DNA from: Gottfriedia acidiceleris
GTDB lineage: Bacteria; Bacillota; Bacilli; Bacillales; Bacillaceae_G
DNA: 64,000 nucleotides
Direction of reading: 5' to 3'
Assembly (NCBI RefSeq): GCF_002128425.1
Contig: NZ_NESS01000007.1
Location: 187,555 to 251,554, forward strand
Shown: positions 1-64,000 of the stretch, piece after piece
Layout of the letters: each line of letters starts with the position of its first letter
Numbering within the stretch: position 1 is the first letter of the stretch
The notes under the pieces: generated by a model
What the model was told of the DNA's origin: nothing
Databases searched by the model: none
The model's input: only the letters and a program-made list of their open reading frames with translations
Translations under genes and position numbers: made by a program

Positions 1-80
1 AGAGTAAAATGAAAATATAAGCTAGTAAAATACTTAACTAACCTGTTATGAAACAATGCGGTAGGTAAAGGAGTGGTTTT

Positions 81-302
81 TTGAATTCTGGAACTTCTCG
101 AATGCTGACTCGAATTAAAGCCATTTACATGTATATTAGTGAAAATGGTACCGTTTCTACAAAAGACCTAGTGGAGGAGTTTGGTATTACACCTAGAACA
201 ATCCAACGAGATTTAAACATTTTAGAGTTTAATAATCTAGTTTATAGTCCAAGTAGGGGAAAATGGGCCGTAACAGGGAAAAAAGTAAAAGCTTCTTCGT
301 AA
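81..302 (+). CDS. ytzE: DeoR-type HTH small regulator (YtzE-like)
   Basis: A 73-residue protein that is almost entirely a DeoR-type helix-turn-helix. The recognition region reads VSTKDLVEEFGITPRTIQRD at about residues 25-44, followed by the wing-like LNILEFNNLVYSPSRGKW. There is no effector domain, so it is a stand-alone DNA-binding module, as in Bacillus YtzE. The start is a TTG placed 5-6 bases after AAAGGAG (67-73). It lies next to rsuA and ytgP, as in B. subtilis. Its targets are unknown. A terminator follows directly. Confidence 0.8.
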   Translation: MNSGTSRMLTRIKAIYMYISENGTVSTKDLVEEFGITPRTIQRDLNILEFNNLVYSPSRGKWAVTGKKVKASS

Positions 303-366
303 AAAGAAAAACAAAAACCTATGATTGTCTTGTCTGACGTCTAATCAAGGGTTTTTGTTTTTCTTT
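303..366 (+). terminator. Intrinsic terminator after ytzE
   Basis: AAAGAAAAACAAAAACC pairs with GGTTTTTGTTTTTCTTT around a 27-base loop, ending in a T-rich tail. The symmetry also allows it to act on the minus strand. The remaining intergenic sequence to 529 shows no gene or clear signal. Confidence 0.75.
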
Positions 367-529
367 TGACTCTCTATCTGAATTAAGAATTATATTAGTT
401 GATATTTGTGTTTTAAGTTGCTCGCTATCCGTGGGAGCTGACCTGACCAGCACAAACACACAAAATGCTCTATTAAAAACTTATATATGTTTACATTTTG
501 ATTTACCTAAACTCATCTAAAAGTAACTC

Positions 530-1252
530 TTATTTCTCTTCATTAACCGACTTTAATAAATCAATCTCTTCATCAGTCAGTTCACGATATTCACCTAACT
601 CTAAATCTTCGTCTAACTTTAAAGGACCCATTTCTAGTCTTTTTAAGTAAGTAACTTTCTTTCCTACTGCTTCAAACATTCTCTTAACTTGATGGAATTT
701 ACCTTCCATAATAACTAATTCGATCTCAGATTCTTCTCCGGATTTAAGAATTGTTAAATAGCCAGGTTTTGTTAAATAACCATCTTCTAGTGTTACACCT
801 TTTTCAAATGCTTTAATGTCATCTTCAGTTACAACTCCATCAATCGTTGCATAATACTTCTTTGGCACGTGTTTTTTAGGAGAAAGTAATTGATGTGCCA
901 AATGACCATCATTCGTTATTAATAATAAACCTTCTGTATCTTTATCTAAACGTCCAACTGGAAATGGCTCGAAAATGATATCTTCATATTCTAATAAACC
1001 AATTACTGTTTCATGCTCAGAATCTTCTGTAGCAGATATAACACCTGGTGGCTTGTTCATCATTAAATAAACAAACTCTTTATACTCTACTACTTCACCA
1101 TTTACCGTTACAACCTGCTGATCAATATCAACATGCTCTTTTGGGCTTTTTACAATATTATCTCCGACTTTTACAACTCCTTGTTTTAGTAGAGACTTTA
1201 CTTCTTTCCTACTGCCATATCCCATATTGGCTAAAATTTTATCAATTCTCAT
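530..1252 (-). CDS. rsuA: 16S rRNA pseudouridine synthase RsuA
   Basis: 240 residues. An N-terminal S4 RNA-binding domain (residues 1-50, starting MRIDKILANMGYGSRKEV) is followed by the RsuA/RluB-type pseudouridine synthase domain. The catalytic motif GRLDKDTEGLLLITNDG begins near residue 100, with Asp103 the expected catalytic residue. Family members isomerise U516 of 16S rRNA. Length and order match B. subtilis YtzF/RsuA. AAAGGTG lies 7 bases upstream of the ATG. It is downstream of the flippase gene on the same strand, but a terminator and a structured leader separate them. Confidence 0.9.
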   Translation of the reverse strand: MRIDKILANMGYGSRKEVKSLLKQGVVKVGDNIVKSPKEHVDIDQQVVTVNGEVVEYKEFVYLMMNKPPGVISATEDSEHETVIGLLEYEDIIFEPFPVGRLDKDTEGLLLITNDGHLAHQLLSPKKHVPKKYYATIDGVVTEDDIKAFEKGVTLEDGYLTKPGYLTILKSGEESEIELVIMEGKFHQVKRMFEAVGKKVTYLKRLEMGPLKLDEDLELGEYRELTDEEIDLLKSVNEEK

Positions 1253-1280
1253 TAATTAACACCTTTTCTTTCTAAATAAA

Positions 1281-1367
1281 AGTTTAAGAAAACCCGCCGT
1301 TTGGCGAGCTTTTTGGCGAAGTCATTTTTCTTCGCTATCAATTTATACATCCTTAATGTGAAAAAAA
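1281..1367 (-). repeat. Leader repeat module, copy A (5' of rsuA)
   Basis: On the minus strand the sequence after the ytgP terminator reads T-tract, CACATTAAG, an AT spacer, a (G)ATAGCGAAG arm, GCTCGCCAA, then GTTTTCTTAAACTTTT. The same ordered landmarks occur at 45207-45297 in front of menE, again right after a terminator. It could be a dispersed hairpin element or a shared leader RNA. No known riboswitch class was recognised. Confidence 0.5.
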
Positions 1368-1395
1368 GGTGAACCACTACAAAAGAAGGTTCACC
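1361..1395 (-). terminator. Intrinsic terminator of ytgP
   Basis: Perfect 8-bp stem GGTGAACC (1368-1375) / GGTTCACC (1388-1395), with a T7 run on the minus-strand side (1361-1367). Confidence 0.85.
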
Positions 1396-1403
1396 ATATA
1401 TTT

Positions 1404-3023
1404 TTATCCTCTTTTTCCAAACTTAAAACGATTCTGTAAACGAGCTCCTAAAATAATTTCAAATAAGTTTAATTTGTATGCAACACCTAAATAAACTATA
1501 GCCCCTACAATTGCTCCAATGATGACAAGGAACATTGAAATCAATCGACCATCTTTATAAGTCCACCAGAATCCTAATAAGTATTCTACAGCATAAACCG
1601 CTCCGGCCATTAAGCCAGATAAGATAATCATAAAGAATATCCTTCTAAACACTTTATTGAAAGAGAACTGCGCATTTTTACGAATATAATAGAAATTGTA
1701 TACGATTGAAAATAAATAGCCTAATGCGGTTGCTAATACTGCGCCATATGTTTTAAATAAATAAATTAATGGTACATTTAATACTATTTTTAAAATTACT
1801 CCGCCTATTAAACCAATAATCGCATATTTTTGTTTATCTAAACCTTGTAAAATGGCTACATTTACTGTGAATAATGAATACAATAAAGCGACTGGTGCAT
1901 AGAAACCTAGTATACTTCCACCTAGTGTACTTTTTTGATAAAAAGCACTATAAATTGGTTCAGCCAAAACTGATATACCTACTACAGCAGGAAGGGTTAG
2001 GAAGAATACAACCTGATAGGTTTGGGTAATTTGACTTTGTAGCTTTTTATGATTGTTATTTACGAATGCTTCAGTTATAGCAGGAACAAGTGTTAAACCA
2101 AATGCCGTTGCTAATGAAACTGGAATCATTACTAGTTTGTGACTTGTGTATGAAAACATTACATAAGTATTCTCTGCAATATCTTTTAATCCAATTGATT
2201 CCATTGCTCTATTGTAAGTAAACTGATCCACTAACTGATATAACGGGATGGCAAGTCCAACAAATACATATGGGATTGAATAAGAAAATAATTCTTTAAA
2301 CATTTCTACTTTAGTAGGGTAAATTAAACCTTTTGATTTTGGAAGAAGTTCGTCTAAATGAACTTTTCGCTTTCTCCAATACCATAGTAAATTTAAAATA
2401 CCACCGACTGCACCAATGGTAGCTGCAAATGTCGACAAACCAACTGCTTGAGTAATTGTTCCACCCATAACTTTTAGAATGATATAACTTCCAACTAGTG
2501 TAAAAACAATACGTACAATTTGTTCAATTAGCTGAGAAACAGTAGTTGGACCTGTTGATTGATGCCCCTGGAAAAAACCTCTATATAAACTTTGAGAAGG
2601 TACTAATATTAAAGCAGTACTTACTATTCTCATAACAGTAACTACATCTTCTACACTATTACCCTTCGAATCTTTAGGAATCATAAGAGGTGCAATATAA
2701 GGTGCAATGATATATAACGTTAAAAACGAAAAAATACCTGTACATATTAAGAGTAGCTGACTTGCATGAAAGAGCCTTCTACTTGTTTCATATTCTTCAA
2801 TCGCATTATACTTCGAAACGAACTTTGCTACAGCTAACGGAACACCTGCCGTAGCTATACTGATAAATAATGTATATGGAACGTAACCATAATTATATAA
2901 CGCAGACCCTTTTGAACCAACTAACGCATAAAAAGGGAATGTATAAATCATTCCTAGAAATTTTATTAAAAACGTACCAGCAGTTAATATGAAGGTACCT
3001 CGTAGCAACTTTGAATCTGACAT
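1404..3023 (-). CDS. ytgP: MurJ/YtgP-like polysaccharide-type lipid flippase
   Basis: 539-residue polytopic membrane protein of the MOP/PST superfamily, with about 14 hydrophobic segments. The opening LLRGTFILTAGTFLIKFLGM is typical of the SpoVB/YtgP branch. B. subtilis YtgP (MurJ) is one of the lipid II flippases for peptidoglycan synthesis, and the position beside rsuA and ytfP supports that identity over the sporulation paralogue SpoVB. It is divergent from the flavoprotein gene across a short AT-rich gap. It ends in a strong terminator at 1361-1395. Confidence 0.85.
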   Translation of the reverse strand: MSDSKLLRGTFILTAGTFLIKFLGMIYTFPFYALVGSKGSALYNYGYVPYTLFISIATAGVPLAVAKFVSKYNAIEEYETSRRLFHASQLLLICTGIFSFLTLYIIAPYIAPLMIPKDSKGNSVEDVVTVMRIVSTALILVPSQSLYRGFFQGHQSTGPTTVSQLIEQIVRIVFTLVGSYIILKVMGGTITQAVGLSTFAATIGAVGGILNLLWYWRKRKVHLDELLPKSKGLIYPTKVEMFKELFSYSIPYVFVGLAIPLYQLVDQFTYNRAMESIGLKDIAENTYVMFSYTSHKLVMIPVSLATAFGLTLVPAITEAFVNNNHKKLQSQITQTYQVVFFLTLPAVVGISVLAEPIYSAFYQKSTLGGSILGFYAPVALLYSLFTVNVAILQGLDKQKYAIIGLIGGVILKIVLNVPLIYLFKTYGAVLATALGYLFSIVYNFYYIRKNAQFSFNKVFRRIFFMIILSGLMAGAVYAVEYLLGFWWTYKDGRLISMFLVIIGAIVGAIVYLGVAYKLNLFEIILGARLQNRFKFGKRG

Positions 3024-3174
3024 AAACTGCCTCCTACCAATTCTCGATCAAACTAACTAATCTATCTTACCATATCATATAAAAAGAAAAAATTAAAAAA
3101 TGATAAGAAGTTGGAGCTTACTTGAAATAATGGTAAACTTACTAAAAGAAATTTGTAACGAAAGTAGTGAAATA

Positions 3175-4446
3175 ATGGTTTATGACGTAATTGTAATTGG
3201 TGGCGGAACATCTGGTCTGATGGCCGCAATTAGCGCTGCTGAAAACAAAGCAAAAGTACTTTTACTTGAAAAAGGAACTAAATTAGGACAAAAACTCCTT
3301 ATATCGGGTGGTGGTCGTTGTAACGTAACTAATCGCTTACCTATAGAAGAAGTTATTAAACATATACCTGGAAATGGTCGGTTTTTATATAGCGCATTCT
3401 CTATTTATAATAACGAGGATATCATACAGTTTTTTGAAAATATGGGAGTCGCATTAAAAGAAGAGGATCACGGTAGAATGTTTCCTGTTTCAAATGACTC
3501 AAAATCAGTATTAAATGCATTAATGCAAAAACTAAAAAAACATCATGTAGATATTCAAACGAATAGAACCGTTAAAGACGTACTCTATGAAGATGATAAA
3601 GTAGTAGGAATCGTATTGAATGATCGAACGGTCATTCATTCAAAAAGTGTTGTCCTTGCGGTAGGTGGTAAATCTGTTCCACATACAGGTTCGGCTGGTG
3701 ACGGATATGCTTGGGCAAAAAAAGCTGGTCATACAATTACAGAACTATTTCCTACAGAAGTACCTATTACTTCTAGTGAAGAATTTATTCAAAATAAATC
3801 ATTACAAGGCCTTGCTTTAAGAGGCATAGAATTAAGTGTATTAAATCCAAAAGGAAAAAAAGTTATTGCCCATAAAATGGACATGCTCTTTACTCACTTT
3901 GGAATATCGGGCCCTGCCGCACTGCGTTGTAGCCAATTTGTATATAAGGTGCAACAAAAGTCTAAAACAAAAAATGTATCGATGGCGATTGATTGTTTCC
4001 CAGAACAAAACGAGGAATCACTATTTCAAGAAGTAAACAGTATTCTAAAAGAAGAACCTAAAAAAGCGATTAAGAACGTACTGAAAGGTTATGTACCTGA
4101 AAGATACTTACTATTTTTACTTTCAAAATGTGGAATTGATGAGTCAACTCCTTGTAATGAAATTGCTACGATGAAATTAAGAGAGCTTGTCCAATTATTT
4201 AAAAGCTTCACATTTGTAGTAAACGGAACTCTTTCAATAGAAAAAGCATTTGTTACAGGTGGTGGTGTCTCAACAAAGGAAGTTCATCCAAAAGAAATGT
4301 CATCTAAAATCATGAATGGTCTTTATTTTTGTGGAGAAATATTAGATATTCACGGTTACACTGGTGGCTATAACATAACCGCTGCTTTGGTAACTGGTAG
4401 ATTAGCAGGAGCATCAGCTGCGGATTACTCTCAAATGAATTTTTAA
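3175..4446 (+). CDS. ytfP: HI0933-family FAD/NAD(P)-binding flavoprotein (YtfP-like)
   Basis: The protein begins with a dinucleotide-binding fold ([20 protein letters not shown]). It has the family signature [16 protein letters not shown] and ends with a second FAD contact, [16 protein letters not shown]. These define the HI0933/YtfP flavoproteins, whose substrate is unknown. From the ATG at 3175 it is 424 residues, the usual family size. The frame stays open to an ATG at 3100, which would add 25 residues not typical of the family. Neither start has a strong ribosome site, so the start is uncertain. Confidence 0.8.
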
Positions 4447-4457
4447 CTTATAAACAA

Positions 4458-4505
4458 AGGACCGAACGAATACATTTTTTTCGCTAGGTCCTATAATTTT
4501 TACAT
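4458..4505 (+). terminator. Terminator after ytfP
   Basis: AGGACCGAACGA pairs imperfectly with TCGCTAGGTCCT (4481-4492), followed by TATAATTTTT. Confidence 0.7.
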
Positions 4506-4508
4506 ATA

Positions 4509-4630
4509 GAAAAGCATAAGGATTGATTAAGAAACTTTATAAAAGTTAAACTGTTATTTCTCAAGGTTATAGCCATAATTCTATTCGAAAAACAATCATA
4601 CTTATTTTCTAGTTTTAACTTATGCTTTTC
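4509..4630. repeat. 122-bp sequence bounded by 12-bp inverted repeats
   Basis: GAAAAGCATAAG (4509-4520) and CTTATGCTTTTC (4619-4630) are perfect inverted repeats about 100 bases apart. A second, imperfect inner pair is AAGTTAAACT / AGTTTTAACTT. No ORF lies inside. It may be a MITE-like remnant or a large cruciform/hairpin. Confidence 0.5.
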
Positions 4631-4678
4631 AATTATTATATTTTTCTTTGGCACAAATTCACCGTCCCTAATTTAAGG

Positions 4679-4894
4679 TCAAAGGCGAGCGTTCGATTGT
4701 TCGTGTTGCAAGTTCACTAATAAATAGAATCGTCCATCCTCTTCAACATATCCCTCTGCCAATTGGAAAGTTTGTTTTAAATCTTTAAAGTAAAACTTTC
4801 CAATTAAATACTTTGAAGAATACAATTCCATATGCCCATCTTTAAATTTACCAATTATTTTATCGGTAATATCAATTTTTAATGTTTTAGGCAA
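4679..4894 (-). CDS. Conserved-looking small hypothetical protein
   Basis: 71 residues if started at the TTG at 4894, which lies 8 bases after a GGAGG in AAAGGAGGGGG. The in-frame ATG at 4930 has no such site, and the ribosome site itself would be inside that longer frame. The protein is a soluble, probably beta-rich small domain (LKIDITDKIIGKFKDGHMEL near the N-terminus). No motif gives a function; it may belong to the small Bacillus DUF families, but I cannot name one. Confidence 0.6.
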   Translation of the reverse strand: MPKTLKIDITDKIIGKFKDGHMELYSSKYLIGKFYFKDLKQTFQLAEGYVEEDGRFYLLVNLQHEQSNARL

Positions 4895-5029
4895 ATCAAC
4901 CCCCTCCTTTCTAACAAGCAAAGACCTCAATGAAAAAATATATGAGGTTCTACTTTAATATATGTCACAACTCACGTGCTTAATATTCATTATGCTAAAA
5001 AACATTAGCCCAATTTAAGCCAAATAAAT

Positions 5030-5053
5030 AAAAAAACCCAACAAAAACGTTGG
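5030..5053 (-). terminator. Terminator of the rhodanese gene
   Basis: On the minus strand CCAACGTTTTTGTTGG is followed by GTTTTTTT: a 5-bp stem with T-tract at 5031-5036. Confidence 0.8.
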
Positions 5054-5104
5054 ATCTCAGTAGCTAGACAAAGTCTCAAAAATTTGGATTTAGACTGACT
5101 TTTT

Positions 5105-5401
5105 TTATTCTATCTCGCCTTCCCAGGCCATCATTCCGCCTTCCATGTTGATCGCCTTATAACCTAGCTCATTTAAATATTCACAAACATTCTCACTACG
5201 AACGCCTGCCTTACAAATAAAAATGTATTCAAATTCTTTATTAAAAACATCTAATTTGTTAGGAATTTGCCCCATTGGAATATGAACTGCTTCAGGAATT
5301 TTACCGTACTCAACCTCATAGTCCTCTCGTACATCTACTAAAAATAGCGTTTCCCCTGCTTCTAAACGCTCTTTAACATCATTTGCAGAAATCGAATTCA
5401 T
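5105..5401 (-). CDS. ytwF: Single-domain rhodanese-like sulfurtransferase (YtwF-like)
   Basis: 98 residues forming one rhodanese domain: FLVDVREDYEVEYGKIPEAV, then the active-site loop ICKAGVRS with the catalytic Cys (about residue 63), then the closing GGMMAWEGEIE. Single-domain rhodaneses carry sulfane sulfur as a cysteine persulfide. The acceptor is unknown. GGAGG lies 10 bases upstream of the ATG. Its place next to leuS matches B. subtilis ytwF. Confidence 0.85.
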   Translation of the reverse strand: MNSISANDVKERLEAGETLFLVDVREDYEVEYGKIPEAVHIPMGQIPNKLDVFNKEFEYIFICKAGVRSENVCEYLNELGYKAINMEGGMMAWEGEIE

Positions 5402-5595
5402 ACTTATTCATCCTCCATATATTTATAGCAACATCTTAACAACTAATTATTATCTATGCAAAAAGTAAGTTTAATTGGATAAATTTTCAAATTACATAAA
5501 AGTAGTTCTGTATTATTTACAAAAGTCTTTAAGGCAAAGTAGACACAATTTTCTTGTCAACTTGAAGCCTTTATATAGGTTTCCTGGGCATAAAT

Positions 5596-5908
5596 AAGCA
5601 AATTGATGTAATTTACTTATTCATAAGAGGGTCATGAGTTAATAAAAAAGCAAATTGATGTTTTTTTACTTACTCATAAGAGGGTCATGAGTTAAAAAAA
5701 AGTAAAATTGATGTTTTTTACTTACTCATAAAAGGTTCATGAGTTAATAAAAAAGCAAATTGATGTTTTTTACTTACTCATAAGAGGGTCATGAGTTAAA
5801 AAAAAGTAAAATTGATGTTTTTTACTTACTCATAAAAGGTTCATGAGTTAATAAAAAAGGAAATCGATGTTTTTTACTTACTCATAAGAAGGTCATGAGT
5901 TAGTAAAT
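5596..5908. repeat. Six tandem 51-53-bp hairpin repeats
   Basis: Units begin at 5596, 5648, 5700, 5753, 5804 and 5857. Each opens with AAG(C/T/G)AAA-TTGATG, then TTTTTTACTTACTCAT, a short spacer and ATGAGTTA. The arms ACTCAT and ATGAGT can pair in every unit. Units 2 and 4 share one variant and units 3 and 5 another (AAGAGGGTC versus AAAAGGTTC in the loop), giving a 104-bp higher-order period. Units are contiguous, without spacers, so this is not CRISPR. The segment 5402-5595 holds only AT-rich sequence with no visible gene. Confidence 0.9.
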
Positions 5909-5921
5909 AAGGATAACAAAG

Positions 5922-5945
5922 AAAAAACCTCATAAGAGGTTTTTT
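5922..5945 (-). terminator. Terminator of leuS (bidirectional)
   Basis: Perfect stem AAAAAACCTC / GAGGTTTTTT with loop ATAA. The core CTCATAAGAGG is also present in the neighbouring tandem repeat units. Confidence 0.9.
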
Positions 5946-5957
5946 CGATATAACTAT

Positions 5958-8375
5958 TTAGTTAGCAACGATATTTACTAATTTACCTGGTACAGCTATG
6001 ATTTTTCGAACTGTTTTACCTTCAACTTGTTCTTTAACTACATCGTCTGATAATGCAATTTGCTCCATTTGCTCACGAGAAGCATCTTTTGCAACAAGTA
6101 ATTTTGCTTTTACTTTACCATTGATTTGTACTACGATTTCAATTTCGTCTTCTACAAGCTTAGCTTCATCGTATGCTGGCCATGTAGCATATGCAATTGA
6201 ATCACTGTGACCTAATTTACTCCAAAGTTCTTCACCGATATGTGGAGCAACTGGTGCTAATAATTTAACAAAACCTTCAACCATTTCTTTTGGTAATTGG
6301 TCAGCTTTATATGCTTCATTAATAAACACCATCATTTGAGAAATCGCAGTGTTAAAGCGTAAACCTTCAAAGTCCTCTGTTACTTTCTTTACTGTTTGGT
6401 GATATGTTTTTTCAAGACTGCTAGAAGTAACACCTTCAACAATTTTATCAGAAAGCTCTTCGTTATCAGTGACAAATAAACGCCATACTCGGTCTAAGAA
6501 GCGACGAGAACCATCTAATCCGTTTTCTGACCAAGCGATTGATGCATCTAATGGACCCATGAACATTTCATATAAACGTAATGTATCAGCACCGTGGCTA
6601 GCAACTATATCATCAGGATTTACAACGTTTCCTTTAGACTTAGACATTTTTTCATTATTTTCCCCTAAGATCATTCCTTGGTTGAATAGCTTTTGGAATG
6701 GCTCTTTTGTAGGAACTACCCCTAAATCATAAAGGAATTTATGCCAGAAACGAGCGTATAGTAAGTGAAGAACTGCATGCTCTGCTCCTCCAATATATAC
6801 ATCAACTGGTAACCAATGCTTTAGTAATTCAGAATCTGCGATTACCTCGTTATTATTTGGATCAATATAACGTAAGTAATACCAGCAGCTTCCGCCCCAT
6901 TGTGGCATTGTATTTGTTTCACGTCTTCCTTTTTTACCTGTTACTGGATCAACTACATTAACCCAATCAGTAATATTCGCTAATGGTGACTCACCAGTAC
7001 CACTTGGGCGAATATCATCTGTTTTTGGAAGAATTAATGGTAATTCCTCATCAGGAACAACTGTCATAGTACCATCTTCCCAGAAAATTACTGGAATTGG
7101 TTCTCCCCAATATCTTTGACGAGAGAATAACCAATCGCGTAGACGATACGTAACTTTTTTCTCACCTGCTTTTGAAGAATCTAACCATTCGATCATTTTT
7201 TCAAGTGCTTCTTCTTTATTTAAACCGTTTAAGAAATCAGAGTTAACATGTTTGCCATCTCCAGCGTAAGCCTCTTTTTGAACGTCTCCACCTTCAACAA
7301 CTTCAACGATTGGTAATTTAAATTTAACTGCAAATTCGTGATCGCGCTCATCATGTCCTGGTACTGCCATAACTGCACCAGTTCCATAGCTTGCAAGTAC
7401 ATAATCAGCAATCCAAATTGGAAGCTTTTCGTTATTTACAGGATTAATTGCATATGCTCCTGTGAAAACACCTGTTTTATCTTTCGCTAAATCAGTTCTC
7501 TCTAGATCACTTTTCGATTTAACTGAATCGATATATGCTTCAACAGCATCTTTTTGATCAGCTGTTGTCACTTTATTAACTAAATCATGTTCTGGTGCTA
7601 ATACAACATAAGTTGCACCGAATAGTGTATCTGGGCGTGTTGTAAATACAGTTACTTTTTCATCGAATCCATCAACATTAAAGTAAACTTCTGCACCTTC
7701 CGAACGTCCTATCCAGTTACGTTGCATTTCTTTTAGGCTTTCAGGCCAATCTAATTCTTCTAGATCTTCTAATAATCGATCAGCATATGCTGTAATTTTT
7801 AAGATCCATTGCTTCATTGGACGACGCTCAACAGGGTGTCCTCCGCGCTCACTTTTTCCATCGATTACTTCTTCATTAGCTAAAACTGTACCAAGAGCTG
7901 GGCACCAGTTAACTGGAATTTCATCTACATATGCTAATCCTTTTTCAACCATTCTTAGGAAAATCCATTGAGTCCATTTGTAATAATTAGGATCAGTTGT
8001 ATTTACTTCACGATCCCAATCATATGAGAATCCTAGTGCCTGAATTTGATTACGGAAAGTATTGATATTCTTTTCAGTAAACTCAGCAGGATCATTACCT
8101 GTATCTAATGCATATTGTTCTGCAGGTAGACCAAATGCATCCCAGCCCATTGGATGAAGTACATTATAACCTTGCATTCTTTTCATTCTTGAAAGGATAT
8201 CAGTAGCTGTGTACCCTTCTGGATGACCTACATGTAATCCCGCTCCAGATGGATAAGGGAACATATCAAGTGCATAAAATTTCGGCTTGCTTGTATCGTC
8301 AGTTGTTTTAAACGTTTTATTTTCTAACCAATACTTCTGCCATTTCTGTTCAATAGTACCATGATTAAAACTCAT
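5958..8375 (-). CDS. leuS: Leucyl-tRNA synthetase
   Basis: 805 residues from the ATG at 8375, which follows AAAGGAGG. The longer open frame to 8534 runs back through the T-box terminator and is not coding. Class I synthetase signatures are present: [12 protein letters not shown] (HIGH motif) near residue 49, and [14 protein letters not shown] (KMSKS loop) in the C-terminal half. The CP1 editing domain contains the threonine-rich [12 protein letters not shown] and the [15 protein letters not shown] motif. It charges tRNA-Leu and is controlled by its own T-box leader. Confidence 0.97.
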
Positions 8376-8435
8376 ATTATTGCCTCCTTTTTTCATGTAT
8401 AAATGGCTCGGCTGTGGTCCTAGCGGTCTACAAAT

Positions 8436-8685
8436 AAAAAAATCCTCCCATCCCAAAAGGGACGAGAGGATTTCCCGCGGTACCACCCAAATTAATGTAA
8501 AAATACATTCACTTGTTTCCGTAACGTGGAACACGACATTTATTACTTGGTAAAAAACCGTTCACAAATGTGGCTTATGGGCGAGTTCATGAATAGAATG
8601 GATTGACTTTCACCAACCGTCAACTCTCTAAACCTCTTCATATTCACTACTATTCCCAATCATAGCCGATCATTTAGATTTAATT
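8436..8685 (-). ncRNA. T-box leader (leucine) of leuS
   Basis: The minus strand carries the canonical T-box GGGTGGTACCGCG (about 8476-8488). Just downstream is an intrinsic terminator (ATCCTCTCGTCCC / GGGATGGGAGGAT, then T7, 8436-8474). Upstream are stem I elements, including GAACTCGCC. The triplet complementary to 8583-8585 reads CTC, a leucine codon, in the expected specifier position. The UGGU in the T-box would pair with the ACCA end of uncharged tRNA-Leu, favouring the antiterminator. High charged-tRNA levels would stop transcription before leuS. Confidence 0.93.
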
Positions 8686-8691
8686 TATACC

Positions 8692-8720
8692 ATTTTATTA
8701 TAACCAAAGAAAAAGGTCAA
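8692..8720 (-). promoter_or_regulatory. Sigma-A-type promoter of leuS
   Basis: On the minus strand TTGACC (8715-8720), a 17-base spacer, then TAAAAT (8692-8697). It lies at the right distance upstream of the T-box stem I. Confidence 0.7.
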
Positions 8721-8738
8721 TTATACATAGCCTATTTT

Positions 8739-9938
8739 TTAAGAAGCAAAAGTTTGATTTTCAACTTTTACTACTTTTTTGGCTAATCTTTCATAGAGCA
8801 CAGAGAAGACCATGCTTATTAATAAGAAAACAACTAATATGATAAATAATACTCTCATATTAAAAGTATCAACAAGTGCTCCTCCAATTACAGGTCCAAG
8901 CATTCTTCCAACCGTCGCTGCACTATTCACAATCCCTTGATACATTCCTATACGATCTTTTGGAGCAAGCATATTAGCAATAGTTGGTACTGCAGGCCAG
9001 ACAAACATTTCTCCAATCGTTAAAATAATCATACCTGTCATAAACATTGAAAACTGTTCGGCAGTGCTCACAAGTACAGTCGAAGCGATAAAGAATCCTA
9101 TTCCAAACAACATTTGCTTTCTCATACTTAATGCAAATTTACGTATTGCAGTTGATACAATTGGTTGAGCTAAGACAATCAGCGCACCATTAACAGTCCA
9201 TAACAGACTATATTTTTTTAATCCAATTTGTAGATTTTGCATTTCTGAAGCAATGGTAGTTTGCCATTGCACATAAACTAACCAACATAAAACGTACGCA
9301 ACACAAACAATCATCAGAGCCTTCATGGAAGGAGTAAATGAAATTTTTTGTTTTTCTGCTTTTTCTTCATGAGATTCTTTTAATTGCTTAGGTAAACCAA
9401 TATCTCTAAATCCAAATAAAGCTACTAAGAAGAAAACAATATATAATAGCAAATTAGCGGAGAAAATATAATTAATATTAAAATCTGCAACAATTCCACC
9501 TAAAGCTGTACCAATCGCAACACCAAGATTTTGAGCTACATAAATTGCATTAAAAGCTTTACGTCCACCCTCTGGCCATGCCGCTCCAACCATCGCATAC
9601 ATTGATGGAAATACAATACCGACTCCAAACCCTAATATTACAAAGAAACAACTGTAAAATGTCCAAGTATGATTAATAACCAAACCTAGAATTGACAAAA
9701 ATGTAATACTAATACCAGTTAGGATTGACTTATATCCTCCAAACTTATCAAAAAGCCAGCCACCGAGCATATTACCAAATACACCAGCCAATGAATTAAA
9801 CATTAAAATAAGCCCCGCAACAGACAAGGACTTTCCTAAATAAGTATGGATATATACTGTATTGAATGGCCATAAAAAAGAATTACCTGTTACATTTAAA
9901 ATCATACCGATTAACAAAAACCATAGTTTTTTTGGCAT
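8739..9938 (-). CDS. yttB: MFS transporter (YttB-like)
   Basis: 399 residues with about 12 hydrophobic segments. The major-facilitator signature GNMLGGWLFDKFGGYKS lies between segments 2 and 3. A charged central loop (residues about 185-205, KQLKESHEEKAEKQK) separates the two six-helix halves. The substrate cannot be read from the sequence; multidrug or metabolite efflux is usual for this branch. In B. subtilis the related yttB also lies beside leuS. It has its own promoter and an upstream palindrome. Confidence 0.8.
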   Translation of the reverse strand: MPKKLWFLLIGMILNVTGNSFLWPFNTVYIHTYLGKSLSVAGLILMFNSLAGVFGNMLGGWLFDKFGGYKSILTGISITFLSILGLVINHTWTFYSCFFVILGFGVGIVFPSMYAMVGAAWPEGGRKAFNAIYVAQNLGVAIGTALGGIVADFNINYIFSANLLLYIVFFLVALFGFRDIGLPKQLKESHEEKAEKQKISFTPSMKALMIVCVAYVLCWLVYVQWQTTIASEMQNLQIGLKKYSLLWTVNGALIVLAQPIVSTAIRKFALSMRKQMLFGIGFFIASTVLVSTAEQFSMFMTGMIILTIGEMFVWPAVPTIANMLAPKDRIGMYQGIVNSAATVGRMLGPVIGGALVDTFNMRVLFIILVVFLLISMVFSVLYERLAKKVVKVENQTFAS

Positions 9939-9995
9939 CCCGTACTCCCCTCAAAGCTGTCCCTTTTTATCTATTTTTATCTCATTAACTCATTA

Positions 9996-10046
9996 ATTGT
10001 AGAGGAGAATCTTCCTAGTTTCAAGAGAAAGAAACTACGTACGTAG
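9996..10046 (-). promoter_or_regulatory. yttB promoter with upstream perfect palindrome
   Basis: On the minus strand TTGAAA (10019-10024), 17-base spacer, TACAAT (9996-10001). Ten bases upstream of the -35 lies the perfect 12-bp palindrome CTACGTACGTAG (10035-10046), a plausible site for a dimeric regulator. Confidence 0.55.
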
Positions 10047-10142
10047 AATGGGAAATTCAGGACAAAGTGGACAGCTAAGGAAATCATTATTTAATAACCT
10101 GAAATTACCAAAAAAGTTTTTGATTATTTTCCAATGAAGAAA

Positions 10143-12311
10143 GTAGGGAAATCTCTTACGAGACTTCCCCCTTATCAAACCGTACATGCCCTATTAAGGC
10201 ATACGGCTTACCCATATGTTGTAATGATTATCATGAGGATGCATTCCAGGCGTTTTGCATCTTTTGGAGTCGAAGAGGGTTGTAATATTCTTCGCCGTTT
10301 TCTCTTGCTCTTTTAATACTGTTTTGTAATCTGTGTTTAGCTTTTATTTTCCATTCATTTAAATATTGTTCTTTTGTATAACCATATGCTTTATTTAAGT
10401 ACAGCCAGTAGGAGGGAATCAAATTAATCTTCAGAAAGAATGTGTTATTCCATAAACTTTTCATTTTGTCCCCTTTTCTTTGGGTTGGATGTTTATGAAT
10501 AAATGCTACTCGTAGTCGCTTTCTTATGTATCCATCTAAGTTTCGAAGTGTTCGTCTCGTCCATCTAGTTTGACAATGACTTGTCTGTCCTAGTTCTTCA
10601 TTAGCCTTAATCGCTTTGATGATCGTCACATAATAATTCACTTTTCCACGTATAATTGGATTCACTCGATTAATCCACTCTTCTTTGTTCAGAGTTAATG
10701 TCTTTCGAGTCTTTTCTTTAATTTTCAAACGAAAGTCTTTGATTGATTCGTCTTTAGGAGTTACATGAAATATAGGTTTATTATCTTTCTTATTCGGTCT
10801 CCAATGATGAAATGTAAAACCTAAGAAATCGAAATCGTCCTTCTCAAAGTTGACTACTCTTGTTTTCTCTTTTGAAATCTCTAATCCTAATTCTTTCAAC
10901 TTTTCTTTAGTTAAGGTCGCTGCCTTTTCGATTGATTCTTTTGATTTCGCAAACAAAAGAAAGTCGTCCGCGTAGCGGACGAATCGAATACCATTTAAAT
11001 CCCATTCCCAATCAAGTTCATTAAGGTATACATTCGCTAGTAAAGGAGAGATAACACCACCTTGAGGAGTCCCATAGTCTGAGTGAATCAGTTTGCCTTC
11101 TTCCATATGCCCGACCTTTAGCCATTGTTCAATCAATCCTAAAGCTGTTCGGTCTGATACATATTTCTTCAGTATTCCAATTAGTTTCTTATGTGGAATA
11201 TTATCGAAGAAACCTTTAATATCACAATCATAAATGTGATTGTACCCTTGTTCGATATTCCATAAGATAATTTGTAAAGCTCTCTGGACTCCTCGGTTTG
11301 GTCGGTATCCTACTGACCAACTATGAAATAAAAGGTCTTCAAATTTTGGCTGAAGTACGTTAACTAGACTCTGTTGGACAATTCGGTCCTCAATTGTCGG
11401 AATTCCTAAAGGTCGTTTCTTTCCATTCTTCTTTGGTATGTATACTCTTTTAACTGGTTGTGCTTTGTAGGTATTCGTTTTCAACTTTTCAAGTAGTGAC
11501 AGTATATTTCCTTCTAAGTTAGATTCATAGCTTTCAATTGATTCACCGTCAATACCACCTGTACCTTTATTCGCTTTTACTTGTTCAAAGCTTTGAGTTA
11601 ATCTACGGTCGAATAATAATTGACCATAAACACTGTGTAATTTAAATTTCCACTCTTGATTCATTACGTATTCCATGCCTTTCCTTGATGTTCATTCAAA
11701 CGGTTTTACCTCAGTAACTTGATTGTTAACATTCCATCTCGTCCATGACTTGGAGCCATAGGTCGTTCCCCTTCCGTTCATTCGGTGTTATGGTCATCGA
11801 ACTACTTCCGTATTATGAGAACGTCTGACTTCTCCACCCGTTCTTCATCACTTCGGATTACCCTTATAGATTAGAACCCTGCCTGTTCGGTAAGGTGGAG
11901 ACCTCACGGGGTCATCGCATTTTCCTTCAAGACATACCCTGCACCATCACGTTATAAGCCATATTTTCTCGCTCTGACTTCTAAAGAAAATGCCGTTTTA
12001 GTGGGCTTCCTCACTTTTCGCAGAGTCGCCAACTTATCCCGCCGCCGTGCTTCACACTTCTTGCATTAGGGTCTATCTTTTCGCCTACGGGTCTCTCGAT
12101 TTACCGCATCTCCTTCAGACATTACCTCACAATAATGCCCTAGATTAGACTTCTCGAGCTAGGTCAGTCTCCTCGAGGATGGATTTTCACCATCTGGAAT
12201 TCATAATTTTATCTTTCATCCAGTCGTTACACCGAAGTGTCGTCTCTGTCTAGATAAAAATGATTGAAGGGTGCTGACTAGGTCAGCACCCTATGCGACT
12301 GCCCGTCGCAC
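10143..12311 (-). mobile_element. Group II intron inserted in a terminator T-tract
   Basis: The minus strand reads TTTTT then GTGCGAC at 12311, the canonical group II 5' end, with GCGAC/GTCGC able to form the first stem. The 3' side has a domain V-like hairpin (AGCCGTATGCC ... GGGCATGTACGGTTT, about 10172-10203). It is followed by a domain VI-like stem (GGGGAAGTCTC ... GAGATTTCCC) and ends CCCTAC at 10143. The interior is about 2.17 kb and encodes one reverse transcriptase. The 5' exon is the hairpin GGAAGGC/GCCTTCC plus T5, so the element sits exactly in a terminator, the target preference known for group IIC introns. The stretch 11677-12306 is intron RNA, not a gene gap. Confidence 0.88.
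10231..11676 (-). CDS. Group II intron reverse transcriptase/maturase
   Basis: 481 residues. The N-terminal RT0-RT1 region is followed by fingers/palm motifs: YIPKKNGKKRPLGIPTIEDR, YDCDIKGFFDNIPH (first catalytic Asp), GTPQGGVISPLLANVYLNEL and RYADDFLLF (YADD at about residue 236). A maturase (X) domain follows. No C-terminal HNH endonuclease with paired CxxC motifs is present, which fits endonuclease-lacking introns. The frame is intact, so the intron may be active. The ATG follows AAGGAAAGG. Confidence 0.93.
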   Translation of the reverse strand: MEYVMNQEWKFKLHSVYGQLLFDRRLTQSFEQVKANKGTGGIDGESIESYESNLEGNILSLLEKLKTNTYKAQPVKRVYIPKKNGKKRPLGIPTIEDRIVQQSLVNVLQPKFEDLLFHSWSVGYRPNRGVQRALQIILWNIEQGYNHIYDCDIKGFFDNIPHKKLIGILKKYVSDRTALGLIEQWLKVGHMEEGKLIHSDYGTPQGGVISPLLANVYLNELDWEWDLNGIRFVRYADDFLLFAKSKESIEKAATLTKEKLKELGLEISKEKTRVVNFEKDDFDFLGFTFHHWRPNKKDNKPIFHVTPKDESIKDFRLKIKEKTRKTLTLNKEEWINRVNPIIRGKVNYYVTIIKAIKANEELGQTSHCQTRWTRRTLRNLDGYIRKRLRVAFIHKHPTQRKGDKMKSLWNNTFFLKINLIPSYWLYLNKAYGYTKEQYLNEWKIKAKHRLQNSIKRARENGEEYYNPLRLQKMQNAWNASS

Positions 12312-12333
12312 AAAAAGGAAGGCCCAGCCTTCC
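12312..12333 (-). terminator. Terminator carrying the intron (5' exon)
   Basis: GGAAGGC (12317-12323) and GCCTTCC (12327-12333) form a perfect 7-bp stem. The minus-strand T5 run (12312-12316) abuts the intron. It would end transcription of the ytzC/small-protein unit. Confidence 0.85.
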
Positions 12334-12361
12334 CTTTTCGCTCTTCCTATTCCCTTTTTGT

Positions 12362-12511
12362 TTAACCCTGTTTTGATCTTTGTGGTTGACCTTTTTTAGA
12401 ATTATTCATTTTCACTTGATCTACTGCTGAAAGTTCACCTGAGAATTCTGTAATCGTTTTATTCTTTGTTTTTTGCTCAGGGTTATTGCTTTTTGATTTC
12501 TTTTTTACCAT
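12362..12511 (-). CDS. Small basic protein, possibly gamma-type spore protein
   Basis: 49 residues from the ATG at 12511, very rich in Lys, Asn, Gln and Ser. The segment TITEFSGELSAVDQVKMNN resembles the TEF(A/S)xE...V..xN repeat of gamma-type small acid-soluble spore proteins. GGGAGG lies 9 bases upstream. An in-frame ATG at 12559 also has an excellent AAAGGAG site and would give 65 residues, so two starts are possible. It follows ytzC and precedes the intron-carrying terminator. The family assignment is tentative. Confidence 0.55.
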   Translation of the reverse strand: MVKKKSKSNNPEQKTKNKTITEFSGELSAVDQVKMNNSKKGQPQRSKQG

Positions 12512-12572
12512 TTTTGGTTTCCTCCCAAGGATCGCATATTCTTGAACGTATTCTTGCATATTCTAATCTCCT

Positions 12573-12842
12573 TTAGTGCGGAGTAATAATCATCTGATGC
12601 TGTAGTTGTGTTAATTGTCTACGTAAACGATAGAACTCATCTTTATTTTCTGCATTTGCAAGGTTTGCAACTTTTTCAAGCTCTATAAGTGCTTCTTCAA
12701 TCCCTGCCTGTGCTTGTGAATATTCAATATCATTATAATGCTCTTGTCTCATTCCAATTTCTAATTGCTCTACTGCGTAATCATACGCTTCTTTTGCTTT
12801 TTGTACTTGTTCTTGTCCGAAATTGCGATCTGTTATTCCCAA
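12573..12842 (-). CDS. ytzC: DUF2524-family protein YtzC
   Basis: 89 residues, all alpha-helical in appearance (KAKEAYDYAVEQLEIGMRQE, then ALIELEKVANLANAENKDEF), ending RRQLTQLQHQMI. This matches the small Bacillus YtzC (DUF2524) family of unknown function, also found beside ytqA/ytqB in B. subtilis. The start is a TTG seven bases after GGAGG. It is divergent from ytqA and likely co-transcribed with the small basic protein downstream. Confidence 0.75.
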   Translation of the reverse strand: MGITDRNFGQEQVQKAKEAYDYAVEQLEIGMRQEHYNDIEYSQAQAGIEEALIELEKVANLANAENKDEFYRLRRQLTQLQHQMIITPH

Positions 12843-12910
12843 GAAAATACCTCCTTTGAGACTTTAATGAAGTATCCGATATGTAGGTTACCTCAAGGAT
12901 AGTATTTCCG

Positions 12911-12962
12911 AACCTTTCAATCAGAGTACAATTATTTGTTTACAAATAAGAAAGGTTTTTCC
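12911..12962 (+). other. Terminator-like hairpin upstream of ytqA
   Basis: AACCTTTC (12911-12918) pairs with GAAAGGTT (12950-12957). Inside, TTATTTGT and ACAAATAA form a perfect 8-bp stem contiguous with the outer right arm, and TTTTT follows. It could be an attenuator in the ytqA leader, or just a palindromic operator between the divergent genes. Confidence 0.4.
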
Positions 12963-13029
12963 ATTTGGTTTTCTTAATAGAGCATGATAAAATCGATAAT
13001 ATTGACTTAAATTAAGGGAGGGATGAGGA

Positions 13030-13992
13030 ATGATAAAAAACAATCCTTTTCCATATACAATAGATCATAAAAGATATCATTCGTGGAATTATCATTTAAG
13101 ACAACAATTTGGCGAAAAAGTTTTTAAAGTTTCAATTGACGCTGGATTTGATTGTCCAAATAGAGATGGTACAGTTGCGTTTGGAGGTTGTACTTTTTGT
13201 AGCGCCTCTGGTTCGGGAGACTTTGCAGGCGATCGAGCTGAGGATGTTGTAACTCAATTCCATAAAATAAAAGATAAAATGCATGAGAAATGGCAAAACG
13301 GAAAATACTTAGGCTATTTCCAGGCCTACACAAATACTCACGCAACAGTAGAAGTATTAAAACAAAAGTTCGAACCAATATTAGAGCAAGAAGGCGTGGT
13401 AGGTTTATCCATCGCAACTAGACCGGATTGTTTACCAGATGATGTTGTTGAATATCTTGCAGATTTAAATAAACGAACTTATTTATGGGTTGAATTAGGA
13501 TTGCAAACTGTTCACGAAAAAACTGCAAATATTATTAATCGTGCACACGATTATAAAACTTATGTAGAAGGCGTAGAAAAATTAAGAAAGCACAACATCC
13601 GTATTTGTTCTCATATTATTAACGGATTACCACTTGAAACTCCTGAAATGATGATGGAAACTGCAATGGAAGTTGCTAAACTTGATATTCAAGGAATTAA
13701 AATTCACTTACTTCACCTATTAAAAGGTACCGCAATGATGAAACAATATGAAAAAGGACTAGTTGAATTCATGGATTTTGACGCTTATATTAACTTAGTC
13801 GTTGATCAACTTGAAATCATTCCAAGTGATGTAATCGTACATCGTATTACTGGAGACGGTCCACCAGATTTACTAATCGGACCAATGTGGAGCTTAAAGA
13901 AATGGGAAGTATTAAATGCAATCGATCGTGAGTTTGAACGTAGAAATAGCTGGCAAGGTAAATTCGCAAATAATCGAGTACAATTAACATGA
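13030..13992 (+). CDS. ytqA: Radical SAM enzyme YtqA (tRNA wobble-modification candidate)
   Basis: 320 residues of the TIGR01212 radical SAM family. The iron-sulfur cluster cysteines lie in FDCPNRDGTVAFGGCTFC (about residues 40-57), an atypically spaced C-x10-C-x2-C. The protein ends with the family tail. Work on B. subtilis assigns this protein (MnmL) to the glycine-independent route to mnm5s2U at the tRNA wobble position, upstream of the methyltransferase YtqB; I recall this from the literature. The ATG follows GGGAGGG. The gene overlaps ytqB by 4 bases, so the two are translationally coupled. Confidence 0.88.
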   Translation: MIKNNPFPYTIDHKRYHSWNYHLRQQFGEKVFKVSIDAGFDCPNRDGTVAFGGCTFCSASGSGDFAGDRAEDVVTQFHKIKDKMHEKWQNGKYLGYFQAYTNTHATVEVLKQKFEPILEQEGVVGLSIATRPDCLPDDVVEYLADLNKRTYLWVELGLQTVHEKTANIINRAHDYKTYVEGVEKLRKHNIRICSHIINGLPLETPEMMMETAMEVAKLDIQGIKIHLLHLLKGTAMMKQYEKGLVEFMDFDAYINLVVDQLEIIPSDVIVHRITGDGPPDLLIGPMWSLKKWEVLNAIDREFERRNSWQGKFANNRVQLT

Positions 13993-14564
13993 TTTTAGAT
14001 CGTATTTTACCGTACGCTAGAAAGCTTCTTCAATCAACTGTTAAAGAAGGCGATATTACCATTGATGCCACAATGGGTAATGGTCATGATACAGTATTTT
14101 TAGCAAAATTAGTTGGTAAAACTGGTCATGTATATGGATTTGATATTCAAGAATTAGCTGTTCAAAAAACGACTGAAAGAATAAATAATGAAAATTTAAG
14201 CAATCAAGTTACACTTTTACAAAAAAGTCATTCAGAAGTAAAAAAAGCAATCCCAGCTTCATTACACGAGAAGTTAAAGGGCGCAATATTTAATCTAGGG
14301 TACTTGCCTGGTAGTGATAAATCTGTTGTAACAGTACCCGAGTCAACAATTTCTGCAATTGAACAAATACTAGAAATGATGGCTCCAGAAGGAATTATCG
14401 TAGTTGTGATATATCATGGTCATGAAGGTGGACAAATTGAAAAAGATGCATTAATGAATTTTGCTCAAAACATCCCTCAAGACTTGGCACATGTATTAAC
14501 TTATCGATTTATTAATCAAGCAAATAATCCTCCTTTTATATTAGCAATTGAAAAAAGGGCTTAA
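13989..14564 (+). CDS. mnmM: tRNA U34 methyltransferase MnmM (YtqB)
   Basis: 191 residues with a SAM-dependent Rossmann fold. Motif I is ITIDATMGNGHDTVFLAKLV (about residues 23-42), followed by VYGFDIQELAV. This is the rRNA_methylase/YtqB family, shown in B. subtilis to methylate aminomethyl(thio)uridine at the tRNA wobble position (MnmM). The start overlaps the end of ytqA. A terminator follows immediately. Co-localisation with ytqA supports one modification pathway. Confidence 0.88.
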   Translation: MILDRILPYARKLLQSTVKEGDITIDATMGNGHDTVFLAKLVGKTGHVYGFDIQELAVQKTTERINNENLSNQVTLLQKSHSEVKKAIPASLHEKLKGAIFNLGYLPGSDKSVVTVPESTISAIEQILEMMAPEGIIVVVIYHGHEGGQIEKDALMNFAQNIPQDLAHVLTYRFINQANNPPFILAIEKRA

Positions 14565-14595
14565 GAAAAAACTGTCTTATTAAAGGCAGTTTTTT
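14565..14595 (+). terminator. Terminator of ytqA-ytqB (left copy)
   Basis: AAAAAACTG.CTT / AAG.CAGTTTTTT stem with T6. The 31 bases recur, with one mismatch, at 14997-15027 on the other side of the dispersed repeat. Confidence 0.85.
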
Positions 14596-14598
14596 CAC

Positions 14599-14996
14599 GC
14601 TGTTGAAGAAGACCTTTGTCAATTAAGATGGAATTTTATCACTGATAAATAAGTTGTGTGAGCTTGATTTCCACTACAGTGTGCTCGCTTTCCATGGGGC
14701 GAGATTCTTTAGCCTCCTCGGCGTTCGCCTGTGGGGTCTTTAGCCTTCCCGCTAATCCCATAGGAGCCTGGCACCCTTTCGTTCCAATCAACGTCTTAAT
14801 AAAAAAAAAAATATTTGTCATAATAATAACGTTAATTATGTTGCATTTTTGCAAGTTAGTTAAAAAAATATATTAAATCAATTGTCTTTCAATAAGAGAC
14901 GATTAAAAGATCATATTTAAAAATATTGCAAATTGCATCGAATATCATTAAATGTTCGTATTTTTTATATTGACTACAATATATTTCAACACTCTG
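14599..14996 (+). repeat. Dispersed repeat, copy 1 (398 bp)
   Basis: Starts GCTGTTGAAGAAG, contains a GC-rich structured core (14675-14785, with TCGCTTTCCATGGGGCGAG and TTTAGCC twice), and ends ATTTCAACACTCTG. It is highly similar to 40998-41487 in the same orientation, except that copy 2 has about 90-110 extra bases after the core. Similar core sequences are common between genes in Bacillaceae genomes, as far as I recall. Short open frames across it are fortuitous. Confidence 0.9.
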
Positions 14997-15027
14997 GAAA
15001 AAACTGTCTTACTAAAGGCAGTTTTTT
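14997..15027 (+). terminator. Orphan second copy of the ytqB terminator
   Basis: Same 31 bases as 14565-14595 with a single T-to-C change in the loop. No gene ends here, so it looks duplicated together with, or by, insertion of the repeat. Confidence 0.8.
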
Positions 15028-15192
15028 TATTTTGTCCCCAATTATTTCAAAAGTACAATTATAGAATTTTGTTTTACCTCATCAAAATCATTATAAATAT
15101 CTTAAAAAATCATTAAAAATTCATTAATGGTAAATTTTTCTTGGAAAATTGGTAAAGATAAAAAAATCAAAAAAAGAAAAGAGGTTTTCAAA

Positions 15193-15675
15193 ATGAAAAA
15201 AGCTATTTTTGCAGGTGCAGTAGTTAGTCTTTTTACACTTAGTACAATTTCGGTAAATGCAGAAAACATCGCAGCAGCAAATTATTATGTACATCCACAT
15301 CATGATCATGATGCAACTACAGATGATGGTGAGCATCATAGACATCACCATCATCATAACAACAAAGCAAATAAAATGTTAGAAAACCACAAAAAAGAAG
15401 TTGTTAAGTATATTTCAAATTATTTAAACCAACCTGAAGCAAATATAAATAAAGCTGTTGAGAAACATAAAATGCACATGAAGAAATTAATATTTATAGC
15501 AGTTGTAGCAAAACTTTCAAATAAACCTTTAGAAAATATCATCGCTCAAAAAAGCAAAACAAATTCATTTAAAGAAATATTAGATAATAATAATATTAAA
15601 CGTGAGCAATTTTTTGAAGAAATGAAAAGAGTTCACCGAGATATTTTTACTCAAATTGAACCTACTAAAAATTAA
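15193..15675 (+). CDS. Secreted histidine-rich protein
   Basis: 160 residues from the ATG at 15193 (after AAAAGAGG); the open frame upstream to 15127 lacks a ribosome site. Residues 1-23 form a signal peptide (hydrophobic core AIFAGAVVSLFTLSTI, cleavage near VNA-EN). Residues 33-55 are a His/Asp cluster with about a dozen His, including HHRHHHHH. The remainder is Lys-rich and probably helical, with EANINKAVEKHKMHMKKLIF. Extracytoplasmic binding of Zn, Ni or Cu is a reasonable inference; the family was not recognised. No metal-regulator site was identified. Confidence 0.7.
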   Translation: MKKAIFAGAVVSLFTLSTISVNAENIAAANYYVHPHHDHDATTDDGEHHRHHHHHNNKANKMLENHKKEVVKYISNYLNQPEANINKAVEKHKMHMKKLIFIAVVAKLSNKPLENIIAQKSKTNSFKEILDNNNIKREQFFEEMKRVHRDIFTQIEPTKN

Positions 15676-15688
15676 TTTAAACAAATGC

Positions 15689-15730
15689 GCCTATTAAGTC
15701 ATTGTACTTATTAGGCCTCTTTTTATTTTA
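15689..15730 (+). terminator. Terminator of the His-rich gene
   Basis: Perfect 10-bp stem GCCTATTAAG (15689-15698) / CTTATTAGGC (15707-15716), followed by CTCTTTTTATTTT. The sequence 15731-15972 shows nothing beyond AT-rich promoter-like DNA. Confidence 0.85.
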
Positions 15731-15972
15731 TTCGTTTTTGATTGAAGTTTCATAAACTTATCAACAAGTTTTCTATTAAGAACATAACCACTTTAGAAAA
15801 AACATAAAATAATTTATCTAAAAAATTCACAAAAAATTATTAATAATATCTAATTACGGCGTATTCAAGAAATCAATTGAATATTATGTAAAGATATAAC
15901 CACTTAATTGATGTGTTCATACAAACCAAATAGTAGTTGATTGATATAAACCAACTCTAGGGGCGTGAAGAG

Positions 15973-16335
15973 TTGACTACAAACCAAAACAATTTGAATA
16001 AACTATTTCGTAATGTTTTTCAGTTCATTTTACGGAATTCGAATTGGGTATTATTATTAATTGGATTAATTGCGTTCATCAATTACTGGTCAGTTTTTTA
16101 CCTTGTTTCATTATATAGAGGATTTCATACAGAATCTTCACAAGTAAATCAGATGACACTTTGGGTAATTTATGGGTATTTTTATGGGTTTTTCGGGAGT
16201 ATGATTTTAATTTATTTACACTCTTTCGTACTAAAATATATGTTATTTTTTCGAAAAATTAAAAGTGCCATTTCGTTTATACTCCTTCATTTTGCTTATT
16301 TTGTTTCGCTTATTTTATTAATTCTATTAAACTAA
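15973..16335 (+). CDS. Small membrane protein of unknown function
   Basis: 120 residues with three predicted membrane segments: NWVLLLIGLIAFINYWSVFY (about 23-42), a Tyr/Phe/Gly-rich middle segment near 66-90, and a C-terminal ISFILLHFAYFVSLILLILL. The start is a TTG after GGGGCGTGAAG, a moderate ribosome site. It is flanked by a terminator on each side, so likely monocistronic. No family recognised. Confidence 0.55.
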   Translation: MTTNQNNLNKLFRNVFQFILRNSNWVLLLIGLIAFINYWSVFYLVSLYRGFHTESSQVNQMTLWVIYGYFYGFFGSMILIYLHSFVLKYMLFFRKIKSAISFILLHFAYFVSLILLILLN

Positions 16336-16431
16336 GTTTCTATTTAAATTGTTACCAATTTAATGCTTAAGCTTGTTTTCTCATTCAATTTTGGTTTATA
16401 CTTAGGTTAAATTTAATGCATCGTTCGGAGG

Positions 16432-16494
16432 AGCCTGTCACGATAGGGATAAGTATGTTTTTTTACTTACCCTATTGTGGCAGGTTCTTTTTTT
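16432..16494 (+). terminator. Long hairpin with T-tract before the antiporter gene
   Basis: GCCTGTCACGATAGGGATAAGT (arm 16433-16454) pairs over some 20 positions with 16465-16484 (ACTTACCCTAT...GGCAGG). It is followed by TTCTTTTTTT, 25 bases before the antiporter ATG. It may simply end the upstream gene, but its proximity suggests a leader attenuator. Confidence 0.75.
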
Positions 16495-16519
16495 ATGCGA
16501 TCAGACAGGAGATGAATTT

Positions 16520-17695
16520 ATGCTTTATGTGCAACTTGCGATTATATTGATTGCCTCTAAAGTTTTTGGGGATTTAAGTACAAAGCTTGGTCAGCCCGCT
16601 GTCTTAGGAAAGCTATTAATAGGGATCATATTAGGTCCAGCTGTACTTGGAATCATTACTGAAACAGAAACATTAAATGAAATGAGTGAAATTGGCGTCA
16701 TTTTACTTATGTTTATTGCAGGTATAGAAACTGATCTTAATGAATTTAAACGAACTGGGAAAGCTTCTTCTTATGTAGGGATACTCGGAATACTGTTACC
16801 ATTAATCTCAGGATATCTTTATGGAACTTCCATAAACTTAAGCCAATTTGAAGCTATTTTTTTAGGTCTAATCCTTTCTGCAACTAGCGTAAGTATTTCT
16901 GTGGCTACATTAAAAGAAATGGGTAAACTTAAAACAAAAGATGGTGCAACAATTTTAGGAGCTGCCGTAATTGATGATATTGTTGTCATCATAGCATTAG
17001 CATTTGTTATGAGTTTCAGTGATAGCGCAGTTAGTTTACCAATTCTTTTATTTAAAAAGTTTATATTTTTTACATTTGCCATATTAATCGGTTGGAAGAT
17101 TATACCTTGGTTCCTAAAAAAGTTTATAAAACTAAACGTTTCAGAAACACTAATCTCTGCTGCTTTAATAGTTTGCTTCTTATTCTCAGCCTTTGCCGAG
17201 CAAACAGGTATTGCTGCAATAATCGGAGCTTATATCGCAGGTATTTCGATATCCGTTACTAAGTTTAAACAAGAAGTATTTGAAAAGGTTGAAACAATTG
17301 CTTACTCTGTATTTGTACCTGTGTTTTTCACTTTAATAGGTGTATCAGTTCAATTTACAGGGCTAAGTCATTCGATTCCGACTATTATTATTATAAGTAT
17401 TATCGCTATTTTAACGAAACTAATTGGTGGAGCATTAGGAGCAAAACTAGCGGGATTCCCAACAAAAAATTCACTTGGAATTGGTTCAGCTATGGTCTCA
17501 CGCGGGGAAGTTGCTCTAATTATGGCATCAACAGGTTTAGCAAATAATCTTTTAAGTAAAGAAATGTTTGCTATCCTTGTTATTGTAGTACTAATCACAA
17601 CAATTGTAACTCCACCACTTATGAAAATATTTTTCTCTGAAAAAAAGGAAGCTTTAAATATAAACAGTAAAAGGGAGATGTCCCATAAATTGTAA
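16520..17695 (+). CDS. CPA2-family monovalent cation/proton antiporter
   Basis: 391 residues from the ATG at 16520, after AGGAGA; the frame upstream to 16475 overlaps the leader hairpin. About 12 membrane segments. The conserved KefB/NapA-type features are LGQPAVLGKLLIGIILGPAVLG near residue 20 and GAAVIDDIVVIIALAFV (the ion-binding Asp-Asp pair near residue 155). Only the exchanger domain is present, with no C-terminal RCK/TrkA-N domain. It exchanges Na+ or K+ for H+ across the membrane; the ion cannot be told from the sequence. Confidence 0.85.
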   Translation: MLYVQLAIILIASKVFGDLSTKLGQPAVLGKLLIGIILGPAVLGIITETETLNEMSEIGVILLMFIAGIETDLNEFKRTGKASSYVGILGILLPLISGYLYGTSINLSQFEAIFLGLILSATSVSISVATLKEMGKLKTKDGATILGAAVIDDIVVIIALAFVMSFSDSAVSLPILLFKKFIFFTFAILIGWKIIPWFLKKFIKLNVSETLISAALIVCFLFSAFAEQTGIAAIIGAYIAGISISVTKFKQEVFEKVETIAYSVFVPVFFTLIGVSVQFTGLSHSIPTIIIISIIAILTKLIGGALGAKLAGFPTKNSLGIGSAMVSRGEVALIMASTGLANNLLSKEMFAILVIVVLITTIVTPPLMKIFFSEKKEALNINSKREMSHKL

Positions 17696-17736
17696 TACCA
17701 ATGGTCATATTTGATTGCAATACAAAAAATACTAAA

Positions 17737-17775
17737 AACCCCACAAGGAAATTTATCACCTTGTGGGGGTTCTTT
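17737..17775 (+). terminator. Bidirectional terminator between antiporter and ytpB
   Basis: Perfect 12-bp stem AACCCCACAAGG (17737-17748) / CCTTGTGGGGGTT (17759-17771), with loop AAATTTATCA and T-rich flanks on both strands. Confidence 0.88.
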
Positions 17776-17821
17776 AATTATCGAAGTCTTTTAAGATAAT
17801 ACTTCTTTTGAGTATTCTTGT

Positions 17822-18916
17822 TTAAACTGATTCCTTCACTCTTCTATTACTCGCCTTTAACTCTTTTAATTTAAAATATAACTTAGCATTTCCATAGAAA
17901 AAGAATGATGTTAAACCACCGTTTTTAACAATCCCTCTTCTGATCCTTTTCATCTCGTCTGGTCCTGCCATTTTTTTATCGGCCAAGTAAATGCCTAGCA
18001 ATCCTTGACATATCATTCGATGAAAACGATAGTCTTTTAAATCTTTTAAGGCTTGATCACTTTTAGTTGAAAAATACTCAATTCTATTTAACATGACATC
18101 TTTAGATGGGTAATAACTGCAGAAATTTAAATCTCCGCCTTCTTCGTCTTCCTTTTGATCAATAACATAATCTAGTAGTATATGAAGTCCTTGAACATAA
18201 GGGAAATAGCTCTTATAAACTTGTTCAAATAATTCTTCAGAAATCACTTCATTAAATGAATAAGAAACTAAACAAAAAATACCAAGAGTTGAACCTGCGC
18301 ACGCAGAGAATTCATACCACTCTAAGTCAGAAAGTTCTGGTTGATATTTTTCAAACCAATTTGTTAATCTAGGAACTCGTTCTTCTTTTTTGACATGCTT
18401 ATGTATTTGTAACTTACAATAATAATCAGCAAGTTGGACTAAGTACTCTTTAATTCCCTCATAATGCTTCGATTGACTTAAACTACTATGACACTTTGAA
18501 ACTAGTGCACGTAAATATCCACCATCATCTTGTTCTTCTCGGAAACGATAATACATTTGATCTGATTTTTGACATTTTACTGCATCAATCATCGACTCAT
18601 GTAGTGCTTCAAAATCAACTGGATCAAGCGAAGTACTACGATCGCATAAATTATCTAAGTAATCACTAATTGTTTGATATGCAACGATAAACTCTATTAC
18701 TGGTTTTAAATTCTTTTCAGAAAGTAATGCTAAAATTGCACCACCTTCACAATGGAATGTTTTTGTATCAATACTCATTAATGCTTGTTTTCTAAGTTCT
18801 GGATCTGGGATTGCCGTTGCAAAATTTCTCCAATAGTTCAATTCCTGATGCACTAGAGGAAAAACAGCTTTATAAACTTTCGGCATTAATTGGATCGGAT
18901 TTTTAGGTAGTGACAT
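17822..18916 (-). CDS. ytpB: Tetraprenyl-beta-curcumene synthase (DUF2600, YtpB)
   Basis: 364 residues, the exact size of B. subtilis YtpB, opening with PKVYKAVFPLVHQELNYWR. The family converts heptaprenyl diphosphate into tetraprenyl-beta-curcumene, precursor of sesquarterpenes. Aspartate-rich candidates are ISDYLDNLCDRSTSLD (about residues 82-97) and LDYVIDQKEDEEGGDLNF (about 247-264). The ATG follows GGGAGGAG. It is divergent from ytoA, as expected for this genomic neighbourhood. Confidence 0.85.
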   Translation of the reverse strand: MSLPKNPIQLMPKVYKAVFPLVHQELNYWRNFATAIPDPELRKQALMSIDTKTFHCEGGAILALLSEKNLKPVIEFIVAYQTISDYLDNLCDRSTSLDPVDFEALHESMIDAVKCQKSDQMYYRFREEQDDGGYLRALVSKCHSSLSQSKHYEGIKEYLVQLADYYCKLQIHKHVKKEERVPRLTNWFEKYQPELSDLEWYEFSACAGSTLGIFCLVSYSFNEVISEELFEQVYKSYFPYVQGLHILLDYVIDQKEDEEGGDLNFCSYYPSKDVMLNRIEYFSTKSDQALKDLKDYRFHRMICQGLLGIYLADKKMAGPDEMKRIRRGIVKNGGLTSFFFYGNAKLYFKLKELKASNRRVKESV

Positions 18917-18991
18917 TTTTTCACTCCTCCCTATTTTTCATTAATTATATATAGTTAAAATAAGTTATACTCATATTGAAGTAAATATTAT

Positions 18992-19076
18992 GGAGGTGAA
19001 CTACGTTGCCTTGAGTGTTTAGACAATTTCAACTAAACAATCGTCGTATTTTTTATATGTTTGGCAACGGTATAGT
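18992..19076 (+). promoter_or_regulatory. Structured leader separating a ribosome site from the ytoA start
   Basis: A strong GGAGGTG (18992-18998) lies 80 bases before the ytoA ATG. Between them CGTTGCC (19004-19010) can pair with GGCAACG (19063-19069), enclosing a second stem GTTTAG/CTAAAC (19017-19022/19033-19038). Folding would bring the ribosome site to about 14 bases from the ATG. Confidence 0.45.
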
Positions 19077-19604
19077 ATGATATTACCATACAAAGGGAAG
19101 CAACCCAAAATCGAACCATCTGCTTTTATCGCTTCAACTGCAACTGTTACTGGTTCTGTCACAATTGGATCAAATAGTAGTGTATTCTTCGGCGCAGTCA
19201 TTCGTGGAGACGTTAATGATACAATCATTGGAAATGATGTAAATGTTCAAGATTTATCTGTTCTTCACCAAAGTCCAAAATGCCCCCTAATTTTAGAAGA
19301 TGGCGTAACAGTTGGACATAGTGTCATTTTACATAGCTGTACAGTTAAAAAAAATGCATTGATAGGCATGGGTTCAATCGTTTTAGACGGTGCCGTAATT
19401 GGTGAAGGTGCAATGATTGGTGCAGGGAGCTTAGTTCCAGGTGGAAAAGTAATCCCTCCTAACACATTAGCGTTTGGTAGACCTGCTAAAGTAGTACGTG
19501 AATTAACAGAAGAAGACATCATTGATATGGATCGAATACGTAGAGAATATATTGAAAAAGGTCAATTCTATAAAAAAGTTGAAGAAGAAAATCTGTCGAA
19601 ATAA
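19077..19604 (+). CDS. ytoA: Gamma-carbonic-anhydrase-like hexapeptide protein (YtoA)
   Basis: 175 residues built of left-handed beta-helix hexapeptide repeats (VTIGSNSSVFFGAVIRGDVN, then IGMGSIVLDGAVIGEGAMIG). The His residues in SVLHQSPKCP, GVTVGHSVILHSC fit the three-His metal site of the gamma-class carbonic anhydrase family, though many members have no proven activity. The C-terminus is a helix packing on the solenoid. The ATG has no adjacent ribosome site; see the leader entry. Confidence 0.85.
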   Translation: MILPYKGKQPKIEPSAFIASTATVTGSVTIGSNSSVFFGAVIRGDVNDTIIGNDVNVQDLSVLHQSPKCPLILEDGVTVGHSVILHSCTVKKNALIGMGSIVLDGAVIGEGAMIGAGSLVPGGKVIPPNTLAFGRPAKVVRELTEEDIIDMDRIRREYIEKGQFYKKVEEENLSK

Positions 19605-19642
19605 ATTTAGGATTTGTTACATATTGTGTTGCATTAATAGTG

Positions 19643-19676
19643 AAAAGAGAAGGACTGAATAAGCCTTCTCTTTTTT
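19643..19676 (+). terminator. Terminator of ytoA
   Basis: AAAAGAGAAGG / CCTTCTCTTTTTT, 11-bp stem with T6. No gene is seen from here to 19884. Confidence 0.9.
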
Positions 19677-19884
19677 ATTGATAGTTTTATTTAATTTCGG
19701 GTTCATCAGTATTAGCTCAGTTTATTTATGATTTGTAGTCTTATTTGCTTTGCAATTTCCCCGCTTCCAATCCTTTTAATAAAAATTTACATATCTAAAT
19801 TATTCATTTACAAAAGCTTCTAATTAAATCCATAAACCCTTTTTATAATGAAGTTACAAAGATCAACATAATGGAGGATGAAAT

Positions 19885-20418
19885 ATGAACGCTATTCTTC
19901 AAAAGATTCACACATATGAATGTCAACTTTTTTATCGCGTTAATTCATTATTCCAGAAGCGTTACTTGAATTTTTTCTTTCGGAATATTACACATCTTGG
20001 CGGAGCTACTTTTACAATTGCATCAGTACTTATTTTATTACTTTATTCCAAAGGTGAATTGCATGAAGCATCAATCCTATGTTGTTGTACCCTTTCTCTT
20101 AGCCATATCCCTGTTCATTTTCTTAAACGATTTTATCCACGTAAAAGATCTTATCTAAAACTAGAAGGTACTTTTGTTCTAAAAAATCCTTTAAAAGATC
20201 ATTCCTTCCCTTCTGGTCATACAACAGCAATTATTTCTGTTGCACTTCCTATTATGATTTATTTACCATTAACAGCATTTATTTTATTTCCTTTAGTTTT
20301 ATGTGTTTCTTTCTCTCGAATGTATCTTGGCTTACATTATCCTTCAGATGTCTTTTTCGGAATTTTACTTGGTATATTTACTACTTTTATTTCACAATTT
20401 TTTATCTATCATTTGTGA
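19885..20418 (+). CDS. PAP2-family membrane phosphatase
   Basis: 177 residues with about five membrane segments and the three phosphatase motifs: K-x6-R (KRFYPRKRS), HSFPSGHTTA (PSGH) and SRMYLGLHYPSD (SRx5HxxxD). The usual Pro after the first motif is Ser. Such enzymes dephosphorylate lipid phosphates such as phosphatidic acid, PGP or undecaprenyl pyrophosphate. The glycosyltransferase gene starts 12 bases downstream, so the pair likely serve one lipid or envelope pathway. GGAGGATG precedes the ATG. Confidence 0.85.
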   Translation: MNAILQKIHTYECQLFYRVNSLFQKRYLNFFFRNITHLGGATFTIASVLILLLYSKGELHEASILCCCTLSLSHIPVHFLKRFYPRKRSYLKLEGTFVLKNPLKDHSFPSGHTTAIISVALPIMIYLPLTAFILFPLVLCVSFSRMYLGLHYPSDVFFGILLGIFTTFISQFFIYHL

Positions 20419-20430
20419 GGAGGAGAAGTT

Positions 20431-21582
20431 ATGAGAGTAGCTATTTTTACAGACACCTATATTCCTCAAGTGAATGGTGTTGCCAAAACTTTAAATCGAT
20501 TTACAAATTACTTAAAAGATCATGGCCATTCCTACCATGTGTTTGCTCCTGAAGACTACGGTATATCTTCAACGGAAGATGTAACAAGATTAAAATCTGT
20601 ACCATTTAAAATTTATCCTGAATGTAAAATCTCATTTCCAAACCTTTCTAAAATGAAAAAGACGCTCAAAGAATTTAATCCGGATATTATTCATATTGCA
20701 ACACCATTTACTATTGGATTATGCGGTCTCCATATTGCTAAAAAAATGAAAGTTCCTTTAGTTGCTTCATACCACACAAATTTTGATCATTATCTTCAAT
20801 ACTATAACTTAACATTCTTAGAAAATATTTTATGGAAGTATTTAGACTGGTTTCATAAACCTACTCAAAAAATATTTGTTCCATCGAAGGATACATTCAA
20901 TCATTTAGTGACAAAGGGCTTTAACAACCTCTCAATTTGGACGCATGGCGTTGACTGTTCGATCTTTCGCCCAACTCTGAATCCTAATGAAATAAAACAA
21001 AAATATAATATTACCTCTAAATATACGGTTTGTTTTGTTGGTAGAATTGCACCAGAGAAAGATTTAGAAACCTTATCGAAAATAATAAGCTATACTAAAC
21101 AACGATTTAACAAAAATTTAACTTGGATCATCGTTGGAGATGGTCCAAAAAAAGAAGAATTGATCAAAAAAACTGGTACCGATCAAGTTATTTATACAGG
21201 CTACCTTCAGAAGAAGGACTTAGTTGAAATATACGGTGTGTGTGATTTAATGGTGTTTCCGTCTGATACTGAAACATTTGGTAATGTAGTACTTGAAGCA
21301 ATGGCGTGTGGAACACCAGTGATTGGTGCAAATGCAGGTGGAGTTAAAAATATAATTAGAGATTATTCAACTGGTGTCCTTTGTGAGCCCCAAAACACAT
21401 CATCTTTTTGCCAAGCAATTGAGGATTGCTTACAAGGAAGTGAAATGTTAAAGCATATGTCAAAAAAAGCAAGAGATTATGCATTAACACAGGATTGGAA
21501 TAGCATCTTTAATAAATTAGTAATCGAATTTGAATTAATCTTCACACCACAACCGCCAATCCTCTTTTCTAAGAAGGCCTGA
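20431..21582 (+). CDS. GT4-family glycosyltransferase
   Basis: 383 residues with a GT-B fold. The N-terminal acceptor domain starts RVAIFTDTYIPQVNGVAKTL. The C-terminal nucleotide-sugar domain carries VCFVGRIAPEKDLETL and the E-x7-E motif ETFGNVVLEAMACGTPVIGA. The closest known group is the MgtA/SQD2-like alpha-glycosyltransferases acting on lipids. Sugar and acceptor are not readable. The ribosome site is GGAGGAG; the gene is paired with the PAP2 phosphatase. The stop codon forms part of the terminator stem. Confidence 0.85.
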   Translation: MRVAIFTDTYIPQVNGVAKTLNRFTNYLKDHGHSYHVFAPEDYGISSTEDVTRLKSVPFKIYPECKISFPNLSKMKKTLKEFNPDIIHIATPFTIGLCGLHIAKKMKVPLVASYHTNFDHYLQYYNLTFLENILWKYLDWFHKPTQKIFVPSKDTFNHLVTKGFNNLSIWTHGVDCSIFRPTLNPNEIKQKYNITSKYTVCFVGRIAPEKDLETLSKIISYTKQRFNKNLTWIIVGDGPKKEELIKKTGTDQVIYTGYLQKKDLVEIYGVCDLMVFPSDTETFGNVVLEAMACGTPVIGANAGGVKNIIRDYSTGVLCEPQNTSSFCQAIEDCLQGSEMLKHMSKKARDYALTQDWNSIFNKLVIEFELIFTPQPPILFSKKA

Positions 21583-21605
21583 GAACTTTTCAGGCTTTTA
21601 ATTTT
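21577..21605 (+). terminator. Terminator of the PAP2-GT pair
   Basis: GCCTGA (includes the TGA stop) / TCAGGC followed by TTTTAATTTT. Confidence 0.75.
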
Positions 21606-21721
21606 CCGAATATTATAAATAAAAAAATAAGAATTCTTTATTTCCAAGTATCTTCTTAATCATCAACTTATGTGAATAATGAATAATTCAAAAACCAACA
21701 ATACATATTGAGTAGTTACAT

Positions 21722-21752
21722 AGCGACTATTGAAAAGTCGCTTTTACTTTTC
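21722..21752 (+). promoter_or_regulatory. Terminator-like leader hairpin before speD
   Basis: Perfect 7-bp stem AGCGACT (21722-21728) / AGTCGCT (21736-21742) followed by TTTACTTTT. It lies about 50 bases before the speD start and well past the previous gene's own terminator. It may be an attenuator of the polyamine operon. Confidence 0.5.
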
Positions 21753-21792
21753 GTACACACTTTTTCACTTTATAAAACTAGGAGGACAATAG

Positions 21793-22632
21793 ATGAATAT
21801 TTCATCGTCAAATAATAACTTTCAACTCTATGGTTTTAATAACTTAACGAAATCATTAAGTTTTAATATGTACGATATTTGCTTTACAAAAACAAAAGAA
21901 GAACGTGAAGCATATATACAGTACATCGATGATCAATATAACGCTGACCGTTTAACAAAAATATTGACTGAGGTTACACATATCATTGGTGCGCACATTT
22001 TAAATATTGCAAAACAAGACTACGATCCCCAAGGAGCAAGTGTTACGATTCTCGTTTCAGAAGGTCCAGTTGATAATCCATCATCTGAAACTTTCTCAGA
22101 ATCTCCAGGACCCTTACCGGAGTTAGTAGTAGCAGCTTTAGATAAAAGCCATATTACCGTTCATACTTATCCTGAATATCATCCGGATGATGGAATTAGT
22201 ACGTTCAGAGCAGATATTGATGTATCTACTTGTGGAGAAATTTCTCCTCTAAAAGCTTTGAATTATTTAATTCACCAATTTGACGCTGATATTATGACTA
22301 TTGATTATCGTGTTCGAGGTTTTACTCGTGATGTTAGTGGTTATAAATTATTTATTGATCATGATATCAACTCAATTCAAAACTATATTCCTCAAAAATT
22401 AAAAGACATGTACCAAATGATTGACGTAAATGTGTTCCAAGAAAATATCTTCCATACAAAATGTAAGTTAAAACAATTTGATTTGGATAATTATCTTTTT
22501 GGCTATACAAAAGAAAAATTAGATGAAAAAGAAATCAAGGAAATAGAAGAAAAAGTGAAGTATGAAATGGATGAAATCTTTTACGGGAAAAACCTATGGA
22601 ATGGTCCTGATGTGGAGGATATTGATGGATGA
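21793..22632 (+). CDS. speD: S-adenosylmethionine decarboxylase, E. coli-type
   Basis: 279 residues, close in sequence to the E. coli SpeD class: [40 protein letters not shown] and [16 protein letters not shown]. It is not the short (about 125 aa) SpeD/SpeH type of B. subtilis. The proenzyme cleavage site is Lys118-Ser119 in [13 protein letters not shown], with Ser119 becoming the pyruvoyl group. The Cys in [18 protein letters not shown] is the expected catalytic acid. It makes decarboxylated SAM, the aminopropyl donor. GGAGG lies 7 bases upstream. Its TGA overlaps the next ATG (ATGA). Confidence 0.93.
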
Positions 22633-24959
22633 TTGATCATAGTAAAACACCGCTTTTAACTGAATTAGTCCGATATGCTAAGGAAGACATCACGAGCTTT
22701 GATGTACCTGGGCATAAAAGAGGAAATTCACTCGAGGAATTAAGAGAACTTTGGAGTGATATGGCTCTTAAAATGGATGTTAATTCTTCAAAGCGTGTTG
22801 ATAACTTATCGCATCCAACGGGTGTAATTCAAGAAGCCGAAACTTTATTAGCAGATGCATTTCATTCTGATCACGCTTATATGTTAGTAAATGGTTCAAC
22901 TTCTGGAGTTCAATATATGATTATGAGCGCCCTTGAACATGGCGATAAAATTCTCCTGCCAAGGAATGTACATAAATCCGCAATAAATGCATTAATTTTA
23001 GCCGGCGCAAAGCCTGTATTTATTGAACCAGAAATCGATTATGAGTATGGAATTGTAAATGGTGTTTCAGTAAAATCTGTTCTTCATGCCTTAGATTTAA
23101 ACTCGGATGTTAAAGCCATTCTTATTATCAATCCGACTTATTTTGGAGCAACCTCGGATTTAGAACAAATTATCGACATAGGCCATTCCAGGGGGATTCC
23201 TGTTTTAGTAGACCAAGCTCATGGTGCACACTTTTCGTTCCATCCTGATTTACCAAGTAACGCTGCCCTTCTTGGTGCTGACCTTGTAACTCTTAGTTTG
23301 CATAAAACTGGTGGTGCCTTAACACAAGCATCAGTTCTACTACATAATGATGGGATCATTACTAAAAATAGGGTTCGTTCTACAATTAATTTATTTCAAA
23401 CGACATCTGCTTCTTATTTACTTATGTGTTCAATCGATGTTGCGAGAAAGAAATTAGTTTTAGAAGGTCACGAACGTTTTGAAAAATTACTCAATTTAAC
23501 AAGAAAAGCTAAAGAAGAAATTAACAATATAAAAGGATTAAAATGTATAACTCGAGATTCTTATCGAAATGGAGTTGGCGTATTCGATTACGATGAGTTA
23601 AAACTTGTTGTTAAAGTGTCAGAATTAGGATTGTCTGGTTTTAAAGTATATGACATGCTTGCAGAACAATATAAAATTCAAATCGAGCTTGCAGAACCTA
23701 ATGTCATTTTAGCAATTATCTCGCTAGGTGATAATGAAGACACGATTCAAACTTTAATTGATGCATTAAGGGATATTAGTGACCGATATTACGGTAAACT
23801 TCCAAAGCTTGAGACAGATATAAGTGTTGCATTAAAAAATCCTAAAATGGTTATGACTCCTAGGGAAGCGTACTATCATCCAAAACGTATTATTTCAATT
23901 CATGATGCTAGTGGCTTAATTAGTGGTGAATCAATCATGATTTACCCACCTGGTATCCCTCTTTGTATACCAGGTGAACTAATTTCATCCGAATTGATTC
24001 AGCATTATCTTTATTTAAAAGCAGAAGGAACAATCACAATCAACGATGATGATGATCCTTATATAATAAAAGTCGTCGATCGAAGTTTGGAGGAAAATTT
24101 AATGGATTTATGGTATACAGAAAATCACCAAGAAGATACGAAATTCTCCATAAAGGTTCAAGAACATATTCATTCTGAAAAAAGTGAATTTCAACAAATC
24201 GATTTCTTTAGAAGTGAAACATTTGGAACTTTCTTTACTCTAGATGGTTATATGATGGTTACTGAAAAAGATGAATTTATCTACCATGATATGATTACCC
24301 ATGTATCAATGGCCGTTAATCCAAACATAAAAAAAGTGCTAATTATCGGTGGGGGCGACGGTGGTACTGCACGTGAGGTATTACGTTATCCAAATGTGGA
24401 AGTTGTCGATATGGTCGAAATTGATGAGCGTGTTGTAAGACTATGCCAACAATACTTACCTTTAACGGCTTCAAAATTAGATCAAGATAAGCGATTAACC
24501 TTATATTTTGAAGATGGTTTAAAGTTCGTACAAGAAGCTGATGAAGGTTATTACGATCTGATTTTGGTAGATTCAACTGATCCAATTGGACCTGGTGAAG
24601 GGCTTTTTACAGTTGCTTTCTATAACAATTGTAAACGGGTATTAAGTGAAGAAGGTATACTAATTAACCAGCATGAAAGTCCATATTACGCTAGTTACGC
24701 ACACGAAATGAAACGTGCTCATTCAAAAATTAAAGAAACATTTCCAATTTCAAGAGTCTATCAATTCCATATGCCAACTTATCCATCTGGACATTGGTTA
24801 TTCGGATTTGCTTCAAAAAAATACGACCCAATTAAAGACATTAAAGCTGATGAATGGAATAAGCTAGGGATCGAAACAAAATATTATAATACAGACCTAC
24901 ATGTTGGTTGCTTTATGCTTCCTACTTATGTAAAGAAACAATTAGATAATGAAGAGTAA
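22629..24959 (+). CDS. Fused PLP Orn/Lys/Arg decarboxylase - spermidine synthase
   Basis: 776 residues holding two complete enzymes. Residues 1-491 are a SpeA/YaaO-type fold-I decarboxylase: [20 protein letters not shown] (Asp195) and [10 protein letters not shown] (Lys226, PLP Schiff base), with a full C-terminal domain ending near IIKVVDR. Residues 492-776 are a full Spe[17 protein letters not shown] (574-579), [11 protein letters not shown] (648-658), TYPSGHW. The six-residue linker SLEENL is the translation of a ribosome site (GGAGG, 24089-24093) 8 bases before an in-frame ATG at 24102. Free SpeE could therefore also be made. Whether the first domain uses arginine or ornithine is not readable. 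The start overlaps speD. Confidence 0.93.
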
Positions 24960-24967
24960 ATAGAGAA

Positions 24968-24992
24968 AACCAGCTAAAAGCTGGTTTTTTTG
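24968..24992 (+). terminator. Terminator of the polyamine operon
   Basis: Perfect 8-bp stem AACCAGCT/AGCTGGTT, loop AAA, then T5. Confidence 0.92.
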
Positions 24993-25033
24993 TTGAATTG
25001 CCATCGCGATCTACACTATTTAATTTTCCAAAT

Positions 25034-25074
25034 TAAAAATGCTGCCCCAAAAGTACTTTGACTTTAAGGGCAGC
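25034..25074 (-). terminator. Terminator of the OsmC gene
   Basis: GCTGCCC (25041-25047) / GGGCAGC (25068-25074) perfect stem. On the minus strand it is followed by ATTTTTAATTT. Confidence 0.8.
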
Positions 25075-25088
25075 TACATTTATTACAA

Positions 25089-25514
25089 TTACAGAACTTC
25101 CTCATCCTTTGTTCCATTTAAAGTGAAACTTGCTGTTATGTTAGCATTTAAAGAATGAGCCACTGAGCAATATTTATCCTTTGATAATTTGATAGCTTTT
25201 CGAACTTTTTCAGTATCTAACTTTCCAGCTAAAATATAATGTAAGTGAATATCAGTAAATCGTTTAGGGTGCTCCTCAGCTCGCTCACCATCTACTTCAA
25301 TTTCGAATGAAGTTAGTTTTAATCTCATTTTTTCAAGGATTAATACGATATCAATCGCAGTACATCCTGCAACTGCATTAATTAAAAGTTCAACTGGTGT
25401 AGGTGCACTATTTTCTCCACCTAAAGACTCGGCAGTATCCATTTTGATCTCATGGCCGGATGGTGCAATACCTGAAAAGGCTAACTTACCATCCCATTTA
25501 ATACTTGTTTTCAT
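25089..25514 (-). CDS. OsmC/Ohr-family protein (YhfA-like)
   Basis: 141 residues. The OsmC fold has its two redox cysteines in NAVAGCTAIDIVLILEKM (about residue 51) and DKYCSVAHSLNA (about residue 113). The YhfA branch is less well studied than OsmC/Ohr; reduction of organic hydroperoxides is the family activity. GGGGAAATAAGT precedes the ATG. It lies 38 bases downstream of the pirin gene, so the two probably form an oxidative-stress operon. Confidence 0.85.
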   Translation of the reverse strand: MKTSIKWDGKLAFSGIAPSGHEIKMDTAESLGGENSAPTPVELLINAVAGCTAIDIVLILEKMRLKLTSFEIEVDGERAEEHPKRFTDIHLHYILAGKLDTEKVRKAIKLSKDKYCSVAHSLNANITASFTLNGTKDEEVL

Positions 25515-25552
25515 TACTTATTTCCCCTCCAATTAATAGATTAATTCATCTA

Positions 25553-26248
25553 TTATTTTTTCATTTCTACTACTAAATAATGTGAAAAATCTTTTGATTT
25601 TATTATAATATCTTCTTCAATTATTTTTGCAGCATCACTAGCTTCCAATAGTTCTCCATTCACAATGGCATTTCCTTCTAATAAGACTAAATACGCTTGT
25701 CGATCCTTTTTCATTTCAAAAGATATTTCTTCATTTTTATTTAATGCAAGCGAGTAAATATTTGCATCTTGATGAATTTTAATTGGGGCACTCCCTTCGA
25801 CCGGAGATACCATATGATACCATTTTCCTTCTCTCTTTTCCCAATCTGAAATTAAATCACCGTAATTTGGAGTATGACCGGTTTTGTCAGGAATAATCCA
25901 TAATTGAATTAATCTTAATAAATCCCTGCCCATATTGTGTTCACTGTGATATACACCTGTCCCTGCACTCATGTACTGTATATCGCCACGTCCAATTTCA
26001 TGTTTATTCCCCATACTATCAGAGTGAGTTAAGTTCCCATTTATGACATACGTTATAATTTCCATATCACTATGTGGATGAGTTCCAAATCCTCTGTGTG
26101 CTTTTATAAGATCATCATTTAATACTCTTAATACACCAAAGTTCATATTATTTGGATCATAATAATTAGCAAATGAAAAATGATGAATTGTTTTTAACCA
26201 ACCATGATCAGCATGGCCTAATTGCTTATTATTAATTTTTTCAAACAT
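25553..26248 (-). CDS. Pirin-family bicupin protein
   Basis: 231 residues. The N-terminal pirin cupin has the metal ligands in FGTHPHSDMEIITYVINGNL and GVYHSEHN. A shorter C-terminal cupin follows. The family includes quercetin 2,3-dioxygenase-like YhhW/YhaK; physiological substrates are unknown, with redox or electrophile stress often suggested. AAGGAG precedes the ATG. Likely co-transcribed with osmC. Confidence 0.85.
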   Translation of the reverse strand: MFEKINNKQLGHADHGWLKTIHHFSFANYYDPNNMNFGVLRVLNDDLIKAHRGFGTHPHSDMEIITYVINGNLTHSDSMGNKHEIGRGDIQYMSAGTGVYHSEHNMGRDLLRLIQLWIIPDKTGHTPNYGDLISDWEKREGKWYHMVSPVEGSAPIKIHQDANIYSLALNKNEEISFEMKKDRQAYLVLLEGNAIVNGELLEASDAAKIIEEDIIIKSKDFSHYLVVEMKK

Positions 26249-26382
26249 AGTTAATCGCTCCTTTTGTTTTTATCTTTAATTTGAGATATTACACGAAGAA
26301 TAACCCATATAGACACCTCATTAATTCATTAGTTTAATCCGGTATTTTATATTTTAATTTACCGAACTCTTGACTATATTGT

Positions 26383-26443
26383 ATCAAAAATTATCTTTAA
26401 TTCAAGATAATTTTTGATAGAAAGTTTTTCTAAACTTTCTATC
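26383..26443. terminator. Two overlapping perfect hairpins downstream of fosB
   Basis: Arms ATCAAAAATTATCTT (26383-26397) / AAGATAATTTTTGAT (26404-26418) give a 15-bp perfect stem. GATAGAAAGTTT (26416-26427) / AAACTTTCTATC (26432-26443) give a second 12-bp perfect stem sharing GAT. They probably terminate fosB on the minus strand. Confidence 0.7.
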
Positions 26444-26449
26444 CAACAT

Positions 26450-26872
26450 CTAAATATAGAAATCCATATGTGGTTTTGATTGTTTATAATATTCAATTCG
26501 ATCTTGTAAAGTCCCTGTATGATATTCAAACTTATGTCCATCTGGATCAGTAAAATAAATTGAATTTTTATCACGTATATCTCTATCGCGGCCATTCAAT
26601 ATATTCACCTTGAGCTGAACTAGTTTATCATAAATTTTTTCAAAATCGTCTTCATCAATCGTAAAAGCCATATGTGTATACGATTGATGAATTTCTTTTC
26701 TAGGTATATCCTTTTCTTCATTTAAAGCAAGCCAAATGCCATTTAAGTCAAAATATGCTGTTGTTCGACCTTTTACTAAGAGAGTTGCATCAAATACGTT
26801 CCTATAGAAATCGATCGATATTTCAAGATTTGACACTGAAAATAACAAATGATTTATCCCTTTAATCTCCAT
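26450..26872 (-). CDS. fosB: Metallothiol transferase FosB (fosfomycin resistance)
   Basis: 140 residues of the glyoxalase/VOC fold. Metal ligands are His in [13 protein letters not shown], His in [10 protein letters not shown] and Glu in [15 protein letters not shown]. The C-terminus [12 protein letters not shown] is typical of FosB rather than FosA or FosX. FosB adds bacillithiol (or cysteine) to fosfomycin using a divalent metal. The ATG at 26872 follows GGGGGAG; an in-frame ATG at 26890 would bury that site. It is 38 bases downstream of the DUF2332 gene. Confidence 0.88.
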
Positions 26873-26910
26873 ACTACTCCCCCATTTCATAGCTATTAAT
26901 TAATGTTTTA

Positions 26911-27939
26911 CTAAATCCTCCATTCAAACCATTTCCCATGACCTTCTGTTTCACCAATTATTTCTTCATGCTTTACCCCATCAATGTAATAGTCAAGATG
27001 CAACATTCGATCCCAAATATTATTATATAGATGAAACAAATCCCTATTTTTACTAATACCTTCAATAGTTTTTAGTAAATTTTGTTTTCCCTCAACCGGT
27101 ATTTGATTTGCAACATGTGTATGAAAAATACATAGAATTGAATCGCTAGATAATTGTTTAACTACTTCTGGAAGAATTTTAATTCCGTCTGCTTCTATTA
27201 AATTGATTTTATTTTCCTTTAAACAGTTAACGGCTTTTTCAAATAATTCTCTTCGTTCAAAATGCTCAGGCCAAATTAATGCTTTAAGCCATAAATAGTC
27301 TTCTTCGTTTGATAGATCATTAACGTGTAAATCTATCCCATATCGATCAACAATTGGAGGCGCTTCGTCTAATAATGGGAGCATTGTTGGAGTTTTATCT
27401 TTTACTTCTGATTGAATAAGAACTTTAGATTCTAAATTCGCATAAAGTTCTTCGCTTGAACGGTAAGAATACTTATATTGATCCCATAAGAGCTGAAGTC
27501 CCGCACTTGTTCCTATTTCGATTAATGAAATTGGTTTATTAACCTTTTGATATATATAGGAGAAGCATGGATAAAGATAGGCACAGCGTCCCACTTCATT
27601 CGTTTGGACAATTTTCGATTGAATTAGCTGAATAATTTCGTTTCTAAATTCTTTACAAAAATCCTGAAAATATATATATGATTCTTCTAATTCTTTAGGT
27701 GTCTCAACTAAACTTGGATAGAAATCCTTTAACGGATGACAATTCCCATTCATTAATAAATAATGAATCGCTCCTAATAATAAATTGGGAACAGGTTGAC
27801 TATCTTGAGCAAAAGAACACAGTTCAAGTATCTCTTCGTCTTCTGCAATTTTTAATGATATATATTCATATAATCTACTAGAATTTTCACATTCAATCTT
27901 TGCAAATTGTTTGAAACGTTGCTTCAACTGATTAGTCAT
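26911..27939 (-). CDS. DUF2332-family protein
   Basis: 342 residues matching the DUF2332 layout: QPVPNLLLGAIHYLLMNG near residue 47, IGTSAGLQLLWDQYKYSYRS in the middle and a C-terminal ILCIFHTHVANQI. No catalytic motif of known function is evident. The IEIGTSAG segment recalls a nucleotide- or SAM-binding loop, which is only a suggestion. AAAGGAG precedes the ATG. It may be co-transcribed with fosB. Confidence 0.75.
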   Translation of the reverse strand: MTNQLKQRFKQFAKIECENSSRLYEYISLKIAEDEEILELCSFAQDSQPVPNLLLGAIHYLLMNGNCHPLKDFYPSLVETPKELEESYIYFQDFCKEFRNEIIQLIQSKIVQTNEVGRCAYLYPCFSYIYQKVNKPISLIEIGTSAGLQLLWDQYKYSYRSSEELYANLESKVLIQSEVKDKTPTMLPLLDEAPPIVDRYGIDLHVNDLSNEEDYLWLKALIWPEHFERRELFEKAVNCLKENKINLIEADGIKILPEVVKQLSSDSILCIFHTHVANQIPVEGKQNLLKTIEGISKNRDLFHLYNNIWDRMLHLDYYIDGVKHEEIIGETEGHGKWFEWRI

Positions 27940-28068
27940 TTCAATCTCCTTTAATATTTTTATTTTTCAAACTTTTTAACTATTTAATTTTAACATAAGA
28001 TATAATTTTCTTAATGTACTACTATCTCTTTTGTAGATTTTAAATAAAAACTTTGAGGTGATTAATTA

Positions 28069-28578
28069 ATGATTAGACCAAATTCCAACGAATATAACCC
28101 ACACTTTAAAGGTTATATTGAGCTAGTTCCTGAAGGTAATTTAAAAACTATTTTGAGGAGTCAATTAGCGGAATCAGTTAGTTTTTTTAAAGCAATCTCT
28201 AAAGAAAAATCTGAATACCGATACGCAGAAGGAAAATGGAGTATTAAGGAAGTTCTTGGACATTTAGTAGATACTGAAAGAATAATGTGTTATCGTCTAT
28301 TGGCAATTGCAAGAGGGGATCATACACCTTTACCATCTTTTGATGAGAATGCTTATAATGAAAATGCACATTTTAATCGCCTCGAGCTTGATCAAATTAT
28401 TAATGAATTTGAAACTGTTCGTCTATCGACTTTATCTTTGCTAGAAAATTTATCTAATGAAGCATTAGAACATGAGGGCATGGTTCTATATCACAAAACG
28501 ACACCTCGTGCTATTGCTTATATTATTGCAGGCCATGAGTTACATCATTTAAAAATCCTCAATGAACGGTATTTTTAA
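28069..28578 (+). CDS. DinB-family metal-binding four-helix protein
   Basis: 169 residues. The DinB_2 four-helix bundle carries the three-His metal site: His in WSIKEVLGHLVDTERIM and the pair in AGHELHHLKILNE. Members include bacillithiol-dependent transferases, and the fosB neighbour makes a thiol-related role conceivable, but no substrate can be assigned. AGGTG precedes the ATG. Convergent with the amidohydrolase gene over a shared terminator. Confidence 0.8.
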   Translation: MIRPNSNEYNPHFKGYIELVPEGNLKTILRSQLAESVSFFKAISKEKSEYRYAEGKWSIKEVLGHLVDTERIMCYRLLAIARGDHTPLPSFDENAYNENAHFNRLELDQIINEFETVRLSTLSLLENLSNEALEHEGMVLYHKTTPRAIAYIIAGHELHHLKILNERYF

Positions 28579-28585
28579 AATGTAA

Positions 28586-28635
28586 AAAGAGCAGGAAAGT
28601 CTATTACCTTCTTTCCTGCTCTTTCTGTCTTTTTT
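28586..28635. terminator. Bidirectional terminator between DinB and amidohydrolase genes
   Basis: Perfect 14-bp stem AAAGAGCAGGAAAG / CTTTCCTGCTCTTT (28586-28599 / 28611-28624), with a T-rich tail on the plus strand. Confidence 0.9.
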
Positions 28636-28636
28636 C

Positions 28637-29944
28637 TTAAGCAAATCTACTCTGTAATCGATTTACTTCTGAGATTACTTTTTCTTCATCAATTGTTAAA
28701 CAAATACGATCTTTTACAATTGCATTTCCATCAATGAAAACGTCACATACATCGCTACCACGAGCAGCATAAAGTAAGTGTGAATATGCATTACTTAATG
28801 GTTGTAAATGCTCTTTATCAAATGGATAAATAGTAATAAAGTCTGCTTTCTTATTTGCTTCAAGTGAGCCCGTATGTCCCATTCCTATCACTTCTGCGCC
28901 ACCTCGAGTAGCCAAAGTTAATGCAGTTTGTGCTGAGAATTTCGTAGCATCTTTATACATCCCTTTTTGTAGCAGTGCAGCTATTCTCACTTCTTCAAAC
29001 ATGTCAAGATTGTTATTAGATGCTGTGCTATCAGTTGCTATACCTACTTTTACTCCGGCTTTTAATAAACTAACAACATCTGCAACTCCAGAACCCAACT
29101 TCAAATTACTAATTGGATTATGTGCAACTCGTACGTCATATTCTTTTAAGATCGCTCTTTCTTCAGCATTAAGAACTACACCGTGAGCCATAACAGTTGG
29201 TTGATTAAATACCCCTAATTTACGAAGGTATTCAACAGGTCTGTTCGAATAACGAGTTTCAATATCTTGAATTTCATAATCTGTTTCAGACACATGAATG
29301 TGCATCATTAAATCATTTTCTTTTGCAATACGCGCACTTTCTATTAGAGCTTCTGGCGTACACGCGTATGGACTATGAGGTGCAACCATCGTTGTTAGGC
29401 GACCATCAGCAAACCTTTTGTAGTCTTTTGAAAATTGTTCAGCACCTTTAAGATTCAATCTTTGCTCTTCATCTGTTCCAAAGCTAAATATTGAATATGA
29501 AAATGCTCCTCTAATTCCAGTTTCACCAATTGTCTCCATTACAACGTTTGGATCGATTCCATTAGGGTTAAACATATCTGAGAATGTTGTAGTTCCCGAC
29601 TTAACCATTTCTAAAATACCAAGCTGTGCACTTACAGAAGCAATTTCAGTTGTATATTGTCTTTCGATTGGCCATATTTTCGTTTCTAACCAAGGCTTTA
29701 GCAGCATGTCATCTCCAATCCCACGTAAAAGCGTCATAAGAATATGAGAATGCGTATTTACAAGACCTGGCATTACCCATTTCCCTTGAAGATTAACTAC
29801 TTGATCTGCATCGTTCATTAGCTCATCAGAATGATTTCCGACATAAGTAATGAATTGATCTTGTACAATCATCATACCGTTATTAAAAATTCGATTTTCC
29901 TGATCCATTGTAAAAAATGTAGCGTTTATATAGACTGTTTTCAT
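28637..29944 (-). CDS. mtaD: MTA/SAH-deaminase-like amidohydrolase
   Basis: 435 residues. The TRZ/ATZ-type metal-dependent amidohydrolase motifs are all present: NTHSHILMTLLRG (HxH), MHIHVSETDYE, TVMAHGVVL and IATDSTASNNNLDMFEE. The family deaminates 5'-methylthioadenosine, S-adenosylhomocysteine or related adenine nucleosides. The ATG at 29944 follows GGAGG by 8 bases; an earlier in-frame ATG (29959) reads through that site. An adenine-type purine riboswitch precedes it, consistent with a purine substrate; the true substrate might be adenine or adenosine. Confidence 0.8.
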   Translation of the reverse strand: MKTVYINATFFTMDQENRIFNNGMMIVQDQFITYVGNHSDELMNDADQVVNLQGKWVMPGLVNTHSHILMTLLRGIGDDMLLKPWLETKIWPIERQYTTEIASVSAQLGILEMVKSGTTTFSDMFNPNGIDPNVVMETIGETGIRGAFSYSIFSFGTDEEQRLNLKGAEQFSKDYKRFADGRLTTMVAPHSPYACTPEALIESARIAKENDLMMHIHVSETDYEIQDIETRYSNRPVEYLRKLGVFNQPTVMAHGVVLNAEERAILKEYDVRVAHNPISNLKLGSGVADVVSLLKAGVKVGIATDSTASNNNLDMFEEVRIAALLQKGMYKDATKFSAQTALTLATRGGAEVIGMGHTGSLEANKKADFITIYPFDKEHLQPLSNAYSHLLYAARGSDVCDVFIDGNAIVKDRICLTIDEEKVISEVNRLQSRFA

Positions 29945-29985
29945 TATTTTTTCCTCCATAAATCATTTTCAAAATTGAACGAAAA

Positions 29986-30096
29986 TAAAAAAAATCCTGA
30001 TTACGAAGAAGGATGTAGTAAATTACATTCTTTTTCGTAATCAGGATTTTACGGTTCCTGGTAGAGACCCTCATACCATATCAATGAGGTTATACA
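29986..30096 (-). ncRNA. Adenine-type purine riboswitch with terminator
   Basis: The minus strand has all the purine-aptamer landmarks: TATAACCTCATTGATATGG, then ATGAGGGTCTCTACC, AGGAACCGTAAAATCCT and GATTACGA. The base equivalent to position 74 is U (complement of 30040), the adenine discriminator; guanine aptamers have C. P1 is short (about 4 bp). The 3' side of P3 and P1 is also the 5' arm of a long terminator (AATCCTGATTACGAA / TTCGTAATCAGGATT, T8). Ligand binding should therefore block termination, an ON switch like pbuE. Confidence 0.9.
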
Positions 30097-30183
30097 TTTT
30101 CGTTATGCGTTTATATTAAAACATAATATATGATTAATTAATAAAGTTCAAGGATTTCTATAATTTAACAAAATAGAGGGCTA

Positions 30184-30342
30184 TCATTTTTTATTTTTTT
30201 TGATGTTATAAAAGACAATACCGAAAGCAACACCCAATCCGATGCCTAGCCCAATATTATGATAAAGGACACCAAAAGCTGCACCTAGCGCTACTCCTAT
30301 CGCAATGTATCTTGATCTGGCTTCCCATTTTTGATTAACCAA
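30184..30342 (-). CDS. Small glycine-zipper membrane protein
   Basis: 52 residues starting at a TTG (30342) eight bases after GGAGG. A charged N-terminus (NQKWEARSRY) is followed by two short hydrophobic stretches rich in spaced glycine (IGVALGAAFGVLYHNIGLGI and GLGVAFGIVF), and a Lys/Asn tail. The GxxxG spacing suggests a helical hairpin in the membrane. It sits 28 bases downstream of the MarR gene and may be its operon partner. No named family. Confidence 0.65.
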   Translation of the reverse strand: MVNQKWEARSRYIAIGVALGAAFGVLYHNIGLGIGLGVAFGIVFYNIKKNKK

Positions 30343-30370
30343 ACAACATTCCTCCTGTTCAATATATTCT

Positions 30371-30826
30371 CTATTCTAATTTCCCAAGTATTCGGATGAT
30401 CTTATGCATTGAGTAGTCTAAATCAAGTAAGTCTTCCTCATCAAGTTGTCCAATCCGTTCACAAAAAATATGATAAAAATCTTCCCATCGCTTAGTGACA
30501 ACTGTTTTCCCTTTTTCAGTCAGTACAATTTTTACGCTTCGTTTATCATAAGCATCTTGTAATTTAGATACATATTCTTTTTCTTCTAATTTCATAATTA
30601 ACGGTGTCATTTGCTGTTTAGAAATGCTTATATTTTGGGCTAGCTCTGTAAGTGAAATTCCTTCTGCTGATTGAAACAATTCTTCTAGTATATGACTTTG
30701 TAAATGAGTTAACTCGGATTGCTTATTCTTTAAAGAATTTTTTGAGCCTGGCTTGTTAAACTTATTAAAAACTAGTGGAAGTAGTTGGATAAACTTCTCT
30801 GCAATTTGATTTGGATTTGAATTCAT
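30371..30826 (-). CDS. MarR-family transcriptional regulator
   Basis: 151 residues with the winged-helix core ISLTELAQNISISKQQMTPL and the wing LEEKEYVSKLQDAYDKRSVK (conserved DxRS, about residues 88-107), flanked by dimerisation helices. It is divergent from the glycosidase-like gene, and the shared intergenic region holds two similar 18-bp inverted repeats likely to be its operators. The inducer is unknown. Confidence 0.88.
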   Translation of the reverse strand: MNSNPNQIAEKFIQLLPLVFNKFNKPGSKNSLKNKQSELTHLQSHILEELFQSAEGISLTELAQNISISKQQMTPLIMKLEEKEYVSKLQDAYDKRSVKIVLTEKGKTVVTKRWEDFYHIFCERIGQLDEEDLLDLDYSMHKIIRILGKLE

Positions 30827-30861
30827 TTTATTACAAACCTTTCTAGGTAAAAATTCCTAAA

Positions 30862-30963
30862 TTGACATATAGTAAACAAAAGTTTATTATTTATTCGAGG
30901 TACAATATAACAATATCATATTTTATAAATAAAACCAATCCAACATGTAAATAAATATTTACT
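30862..30963 (+). promoter_or_regulatory. Promoter and two candidate MarR operators
   Basis: TTGACA (30862-30867), 17-base spacer, TATTAT (30885-30890) point toward the glycosidase-like gene. AGTAAACAAAAGTTTATT (30871-30888) fills the spacer and -10. TGTAAATAAATATTTACT (30946-30963) lies in the leader. Both fit WGTAAAYAAAWRTTTAYT, an inverted repeat, as expected for a dimeric MarR repressor acting on this promoter and on its own gene. Confidence 0.6.
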
Positions 30964-30987
30964 ATTTAAGAAAAGGAGTGAAGTAGA

Positions 30988-31962
30988 GTGAATTCAAATG
31001 GATTAACTTTCGGTATCTATCCCCTTAGCGTAGCTGGCACACCTATAGGATTAGCTACAGGTCCAGAAGATAATTATGAAAAAATATCATCCGCACTTAG
31101 AGAGCTTAAAGGTAATGCAAATCAGCTTTTACCAAGATTGTATGCTGTCTATATGGGTCCTGAAACAGAGGAAAAAGTATTTAACGCTCTAAATCGGTAC
31201 AAAACAGCAAATTTATTAGGTGATTTAACAATTGGTTGTCTTATGGATCCAAGCTTATCACTTGATTATTGGATAAATTTTGTTCGTAAAGTAATTAAAG
31301 AATATGGGAATTTCCTTTATTCGATTCAAATAACAAATGAGCCTAATTTATCGTTTATGGATGGATCGAAACCATATGTAATAGAAGCGCTTGTCCAAGG
31401 CGTACTAGCTGCAAAAGAAGAAATAAAAAAAAGTCATTTACCTATTAAAATTGGATTCGGTTCGGTTCCTGAGGGTGAAAAAACGATTCCACATTTTTGG
31501 GAAAATCTATTGGAAATTGGTGGAGACGAATTAATTCATTCAATTGATTATGTAGGTCATAATTTTTATATTGATGTATTTGAGGAACCACTAAAAATTG
31601 AAGAAGTTGCTGTTTCAGTTGAAAACATACTACGTAAATTTCGCGAAACATTGAATAGGAATGCTTTCCCTTCCACGCTTCCAATCCACATTACAGAGAA
31701 TGGATGGCCAACCGGCAAAAATCCTTTTATACAAATTGAAAGGTCTTATGAACAACAATCAATTATACTTGAGAAAATTATTCGAACAGTTTATTCACTT
31801 CATCAGGAACTAAATATTACTCATTATGAATTTTTTGGATTAAGGGATGCTGATAGTTCAAAAGAAGACCTATTTCATCAATTCGGAATGATGAAGGACG
31901 ATTATACTCCTAAGCCGGCTTATTTCACCTATCAAAAATTAGTGAATGAATTAAGCAAGTAA
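30988..31962 (+). CDS. Clan GH-A-like glycosidase fold protein
   Basis: 324 residues, apparently a TIM barrel. YSIQITNEPN places Asn-Glu118 where clan GH-A enzymes carry the acid/base residue. LPIHITENGWPTG places Glu237 as the nucleophile. WENLL and YVGHNFYID fill the barrel strands. No signal peptide is visible, so it is probably cytoplasmic. The substrate is unknown. The GTG start follows AAGGAG by about 9 bases. It is probably controlled by the divergent MarR protein. Confidence 0.7.
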   Translation: MNSNGLTFGIYPLSVAGTPIGLATGPEDNYEKISSALRELKGNANQLLPRLYAVYMGPETEEKVFNALNRYKTANLLGDLTIGCLMDPSLSLDYWINFVRKVIKEYGNFLYSIQITNEPNLSFMDGSKPYVIEALVQGVLAAKEEIKKSHLPIKIGFGSVPEGEKTIPHFWENLLEIGGDELIHSIDYVGHNFYIDVFEEPLKIEEVAVSVENILRKFRETLNRNAFPSTLPIHITENGWPTGKNPFIQIERSYEQQSIILEKIIRTVYSLHQELNITHYEFFGLRDADSSKEDLFHQFGMMKDDYTPKPAYFTYQKLVNELSK

Positions 31963-32061
31963 AATTCACCTCCTATAATGTTGAATGAAGTTAGTCAATT
32001 CGTTAAGACTAAAACAAGGATGAGTTTTATCGACTTACTACTATAAATGGAGGTAATAAAA

Positions 32062-32226
32062 TTGAGTAAAAAAAATAAACCCCTCATTAATGAAGAGCAA
32101 ATGAAAATACAAGCAGACCTTAATAATCTCGATCCAGGTCATTCCGTGGATGAGCATCGTAAAATTGAAACTGCAAACATCATTCTAGCTGGAGAAGAAA
32201 TTAGACAGCAAAATGAAAATCTTTAA
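32062..32226 (+). CDS. Small hypothetical protein
   Basis: 54 residues from a TTG eight bases after GGAGG. Very hydrophilic (KKNKPLINEEQMKIQADLNN, then HRKIETANIILAGEEIRQQN), probably helical, no Cys and no signal peptide. The size and composition recall small spore-associated proteins, but no family was recognised. A terminator-like hairpin follows directly. Confidence 0.6.
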   Translation: MSKKNKPLINEEQMKIQADLNNLDPGHSVDEHRKIETANIILAGEEIRQQNENL

Positions 32227-32230
32227 AAGA

Positions 32231-32265
32231 AATCCCTCAAAAGATCATTTTGAGGGATTCTCTGT
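32231..32265 (+). terminator. Hairpin after the 54-aa gene
   Basis: Perfect 12-bp stem AATCCCTCAAAA / TTTTGAGGGATT (32231-32242 / 32248-32259). The T-tail is weak (CTCTGTG). Confidence 0.6.
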
Positions 32266-32301
32266 GTAGAAAGGTGAAACAACAAAGAAGGCTAGCATTT
32301 G

Positions 32302-33291
32302 TCAACAGTCTAAAATCCCTCGAATGTTAATGACGACATTCCCTTTCTTATGTCCTTTTTCTACATAACGATGTGCTTCAACAATTTGATCAAGCGGATA
32401 ATTTCGATCAATAACAGCTTTTAATTTATCCGCTTCAATAAGTGCTTTTATATAATTTAAATCTTCATAGTTCATATTTGCTACACCAAGTATGGCTTTT
32501 TTATTACTAATCAAATTACTCCAAATTGCTTGAAAATAAACTGAAAGCTTCCATACTGCACTTAATAAATAGACGCCATCTTTGTTAAGTAATCTTTTGC
32601 AATTTGAAAAAGAGCTTTTTCCTACCGTATCAAAAATAATGTCATAAGTTTTCTTACTGTTAGCAATATCTTCATTTGTATAATCTATTACATCATTTGC
32701 TCCTAAGGCTCTCACCAATTCTAAATTTGATGTACTACATAATGCGGTAACTTCTGTACCGAAATATTTAGCAAGCTGTATTGCATAGGTACCAACACTT
32801 CCTGATGCGCCATAAATAAGAACTTTTTGTCCATTTTGAATAATACTTTTCCTTAGAAAATGTAATGCAGTAAGCGCCCCAACAGGTACAGCTGCAGCTT
32901 GTTCAAATGACATATTTATTGGTTTTTTAGCTAGAACACCTTCCTCATGTAAAGATATATATTCTGCATTAGCCCCAAAAGTAATTCCACTATATCCAAA
33001 AACTTGATCACCTGTTTTAAAATTTCTTACGTTTTTACCAACTGTGACTATTTCTCCTGCAAGCTCACAACCTGGTATTTTATTTTTCGGCTTAGTGAGA
33101 CCAAACATAATGCGTGAAGGCAGCCAATACATAAAAGGAAAATCAGAACTTCGAAGCTTTACATCTCCTGCGGTTACAGTTGTTGCGTGTATTTTAATTA
33201 ATACTTCATCATCTTTTATTTTTGGTTTTTCAACTTCTTTTATCTGAAGAACTTCTGGTGGCCCATATTTTGTACATATAATCGCTTTCAT
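32302..33291 (-). CDS. Zinc-independent MDR-family NAD(P)-dependent oxidoreductase
   Basis: 329 residues from the ATG at 33291, which follows GGAGG by 5 bases; the frame stays open to 33324 without a better site. It has a GroES-like N-terminal domain (MKAIICTKYGPPEVLQIKEV) and a Rossmann domain with VLIYGASGSVGTYAIQLAKY. The structural and catalytic zinc ligands of classical alcohol dehydrogenases are missing, placing it with quinone oxidoreductase-like enzymes. The substrate is unknown. Confidence 0.8.
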   Translation of the reverse strand: MKAIICTKYGPPEVLQIKEVEKPKIKDDEVLIKIHATTVTAGDVKLRSSDFPFMYWLPSRIMFGLTKPKNKIPGCELAGEIVTVGKNVRNFKTGDQVFGYSGITFGANAEYISLHEEGVLAKKPINMSFEQAAAVPVGALTALHFLRKSIIQNGQKVLIYGASGSVGTYAIQLAKYFGTEVTALCSTSNLELVRALGANDVIDYTNEDIANSKKTYDIIFDTVGKSSFSNCKRLLNKDGVYLLSAVWKLSVYFQAIWSNLISNKKAILGVANMNYEDLNYIKALIEADKLKAVIDRNYPLDQIVEAHRYVEKGHKKGNVVINIRGILDC

Positions 33292-33384
33292 AGGTTCCTC
33301 CATTACAAACTTTAATTTAGTCATTTAAACCTATGAAAAATGATTTTTAAGTATACCTGTATAGATTGAATAAACCGAACTAAA

Positions 33385-33420
33385 CAAAAAAGACTGAATA
33401 TAGCATATGCCATATTCAGC
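33385..33420 (-). terminator. Terminator of metK
   Basis: CTGAATAT (33394-33401) / ATATTCAG (33412-33419) stem. On the minus strand it is followed by TCTTTTTTG. Confidence 0.85.
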
Positions 33421-33433
33421 CTTAATCAATTAA

Positions 33434-34630
33434 TTAAAGACCTGCTTCAGTTTTTAAAACTTCTGCTTTATCAGTACGCTCCCAAGGAAGATCGATATCT
33501 GTACGGCCAAAGTGACCATAAGCAGCAGTTTGTTTGTAGATTGGACGACGTAGGTCTAGCATTTTAATAATTCCAGCTGGACGTAGGTCGAAGTTGTTGC
33601 GAATTACTTCAACTAATTTTTCTTCTGAAACTTTACCTGTACCAAATGTATCAATAGCGATTGAAACTGGTTTAGCTACACCAATTGCATATGCTAATTG
33701 AACTTCAGCTTTATCAGCCAAGCCAGCAGCTACGACGTTTTTAGCAACGTAACGTGCAGCGTAAGCAGCAGAACGGTCAACTTTAGTTGCATCTTTACCA
33801 GAGAATGCGCCACCACCGTGACGAGCATATCCACCGTAAGTATCAACGATAATTTTACGACCTGTTAAACCTGCATCACCTTGAGGTCCACCGATTACGA
33901 AACGACCTGTTGGGTTGATAAAGAATTTTGTGTTTTCATCAATTAACTCAGCTGGTACAACTGGTTTAATTACAAGTTCTTTAATATCATTTTCAATTTG
34001 AGCTTGAGTAGCTTCTGGACCATGTTGTGTTGATACAACAATTGCATCAATACGAACTGGTTTGTTGTTTTCATCATACTCAACTGTTACTTGAGTTTTA
34101 CCGTCTGGACGTAAGTAAGAAACTGTTTCATTTTTTCTAACTTCAGTTAAACGGCGAGCAATTTTGTGTGATAATGAAATTGGAAGTGGCATTAATTCAG
34201 GTGTTTCATTAACAGCAAAACCGAACATTAAACCTTGGTCCCCTGCACCGATTGCTTCAATTTCTTCATCTGTCATGCTACCTTCACGAGCTTCTAATGC
34301 TTGGTCTACACCTAAAGCGATATCTGCTGATTGCTCATCGATAGAAGTTAAAACTGCACATGTATCTGCATCAAATCCGTATTTTGCACGGTCATAACCG
34401 ATTTCACGGATTGTTTCGCGAACGATTTTTGGAATATCTACATAAGTAGAAGTTGTAATTTCACCTGCAACAAGTACTAAACCTGTTGTAACTGAAGTTT
34501 CCGCTGCTACACGAGCATTCGGATCATTTGCTAAAATTGCATCAAGAATAGAATCTGAAATTTGGTCACAGATTTTATCTGGATGTCCTTCTGTAACTGA
34601 TTCTGAAGTAAATAAACGACGTTGTGACAT
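33434..34630 (-). CDS. metK: S-adenosylmethionine synthase
   Basis: 398 residues with the family signatures: [20 protein letters not shown] near the start, [12 protein letters not shown] (ATP-binding hexapeptide region, about residue 117) and [19 protein letters not shown] (P-loop-like). Makes SAM from methionine and ATP. It is preceded by a SAM-I riboswitch and, as in B. subtilis, divergent from pckA. AGGAGGGG precedes the ATG. It feeds the SpeD/SpeE branch elsewhere in the window. Confidence 0.98.
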
Positions 34631-34775
34631 TGAGTCCCCTCCTAAATTGAATTGACGGATCTCTTTTTTCTCAACATAAATTTAGAAAAATTGTTCCTAA
34701 AACCTATGTTTCCCATTTAAGATAAAGATAACTCAGTGTAAATTACGAAATTGCCACTGTATTTAAGTTTTGAGC

Positions 34776-34964
34776 AAAAAAAAAGCCTTCCTCTGATTCA
34801 TATTACAATGAGGAAAGGTTTCTTGGTTAATTGCCTTTCACTCTTATCGTCCAAGACAAAAAAAGTCTTGCATCAGGTTCAGCACCTTTCACATTATGTG
34901 AGGTTGCTGGGCTTCGTAGGGCCTGTATCCCTCCACCTACTCGGGATAAGAGAGTATCCGTATG
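34776..34964 (-). ncRNA. SAM-I (S-box) riboswitch of metK
   Basis: The minus strand has the S-box consensus: CTCTTATCCCGAGTAGGTGG, AGGGATACAGGCCCTACGA, AGCCCAGCAACC, AGGTGCTGAACCTG and the closing GATAAGAG (aptamer about 34841-34954). A terminator follows (CTTTCCTC / GAGGAAGGC, T9, 34776-34820). SAM binding favours the terminator, so metK is shut off when SAM is high. Confidence 0.96.
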
Positions 34965-34970
34965 AAAAGT

Positions 34971-34999
34971 ATCATATTAAAATTTCACTTTGTTGTCAA
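34971..34999 (-). promoter_or_regulatory. metK promoter
   Basis: Consensus-like TTGACA (34994-34999), 17-base spacer, TATGAT (34971-34976) on the minus strand, immediately upstream of the S-box. Confidence 0.8.
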
Positions 35000-35181
35000 C
35001 AACTTTTTCATCATTACTTAGACATAATTCTACAATAACTTAATCTCTACATTCATTTCTATTTAATGGGAAATTACTAAATATTATCTTACAATTAAAT
35101 AAAGTACTTCAATAAAATAAGTAAATTTTACTCAAATTTATTTTTTAATCAAATTCATAACACATTTTGCTAACTAATAGT

Positions 35182-35210
35182 ATACACTATTAAAATAAAT
35201 GTGTTATACT
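35182..35210 (+). promoter_or_regulatory. pckA promoter with CcpN-like operator
   Basis: TATACT (35205-35210) is a good -10. TGTGTTATACT (35200-35210) fits the CcpN consensus TRTGHYATAYW as I recall it, overlapping the -10 as at B. subtilis pckA and gapB. The -35 is poor (ATACAC). This would give repression during glycolytic growth. The rest of 35000-35268 shows no gene. Confidence 0.5.
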
Positions 35211-35268
35211 ATTTATCGAGATACCTACATGGCAGACAAATTATATTTAAAGAGGATGGTATTAGTAT

Positions 35269-36855
35269 ATGAAGACAGTTGATGTAAACTTTGAATTAAA
35301 CGAATTACTTACTAGTAATCAAATGTATAACCAACTAAGCGTTTCTGAATTAGTTGAAAAAGTTCTAACAAGACAAGAAGGAATTTTAACGTCAACAGGA
35401 GCAGTTAGCGTTTCAACAGGCAAATATACTGGACGTTCACCTAAAGATAAATTTATTGTTAAAGAGGCATCTGTTGAAAATTTAATCGATTGGGGTTCAG
35501 TAAATCAACCAATCTCTGCTGACGTATTCGAAAAATTGTATAGCAAAGTACTTAACTACTTAAAAGATCGTAACGAATTATTCTTATTTAAAGGATTTGC
35601 AGGTGCTGATACTGAATATCGTTTACCAATCCAAGTAATTAACGAATTTGCATGGCACAACTTATTTGCTCACCAATTATTTATTCGCCCAACTGAGCAA
35701 GAGCTTCAAACTCATAAAGCAGAATTTACAATTGTTTCTGCCCCTACATTTAAAGCGGACCCAGTAGTAGATGGAACAAATTCAGAGGCATTTGTTATTG
35801 TATCATTTGAGAAGAAAATAATCTTAATCGGTGGTACGGAATATGCTGGTGAAATGAAAAAATCTATTTTCTCAATCATGAATTTTCTATTACCACAAAA
35901 TAATGTTTTACCAATGCACTGCTCTGCTAACGTTGGTAGCGAAGGTGATGTAGCATTATTCTTCGGACTTTCAGGAACTGGTAAAACTACATTATCTGCA
36001 GATGCAGACCGTAAGTTAATCGGTGACGATGAGCACGGCTGGTCAGATAATGGTGTATTCAATATTGAAGGCGGTTGCTACGCTAAATGTATCAATTTAA
36101 CTTTTGAAAAAGAGCCACAAATTTTCTCTGCAATTAAATTTGGTACTGTGTTAGAAAACGTTGTTGTTAAATCTGATAGCCGTTTAGCTGACTATGATGA
36201 TACAACTTTAACAGAAAATACTCGTGCTGCATACCCAATGCAAGCAATTCAAAATATCATTGAGCCAAGTGTTGCTGGACATCCGCATGCAATTATCTTT
36301 TTAACTGCTGATGCATTTGGAGTATTACCTCCAATCAGTAAATTAACAAAAGAACAAGCAATGTACCACTTCTTAAGCGGATTTACTAGTAAATTAGCTG
36401 GTACTGAGCGTGGTGTTACTTCTCCACAAGTAACATTCTCTACATGTTTCGGATCACCATTCTTACCGCTTCCAGCTGTAGAATATGCAAAAATGCTTGG
36501 TGAAAAAATTGAAAAACATAATGTAAATGTTTTCTTAGTAAACACTGGTTGGACTGGTGGAGAATATGGCGTTGGTAAACGTATGAATCTTTCTTACACA
36601 AGAGCAATGGTTCACGCTGCACTTGAAGGAGATTTAAATAACGTTGAAACTACTCAAGACGAATTTTTCGGTTTAGCAATTCCAACTCATGTACCAGGTG
36701 TTCCTGATAGTGTGTTAGTCCCATCAACAACTTGGGAAGATAAAGGGGCATACGATCAAAAAGCTTCTGAATTAGTATCAAAATTCAAAGAGAACTTCAA
36801 AAAGTTTGAAGGTTTTGATGCTAAATTAGCTGAACTTGGTGGACCTTTAAAATAA
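35269..36855 (+). CDS. pckA: Phosphoenolpyruvate carboxykinase (ATP)
   Basis: 528 residues, the usual length. Signatures include [18 protein letters not shown], the kinase-1a P-loop [20 protein letters not shown] and the metal-binding [19 protein letters not shown]. It converts oxaloacetate plus ATP to PEP and CO2 in gluconeogenesis. AGAGGATGG precedes the ATG. Monocistronic, ending in a strong terminator; divergent from metK. Confidence 0.98.
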
Positions 36856-36872
36856 TCTAATAATTAATAATG

Positions 36873-36921
36873 AAAGGCTGTCCAAAAAGTCAGAATCAAT
36901 GACTTTTTGGCAGCCTTTTTT
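36873..36921 (+). terminator. Terminator of pckA
   Basis: Long stem AAGGCTGtCCAAAAAGTC / GACTTTTTGGCAGCCTT with T6 run. Confidence 0.93.
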
Positions 36922-36946
36922 AGTAATAAAAAGCTATTTAAAAAGA

Positions 36947-36976
36947 AAATGAGCCGATTATCGGCTCATTTTTTCA
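36947..36976 (-). terminator. Terminator of the AhpD-like gene (bidirectional)
   Basis: AATGAGCCGA / TCGGCTCATT stem with loop TTA, with A/T-rich flanks on both sides. Confidence 0.8.
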
Positions 36977-37034
36977 TTTCCATTAGTACCTCTCTCTATC
37001 TCTTCTTAACAAAAAGACGAATTTGATAAGGGTA

Positions 37035-37478
37035 TTATTTTTCAGCTGGTTTATTACCCATAGAAATAGAGATACGATTCCAACTGTTAATTTGATTGAT
37101 GATGAATACAAGATTTGCATATTCATTTTCGCTAAAGTGTTTACTGACACGATTATATAGTTCATCAGATACACCTTTATTCGAAATCAGTGTGATATGC
37201 TCAGCTAACTCTAAAGCTACTTTTTCTGCATCTGTGTAAAAATCGCAATCTCTCCATGCACTTATACAATATAAACGTTGTTCCGTTTCTCCTATTTCTC
37301 TTGCTTCAGCCGTATGCATGTCAAGGCAAAATGCACAACCGTTTATTTGTGAAACACGAATTTTAATCAGTTCACGAAGTTTATCATCTATCCCTGCTGA
37401 TTTAATATACTTTTCCATTTCCATCATTATTTTTAGTGCTCCTGGAGCCAATTTTGAATAATTAATTTGTTTTTCCAT
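37035..37478 (-). CDS. AhpD-like carboxymuconolactone decarboxylase-family protein
   Basis: 147 residues with the AhpD-type redox motif NGCAFCLDMHT (Cys48-x-x-Cys51 and His55). These proteins act as alkylhydroperoxide-linked thiol reductases. It is not a true decarboxylase. AGGGGG precedes the ATG. It is divergent from the Rrf2 regulator, which probably controls it. Confidence 0.85.
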   Translation of the reverse strand: MEKQINYSKLAPGALKIMMEMEKYIKSAGIDDKLRELIKIRVSQINGCAFCLDMHTAEAREIGETEQRLYCISAWRDCDFYTDAEKVALELAEHITLISNKGVSDELYNRVSKHFSENEYANLVFIINQINSWNRISISMGNKPAEK

Positions 37479-37583
37479 TTTTAATTCCCCCTAAAAAAGT
37501 TAATTCTAAAAATAATTAAATTAAATGTAGATTTTCAAAATGTATAAAATGGCGACAAATTCAATCGCCGATTTATATTATCT

Positions 37584-37678
37584 ATATTATTCTGTTTATC
37601 TAATAATGTCAAACTTCTTTTAACTTTGATCGAAAACAAAAGCAATTGTTTGACAAAGAAATAAAACATTTCTAAGAT
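37584..37678. promoter_or_regulatory. Divergent promoters between the AhpD-like and Rrf2 genes
   Basis: Minus strand: TTGACA (37607-37612), 17 bases, TAATAT (37584-37589). Plus strand: TTGACA (37650-37655), 17 bases, TAAGAT (37673-37678). The two -35 boxes are 37 bases apart, suited to joint control by the Rrf2 protein. Confidence 0.75.
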
Positions 37679-37716
37679 TAATTAAAAATAATCTCATTTA
37701 TGAAGTAGGTGTTTTA

Positions 37717-38205
37717 ATGCAGTATAGCGTTGGAGTTGAGTATGCACTTCACTGCCTTGTTTATTTAATTGACACTCCTTGCGATTCTCCAATTGGAATA
37801 AAAGAACTATCCTTCTTTCAAGGTGTTTCAGATACATATCTATCAAAGATTTTTAGTAAGTTATCTAAGGCTGGTATTGTCAGTTCAGTTCCAGGTGTTA
37901 AAGGTGGCTTTAAACTTGCCAAATCTCCAGAAGAAATTTCTTTTTGGGATGTAATTGAAGCAATTGAAGGTTCTAAGCCCATCTTTCAATGTAAAAACAT
38001 TAAAGATAACGGATATCTTTTTAGAGAAAAAGGTTGTACTCCAAGTGCCACCTGCACGATTAATTTAGTCATGCTCTCTGCTGAAGAAAAAATGCATGAG
38101 TATTTACGTAGTAAAACACTTTCATGGTTAAACAAAGAATTAGAAAGGGTTTTACCTAACGAAATACGTGAAGATACTCGGAAATATTTTTCTAAGAGTG
38201 ATTGA
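37717..38205 (+). CDS. Rrf2-family regulator, possible Fe-S sensor
   Basis: 162 residues. An N-terminal winged helix (PIGIKELSFFQGVSDTYLSK, then GIVSSVPGVKGGFKL) is followed by three cysteines, Cys92, Cys107 and Cys113. The C-x5-C spacing resembles cluster-binding members such as NsrR, suggesting a redox or NO-sensitive Fe-S site. It might instead be a thiol sensor. It is divergent from the AhpD-like gene. The ribosome site is modest (GTAGGTG). A strong terminator separates it from the ABC operon. Confidence 0.85.
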   Translation: MQYSVGVEYALHCLVYLIDTPCDSPIGIKELSFFQGVSDTYLSKIFSKLSKAGIVSSVPGVKGGFKLAKSPEEISFWDVIEAIEGSKPIFQCKNIKDNGYLFREKGCTPSATCTINLVMLSAEEKMHEYLRSKTLSWLNKELERVLPNEIREDTRKYFSKSD

Positions 38206-38207
38206 TA

Positions 38208-38250
38208 AAAAACCTCTCTAATTTCCTAAAAAAGGAAATTAGAGAGGTTT
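38208..38250 (+). terminator. Terminator of the Rrf2 gene
   Basis: 17-bp stem AAACCTCTCTAATTTCC / GGAAATTAGAGAGGTTT followed by TTCTTTG. Confidence 0.93.
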
Positions 38251-38355
38251 TTCTTTGTTTTAAACCGAGCGTTTTTCGCACAGGCATTACTCCGCATTCA
38301 CCCATTTTCTCCTATTGCATAGGCTAATTGTATATTTTCGATTAGGAGGGATTAA

Positions 38356-39354
38356 ATGAAAATCAAATGGCTTGTTATTTTGTTTTTATTAGTTGCTTCT
38401 ATTTTAGGTGCATGTTCGAAGGATAAACCTAAAGATGGTACCACAAAGGTGACAGTTGCAGAAGTGACTCATTCATTGTTTTATGCACCACAATATGTGG
38501 CCATTAGTGAAGGAATTTTCAAAAAGCACGGATTAGATGTTGAAATAACTACTACTGCTGGTGGAGATAAAACGATGACTGCTGTATTGTCAAACGGTGC
38601 AGATATCGGATTAGTTGGGCCAGAAACAACTATCTATGTATACGCTCAAGGCGCAAATGACCCAGTAAAAAGCTTTGCCCAATTGACCCAAACTGATGGA
38701 ACATTTCTAGTAGCAAGAAATCAAACTGTACCATTTAATTGGGACCAACTAAGAGACAAAACATTTTTAGGTCAAAGAAAAGGTGGAATGCCACAAATGG
38801 TTGGCGAATATGTCCTAAGTAAACATGGGATTGATCCACATAAAGATTTGAATCTTATTCAGAATATCGACTTCGCAAATATAGCGAATGCATATGCATC
38901 AGGTACTGGTGAGTATGTTCAATTGTTTGAACCTACAGCAAGTATTATGGAAAAAGAAGGAAGAGGTAAAATCGTTGCTTCATTCGGCTTGGAGTCTGGA
39001 AAAGTTCCTTACACTGCTTTTATCGCAAAAGAAAGTTATTTGAAGAAGAATGCGAAAACGGCACAAAAATTTACAGATGCAATTTATGAAGCAGAGCAAT
39101 GGGTTGATACTCATTCTGCAGAAGAGATTGCAAAAAGTGTTGCTCCATTCTTTAAAGATACTCCTTTAGACATTTCAATTAAAGTTATTGATCGTTATAA
39201 GTCTCAAAATTCTTATTCAACAAATCCAATATTAGAAGAAGATGAGTGGAATAATCTTCAAAATATCATGAAGAACTCTGGCGAATTGCCAAAAGAAGTC
39301 CCACACTCAGTTTTAGTTAATACAAAATTCGCCGAAAAATCTACGGAGAAGTAG
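38356..39354 (+). CDS. ABC importer substrate-binding lipoprotein (SsuA/ThiY-like)
   Basis: 332 residues. The lipoprotein signal MKIKWLVILFLLVASILGAC has a lipobox (LGAC), and the mature protein starts at Cys20. The NMT1/SsuA-type fold follows (HSLFYAPQYVAISEGIFKKH, TAVLSNGADIGLVGPET). Candidate ligands in this superfamily are sulfonates, taurine, nitrate or the thiamine pyrimidine. No TPP or other riboswitch was found upstream. GGAGGG precedes the ATG. First gene of a three-gene operon. Confidence 0.85.
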   Translation: MKIKWLVILFLLVASILGACSKDKPKDGTTKVTVAEVTHSLFYAPQYVAISEGIFKKHGLDVEITTTAGGDKTMTAVLSNGADIGLVGPETTIYVYAQGANDPVKSFAQLTQTDGTFLVARNQTVPFNWDQLRDKTFLGQRKGGMPQMVGEYVLSKHGIDPHKDLNLIQNIDFANIANAYASGTGEYVQLFEPTASIMEKEGRGKIVASFGLESGKVPYTAFIAKESYLKKNAKTAQKFTDAIYEAEQWVDTHSAEEIAKSVAPFFKDTPLDISIKVIDRYKSQNSYSTNPILEEDEWNNLQNIMKNSGELPKEVPHSVLVNTKFAEKSTEK

Positions 39355-39366
39355 TAGGTTAATAAA

Positions 39367-40131
39367 ATGACTTATCTAACAGTTAATGATATTTCTCATG
39401 TATTTTTATCGAAGGAAAAAGCAATTAAAATATTGGATGGCTTAACGTTTGAAGTTGAAAAAGGTGAATTTGTATCTGTTTTAGGTCCAAGTGGCTGTGG
39501 AAAAAGCACACTATTATCGATCATTTCTTCATTGCTTACACCATATGACGGATCAGTAAAGTTTAAAGGTAAGCCTTATGATATAAAATCGGGAGATATT
39601 GGTTACATGCTTCAGCATGACTATTTATTCCCTTGGAAAACAATTAGAGAAAATATCTTTTTAGGTCTTCAGATTCTAGATAAGGATACCGAAGAAAATA
39701 AACATCGAACGCTAGAATTGTTGAATGAAGTTGGATTAAAGGATTATGAAAATGCATACCCAAGAGAACTATCCGGTGGGATGAGACAACGCGTTGCATT
39801 AGTGAGAACTCTTTCTACAAGCCCTTCAATTGTATTATTAGATGAACCATTTTCCGCTCTAGACTATCAAAATAAAGTAAAACTTGAAGAATTAGTTTTC
39901 AACTTATTTAAGAAGTTAAATACAACTGCTATTTTAGTAACTCACGATATTGAAGAAGCAGTCGCAATGTGTGATCGCGTCATTACGTTAACAAATGCTC
40001 CTACAAAAATATCAAAAATTTTCAATTTACCAGAAGAATTACGTATTTGCTCCCCTTTTGAAACACGACAACAATCACTCTTTTCTTCATATGTTTCTGC
40101 GATTTGGAAGGAGTTGGAGAAACGTGGATAA
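39367..40131 (+). CDS. ABC importer ATPase (SsuB/TauB-like)
   Basis: 254 residues with Walker [10 protein letters not shown] (about residue 41), Q-loop [10 protein letters not shown], signature [11 protein letters not shown], Walker [13 protein letters not shown] and the His switch [10 protein letters not shown]. The ribosome site is weak (AGTAGG). It starts 12 bases after the binding protein and overlaps the permease gene by 8 bases. Confidence 0.9.
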
Positions 40132-40930
40132 AGTAAATGACGAACTAAAATCCTATCACGCCAGTATCATCAAAAAAAATCGCCGTAAAAAGCTACTCAT
40201 ATTTTTCTTCCAACTATTAATTATAATTATCTTTTTTATAGCTTGGGAGCTTTTAAGTCATAGAAAAATAATTGATCCATTATTGTTTAGTTCACCTACT
40301 AAAATTTACGATTTACTCATCGTAAAATTGGGTGATGGCTCTATTTATCACGATGCCATAACTACAATCACTGAAACGCTTGTTGGATTTGTTTTAGGAA
40401 CAATTATCGGGGTCATTTTGGCTATCATTCTTTGGTGGTATCCATTTGCCTCAAAGGTACTTGATCCATTTTTAGTAGTCTTTAATGCTATGCCAAAAGT
40501 CGCGCTTGGTCCAATCATCATTGTAATTTTTGGTCCCTCATATTATTCCATAATTGCCATGGGGATCATTATAAGTTTTGTCATAACAGCGCTGGTTATT
40601 TATCAAGCCTTTTTACAGGTAGATGAAAATTACGTAAAAGTGATTAAAAGTTTCGGAGCTACAAAAACTCAAATCTTTAAAAATGTCATCTTTCCTGCTA
40701 GTATACCTACTGTCATTTCAACATTAAAAGTAAATGTCGGTTTAGCTTGGGTAGGAGTGATTGTCGGGGAGTTCTTAGTTTCAAAAAACGGACTTGGCTA
40801 TTTAATCGTTTATGGCTTCCAAGTTTTTAACTTCACTCTTGTTTTAATGAGTGTATTAATCATAAGTGTGTGTGCTGGTTTGATGTATATTATTGTTGAA
40901 TATATTGAGAGAAAAACTTTAAAGAAATAA
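40124..40930 (+). CDS. ABC importer permease (SsuC/TauC-like)
   Basis: 268 residues from the GTG at 40124, which lies a few bases after GGAG/TTGGAG and overlaps the ATPase stop. The open frame extending back to 39995 overlaps ATPase coding and is not credible. About six membrane segments. The EAA-like loop [20 protein letters not shown] contacts the ATPase. It completes the importer. Confidence 0.88.
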
Positions 40931-40966
40931 TGTGAGATAAAGGTATAGGAAAAGTTTAATATAAAG

Positions 40967-40995
40967 AAGCTTACTTAATGTAGTAAGCTTTTTTA
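40967..40995 (+). terminator. Terminator of the ABC operon
   Basis: Perfect stem AAGCTTACT (40967-40975) / AGTAAGCTT (40982-40990) with T6. Confidence 0.92.
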
Positions 40996-40997
40996 AT

Positions 40998-41487
40998 GCT
41001 GTTGAAAAAGAACTTTGTCAATTACGATGGAATTTTATCCCTGATAAATAAGTTGTGTGTAATTGATTTCCACTACAGTGTGCTCGCTTTCCATGGGGCG
41101 AGATTCTTTAGCCTCCTCGGCTGGCGCCTGTGGGGTCTTTAGCCTTCCCGCTAATCCCATAGGAGCCTGGCACCCTTTCGTTCCAATCATCTACTTAATA
41201 AAAAAGAATAATCTAAATGAATTTCCCTTTATTAATCTAATTGTAAGTGATACATAATCAACGTCTTACAAATCGTTATAATTAAAAAGCCTCAAAAAAG
41301 AAATTTGTATATAATAATAACTTTAATTATGTTGAATTTTTGCAAGTTAGTAAAGAAAACATATTAAATTTATTGTCTTTCAATAAGAGACGATTAAAAG
41401 ATCATATTTAAAAATATTGCAAATTTCATCGAATATCATTAAATGTTCGTATTTTTTATATTGACTACAATATATTTCAACACTCTG
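40998..41487 (+). repeat. Dispersed repeat, copy 2 (490 bp)
   Basis: Same sequence as 14599-14996 from GCTGTTGAA to CAACACTCTG in the same orientation. The structured core is nearly identical (41070-41190). About 90-110 extra bases follow it here, with the phrase ATCAACGTCTTA repeated in altered form, suggesting a deletion in copy 1. It sits between the ABC-operon terminator and the convergent ytkD terminator and has no coding potential. Confidence 0.9.
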
Positions 41488-41524
41488 TAAAAAAAGCTCA
41501 CCTTATAAAAGTGAGCTTTTTTTA
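41488..41524 (-). terminator. Terminator of ytkD
   Basis: AAAAAAAGCTCAC / GTGAGCTTTTTTT stem; its 5' arm includes the last codons of ytkD. Confidence 0.85.
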
Positions 41525-41982
41525 GTATTCAAGTAACTTAAGCTTTGTGAAAATACTTCGTCACGCATGATAAAACTAAATCGGCGATCTTTTTTTATGT
41601 TTGGTGGAAATTCGTCTAACAATACAGGGCCGTTTGTTTCAAAATAGTGCTTTTGTGTTAAAAGTTCTCCTATTTCGGCAAAATAAATATTTTTTATGAT
41701 AATTTTGTCCTTACCTGTAACACGGTATTGCCCTAAATAATTAATTTTAGATACATTTCCACCTGTTTCTTCTAAAACTTCACGTTTAGCTGCTTCTTCA
41801 GGTGATTCGCCTTCTTCGACTTTTCCGCCTGGGAATTCGTATCCTCTTCTTTGATGGTCTGTGAGTAACCATTGGTCATTATACTTACAAATAACCCAAA
41901 CATGTTTTGGAGCGTGTGAAAATGGATGTTTCTCAAACGATAATTCAACTGTATTATGGTAAAAATCTTTAAATATGTACAT
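41503..41982 (-). CDS. ytkD: Nudix hydrolase YtkD
   Basis: 159 residues with a perfect Nudix box: GGKVEEGESPEEAAKREVLE then ETGG (G-x5-E-x7-REUxEExGU, about residues 50-72). The flanks HVWVICKYNDQWLLTDHQRRG, GQYRVTGKDKIIIKNIYFAEI match B. subtilis YtkD, a nucleoside triphosphate diphosphatase acting on oxidised dGTP and linked to RNA 5'-end processing. The ribosome site GGAAGG is adequate. Confidence 0.92.
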   Translation of the reverse strand: MYIFKDFYHNTVELSFEKHPFSHAPKHVWVICKYNDQWLLTDHQRRGYEFPGGKVEEGESPEEAAKREVLEETGGNVSKINYLGQYRVTGKDKIIIKNIYFAEIGELLTQKHYFETNGPVLLDEFPPNIKKDRRFSFIMRDEVFSQSLSYLNTKKSSLL

Positions 41983-42150
41983 TTTAACCTTCCTACATTC
42001 ATACTTGTTTATCCATTGTACTATTTCTAATAAAATGTTTCATCATTATTGAAATAATATTCCTCAAAACTTTATGAAAATATTTGATTGCCTTGCAAAT
42101 TGGACCGTATACTATATCATAGTAGTATAACGATTTTAGGAGGATATAAT

Positions 42151-42297
42151 ATGACTGGAGTATTTGTTGTTAGTGGAATTATTATCGTTGTTGTATTCGG
42201 TGCTTTCGTTCTTACTGTAAATAAAGGCTATGGTGTACAACATAAAGTCGATAAGCTAGAAGACGTAAAAATGAAAAATAACCATGATGAGAAATAA
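42151..42297 (+). CDS. ytzI: YtzI-like small membrane protein
   Basis: 48 residues from the ATG at 42151, 7 bases after AGGAGG; the frame open from 42088 lacks a site. One N-terminal membrane segment (VFVVSGIIIVVVFGAFVLTV), then a polar tail KGYGVQHKVDKLEDVKMKNN. Resembles the small Bacillus YtzI protein found beside ytkD. Function unknown. A promoter-like TTGATT-18-TATACT lies upstream. Confidence 0.65.
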   Translation: MTGVFVVSGIIIVVVFGAFVLTVNKGYGVQHKVDKLEDVKMKNNHDEK

Positions 42298-42321
42298 TTC
42301 TAGCAGACGAAAGGTTTATAT

Positions 42322-42576
42322 ATGAATAAAATTTTAATTGGAATCATTAGATTTTATCAAAAATGGATTTCACCTGCAACGCCACCATCATGTAGATTTT
42401 ATCCAACTTGCTCTCATTATGGATTAGAGGCACTTCAAACCCATGGTGCACTAAAGGGCTCATATTTAACGACTAAAAGAATTCTTAAGTGTCACCCGTT
42501 CCATCCTGGTGGATATGATCCGGTACCAGAGAAAATAAATAAGGAAACAAAAAAAAATACGGTCAAAGAAACTTGA
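42322..42576 (+). CDS. yidD: Membrane protein insertion efficiency factor YidD
   Basis: 84 residues with the YidD signatures [30 protein letters not shown] and [18 protein letters not shown]. The Cys residues and the basic, amphipathic character are typical. It assists YidC-dependent insertion at the inner face of the membrane. Usually found beside rnpA-yidC, but this separate locus (ytjA) is normal in Bacillus. It follows ytzI by 25 bases. Confidence 0.93.
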
Positions 42577-42612
42577 AACGAATGACAAGTTTAATTTGAT
42601 CGTATTTTTTAT
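42552..42612. terminator. Bidirectional terminator between yidD and menC
   Basis: AAAAAATACG..TCAAA..AACTTG pairs with CAAGTT..TTTGA.CGTATTTTTT in one long interrupted stem. Confidence 0.85.
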
Positions 42613-43716
42613 TTAAGTATATTTATAAATCTTTTTAGAAATACTTCGGACTCTCTCTTCATCCACTTCTACCCCTAAACCAGGGCGAACTGGTACTTTA
42701 ACTTTTCCATTTGTTAATGCTACTTCTGGAAAAATGAGATCATGCTCCCAATGTCTAGTAGAAGCTGAAATATCTCCAGGTATTGTAAATCCGGGAAGAG
42801 AGGCTAATGCAACGTTTTGAATTCTAGAAATACCTGTTTCAATCATACCGCCAACCCAAATTTGAATATTCTTTTCCAAACAATAATCATGTATTTCGAT
42901 TGATTTAGATAATCCTCCGACTCTACCAGGCTTTACGGTAATGATTTTGCAGGCTTTTAATTCATACGCAATTTGAACATCCTCTAAGGAACATATACTT
43001 TCATCCAAACAGACAGGTGTAGAAATTTCCTTTTGAAGAATGGCGTGCTCGATGAATTGGCGTTCACCGAATGGCTGTTCAATCATTAACAGATTAAATT
43101 CATCTAATTTTTTTAGTTTCGGAATGTCTTCAATCGAATAATCTGAATTGGCATCAATCATTAGAGGGATTGTCGGATAGCTATTACGTATAGTTGATAC
43201 AATTTCATAATCATTGTCCTTTGAAACTTTAATTTTAAATCGCTCATAGCCCTCTGCTATATATGCGCCAATTTGTTTCAACATTTTACTTGGCTCGTCT
43301 ATACTAATTACAACCCCAACTGGTATCTCTGCCTTATTGCCCCCTAGTGCTTGTGCTAAAGTGATTGAGTGTATTTTACTATATAAATCCCAATATGCAG
43401 CTTCAAGCCCAGCTTTAGCCATTTGATTGCCTTTAAATTGATTTAATAGTTTAGCGACTTCACTTGGATGATTAAAATGTTTTTTTAATAGTATTGGTAT
43501 AAAGAAATCCTGTAAAGTATGAAGTGCTGTTTGAATCGTTTCTTCTGTATACCACGGCTCTGAAAAAGCAACGACTTCTCCATAACCGATTCTTCCGTTT
43601 GTATCTAAAATTTTAACAATAATACTTTCACGTTTTTCATATGTACCATAGCTTGTTTTAAAAGGTATTTTTAACGGCTGTTCAATTAAAAATAATTCAA
43701 TATGCCAAATCAACAT
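42613..43716 (-). CDS. menC: o-Succinylbenzoate synthase
   Basis: 367 residues of the enolase superfamily. The KxK motif is in ERFKIKVSKDND, metal ligands in LMIDANSDY and MIEQPFGE, and the second base Lys in IITVKPGRVGGLSKS. It dehydrates SHCHC to o-succinylbenzoate in menaquinone synthesis. The family includes promiscuous N-acylamino acid racemases, but the menE neighbour settles the role. Last gene of the men operon. Confidence 0.95.
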   Translation of the reverse strand: MLIWHIELFLIEQPLKIPFKTSYGTYEKRESIIVKILDTNGRIGYGEVVAFSEPWYTEETIQTALHTLQDFFIPILLKKHFNHPSEVAKLLNQFKGNQMAKAGLEAAYWDLYSKIHSITLAQALGGNKAEIPVGVVISIDEPSKMLKQIGAYIAEGYERFKIKVSKDNDYEIVSTIRNSYPTIPLMIDANSDYSIEDIPKLKKLDEFNLLMIEQPFGERQFIEHAILQKEISTPVCLDESICSLEDVQIAYELKACKIITVKPGRVGGLSKSIEIHDYCLEKNIQIWVGGMIETGISRIQNVALASLPGFTIPGDISASTRHWEHDLIFPEVALTNGKVKVPVRPGLGVEVDEERVRSISKKIYKYT

Positions 43717-43727
43717 GTTTATTCCCC

Positions 43728-45170
43728 TTATAGAAGCTTAAGTAGCTCTCTTCTAACTAGCTTGTTTGTTGCATTTCTTGGTAGGTTGTCTACAAAAAAT
43801 ATTTCCTTTGGAATTTTATACCCTGCGATTTTATCTCGACAATATTCGATTATTTCTTCTTGTGACGGAGGATTAGAGGATTTACTTACAACAAATCCTA
43901 CAGGTACTTTACCCCAAGTCGGGTCTTCTTTGCCTGTGACACCAGCTTCAATGATATCTGGGTGCGATAATAATACTGATTCAATCTCTGCTGGATATAT
44001 ATTCTCACCACCGGAAATAATTAAGTCACTTCGACGATCAACTACAAATAAAAACCCATCCTCGTCCACATAACCCAAATCCCCTGTATATAGATACTCA
44101 GATGAATCAGTTAACCCGGCAAGTTTATAATACCCTTTACTCACATTCGGTCCTTTTACTACAATTTCTCCTACTTCTCCTGGTAAACAAGCTCGATGAT
44201 CATCTCTTATTTCAAGCGTACAACCAAATAAAGCTTTACCTGCAGAACCAATTTTAGAAAGCATATATTCAGGAGAAAGCGTTGCAATTTGTGAACAAGT
44301 TTCAGTCATTCCGTATGTTTGATACACTGGCACATTTAATGCTGTTGCCTTTTGTAAAAGTGGTAACGGAGCCGGCCCTCCACCAAGTAAGGCTGCTCTT
44401 ACGCTGTTTAAATCATTTGTACCCTCTACAATTGTTAAGAGGTCATTTAAAACTTTTGTTACAACAGATAGAATTGTTACAGTATGCTTTTTGACACAGT
44501 CCTTAATGGTATGTGCATCAGCTTTATTCGTTAACACGATTTTCATGCCATAAATTGCACTTTTATATACAGTAGATAAGCCACCCACATGGAACATAGG
44601 CAAACAAACTAGCCATACATCTTTATGATCTAATCCTAAGTTTAATACTGAAGCAATTGCACTACTCCAATGATTAAAATAAGATTGTAAAACTGCTTTT
44701 GGAAAACCTGTTGTACCAGATGTGTACATCATAGTTGCGATTTTATCTCCATCAAAATTAGACTTAATCGGAAATTCCTTTGATTCACTGTTCTCCAATT
44801 CATTTATATTTAACAGTTTAATATTTTTAGGAATCGTCATCGTATTTGATGTCGCTACGATTAAAAATTCAGAATCACTATTTTCTAATTGATATACTAT
44901 TTCGTCATCACTTAATCTTATATTCAGTAAAATTGATGTTGCTCCAATATAATGAAGTGCATAAACAACTTCTATAAATTCAACGGAATTATTCATTAAA
45001 ACAGAAACGTGAGATCCATCTTTTATGCCACAATGGTGAAATTTATATGCGAGATTGATAACTCGATCATGTAAATCTTTAAACGTAATTTCCTCCCCAT
45101 TTGTTGCGATTGCTATTCGATTAGGAGTTAATCTGACTCTCTCAAGTAAAAAATTCGGAATTTGGTTCAT
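43728..45170 (-). CDS. menE: o-Succinylbenzoate-CoA ligase
   Basis: 480 residues of the AMP-forming ligase family. The P-loop is MMYTSGTTGFPKAV; also present are YQTYGMTETCSQ, YTGDLGYVDEDGF and the C-terminal Lys motif ATNKLVRRELL. The ATG at 45170 follows AGGAAG; a TTG directly before it could add one residue. A terminator and a 90-base leader module separate it from menB, so menE-menC may be partly independent of the upstream men genes. Confidence 0.95.
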   Translation of the reverse strand: MNQIPNFLLERVRLTPNRIAIATNGEEITFKDLHDRVINLAYKFHHCGIKDGSHVSVLMNNSVEFIEVVYALHYIGATSILLNIRLSDDEIVYQLENSDSEFLIVATSNTMTIPKNIKLLNINELENSESKEFPIKSNFDGDKIATMMYTSGTTGFPKAVLQSYFNHWSSAIASVLNLGLDHKDVWLVCLPMFHVGGLSTVYKSAIYGMKIVLTNKADAHTIKDCVKKHTVTILSVVTKVLNDLLTIVEGTNDLNSVRAALLGGGPAPLPLLQKATALNVPVYQTYGMTETCSQIATLSPEYMLSKIGSAGKALFGCTLEIRDDHRACLPGEVGEIVVKGPNVSKGYYKLAGLTDSSEYLYTGDLGYVDEDGFLFVVDRRSDLIISGGENIYPAEIESVLLSHPDIIEAGVTGKEDPTWGKVPVGFVVSKSSNPPSQEEIIEYCRDKIAGYKIPKEIFFVDNLPRNATNKLVRRELLKLL

Positions 45171-45206
45171 CAAAACACTTCCTGACTTTTTATCAAAATG
45201 TACAAA

Positions 45207-45297
45207 AGTTCAATTAAAGAAAACTCATAGATTGGCGAGCCTTTGTGCGCAGACAGAGGCTCCGCTGCCAATTTAATTTCTTAATGTGCAAAAAAAG
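45207..45297 (-). repeat. Leader repeat module, copy B (5' of menE)
   Basis: On the minus strand, after the menB terminator: T-tract, GCACATTAAG, AAATTGGCAGCGGAGCCT, a loop, AGGCTCGCCAAT, then GAGTTTTCTTTAATTGAACTTTT. ATTGGCgAGCCT pairs with AGGCTccgctGCCAAT. The landmarks and their order match 1281-1367. Confidence 0.5.
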
Positions 45298-45324
45298 CTT
45301 GATGATTTCTCATCAAGCTTTTAT
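45291..45324 (-). terminator. Terminator of menB
   Basis: AAGCTTGATG / CATCAAGCTT perfect 10-bp stem with minus-strand T7. It lies inside the men operon. Confidence 0.85.
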
Positions 45325-45335
45325 CTTCTTTCAAA

Positions 45336-46154
45336 TCAAGGAAAACGTGGGAATTTATCGAAATCAGGTGTACGTTTTTCTTTAAATGCATCGCGGCCTT
45401 CTTTTGCTTCCTCAGTTGTGTAATAAAGAAGTGTTGCATCTCCAGCTAGCTGTTGAAGTCCAGCTAAACCGTCTGTATCTGCATTCATTGCTGCTTTTAA
45501 GAAGCGAAGTGCAGTTGGACTTTTTTCAAGCATTTCTTCAGCCCATTTAACTGTTTCAGCTTCTAATTCTTCTAAAGGTACTACTTTATTAACTAATCCC
45601 ATATCTAATGCTTCTTGTGCATTATATTGACGGCATAAGTACCAGATTTCACGAGCTTTTTTGTGCCCTACAATACGAGCTAAATAGCCTGATCCATAAC
45701 CAGCATCAAAGCTACCAACCTTAGGACCAGTTTGTCCAAATTTAGCGTTTTCAGCTGCGATTGTTAAGTCACATACTACATTTAATACGTTACCTCCACC
45801 AATTGCATAACCAGCTACCATTGCAATTACAGGTTTTGGAATAACGCGAATTAGGCGTTGTAAATCTAATACATTCAGGCGGGGAATGCGGTCTTGTCCA
45901 ACATAACCACCGTGTCCGCGAACACTTTGGTCTCCACCAGAACAGAATGCTTTTCCACCTTCACCTGTTAAAATAATAACTCCAATTTTTTCGTCGTCTC
46001 TTGCATAAGCAAAAGCATCAATCATTTCTGATACTGTTAATGGTGTAAATGCGTTATGTACGTGTGGACGATTGATTGAAATTTTAGCAATTCCATTATA
46101 TGTAGAATATAAAATTTCTTCATATTTTCTTTCTTGTACCCATTCAATAGTCAT
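45336..46154 (-). CDS. menB: 1,4-Dihydroxy-2-naphthoyl-CoA synthase
   Basis: 272 residues of the crotonase fold with family-specific [17 protein letters not shown], oxyanion-hole [20 protein letters not shown] and [18 protein letters not shown]. It cyclises OSB-CoA to DHNA-CoA. AAAGGAGG precedes the ATG. The start overlaps the end of menH by 4 bases. Confidence 0.97.
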
Positions 46155-46978
46155 GAAATTTCCTCCTTTTCACTTTTCAATAAAAACCCAATTACTATTG
46201 TAGCAAATTTTTCCGAATGTTCCACATGAATTGCATGGCCTGCATGTGGAATTTTAATAATTTCGCTATTTTCTAGCCTCTGGTTCATTTTCCCCATTAT
46301 TAAGCAAAACTTTTCATCGTATTCTCCACAAACTAATAAAGTAGGTTTTTTAAATTGCTTCAAGTCACTCCATAGAGATGGTTGAATGCCCGTGCCCATC
46401 CCTTTTAGACTATTACTTAAGCCAATTGGTGACTGATTTATTCTTCCTTGTTTAATCTTTTGTTGTGACTCTGATGGCAAATTCTTTTGAGTTGAAAATA
46501 ACGGAATGTTTTCCCAATAATTAACAAATACTTCAATACCTTCATTTAGGATCATTGAAGATAAATGATTATCTTGTTCGATTCGAGCTAATCTTTCATT
46601 TTCAGTTTTAAGACCAGCCGTGCAGCTTTCTAAAATAAGCGATCTAATTTTAGTTGGATAGGCTAAAGCGAAATAGAGAGCTAGTCTACCTCCCATCGAA
46701 TAGCCTAAAAGATGCACAGAATCAATTTGCTTTTGTACTAAAAAATCATGTAAATCTTTAGCAGCAAACTCCATTCTATACCGCTCATCATTAATTGGAC
46801 TATCTGTCTTTCCGTGTCCTAACAAATCAATTGCTACTACATGATAATTTAACTCTAGTTTACTGATTAAACTTCCCCATGTCTCATTTGAACCTGTGAA
46901 ACCATGCAATAATAATATTGTTTGCCCTTGGCCAGATTCACTGTATGAATATGTGACATCATTTATTTTAATTTCCAT
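46151..46978 (-). CDS. menH: SHCHC synthase
   Basis: 275 residues of the alpha/beta hydrolase fold. The oxyanion region is [13 protein letters not shown], the nucleophile elbow [16 protein letters not shown] (Ser about residue 97), and the acid/His pair lie in [10 protein letters not shown] and [12 protein letters not shown]. It eliminates pyruvate from SEPHCHC. The ATG at 46978 is preceded by TAGGTG; a GTG at 46990 is the alternative. It lies between menD and menB. Confidence 0.93.
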
Positions 46979-46996
46979 GAACAAGAACACCTAATT

Positions 46997-48736
46997 TCAT
47001 TTCTCGTATTCTGCTTTTACAATGCTCCAAACTTTTTGATGAAGATCATAATTTTCTTTACGATTTGTCTGAATTTCAATTACATGTAATCCATTATTCT
47101 TTTTAGATAATTCATCTTCAAGTTCAAACCAATTATAAATTTTAGTATGAACTCCACCGAAAAGAGCTGTTGCATGCTCGAAATCTAATCCTAAAGGAGT
47201 TCCGAATAATTCTTCGAAATGCTTTTCTTCTTTTGATTGTGGTAAAAATGAAAAAATTCCTCCACCATCATTATTAACAAGTATCACTCTTAAAGGTAAA
47301 TGGTGTAGTTTAGAAAGGACTAGACTATTTAAATCATGATAGAAAGATAAATCTCCAATTAATAATGTTACACTTTCTCCAGCTGCTGCCATCCCTAATG
47401 CTGTTGCAATTGTCCCATCTATTCCATTTACCCCTCGATTACAAGCAATTTTTAACTTTTTAGATTGATTATGTAAAAACGTATCCACATCACGAATAGG
47501 CATACTGTTTGAAACAAACAATGTACTTTCTTCAAGTAAATTTTTTGCCAAAACTTGGACGATTTTCCCCTCAAAAAGTTCATCAAACTGTTCTGCTTGT
47601 TGTAGTCCATTTTTTGTTTTTTCATTAATTGTTTTCCATTTATTCAACCAATCTATTTCTAGGCTACTTGTTTTCTGATATGACTCTATAATTGCATCAC
47701 AAAATTGAATATCATCACAAGAAATCATTTGAGTTGCTTTTAACGTCGGATCCCTCCATAAGTCTCCTTCATCAATTACAATTAGCTCACAATCTTTTTG
47801 CTTTTGTATATATTGGGTAAACGTTTTAGATACAGGCATTGCCCCGAATCGTAGTATAACTTCAGAATCAAGAGAATTAACAATTTCTTCAAAACGAAGA
47901 AATGTATCATATGTATCAATTACATTCGAGTCTTCATTACCACTAATCGTTCTTCCATTTGAAAGAGGATCACATAGAACTGGATAGTCTAATAAACTTC
48001 CTAAAGTTTTAATCTTCTTTAAGGCTTCTTCTCCAACATAAGGTCCACAAACTAATAAGCCTTTTCTTTTTGATTGAAAAAGCTTGGTGAACTCACTACT
48101 TGTATCGTTTGAAATTGTCGCAAGTGTTTCAATAAGTATTGTGTGGGCAGAATTTTTACGCTTTCCAGCTGAAAATAAATCATCAATCGCAAAATTTGGA
48201 ACTAATGGTTCTCGAAGTGGCACATTCATATGTACGGGCCCCATTGGAGCAGTCACACAAGAACGGTACAGTCGATTAACGCTTGAACGTGCATACTGAT
48301 ACATTGCTTCAGAAGCCTCTGGTAAGGCTAGTTCAATGAATTTTTTTACAAATGAACCGTATAAACCAATTTGATTCATAGCTTGTGGTGCACCTATATC
48401 TCGAAGTTCATGTGGACGATCAGCTGTCAGTACGATTAATGGGATTCTAGATTCCTTTGCTTCAGATATAGCTGGCAAATAGTTAGAAGCAGCCGTTCCA
48501 GAAGTACAGATTAATACTGTAGGCTGTTTTGTACTTTTAGCGATACCTAAAGCAAAAAATGCTGCCCCTCTTTCATCTACTGCAATATAAGACTTTAATT
48601 TTGGATGCTCATTTACTAACATCGATATTGGTGTAGAGCGTGATCCTGGACTTATTACAACGTTTTTAATATTTAATGCGCTTATTTCATCTACAAGAGC
48701 ACCAATATACTTTGTTAGTGCTTCATTATCTTTCAT
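46997..48736 (-). CDS. menD: SEPHCHC synthase
   Basis: 579 residues, a thiamine diphosphate enzyme. The catalytic Glu region is YIAVDERGAAFFALGIAKST. The TPP/Mg motif is LIGDLSFYHDLNSLVLSKLH, followed by ILVNNDGGGIFSFL. It joins isochorismate and 2-oxoglutarate. The start overlaps menF by 11 bases, so the two are translationally coupled. Confidence 0.97.
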   Translation of the reverse strand: MKDNEALTKYIGALVDEISALNIKNVVISPGSRSTPISMLVNEHPKLKSYIAVDERGAAFFALGIAKSTKQPTVLICTSGTAASNYLPAISEAKESRIPLIVLTADRPHELRDIGAPQAMNQIGLYGSFVKKFIELALPEASEAMYQYARSSVNRLYRSCVTAPMGPVHMNVPLREPLVPNFAIDDLFSAGKRKNSAHTILIETLATISNDTSSEFTKLFQSKRKGLLVCGPYVGEEALKKIKTLGSLLDYPVLCDPLSNGRTISGNEDSNVIDTYDTFLRFEEIVNSLDSEVILRFGAMPVSKTFTQYIQKQKDCELIVIDEGDLWRDPTLKATQMISCDDIQFCDAIIESYQKTSSLEIDWLNKWKTINEKTKNGLQQAEQFDELFEGKIVQVLAKNLLEESTLFVSNSMPIRDVDTFLHNQSKKLKIACNRGVNGIDGTIATALGMAAAGESVTLLIGDLSFYHDLNSLVLSKLHHLPLRVILVNNDGGGIFSFLPQSKEEKHFEELFGTPLGLDFEHATALFGGVHTKIYNWFELEDELSKKNNGLHVIEIQTNRKENYDLHQKVWSIVKAEYEK

Positions 48737-50132
48737 TTCGTAACCCTCCTAATGCATTTAGCATTGGCAGAAACTTTACACCAGTTTCAAAAAATTCTTC
48801 CTCTGGTTTTGAATCTTGTACAACACCACAACCGGCATATAATTTTGCTTTATCTTCTTTAATTAAGGCACTACGTATACCTACAGCAAAATCACCATTT
48901 CCATTTAAATCAATCCACCCTATTGGTGCACCATACCATCCCCGGTCCACAGGTTCAAGTTCACGAATTAGTTTACATGCCTCTTCCTTAGGAAATCCTC
49001 CAAGTGCAGGGGTTGGATGTAATGCTTGAATTAATTTAAATAAAGATACATGATTATATAATTTACCTTCAACCGGCGTAAATAAATGCAATAAGCTTTT
49101 CGTCGCCATTATTCTTGGTGATGAAGGTATTGATAATTCGTTACAATATTGTTGTAGCGTTTCTCGGATATAGTTTACAACAAAAGCATGTTCACCATTA
49201 TTTTTTTTACTATTTAATAACCAATTGGCGGCTTCTGTGTTTTCTTCCTTAGTTTTTCCCTTTGCAGCAGAACCAGCAAGACACATCGAAGAAACTGTAT
49301 TATTTTTCTTTGAAATTAATCTCTCAGGTGTAGCACTAATAAATACAGTATCTTTTAATTGATAAGATATTACATAGTTAACATTTCTTGTTGCTTCTAG
49401 TTCATATATTACTTTTGTTGAATTTACTTCTGCAGAAAATGTAGCATTTAAAGTTCGATTTAAAACAACTTTTTCTAATTTTTCGTTTTTCATTTGATGA
49501 ATTGCTTCTTTTACACTCTGAATCCATTCATTTGGTTCATATTCATCTTTATTAATACATTCTGATTGTGTAAAGCTTGGTTGCTTCATTCCAAATCTTT
49601 CTAAAAAGTCATCATATTCTTTATATTGAAGCAATAAATCCTCTACTGAAGTTTGTTCATTAATTTCATAATTAGAGGTAATGAATGTCCCTTCGTTTGT
49701 AACCGTCACCATTAATTTAGGTACATAGAAATGAGAGGTACCAAAATCCTTCCAATCTTGATCATTTTTGTACTTATCAAAAAAAGAGAAACCCCCAAGA
49801 GCTATCGGTCCTGTACCAAAGCAATTTTCTTGCTCGATATACACTTGCTCTCCAAAGCGTTTCCATTCTTTTTCTATTGCAGAATACTGTTCTTCTGTAC
49901 TATGATGAAAAGGAACTAAAGTACCAATTCCTGTGAGAATTAACGAGTTTTCTTGGTTTGACCAATAAAAGCGTTCAGTAAAACCCAATTCATGATAAAA
50001 ATGGTAAACACTTAGGGGATGGATATTCATTATTTTTTCCACTTTACAAATGAAGCGTTTTGAACAAGCTTTTGCCTTTTGAAGAGAATGCTCAAAGAAG
50101 GCAGTCGATTCAAGTTGACCTGTTCTAAGCAT
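48726..50132 (-). CDS. menF: Isochorismate synthase
   Basis: 468 residues of the chorismate-utilising family: KLEKVVLNRTLNATFSAEV, SATPERLISKKNNTVSSMCL, AGSAAKGKTKEENTEAANWL and the C-terminal HPTPALGGFPKEEACKLI, then DRGWYGAPIGW. It opens the menaquinone branch from chorismate. First gene of menFDHBEC, with its own promoter, divergent from menA. Confidence 0.96.
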   Translation of the reverse strand: MLRTGQLESTAFFEHSLQKAKACSKRFICKVEKIMNIHPLSVYHFYHELGFTERFYWSNQENSLILTGIGTLVPFHHSTEEQYSAIEKEWKRFGEQVYIEQENCFGTGPIALGGFSFFDKYKNDQDWKDFGTSHFYVPKLMVTVTNEGTFITSNYEINEQTSVEDLLLQYKEYDDFLERFGMKQPSFTQSECINKDEYEPNEWIQSVKEAIHQMKNEKLEKVVLNRTLNATFSAEVNSTKVIYELEATRNVNYVISYQLKDTVFISATPERLISKKNNTVSSMCLAGSAAKGKTKEENTEAANWLLNSKKNNGEHAFVVNYIRETLQQYCNELSIPSSPRIMATKSLLHLFTPVEGKLYNHVSLFKLIQALHPTPALGGFPKEEACKLIRELEPVDRGWYGAPIGWIDLNGNGDFAVGIRSALIKEDKAKLYAGCGVVQDSKPEEEFFETGVKFLPMLNALGGLRNER

Positions 50133-50179
50133 AATAGTTCCCCCTAGCTTAAATATACGTTAAATACATGATATAACTA

Positions 50180-50208
50180 AAGATACAACGATGAATGTAG
50201 ACTGTCAA
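50180..50208 (-). promoter_or_regulatory. menF promoter
   Basis: On the minus strand TTGACA (50203-50208), 17-base spacer, TATCTT (50180-50185), about 40 bases before the menF ATG. Confidence 0.7.
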
Positions 50209-50286
50209 TTTTATGAAGTTCGTCCATACTTTTTTAAAGTAAAATGACCTACATTTTCAAATAATATTAAAAAGGAGGATGTTAAA

Positions 50287-51210
50287 ATGCAACCAACTGT
50301 TCAATCTCCAACTTCCTCAACAGGTTTTAGAACATGGTGGAATTTATTAAGACCACATACATTAACCGCAGCGTTCATTCCTGTTGCGATTGGAACAATG
50401 TTAGCGCACATAGCTCACTCATTTCATTTACTTTTATTTCTTTCAATGCTTATCGCAAGTTTACTGATCCAAGCCGCTGCAAATATGATTAATGAATATT
50501 ATGATTATAAAAGAGGGCTAGATCATGAAGGTTCTGTCGGTATCGGTGGAGCAATCGTAAGGGATGGTATTAAACCTTCAACTGTTTTAAATATTGCTTT
50601 TACTTTTTTTGGTATCGCTCTTCTATTAGGCATTTATATTTGTATTCAAAGTAGCTGGTGGATAGCAGTTATTGGACTTATTTGTATGGCGGCAGCTTAT
50701 TTTTATACTGGTGGACCACTTCCAATCGCGTACACTCCATTCGGTGAGTTAGTAGCGGGCTTTTTTATGGGAGTAGTAATTATTGGAATTACTTACTATA
50801 TTCAAGCTGGAAATTTAACATCAAATGTGATCTTACTTTCTATCCCTACTTCAATTACAATTGGAGCAATTTTAACAGCAAACAATATTCGTGACCTAGA
50901 TAATGACAAAGAAAATGGACGTAAAACACTTGTTATCTTATTAGGTAAAAAGAATTCAATTATCTTTATTGGTTCTTTATTTGCAGTTGCATATGCTTTA
51001 GTTATTGTATTTGTTATCATGAATTTAATTACACCTTTTGCACTTATTTCTTTATTAAGTATTCCTGTTGCAATTAAAGCAACAAAAGGTTTTATAGGTA
51101 AAACCCAACCAATGGAAATGATGCCAGCCATGGCAGCAACAGCAAAAACAAATACTATAATGGGATTCCTTCTTGTTATAGGCTTAATAATTGGAAATAT
51201 TTTTTCCTAA
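50287..51210 (+). CDS. menA: 1,4-Dihydroxy-2-naphthoate polyprenyltransferase
   Basis: 307 residues with about eight membrane segments. The first Asp-rich motif is ANMINEYYDYKRGLD (about residues 71-85); the second is TANNIRDLDNDKENGRKTL. It attaches the polyprenyl chain to DHNA, giving demethylmenaquinone. AAAGGAGG precedes the ATG. Divergent from menF. Confidence 0.96.
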   Translation: MQPTVQSPTSSTGFRTWWNLLRPHTLTAAFIPVAIGTMLAHIAHSFHLLLFLSMLIASLLIQAAANMINEYYDYKRGLDHEGSVGIGGAIVRDGIKPSTVLNIAFTFFGIALLLGIYICIQSSWWIAVIGLICMAAAYFYTGGPLPIAYTPFGELVAGFFMGVVIIGITYYIQAGNLTSNVILLSIPTSITIGAILTANNIRDLDNDKENGRKTLVILLGKKNSIIFIGSLFAVAYALVIVFVIMNLITPFALISLLSIPVAIKATKGFIGKTQPMEMMPAMAATAKTNTIMGFLLVIGLIIGNIFS

Positions 51211-51309
51211 TTAAGACAGATCAATTCCTCAAAAAACTTAATTCATGTTTTCCTCCTTTTTGAACAAAATATGGATAGTCATATTCATTTATTGAAAAGG
51301 GGGAGCATG

Positions 51310-52059
51310 ATGCTTTCACAATCACAAATCCAAACATTTAAAAACGAATTACTGAAACAAAAAAAACATATAGAAGAAAGACTAAATGATCCAGCTTTTA
51401 TACCATACTCACTTAGAGATTCTGTTGATGAGCTTTCACTTGCAGACAACCATCCAGGTGATTTAGGTACTGAATTATATGAGCGTGAAAAAGACATTTC
51501 CCTTCATGAGCATTTAAGAAACGAACTAACTGATGTTAACGAGGCGTTACAAAAAATTGAAAATGGAACATATGGTATATGCGAAGTAAGCGGTGAAGAA
51601 ATACCTTTTGAACGTTTACAAGCTCTTCCTACAGCAAAAGCGATGATTGAACATACTCATGATCAGCATATTTCAAGTTCTAGAATAAGATACGATCGTC
51701 CTGTTGAGGAAGAAGTACTAAACCCTCCATTTAGTAGAGATCCTAAAGATCGATCAATGATGTATGACCCTGAGGACGCACTGCAAGATGTTGAAAGATA
51801 TGGGAATTCTCAAACACCGTCTGATTTTGAATTTAATAATATTGATGAGTATGGAAGCACATTTACTGAGAGCTATGAAAATGTAGGTTATGTTGAGGAA
51901 TTTGAAAACTTTATCGGTACTGATATTTACGGAAAAAATCGAACTGTTTACCCTACAAAAAAACATGAACAATATGAACAAGATCTAGATGACTATGAAG
52001 AACAAGCTTTAAATGGGGAATTATCTGAAATTGATGTAAAAGACATCGATAAGTACTAA
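51310..52059 (+). CDS. yteA: YteA-like DksA/TraR-type protein
   Basis: 249 residues from the ATG at 51310 (GGGGGAG just upstream; another ATG at 51307 is too close to it). An N-terminal coiled coil (QIQTFKNELLKQKKHIEERL) is followed by a DksA-type zinc-finger region, TYGICEVSGEEIPFERLQAL. Only one of the four usual cysteines remains there, as in B. subtilis YteA. A long acidic C-terminal tail follows. A role in transcription during sporulation has been suggested for the family. Confidence 0.8.
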   Translation: MLSQSQIQTFKNELLKQKKHIEERLNDPAFIPYSLRDSVDELSLADNHPGDLGTELYEREKDISLHEHLRNELTDVNEALQKIENGTYGICEVSGEEIPFERLQALPTAKAMIEHTHDQHISSSRIRYDRPVEEEVLNPPFSRDPKDRSMMYDPEDALQDVERYGNSQTPSDFEFNNIDEYGSTFTESYENVGYVEEFENFIGTDIYGKNRTVYPTKKHEQYEQDLDDYEEQALNGELSEIDVKDIDKY

Positions 52060-52077
52060 ATGAGTTAAACTTTCATT

Positions 52078-52112
52078 AAAAAAACGATCACTATAATGTG
52101 GTCGTTTTTTTT
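52078..52112 (+). terminator. Terminator of yteA
   Basis: AAAAACGATCAC / GTGgTCGTTTTTTTT stem-loop. Confidence 0.85.
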
Positions 52113-52167
52113 ATATTTTTAAATTATATACATATACTTAATCAAGACAACTTAATTAGGAGGTTTT

Positions 52168-52632
52168 ATGAATATAAAGTTAATTGTATTATTTTTCTCC
52201 TTATACTGCTTATTTTTTGTTGCTTCTGTTTTATTTCCGATCGACTATGATTGGTATAGCCATCTAAATAAACCTAGCTATACTCCATCCGGAAAAACAA
52301 TCGGAATCATTTGGGCATTCTTATATTCATTCATATCTTTAAGCGTATGTATAATTGTTTCTTTAGGAGAATCCTTTAAAAAAGCAAAATGGTTTTATAT
52401 TATATTGATTATTAGTTATGTATTTAACCAGTTGTTTAGCTATTTTCAATTCAAACAAAAAGATTTACTTTTAGCTACGATCGATTGTGGACTCGTCTTT
52501 ATTACAGCAATTCTTTTAACGTTCATCGCCTATAAACTTTCAAAAACTTCATTTGTATTACTTATTCCATATTCTATTTGGTCATTATTTGCAACCTATT
52601 TAAACTACAACATCTACGTACTAAATAGATAG
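52168..52632 (+). CDS. tspO: TspO/MBR-family membrane protein
   Basis: 154 residues, five membrane segments. The family motif WYSHLNKPSYTPSGKTIGII, followed by WAFLYSFI, is present; the second Pro of the usual PxxxPP is Ser. TspO proteins bind or degrade tetrapyrroles in other bacteria. Its position after yteA resembles B. subtilis ytaB. AGGAGG precedes the ATG. Convergent with the cold-shock gene. Confidence 0.85.
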   Translation: MNIKLIVLFFSLYCLFFVASVLFPIDYDWYSHLNKPSYTPSGKTIGIIWAFLYSFISLSVCIIVSLGESFKKAKWFYIILIISYVFNQLFSYFQFKQKDLLLATIDCGLVFITAILLTFIAYKLSKTSFVLLIPYSIWSLFATYLNYNIYVLNR

Positions 52633-52648
52633 ATTTCTAGATAAATAT

Positions 52649-52676
52649 AAAAAGGCATCCTAAAAAAGGATGCCTT
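52649..52676. terminator. Bidirectional terminator between tspO and csp
   Basis: AAAAAGGCATCC / GGATGCCTTG stem, loop TAAAAAA; T-rich on the minus-strand side. Confidence 0.85.
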
Positions 52677-52690
52677 GAACATAACAAAAA

Positions 52691-52891
52691 TTATTTTTTG
52701 TTTACGTTAGCTGCTTGTGGTCCACGGTTTCCTTCGATGATTTCGAATTCAACTTCTTGACCTTCTTCTAAAGTTTTGAAACCTTCGCCTTGAATTGCAG
52801 AGAAGTGTACGAATACGTCGTTTCCACCTTCAGTTTGGATGAATCCAAAACCTTTTTCGCTGTTAAACCATTTAACTTTACCGAATTCCAT
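52691..52891 (-). CDS. csp: Cold-shock protein (CspA/CspB family)
   Basis: 66 residues, one cold-shock domain. RNP1 is KGFGFIQ and RNP2 is DVFVHFSAI. It binds single-stranded RNA/DNA as a chaperone. Very close to B. subtilis CspB/C/D; which paralogue cannot be told. AGGAGG precedes the ATG. The promoter lies about 230 bases upstream, leaving the long leader typical of cold-inducible csp mRNAs. Confidence 0.95.
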
Positions 52892-53146
52892 CGATAATAC
52901 CTCCTAGAAATACATATATACACTATTAATGCGTGCATAAAAGAGGGATAAAGAAAAAGAACGTCATTGTCCAATCAGCTAAAGGATTGCTACAACATTG
53001 AAAGTGGTCAAAACTTCTTTTCGAGACAAAGAAAAATGAGCGTTACTAAAAATTTTGTAGTGCAAATGTATCGTTAATTTCTTACCTTCAAATAAATATG
53101 CAGTTAATAGTAACTTAAATATATCATATCTGAAAAAGTGCGTCAA
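52892..53146 (-). promoter_or_regulatory. csp promoter and about 220-nt 5' leader
   Basis: On the minus strand TTGACG (53141-53146), 17-base spacer, TATATT (53118-53123), then about 220 untranslated bases before AGGAGG and the ATG. Such leaders refold at low temperature to admit ribosomes in csp genes. The sequence 53147-53365 is AT-rich without a gene. Confidence 0.7.
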
Positions 53147-53365
53147 TGACACTAACGGTTAATTGAAAGAATTTTTTATATAATTCATAAAATTTATCTT
53201 CTATACATTTAGACCTAAGTGACATCCAATAAAAAAGTCATATTTTCTCATTAAATAGTCAAACTATATGAGGATTCTGTAATAATTTATCAAATTATTT
53301 TTTATTAAATAACTAGATTTTAGTATTAAAATATTTGTATAGTTAAACTAAAAGGAGGAATAAAA

Positions 53366-54154
53366 ATGAAAAATTCTCATGAAGTTACATATAGGATTCA
53401 TGGCCATGACATGCAGTTTGTACAAGTAGAGCTTGATCCAAAGGAAACAGTTATTGCTGAAGCTGGAGCAATGATGATGATGGATGATGGAATCGAGCTT
53501 GAAACAATATTTGGGGACGGTTCACAGCAATCAGGTGGATTATTTGGAAAATTGGTGGGAGCAGGTAAGCGCCTTGTTACAGGTGAAAGCTTATTTATGA
53601 CAAGTTTTACAAACCGATCAAGCTCTTTAAAAACAGTCAGTTTCTCCGCTCCATACCCTGGAACAATTATACCGTTAGATTTACATGAGTATGGAAATAA
53701 AATTATTTGTCAAAAAGATTCTTTCTTGGCGGCAGCAAAAGGAACTTCAGTTGGAATCGAATTTAGAAAAAAATTGAGTACTGGCCTATTCGGTGGTGAG
53801 GGCTTCATCATGCAAAAGCTCGAAGGTGATGGTCTTGCTTTCTTACATGCTGGTGGTTCAATTTACCAGAAGACACTTCAACCAGGTGAAAAAGTTAAAA
53901 TCGATACTGGATGTATAGTTGGGTTCACTGGTGATGTTAATTATGAAATTGAATACGTTGGAAATGTAAAAACTGCACTATTTGGAGGAGAAGGTCTATT
54001 CTTTGCTACATTACAAGGACCAGGAACAATTTGGGTTCAATCATTAACATTAGCAAGATTAGCTTCTCGAATTGGGCAATACTTACCAAATTCATCAAAA
54101 GAAGAAGGAAGTATATTAGGTGGCCTTGGCAATCTATTAGATGGTAATGATTAA
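53366..54154 (+). CDS. AIM24/TIGR00266-family protein
   Basis: 262 residues, beta-rich. Family landmarks are VIAEAGAMMMMDDGIELET, GLFGKLVGAGKRLVTGESLF, GGEGFIMQKLEGDGLAFLHA and LFGGEGLFFATLQGPGTIWV (a repeated G-x-G hairpin). Widespread; the function in bacteria is unknown. AAAGGAGG precedes the ATG. Monocistronic. Confidence 0.88.
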   Translation: MKNSHEVTYRIHGHDMQFVQVELDPKETVIAEAGAMMMMDDGIELETIFGDGSQQSGGLFGKLVGAGKRLVTGESLFMTSFTNRSSSLKTVSFSAPYPGTIIPLDLHEYGNKIICQKDSFLAAAKGTSVGIEFRKKLSTGLFGGEGFIMQKLEGDGLAFLHAGGSIYQKTLQPGEKVKIDTGCIVGFTGDVNYEIEYVGNVKTALFGGEGLFFATLQGPGTIWVQSLTLARLASRIGQYLPNSSKEEGSILGGLGNLLDGND

Positions 54155-54186
54155 ATCAGGATACTAAAAAAGCGCTTTTTTGTTTA

Positions 54187-54230
54187 CATACAAAAAACTA
54201 GTCAACGAAATCTTGACTAGTTTTTTTGTA
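54187..54230. terminator. Bidirectional terminator between AIM24 and lipase genes
   Basis: AAAAAACTAGTCAA / TTGACTAGTTTTTTT stem, loop CGAAATC. A smaller AAAAAAGCGCTTTTTT palindrome lies just before it. Confidence 0.88.
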
Positions 54231-54233
54231 CCA

Positions 54234-55028
54234 TTAAATAACTTCCTCTTCCACTGGTTCAGCTTCACGTAATTTGTAAGTAAAGGTTGGAGTATAATCA
54301 TAATCCAACTGCATCTTTTTAACGCCTTCAATATAAGTTGATAAATGGTGACTATTCTTAATAGATCCTTTATTTAATGAAAAAGTGATTGGATGTTTCA
54401 CTTGAACGTATTCTAAAAAAATTTTTAATGGCTTCACTTCTACTTTAAAGGGCGGGCTTAAAGGGACAATATCATACAAATTTACAAATCTTAAACTATG
54501 CCTAACATTTTCATCATAGTTTTCTTTAAACTTTGTATTTCCTACTTTTGGAGAGCCAAATGAATAGACATTCGGGTTACAAATTCCAGTCATTGCTAAT
54601 TCATATCCTAATAACGTGGCCAATGAACCACCTAAGCTATGCCCCGTTATGAATATTTTTTGTGAAAGAGCCTTTTCCTTCACAATTGCTAAAAGCATTT
54701 CTCGACAAGATTGATAAATTGATAAAAACCCCGAATGGACACTCCCACCGTTCATCACATAAGGAAATAAGTCTTGATCAATTTTCAAATCAACTAACCA
54801 ATCCAAATCTGATTTCGTTCCTCTAAAAACAATGATCACGGATTCACCATTTTCAATAATATAGCCAAACCATTCTAGCTCGCTAATCGCACATGCTTTA
54901 ATTGTATCTACTAAAGAATAGCTTGCTGGAATCATAAATTTACCATCATTATCAAACTGAGCATATGCCTGTTCAATGCAAAGTAATAATTCTAAGGCCT
55001 TATCATAGTCAACTGAAAGGAATTTCAC
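54234..55028 (-). CDS. Class 3 lipase-family alpha/beta hydrolase
   Basis: 264 residues. The nucleophile elbow is ITGHSLGGSLATLLGYEL (Ser about residue 130), the Asp lies in NLYDIVPLSPP and the His in NSHHLSTYIEG, the Lipase_3 (PF01764) triad. IIVFRGTKSDLDWLVDLKID supplies the oxyanion hole. No signal peptide is seen, so it is likely intracellular. It lies downstream of glgP but after the glg terminator. Confidence 0.85.
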   Translation of the reverse strand: MKFLSVDYDKALELLLCIEQAYAQFDNDGKFMIPASYSLVDTIKACAISELEWFGYIIENGESVIIVFRGTKSDLDWLVDLKIDQDLFPYVMNGGSVHSGFLSIYQSCREMLLAIVKEKALSQKIFITGHSLGGSLATLLGYELAMTGICNPNVYSFGSPKVGNTKFKENYDENVRHSLRFVNLYDIVPLSPPFKVEVKPLKIFLEYVQVKHPITFSLNKGSIKNSHHLSTYIEGVKKMQLDYDYTPTFTYKLREAEPVEEEVI

Positions 55029-55059
55029 TGTATCTCTCCTTTCTCGCTTTTCATCATGA

Positions 55060-55090
55060 TATGAAAAACCTCCTGGTAATAGAGGAGGTT
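55060..55090 (-). terminator. Terminator of the glg operon
   Basis: AACCTCC (55068-55074) / GGAGGTT (55084-55090). On the minus strand it is followed by TTTTTC; the arm includes the glgP stop codon. Confidence 0.85.
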
Positions 55091-57497
55091 AAGAATGGTG
55101 TAAAGTTCTTTGATGGATATTCCATATTTCTGAAGCGTATTGACGAATCGTGCGATCACTCGTAAAAAATCCCGACTTCGCAACATTGTTAAGACTTTTT
55201 ATAGCCCAGTCCCTTTTATTTTGATACGTGTGATTGATACATTCATGAGCTTTTACATACGAAGAGAAATCTCTAAGTAAGAAATACTCATCATTATAAG
55301 ACATAAGAGAATCAAAAATCGGTTCAAACTCTTCTCTTGGTAACGGAAATAAACCGTGAAGTAATTGATCTAATACCTTTTTTATTCGCGGATCATGATG
55401 ATAATAGTCACTACTTTTATATCCACCGTATTGATAATAATTTAAAACTTCGTCAGCTGTAAGTCCGAATGTAAAAATATTCTCCTCGCCAACTTCTCTT
55501 AAGATTTCAATATTTGCACCGTCAAGAGTACCAAGTGTTAAAGCACCATTCATCATAAATTTCATATTCCCAGTACCTGAAGCTTCTTTACTTGCAGTTG
55601 AAATTTGTTCACTAATATCCGCTGCTGGAAAAATGATTTCACCTAATGAAACTCGATAATTTTCAATAAAGATAACTTTAATAAATTGACTTATATAGCG
55701 ATCATTATTAACAATATCAGCCACTGAATGAATTAATTTAATGATTTTTTTAGCAAAGTAGTAACCAGGAGATGCCTTTGCTCCAAATATAAAGGTTCTA
55801 GGATGCATTTTAAAGTGTGAATCTTCCTTCAAACGATTATATAAATACATGATATGTAACACATTTAGTAATTGTCTTTTATATGCATGCATCCGTTTTA
55901 CTTGAATATCAAAGATTGAATCTGTATCTAATGCAATTCCATTTGTATAGTGAACATAATTTTCGAGAACTTCTTTTCTCTTTTTCTTTACATTCATAAA
56001 TTGTGATAAGAATACGTCGTCATTTTGATATTCTAATAGTTTCTCAAGATGAGTTGGCTCGTGTATCCAATCGTTCCCAATCGAATCATTTATTAAGCTA
56101 CTAAGCTCAGGATTACATTGTAGTAACCATCTTCTATGAGTAATACCATTTGTTTTATTATTAAACTTGAATGGTTCATACTCATAAAAGAGCTTCATTT
56201 CTCTTTGTTTTAAAATTTCAGTGTGGATTTCAGCAACACCATTAACACTCTTACTACCTACAATAGCTAGATGAGCCATTTTAACGACTCCATGAGCAAT
56301 AATGGCCATTTGTTCAATTCGATCCCAATCACCTGGGTATTTGTTCCAGAGCTCTTTACAATATCTTTCGTTTATTTCTTCTACAATCATATAAATCCTT
56401 GGCAATAAAGGTTTAAATAAATCAACTCTCCATTTTTCTAGTGCTTCCGATAAAGTTGTATGATTCGTATATGAAATCGTTTTAGTTGTAATTTCCCATG
56501 CTTCATCCCATGATAACTTTTCAGCATCGATTAAAATTCTCATTAACTCTGGAATCGCTAAAACTGGATGTGTATCATTTACATGAATAGCAATTTCTTC
56601 ATGAAGCCTACGAATATTACCATACTGCTCCTTATATGAATCTACTATTCTTTGAATGCTTGCAGAGACTAAGAAATATTGCTGTTTTAGACGTAAAATC
56701 TTTCCTTCATCATGTGTATCATCTGGATATAAGAATTCTGAAACTGCTTCTGCTTCTCGCTTATATTTCATCAGTGATTTATTTGAGGAATGAGTAGACG
56801 CTTCAGCACTCCATAATCTTAATGTATTTACCGTGTTTGTATGATAGCCAATAATCGGTAAATCATATGGTACCGCTGTGATTGCTTCTGCACCATGAAG
56901 GCGGAATTCCAATCGATTTTTATTATTAAACGCTTCTACTTCGCCGCCGAATAAAACTTCTATTGCTTCGTCATCTCTTCTAACTTCCCAAACGTTTCCG
57001 TATTTCAGCCATTGTTCAGGTAGCTCCACTTGATATCCATCAACAATTTTTTGGTCAAATAGGCCATGTTTGTAGCGGATGCCACATCCATGACCAGGCA
57101 GATCTTGTGATGCTAACGAATCCAGAAAACAAGATGCTAGCCGTCCAAGTCCACCGTTTCCAAGACCAGCATCACTTTCAAACTCCTCAAGAGAACTTAG
57201 AGAAATTCCTAATCTCTCGAGGCCAGATTCACATAACTCTCTAAGCCCTAAATGAATTAAATTACTTTTCAAAAGCTTTCCTAATAAGAACTCAATTGAT
57301 AAATAATAAACTTGTTTTTTTCGCTCTAAGCGGTATTGTTCACTCGTTCCTAACCAATTACCGCTTATATGTTCACGAATCATCGTTCCAAGTGTTTGAA
57401 ACTGCTCTTGAGTAGTGCTATCTGCAGTACTCTTTCCATGCATACTTTCTAGTTTCTCTTTAAAACACCACTCAAACTCTTCCACACTAGAAAACAT
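55089..57497 (-). CDS. glgP: Glycogen phosphorylase
   Basis: 802 residues from the ATG at 57497, preceded by AGGTGATT; the open frame to 57554 overlaps glgA and lacks a site. GT35 signatures are GNGGLGRLASCFLDSLASQD near the N-terminus and the PLP-Lys motif EASGTGNMKFMMNGALTLGT in the C-terminal third. It releases glucose-1-phosphate from glycogen. Last gene of glgBCDAP. Confidence 0.97.
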   Translation of the reverse strand: MFSSVEEFEWCFKEKLESMHGKSTADSTTQEQFQTLGTMIREHISGNWLGTSEQYRLERKKQVYYLSIEFLLGKLLKSNLIHLGLRELCESGLERLGISLSSLEEFESDAGLGNGGLGRLASCFLDSLASQDLPGHGCGIRYKHGLFDQKIVDGYQVELPEQWLKYGNVWEVRRDDEAIEVLFGGEVEAFNNKNRLEFRLHGAEAITAVPYDLPIIGYHTNTVNTLRLWSAEASTHSSNKSLMKYKREAEAVSEFLYPDDTHDEGKILRLKQQYFLVSASIQRIVDSYKEQYGNIRRLHEEIAIHVNDTHPVLAIPELMRILIDAEKLSWDEAWEITTKTISYTNHTTLSEALEKWRVDLFKPLLPRIYMIVEEINERYCKELWNKYPGDWDRIEQMAIIAHGVVKMAHLAIVGSKSVNGVAEIHTEILKQREMKLFYEYEPFKFNNKTNGITHRRWLLQCNPELSSLINDSIGNDWIHEPTHLEKLLEYQNDDVFLSQFMNVKKKRKEVLENYVHYTNGIALDTDSIFDIQVKRMHAYKRQLLNVLHIMYLYNRLKEDSHFKMHPRTFIFGAKASPGYYFAKKIIKLIHSVADIVNNDRYISQFIKVIFIENYRVSLGEIIFPAADISEQISTASKEASGTGNMKFMMNGALTLGTLDGANIEILREVGEENIFTFGLTADEVLNYYQYGGYKSSDYYHHDPRIKKVLDQLLHGLFPLPREEFEPIFDSLMSYNDEYFLLRDFSSYVKAHECINHTYQNKRDWAIKSLNNVAKSGFFTSDRTIRQYASEIWNIHQRTLHHS

Positions 57498-57522
57498 GGA
57501 ATCACCTCGCCCTAAAAGATTT

Positions 57523-58956
57523 TTACTTTGAAGACTGCATATATAATTTCGCATATTCTTTAGCTGATTTTAACCAACTTGAATCTCTTCTAATTGCATT
57601 TTTTCTGACTGATTTCCAATGTTTTTTATCCTCATAAATACTCAATCCACGTTCAATTGTATGAAGCATATCGTGAGCATTATAGTTTGTAAAAGTAAAA
57701 CCGTTTCCACTCTTCGTCTCTTCATTATATGACTGGACAGTATCATTTAGCCCCCCAGTCTCTCTTACGATTGGAACACACCCGTACTTCATCGCAATAA
57801 GCTGACCTAGTCCACATGGCTCAAATAGTGAAGGCATAAGGAATAAATCCGCACCTGCATAAATCTGATGAGCAAAACCTTCGTCAAATCCAATATAAGC
57901 TCTTACTTTATCGTAGTAGTTATGCTCCATTGCTTTAAAAAAGTTCTCGAATTCTTCATCACCAGAACCTAAAATGACTACTTGGACATTATGATCCATA
58001 ATTTGAGGGAATACGTGTTGAATGAGATCGATACCTTTTTGACTTGTTAAGCGAGAAACCATTGCAATAACAGGAATATTTTCATCCATTTTTAATGCTA
58101 GTGACTCCTGCAATTTCAATTTATTTTCAGTCTTATTTTCGATTGTAAATTCATCGTAATTAGAGTGAATTTTTTGATCAGTAGCTGGATTATAAATTGT
58201 TTCATCAATTCCGTTTACAATCCCAAAAAGTTTGTGATCTTGCTCACGTAATAGTCCATCTAATTGCTCTCCAAAAAATTCATGCTTAATTTCTTCTTTA
58301 TATGTTGGACTAACAGTTGTTACGAAATCACTTGAAATGATTCCAGCTTTCATAAAGTTGATACAATCGTAAAATTTTAAATAGTCATCACGAAAATATT
58401 GTTCATCAATTCCTAACATATCGTCCATTACTTCTTTTGAAAATACCCCTTGGAACTGAAGGTTATGAATTGTAAAAATAGATTTCATTTTTGGATTAAT
58501 GTCTTTTAATGCACCGTACTCTTTCATGAAAAATGGGATCATTGCTGTATGCCAGTCATGACAGTGAATAACATCAGGTTTAAAGTCTAATTCTTTAATA
58601 CATTCAATTGCAGCTAGAGAAAAGAATGCAAAGCGCTCTCCATCATCAAAATGACCATACAACTTATCTCGATTGAAATAGTACTCGTTATCAATAAAAT
58701 AATAAGTTGTTCCTTCTACTTTCAACTCAAATAAACCACAATACTGTTTTCTCCAGCCTAGATTTATAGAAAGCTCTTTTACTAGCTTAGCTTCTTCTCT
58801 ATATTTAGCAGGAATTAACGAGTAAAATGGAAGCATTACTCTTACGTTCATATTTAGTTTATTTAAATACTTAGGGAGAGCGCCTGCAACATCTGCAAGC
58901 CCTCCCGATTTAACAAATGGTACACACTCTGAAACAATATATAAAACATTTACCAC
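57523..58956 (-). CDS. glgA: Glycogen synthase
   Basis: 477 residues, GT5. The N-terminal [16 protein letters not shown] (ADP-glucose-binding KxGGL, about residue 16) and C-terminal [20 protein letters not shown] define the family. It extends alpha-1,4-glucan from ADP-glucose. The start is a GTG with AAGGAG about 11 bases upstream. It overlaps the end of glgD by 7 bases. Confidence 0.97.
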
Positions 58957-59972
58957 TGAATCAACGCTCCTTGAACTGAACCTTTTTGAAGCACTACTGG
59001 CTCACTTAAGCTTCCTTTTATTTCAACACCATCTTCAATTCGGACATCTTTATCTAATATAACACCATCTAATATACAATTATCTCCAATGTTTGATTTT
59101 TGCATAACAACACAATTTCGAATAATCGTATTTTTTCCAATTTTCACAGCTCTTGAAATAATACTATTTTCAACCGTTCCTTCAATTTCACATCCATTAG
59201 CTACAATTGAATTTTTTACAATTGCTTCTTTTGAATATTTTGTTGGCGGCTCATCTTTAACCTTAGTAAAGACAGGATAAGATTTTAAGAATAATTGATT
59301 CCATATCTCAGGATTTAATAATTTCATACTTTGCTCGAAATAATCCTCAATTGTTTGAATGATTGCAACTTGTTGAGGTATTTCATACGCACTTAGCTCA
59401 ACCTCATTATTTTGATCGCGCACAACATCCATAATTGTTTCATAGCCTTTTTCGTGGAAGTTTTCAAAAAGCTTTAACAATAACTCTTTTTCAAGTATAT
59501 AGATATTTAAAGATTTACCGAACTGCTTTAACTCAGTAATCTGTGCATTTGTTTCGATATGCCTCTTTAAAACCGGTCTAAAATCCACTGAGCAAATCGT
59601 ATAAGTATTTGCAACTACTACATACTTTTGAGTAGAACGTTGTAAAAATTGAATATGCTTTTGAATGAAATCGAATGTACCAAAAGCTCCATCAGTTGGC
59701 TCTGGCGTAAAAATAAATAGCCCATCCTTTTTACGATTTAAATCCCAGTGTTTACCTGAGCCTAAATGATCAATAATTGATCGATAAGGTTGATCAGGAA
59801 ATACAGCGACACTCGTAATACCTGAGTTCACCATATTACTTAACATAAAATCGATTAAACGATATCGCCCTGCATAAGGAAGTGTTGCTAATGGTCGATG
59901 TTGTGTTAACGGCTTTAAAGATTCAAAATGTGTTGACGCCTCAATTATTCCTAGCATAGTATGTTTCATCAA
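58950..59972 (-). CDS. glgD: GlgD subunit of glucose-1-phosphate adenylyltransferase
   Basis: 340 residues with a nucleotidyltransferase-like N-terminal domain that lacks the GGxGxRL signature (it reads [20 protein letters not shown]) but keeps [21 protein letters not shown] left-handed beta-helix C-terminus follows. It is a non-catalytic or regulatory partner of GlgC, typical of Bacillus glg operons. Confidence 0.95.
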
Positions 59973-60017
59973 ATAACCCTCTCAATCTATTTTTCTATTT
60001 GAGGAATGAGCCACCTC

Positions 60018-61145
60018 TTATTCTTCGCTTGTAACTAAAATTACCTCTTCATAATCTTTCTCCGGACCTAACAGACTTCCATCAGGAATTACCATTCCAG
60101 GAGCTACTACTGCATTTTCAATTCGAACATCTTTTCCAATTACACAACCTGGCATAACGACAGAATCTTTTATCATACTGCCTTCTCCGATTGTTACTCC
60201 TTGGAATAATACAGAATGTGATATAAATCCTTCAACAACACATCCCTCATTAATTAGAGAGTCTTCAACGATTGCCGTAGGTGCAATGTATTGTGGTGGT
60301 TGATTTGGATTAACTGAATATATGCGCCAATCACGGTCATATATATTTAGTTCACTGTCTTCATTTAGTAAATCCATATTTGCTTCCCATAAGCTTTTTA
60401 CTGTACCAACGTCTTTCCAATAGCCTTTAAAAGGATAAGCAACTACTTTTTTCTTTTCTTCCAATAATAGTGGAATAACGTCTTTACCAAAGTCATTACT
60501 TGATTCTGGATTGCGATCATCCATCTCTAAAAACTCTTTTAAAACATTCCATTTAAAAATATAAATTCCCATTGATGCTAAATTACTTTTCGGATATTGA
60601 GGTTTTTCTTCAAATTCTATAATATCCATTTCATCGTTTGTATTCATAATTCCGAAACGGCTAGCTTCATCTATCGGAACTTCGATAACTGAAATTGATA
60701 CATCTGCTTCTTTTTCAACGTGATAGTCTAACATTTTACTATAATCCATCTTATAAATATGATCCCCTGAAAGAATCAACACATATTCAGGCTGATATTG
60801 CTTTATATAATTTAAATTTTGATAAATTGCACTTGCAGTACCTGTATACCATTTAACTCCAGATGCTTCTGAATATGGTGGTAAAACAGTTACCCCACCA
60901 TTTAAGCGATCTAAATCCCATGCACTTCCTATACCAATATATGAGTTTAGTACTAGTGGTTGATATTGAGTTAGTACCCCAACAGTATCAATACCTGAAT
61001 TTGTGCAATTACTTAAAGTAAAATCTATTATTCGATATTTACCTCCGAAAGCTACGGCTGGTTTTGCTAGTTCTTTTGTTAAAGAACTTAATCTACTCCC
61101 TTTTCCCCCTGCTAGTAACATTGCTACGCATTTTTTCTGAACCAT
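60018..61145 (-). CDS. glgC: Glucose-1-phosphate adenylyltransferase, catalytic subunit
   Basis: 375 residues. The catalytic motif [20 protein letters not shown] is at the N-terminus, with [20 protein letters not shown] following. The sugar-binding region is [20 protein letters not shown] beta-helix C-terminus follows. It makes ADP-glucose. The start lies inside the 3' end of glgB (53-base overlap), with AAAGGGGA about 9 bases upstream. Confidence 0.97.
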
Positions 61146-63024
61146 TGCTGCTAATCCCCTTTCGCATTTTAACTGGACGAATGATTGTAAAACTATAGGC
61201 AGGTAATGCTATTTCAATACTATATGGTAAACCATGGTATGGTATTTCTTCTGATTCAATGGCAGAACGATTTATTTTACTATCGCCGCCAAATTGTATA
61301 TAGTCACTTGAAAGCAATTCTTTATACCGTTGCTTTGCAGGTACACCAATTCGATATGTGTCATAAGAAATCTCTCTAAAATTACAGATTACGATGACAT
61401 AATCTTCTTTGTTCTTTCCTTTACGGATAAATGAAAATACACTTTGATCTGCATTATTGGCATCAATCCATGAAAATCCATCCCAATGATTATCAACTTC
61501 ATAAAGTGATTTATTTTTTTTATAAATAGATAATAATTCTTTGAAATATTTGTTCATCTTGGAATGATATTCATAATCTTTAATCATCCAATCAACTTGC
61601 TCTAAATCCTTCCACTCATCAAATTGCCCAAATTCACTTCCCATAAACAAGAGCTTCTTACCTGGATGAGATAAATAATAACCAAATAGTACCCTTAATT
61701 GAGCAAACTTTTCCTCATATGTACCTGGCATTTTATTTAGTAAAGATTTCTTACCATGTACTACTTCATCATGTGAAAAAGGTAAAACAAAATTTTCTGA
61801 GAAGGCATATAAAAACGAGAAAGTCATCTTATTATGATGATGCTTTCTTTCCGTTGGGTGAGTCTCCATATAAGTCAAAACATCATTCATCCAACCCATA
61901 TTCCATTTAAAATTAAAACCTAGTCCACCTTCGTATGTAGGTGCAGTAACTAATGGCCAATCAGTAGAATCCTCTGCAATCATTAATACTTGTGGATCAT
62001 GTTCGAATACCGCTTCATTTAATCTTCTTAAAAAGTGAGTTGCAAAAGGATTCTCTTCATTTCTATTTTTCCAATATAATATATTTGCAACAGCGTCTAC
62101 TCGGAAACCATCAATATGAAAATATTCCATCCAATATAAGGCGTTTGAAATTAGAAATGATTTTACTTCTGGTTTTGATAAATCAAAATTCGCTGTTCCC
62201 CATACTTCATTTTCTCTAGCATCATAACCTTCATATTCATATGTCGGTTCACCATCAAACATGTATAATCCGTGAGAATCCTTACAAAAATGACCTGGCA
62301 CCCAATCCATAATGACTCCTAATCCTTGCTGATGGCATTCGTCAATAAAGCTCATTAGCTCATGAGGATTTCCATATCGACTAGTAGTAGAAAAATATCC
62401 TACTCCTTGATACCCCCAAGAACGATCATATGGATGTTCGACTAATGGTAATATTTCAATATGTGTAAAACCATGATCTTTTACATATGGAATTAGTTCT
62501 GTCGCTAGTTCAGCATAATTGTAGAAGTCACCGTTTTCCTTCTTTTTCCAAGAGCCTAAATGTACTTCATAAATTAAAACTGGTTCTTCATATACAGACT
62601 TTTTAAATTTCTGCTTACGATATTTTGCATCATTCCATTTATAACCCGAAAGATCATAAACAATTGAAGCTGTGCTTGGTCGAAGTTCACTATAGAAAGC
62701 AAAAGGATCACTTTTTAATAAAATTTCACCATGTTTGGTTGAAATTTCATATTTGTATATCGTCCCATGACCAATTTCGGGGATATATATCGTCCAAATC
62801 CCTTGATCGTTCAACTTTTCCATTTTATGTTCAGAACCATTCCAATTATTAAAGTCCCCAACAACTGAGACACCTTTTGCATGTGGAGCCCACACTGTAA
62901 AAATTGTTCCAACTTTATTCCCCTTTTTTACTACATGTGCCCCAAAGCATTCATGGCTATGGAATAAACTTCCCTCGTGGAATAAATGTACATCAAACTC
63001 AGTTGGCCGCGTCAAAAGCAACAT
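61093..63024 (-). CDS. glgB: 1,4-Alpha-glucan branching enzyme
   Basis: About 643 residues, GH13. An N-terminal CBM48 domain ([20 protein letters not shown]) is followed by the catalytic barrel: [22 protein letters not shown] (nucleophile Asp), [10 protein letters not shown] (acid/base Glu) and [11 protein letters not shown]. First gene of glgBCDAP. The start is ambiguous: a GTG at 63030, ATG at 63024 or TTG at 63021, all beside GAGGTGAGG. Confidence 0.97.
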
Positions 63025-63365
63025 CCTCACCTCATTACAATCTCTTAAATTCTTCTATCTCTTAATATTCTACAAATATATATATTTACCTTGTTTTTAT
63101 GCAAAAAAAATTCAAAAACATTTTTTGGAAAATGAATAACCATTCATGAAACCGTTGTCATTGTTGCACTTGTCGTAAAAATGTCGAATTTGTCGAACGA
63201 ATAATATGGTATATTTATACATTTCACTTTAAAAATCCCTTGTAACAATTTGTAAATTTTTGATTTATCATAAAATTTCATACATATTTCACACTTTTAA
63301 TACATATAAACTTTATATTAAAAAAGAATTGTAGAAAACTGTCGAATTGAAGAGGAGAGCTATTT
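63025..63365. other. Intergenic region between glgB and the PepSY pseudogene
   Basis: AT-rich, no gene. On the minus strand TTGCAT, about 16 bases, TATATA near 63080-63105 could be the glg promoter, but it is weak. No clear operator or hairpin was seen. Confidence 0.4.
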
Positions 63366-64000
63366 TTGGAAAAAAATTTAGAAAGCCAGAATAAAATAGT
63401 TTGAATTTCAGATGCAAAAGTAGAAATAAAGTCTAAATCAAATTCACTTTATGCAGCAATATGGAGGTGGCATTTTTATGCCGGAATCTTTCTTGCCCCA
63501 TTAATTTTGATACTTACAATAAGTGGGATTATTTATTTATTTATTTAAGCCACAAATTGAAAATGCAAGTTATCACGATCGATTATTCGTAAAGGTTGGA
63601 AGTAGATCAAAATGGTGAAATTACGACTGTTTTTATCAATCAATATAATGGAAAAATACTTGGTAACCTAAAAAGTGAGGATCGCTTCGTTAATAAAATT
63701 GTTAAAATACATGGGGAGTTAATGGCAGGCACAATTGGAGATCGTATTGTAGAAATGACTGCAAGTTGGGCAATGATACTTTTAGTCACGGGATTATATT
63801 TATGGTGGCCAAGAAAAAAAGAGAAAATAATGGGTCTCCTAATTCCTCGCTTTTCAAAAGGAAAAAGAATGCTTCTACGAGATTTACATGCAGTACCCGC
63901 ATTTTGGTTTTCAATTTTTATTAGTATCTTTATTTTTACAGGTTTACCTTGGTCTGGCTTATTAGGTAACATTATAAATAAATTTGCTACAGCAACACAT
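63366..64000 (+). pseudogene. Decayed PepSY-associated membrane protein gene
   Basis: A TTG at 63366 after GAGGAGAG opens a reading frame with an in-frame TGA at 63402. The same frame continues through LYAAIWRWHFYAGIFLAPLI and a membrane segment to a TAA at 63546, where an extra ATTT unit in a short tetranucleotide run shifts the frame from the expected LFKPQIEN. The 3' part, in another frame, is clearly PepSY_TM: VKIHGELMAGTIGDRIVEMT, LLVTGLYLWWPRKK, LLRDLHAVPAFWFS. About 40-50 residues seem missing between the parts. The gene is cut by the window edge. Confidence 0.85.

Follow-up and report, generated by a model that had tools for sequence, protein, structure and literature searches.

A conserved natural fusion of an amino-acid decarboxylase with spermidine synthase that keeps a candidate internal start codon and is likely of single origin and laterally shared

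The window analysed here, a stretch of 64,000 nucleotides of Gottfriedia acidiceleris DNA taken as a whole, contains a two-gene polyamine unit in which speD is followed by one long gene that joins a PLP-dependent decarboxylase to a spermidine synthase (SpeE). The features of the unit are:

21722..21742, + strand: terminator-like hairpin in the speD leader, from a hairpin scan
21780..21785, + strand: AGGAGG, the speD ribosome-binding site, read from the sequence and kept in 10 aligned loci
21793..22632, + strand: speD, an E. coli-type (class 1a) S-adenosylmethionine decarboxylase of 279 aa (TIGR03331, 468.6 bits, cut-off 255.8; PF02675, 59.4, cut-off 25)
22629..24959, + strand: fusion gene, 776 aa, its start overlapping the speD stop as ATGA
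22629..24101, + strand: decarboxylase half, residues 1-491, PLP Lys226 (PF01276, 253.7 bits, cut-off 27; PF03711, 39.4, cut-off 24.2)
24089..24093, + strand: internal GGAGG, putative ribosome-binding site for a free SpeE, the sole GGAGG in the window's gene and kept in all 27 fusions read
24102..24956, + strand: SpeE half, residues 492-776 (PF17284, PF01564, TIGR00417, PRK00811), with the stop codon at 24957-24959
24966..24988, + strand: hairpin followed by a T run, the likely terminator of the two-gene unit (the scan reports the - strand; the + strand was read by eye)

The coupling of the fusion to an E. coli-type speD, claimed in an earlier sequence-only reading of this DNA, is confirmed by the ATGA overlap and by a TIGR03331 score that passes the cut-off and assigns the upstream SpeD to class 1a. 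The speD leader (21660-21792) is conserved in the 10 of 13 genus loci that could be aligned, the remaining three giving no match to the anchor. Its hairpin, kept in all 10 and retaining its pairing through G-T in locus L013, sits between the promoter region and the ribosome-binding site and could be a regulatory element, a putative attenuator. Inspection of this leader by eye gave no good match to a regulator box.

The open reading frame at 22629-24959 (+) runs through 776 codons without an internal stop. OKR_DC_1 (residues 7-370) and OKR_DC_1_C (399-463) are matched above the curated Pfam cut-offs, as are Spermine_synt_N (494-546) and Spermine_synth (549-731), and the SpeE half also exceeds the NCBIfam cut-offs of PRK00811 (382 bits, cut-off 260) and TIGR00417 speE (295 bits, cut-off 250). 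An HKTGG motif starting at residue 225 places the PLP lysine at Lys226. With 491 residues, this lysine and no N-terminal REC wing, the first half has the ancestral form of the AAT-fold decarboxylases; the second has both the tetramerisation and the catalytic domain of a spermidine synthase and passes the family cut-offs. The proposal of a natural 776-codon fusion of two complete domains, with the expected motifs and the PLP lysine at 226, is therefore upheld by these Pfam and NCBIfam matches and by the motif position. Since the frame is open in every one of the 13 genus genomes and, independently of these, in genomes of Clostridia, the fusion is not an assembly error. Between the window and locus L013, dN is 0.015 and 0.014 and dS 0.62 and 0.89 for the two halves, values indicating that purifying selection acts on both. 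An assembly error or a decaying gene, for which redundancy with a second gene set is the sole point in favour, is exceedingly improbable; the open frames across genomes and the low dN/dS of both halves effectively rule out an artefact or a pseudogene. The halves may channel their substrate, as the earlier reading suggested; the predicted structure of the fusion has a pTM of 0.64, and the model does not fix the mutual placement of the two domains.

The second gene set in the same genome comprises a separate SpeA-type decarboxylase (contig C41), a more distant decarboxylase called YaaO-like by similarity (C13), a separate speE (C34; TIGR00417, 402.2 bits) adjoining an agmatinase gene (TIGR01230, 381.7 bits against a cut-off of 174.3), a further agmatinase-type protein above the same cut-off (203.4 bits) and a short-type speD (C43:20413). 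SpeA-like, YaaO-like and separate SpeE matches accompany the fusion in 13/13 genus genomes. Because these genes coexist with it, the speD-fusion cassette is a second, extra system, an addition to the Bacillus-type pathway and not a replacement of it, and the idea that the fusion stands in place of separate B. subtilis-style genes has to be given up. The accompanying statement that no agmatinase gene is seen is correct for the window; for the genome it fails, since the suggested search for speB elsewhere finds both the gene beside the separate speE and the second agmatinase-type protein.

The fusion occurs in 13/13 genomes of the genus at 85-100% identity and in 0 of 6 other genomes of the family. 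Draws from the order (397 genomes), class (398) and phylum (398) gave no stop-free match over both halves outside the genus, and in 21 of the drawn genomes a single match spans both halves but is interrupted by one stop codon, or in one genome by two; two candidates per genome were scored in these draws, at E <= 1e-125. Scanning named genomes with the SpeE half gave 588 confirmed matches, and the best 80 of them, which were kept, contain five fusions: three come from the records Bacillus sp. AFS001701, AFS088145 and EAC, and another two from Epulopiscium records, 66% identical across the whole protein. This selection can miss fusions elsewhere, as the draw from the Epulopiscium order shows. 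Loci L110 and L112 lie at coordinates identical to those in genus genomes G008 and G007, which makes them members of the genus. Within the Epulopiscium order, 14 of 373 drawn genomes carry a fusion open across the junction: twelve are full-length and stop-free, both Epulopiscium genomes included, one is cut by a contig end, and one, also cut at a contig end and flagged with a stop, has that stop near the contig start. Identity of the fusions falls to 65%, the four full-length clostridial ones closest to the window's standing at 73-74%.

When 17 fusions and 11 unfused operons are placed in one tree, the fusions all fall into a single clade (support 100/100). This clade has four branches, in an order that the tree does not settle, and one of them is the genus. 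A quick tree of the decarboxylase half indicates kinship with Epulopiscium (support 99), and one of the SpeE half with Epulopiscium plus Niameybacter and Caproiciproducens (support 88). A single fusion event and lateral transfer between Clostridia and Bacilli are the likely history, and we infer that Clostridia were the donor because the fusion is more widespread there. The speD1a-speE-speB set closest to the fusion cassette is that of Niameybacter massiliensis (L114, 5145-7705), which has no decarboxylase between these genes; at another place the same genome has a second decarboxylase-speE pair. A candidate three-domain fusion in family f56 (L055-L060), with an open frame given as 945 aa, was rejected, as the four loci read (L055, L056, L058 and L060) have one gene each for the decarboxylase, the short speD, speE and speB; frame lengths given in such a genome search can thus point to fusions that are not there. 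No relative was found among 31 pattern matches in viral contigs. A plasmid collection gave 417 matching records, 30 of them listed, and two cover at least 80% of the query: the top record (H1) holds separate genes, and so, by its annotation, does H2, the second.

The likely origin of the junction can be read from 51 adjacent but unfused decarboxylase/speE pairs, 17 of which have both genes in one frame. In six of these 17 (L151, L156, L160, L162, L174 and L187) GGAGG is followed by a few bases, a stop, one codon and ATG, with a second stop codon in place of that one codon in L160. The window's junction reads GGAGGAAAAT, then one codon, then ATG, and has an Asn codon where the unfused pairs carry the stop; across the fusions this position is Asn, or Thr in one. 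Both the ribosome-binding site of speE and its start codon survive in the window's gene, the candidate second start being Met492, 8 nt after GGAGG. The same pair of signals, GGAGG and an in-frame ATG 5 or 8 nt further on, is conserved at the domain border in all 27 fusions read; in nine of them the ATG has moved one codon towards GGAGG, to a spacing of 5 nt where the others have 8, and it is never lost. One row has an additional, out-of-frame ATG at 3 nt, its in-frame ATG being at 8. Of 5000 synonymous shuffles of the window's gene, 1.1% put GGAGG here, with a mean of 1.3 per gene; several clostridial fusions contain GGAGG elsewhere in the gene as well. Across 26 fusions the residue at codon 487 is L, Q, M, K, T or V, yet the third base of this codon is always G, the only invariant third base among the 177 columns in which at least four residues occur; Glu488 is the sole all-GAG column among 22 invariant Glu columns in 15 fusions (GAG share 0.18) and among 12 in 26 fusions (GAG share 0.29). 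These base counts come from related sequences, are not probabilities and are weaker than they appear.

From the retention of a speE ribosome-binding site and start codon inside the gene we infer that the internal site is used, so that one mRNA would give two products, the 776-aa fusion and a free SpeE of 285 aa. The two coding units described earlier, speD and the fusion, are as stated, with the qualification that their products may number three. That only the full fusion is made, with the internal GGAGG and ATG as leftovers of the old speE start or kept for some other reason such as a translation pause, appears rather unlikely. The site is indeed inherited from the unfused arrangement, but the third base of codon 487 has stayed fixed under a variable residue in fusions down to 65% identity, the ATG has shifted by a codon in a third of the fusions without loss, and highly expressed genes tend to be poor in internal sequences that resemble ribosome-binding sites (PMC5100845).

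The dcAdoMet-binding pattern of the SpeE half, GGGDGG and then VEID, is invariant in 16/16 rows. According to PMC11107197, bacterial spermine synthases are characterised by Asp, Gly at +2, and Glu at named positions; the SpeE half carries this pattern, and so, in our alignment, does T. maritima SpeE, which is given there as a spermidine synthase only. Spermine formation by the SpeE half is possible, though not indicated. A spermine synthase, or an enzyme making both spermidine and spermine as a second aminopropyltransferase function beside the cell's own SpeE, would accord with the invariance of the pattern in those rows and with the presence of two aminopropyltransferases in the genome, as in several spermine-making species (PMC11107197). 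We regard it as very unlikely, given that the pattern is shared with the spermidine-only T. maritima enzyme and that the fusion is the only SpeE found in two Epulopiscium genomes.

Of the two substrates that the earlier reading allowed for the decarboxylase half, ornithine and arginine, both stay plausible; arginine is, on comparison with related enzymes and their gene neighbourhoods, about an even bet. SpeB lies downstream in 8/8 rows of the nearest unfused decarboxylase clade (L079, L096 and L179 being near-identical) and in 55 of the 66 loci that have both genes among the best 80 of 588 matches of the named scan, the two Epulopiscium fusions included; it adjoins 7/13 clostridial fusions. 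In the two Epulopiscium genomes, the only decarboxylase match other than the fusion is 31-32% identical. Tested Bacilli enzymes of the ancestral form are arginine decarboxylases (PMC8503589), and agmatine is commonly accepted by SpeE enzymes (PMC11107197). A set of 40 positions distinguishes two Fusobacteriaceae ODC-arginase rows from 74 rows linked to SpeB; there, SpeB-less fusions agree with the ODC rows at 1 position and with the SpeB-linked consensus at 18, and for SpeB-linked fusions the numbers are 1 and 17. Ancestry accounts for part of this, since at several of the positions the SpeA rows of Bacillus agree with the ODC rows too. The two rows are called ODC after PMC8503589, which assayed F. 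nucleatum and not these two.

An ornithine decarboxylase would make putrescine directly for SpeE, and SpeD and the fusion alone would then give spermidine with no need of a ureohydrolase. The absence of agmatinase from the window's cassette would suit such an enzyme, as would the lack of any arginase-family match in 5/13 clostridial fusion genomes (completeness not given), namely those of the four closest full-length fusions (73-74%) and of one cut fusion; the same search gives exactly one match in each of the other eight clostridial genomes and three or four in each of four genus genomes. Val57, moreover, is present in 26/26 fusions and in both ODC-arginase rows, with Leu in 135/139 other rows, and Arg31 is common to the SpeB-less fusions and both ODC rows. 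Val57 is also carried, however, by the seven clostridial fusions that SpeB adjoins, and the 40-position comparison, partly ancestral as it is, and the tested Bacilli enzymes likewise speak against ornithine, which we consider possible but somewhat unlikely. Ureohydrolases are present in the window's genome and agmatinase neighbours in its kin, yet five clostridial fusion genomes are without that family; in this branch, and perhaps in the window's genus, the enzyme may have shifted to ornithine, the guanidino group may be removed in another way, or N1-aminopropylagmatine may be the end product. In one ureohydrolase-less genome (G1347; 1,990,057 of about 3.4 million bases) there was no match to a motif for agmatine deiminase/carbamoylputrescine amidase, and the same bases hold one nitrilase-family protein, at 146.5 bits against an aguB cut-off of 410.25.

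Two candidate residue markers were dropped. Ser/Ala230 does not track the loss of SpeB and was discarded as an ODC marker; Gln/Met196 in place of Glu is found in 15/15 fusions, but Ser, Ala or Gln also occurs there in 9/139 other rows, several of them SpeB-linked. Residue 196 itself (23214-23216 in the window), which follows the conserved Asp195, is Gln or Met in fusions and Glu in 130/139 other decarboxylases. Five further operons (L132, L134, L146, L153 and L171) contain speD1a (where seen), a decarboxylase and speE, with no SpeB, and have a neighbour 80-85% like the L033 protein, which by resemblance we take to be carboxyspermidine-dehydrogenase-like; they may hold two spermidine routes side by side.

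We found no description of a decarboxylase-SpeE fusion in titles or abstracts of the open-access literature searched (subscription papers lay outside) or in the passages covered of PMC8503589, PMC10407285, PMC11107197, PMC12803844 and PMC9992855, and no case of this kind among the papers listed on internal starts in fused genes. The ODC-arginase fusion of Fusobacteriaceae also combines an ancestral-form decarboxylase of about 490 aa, without a REC wing, with a second, C-terminal polyamine-related domain; its arginase-like domain is judged inactive (PMC8503589), whereas the partner in the window is SpeE. The decarboxylases of the two fusions belong to different clades, and there is no arginase family among the Pfam matches of the window's fusion. 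A 781-aa decarboxylase of Ilyobacter polytropus (L192, 2992-5337), which resembles the Fusobacterium ODC-arginase fusion in kind and equals it in length, adjoins a lysine 2,3-aminomutase.

SpeD-SpeE fusions are reportedly the topic of a 2011 paper. They likewise join two polyamine enzymes with the aminopropyltransferase at the C-terminus (PMC11107197, PMC12803844), but there the partner is SpeD; in the window it is an amine-making PLP decarboxylase, and SpeD is a separate upstream gene, in which AdoMet_dc is matched, there being no such Pfam match in the 776-aa protein. The SpeD-SpeDC double decarboxylases, which are found beside speE, also place two consecutive or parallel polyamine steps on one polypeptide; unlike the window's fusion they are pyruvoyl enzymes of the SpeD fold with no SpeE domain (PMC10407285). 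If the decarboxylase is an arginine decarboxylase, the fusion would join in one chain two steps that are adjacent in the N1-aminopropylagmatine route of Thermus and Thermococcus, where the enzymes are separate, an order of reactions proposed as a possible default where arginine decarboxylase is used (PMC11107197). In-frame internal initiation to give a smaller C-terminal product, as proposed for the fusion, is known for Cas11 from within cas8 (PMC11899642); the Cas11 start is proven by experiment, and that of the fusion is deduced from conservation and would be a former gene start kept after the fusion. Taken together, the gene is a true and conserved natural fusion, of a kind without a description in the literature searched, likely of single origin and laterally shared, and its internal start is preserved.

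Our joint explanation, to which we give a probability of roughly one in two, is that the speD and decarboxylase-SpeE cassette would have arisen once, when two neighbouring genes in one frame lost the stop codon that divided them, and would have moved laterally between this Bacillus genus and a lineage of Clostridia. In the cassette, the decarboxylase half would supply the amine and SpeD the decarboxylated S-adenosylmethionine, from which the SpeE half would transfer the aminopropyl group. With both the fusion and free SpeE most likely produced, the free enzyme would allow the usual SpeE oligomers to form around the tethered decarboxylase. The most likely chemistry would lead from arginine through agmatine and N1-aminopropylagmatine to spermidine, the last step by an agmatinase encoded elsewhere in the genome. 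Against this explanation stand the need of the arginine route, unless another pathway serves, for a ureohydrolase, which those five clostridial genomes lack, and the occurrence of Val57, rare elsewhere, in the fusions and the two ODC-type rows. A more ambitious version, which we hold to be quite unlikely, is a self-contained shared cassette in which the tethered enzyme and free SpeE would take arginine straight to N1-aminopropylagmatine without free agmatine or putrescine, that amine possibly being the final polyamine in the ureohydrolase-less branch.

The enzymes of this unit are ordinary; the surprising and testable points are the joining of their steps and the likely dual output. Fusions tend to link consecutive pathway steps, and a decarboxylase joined to SpeE with agmatinase skipped makes the formation of spermidine via N1-aminopropylagmatine in bacteria directly testable, while the neighbouring ureohydrolase-less branch offers a natural contrast for arginine versus ornithine specificity in this enzyme family. 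The retained internal start illustrates how a fusion can arise through the loss of one stop codon with the free enzyme kept and, if that start is used, would be a natural example of two useful products made from a single gene.
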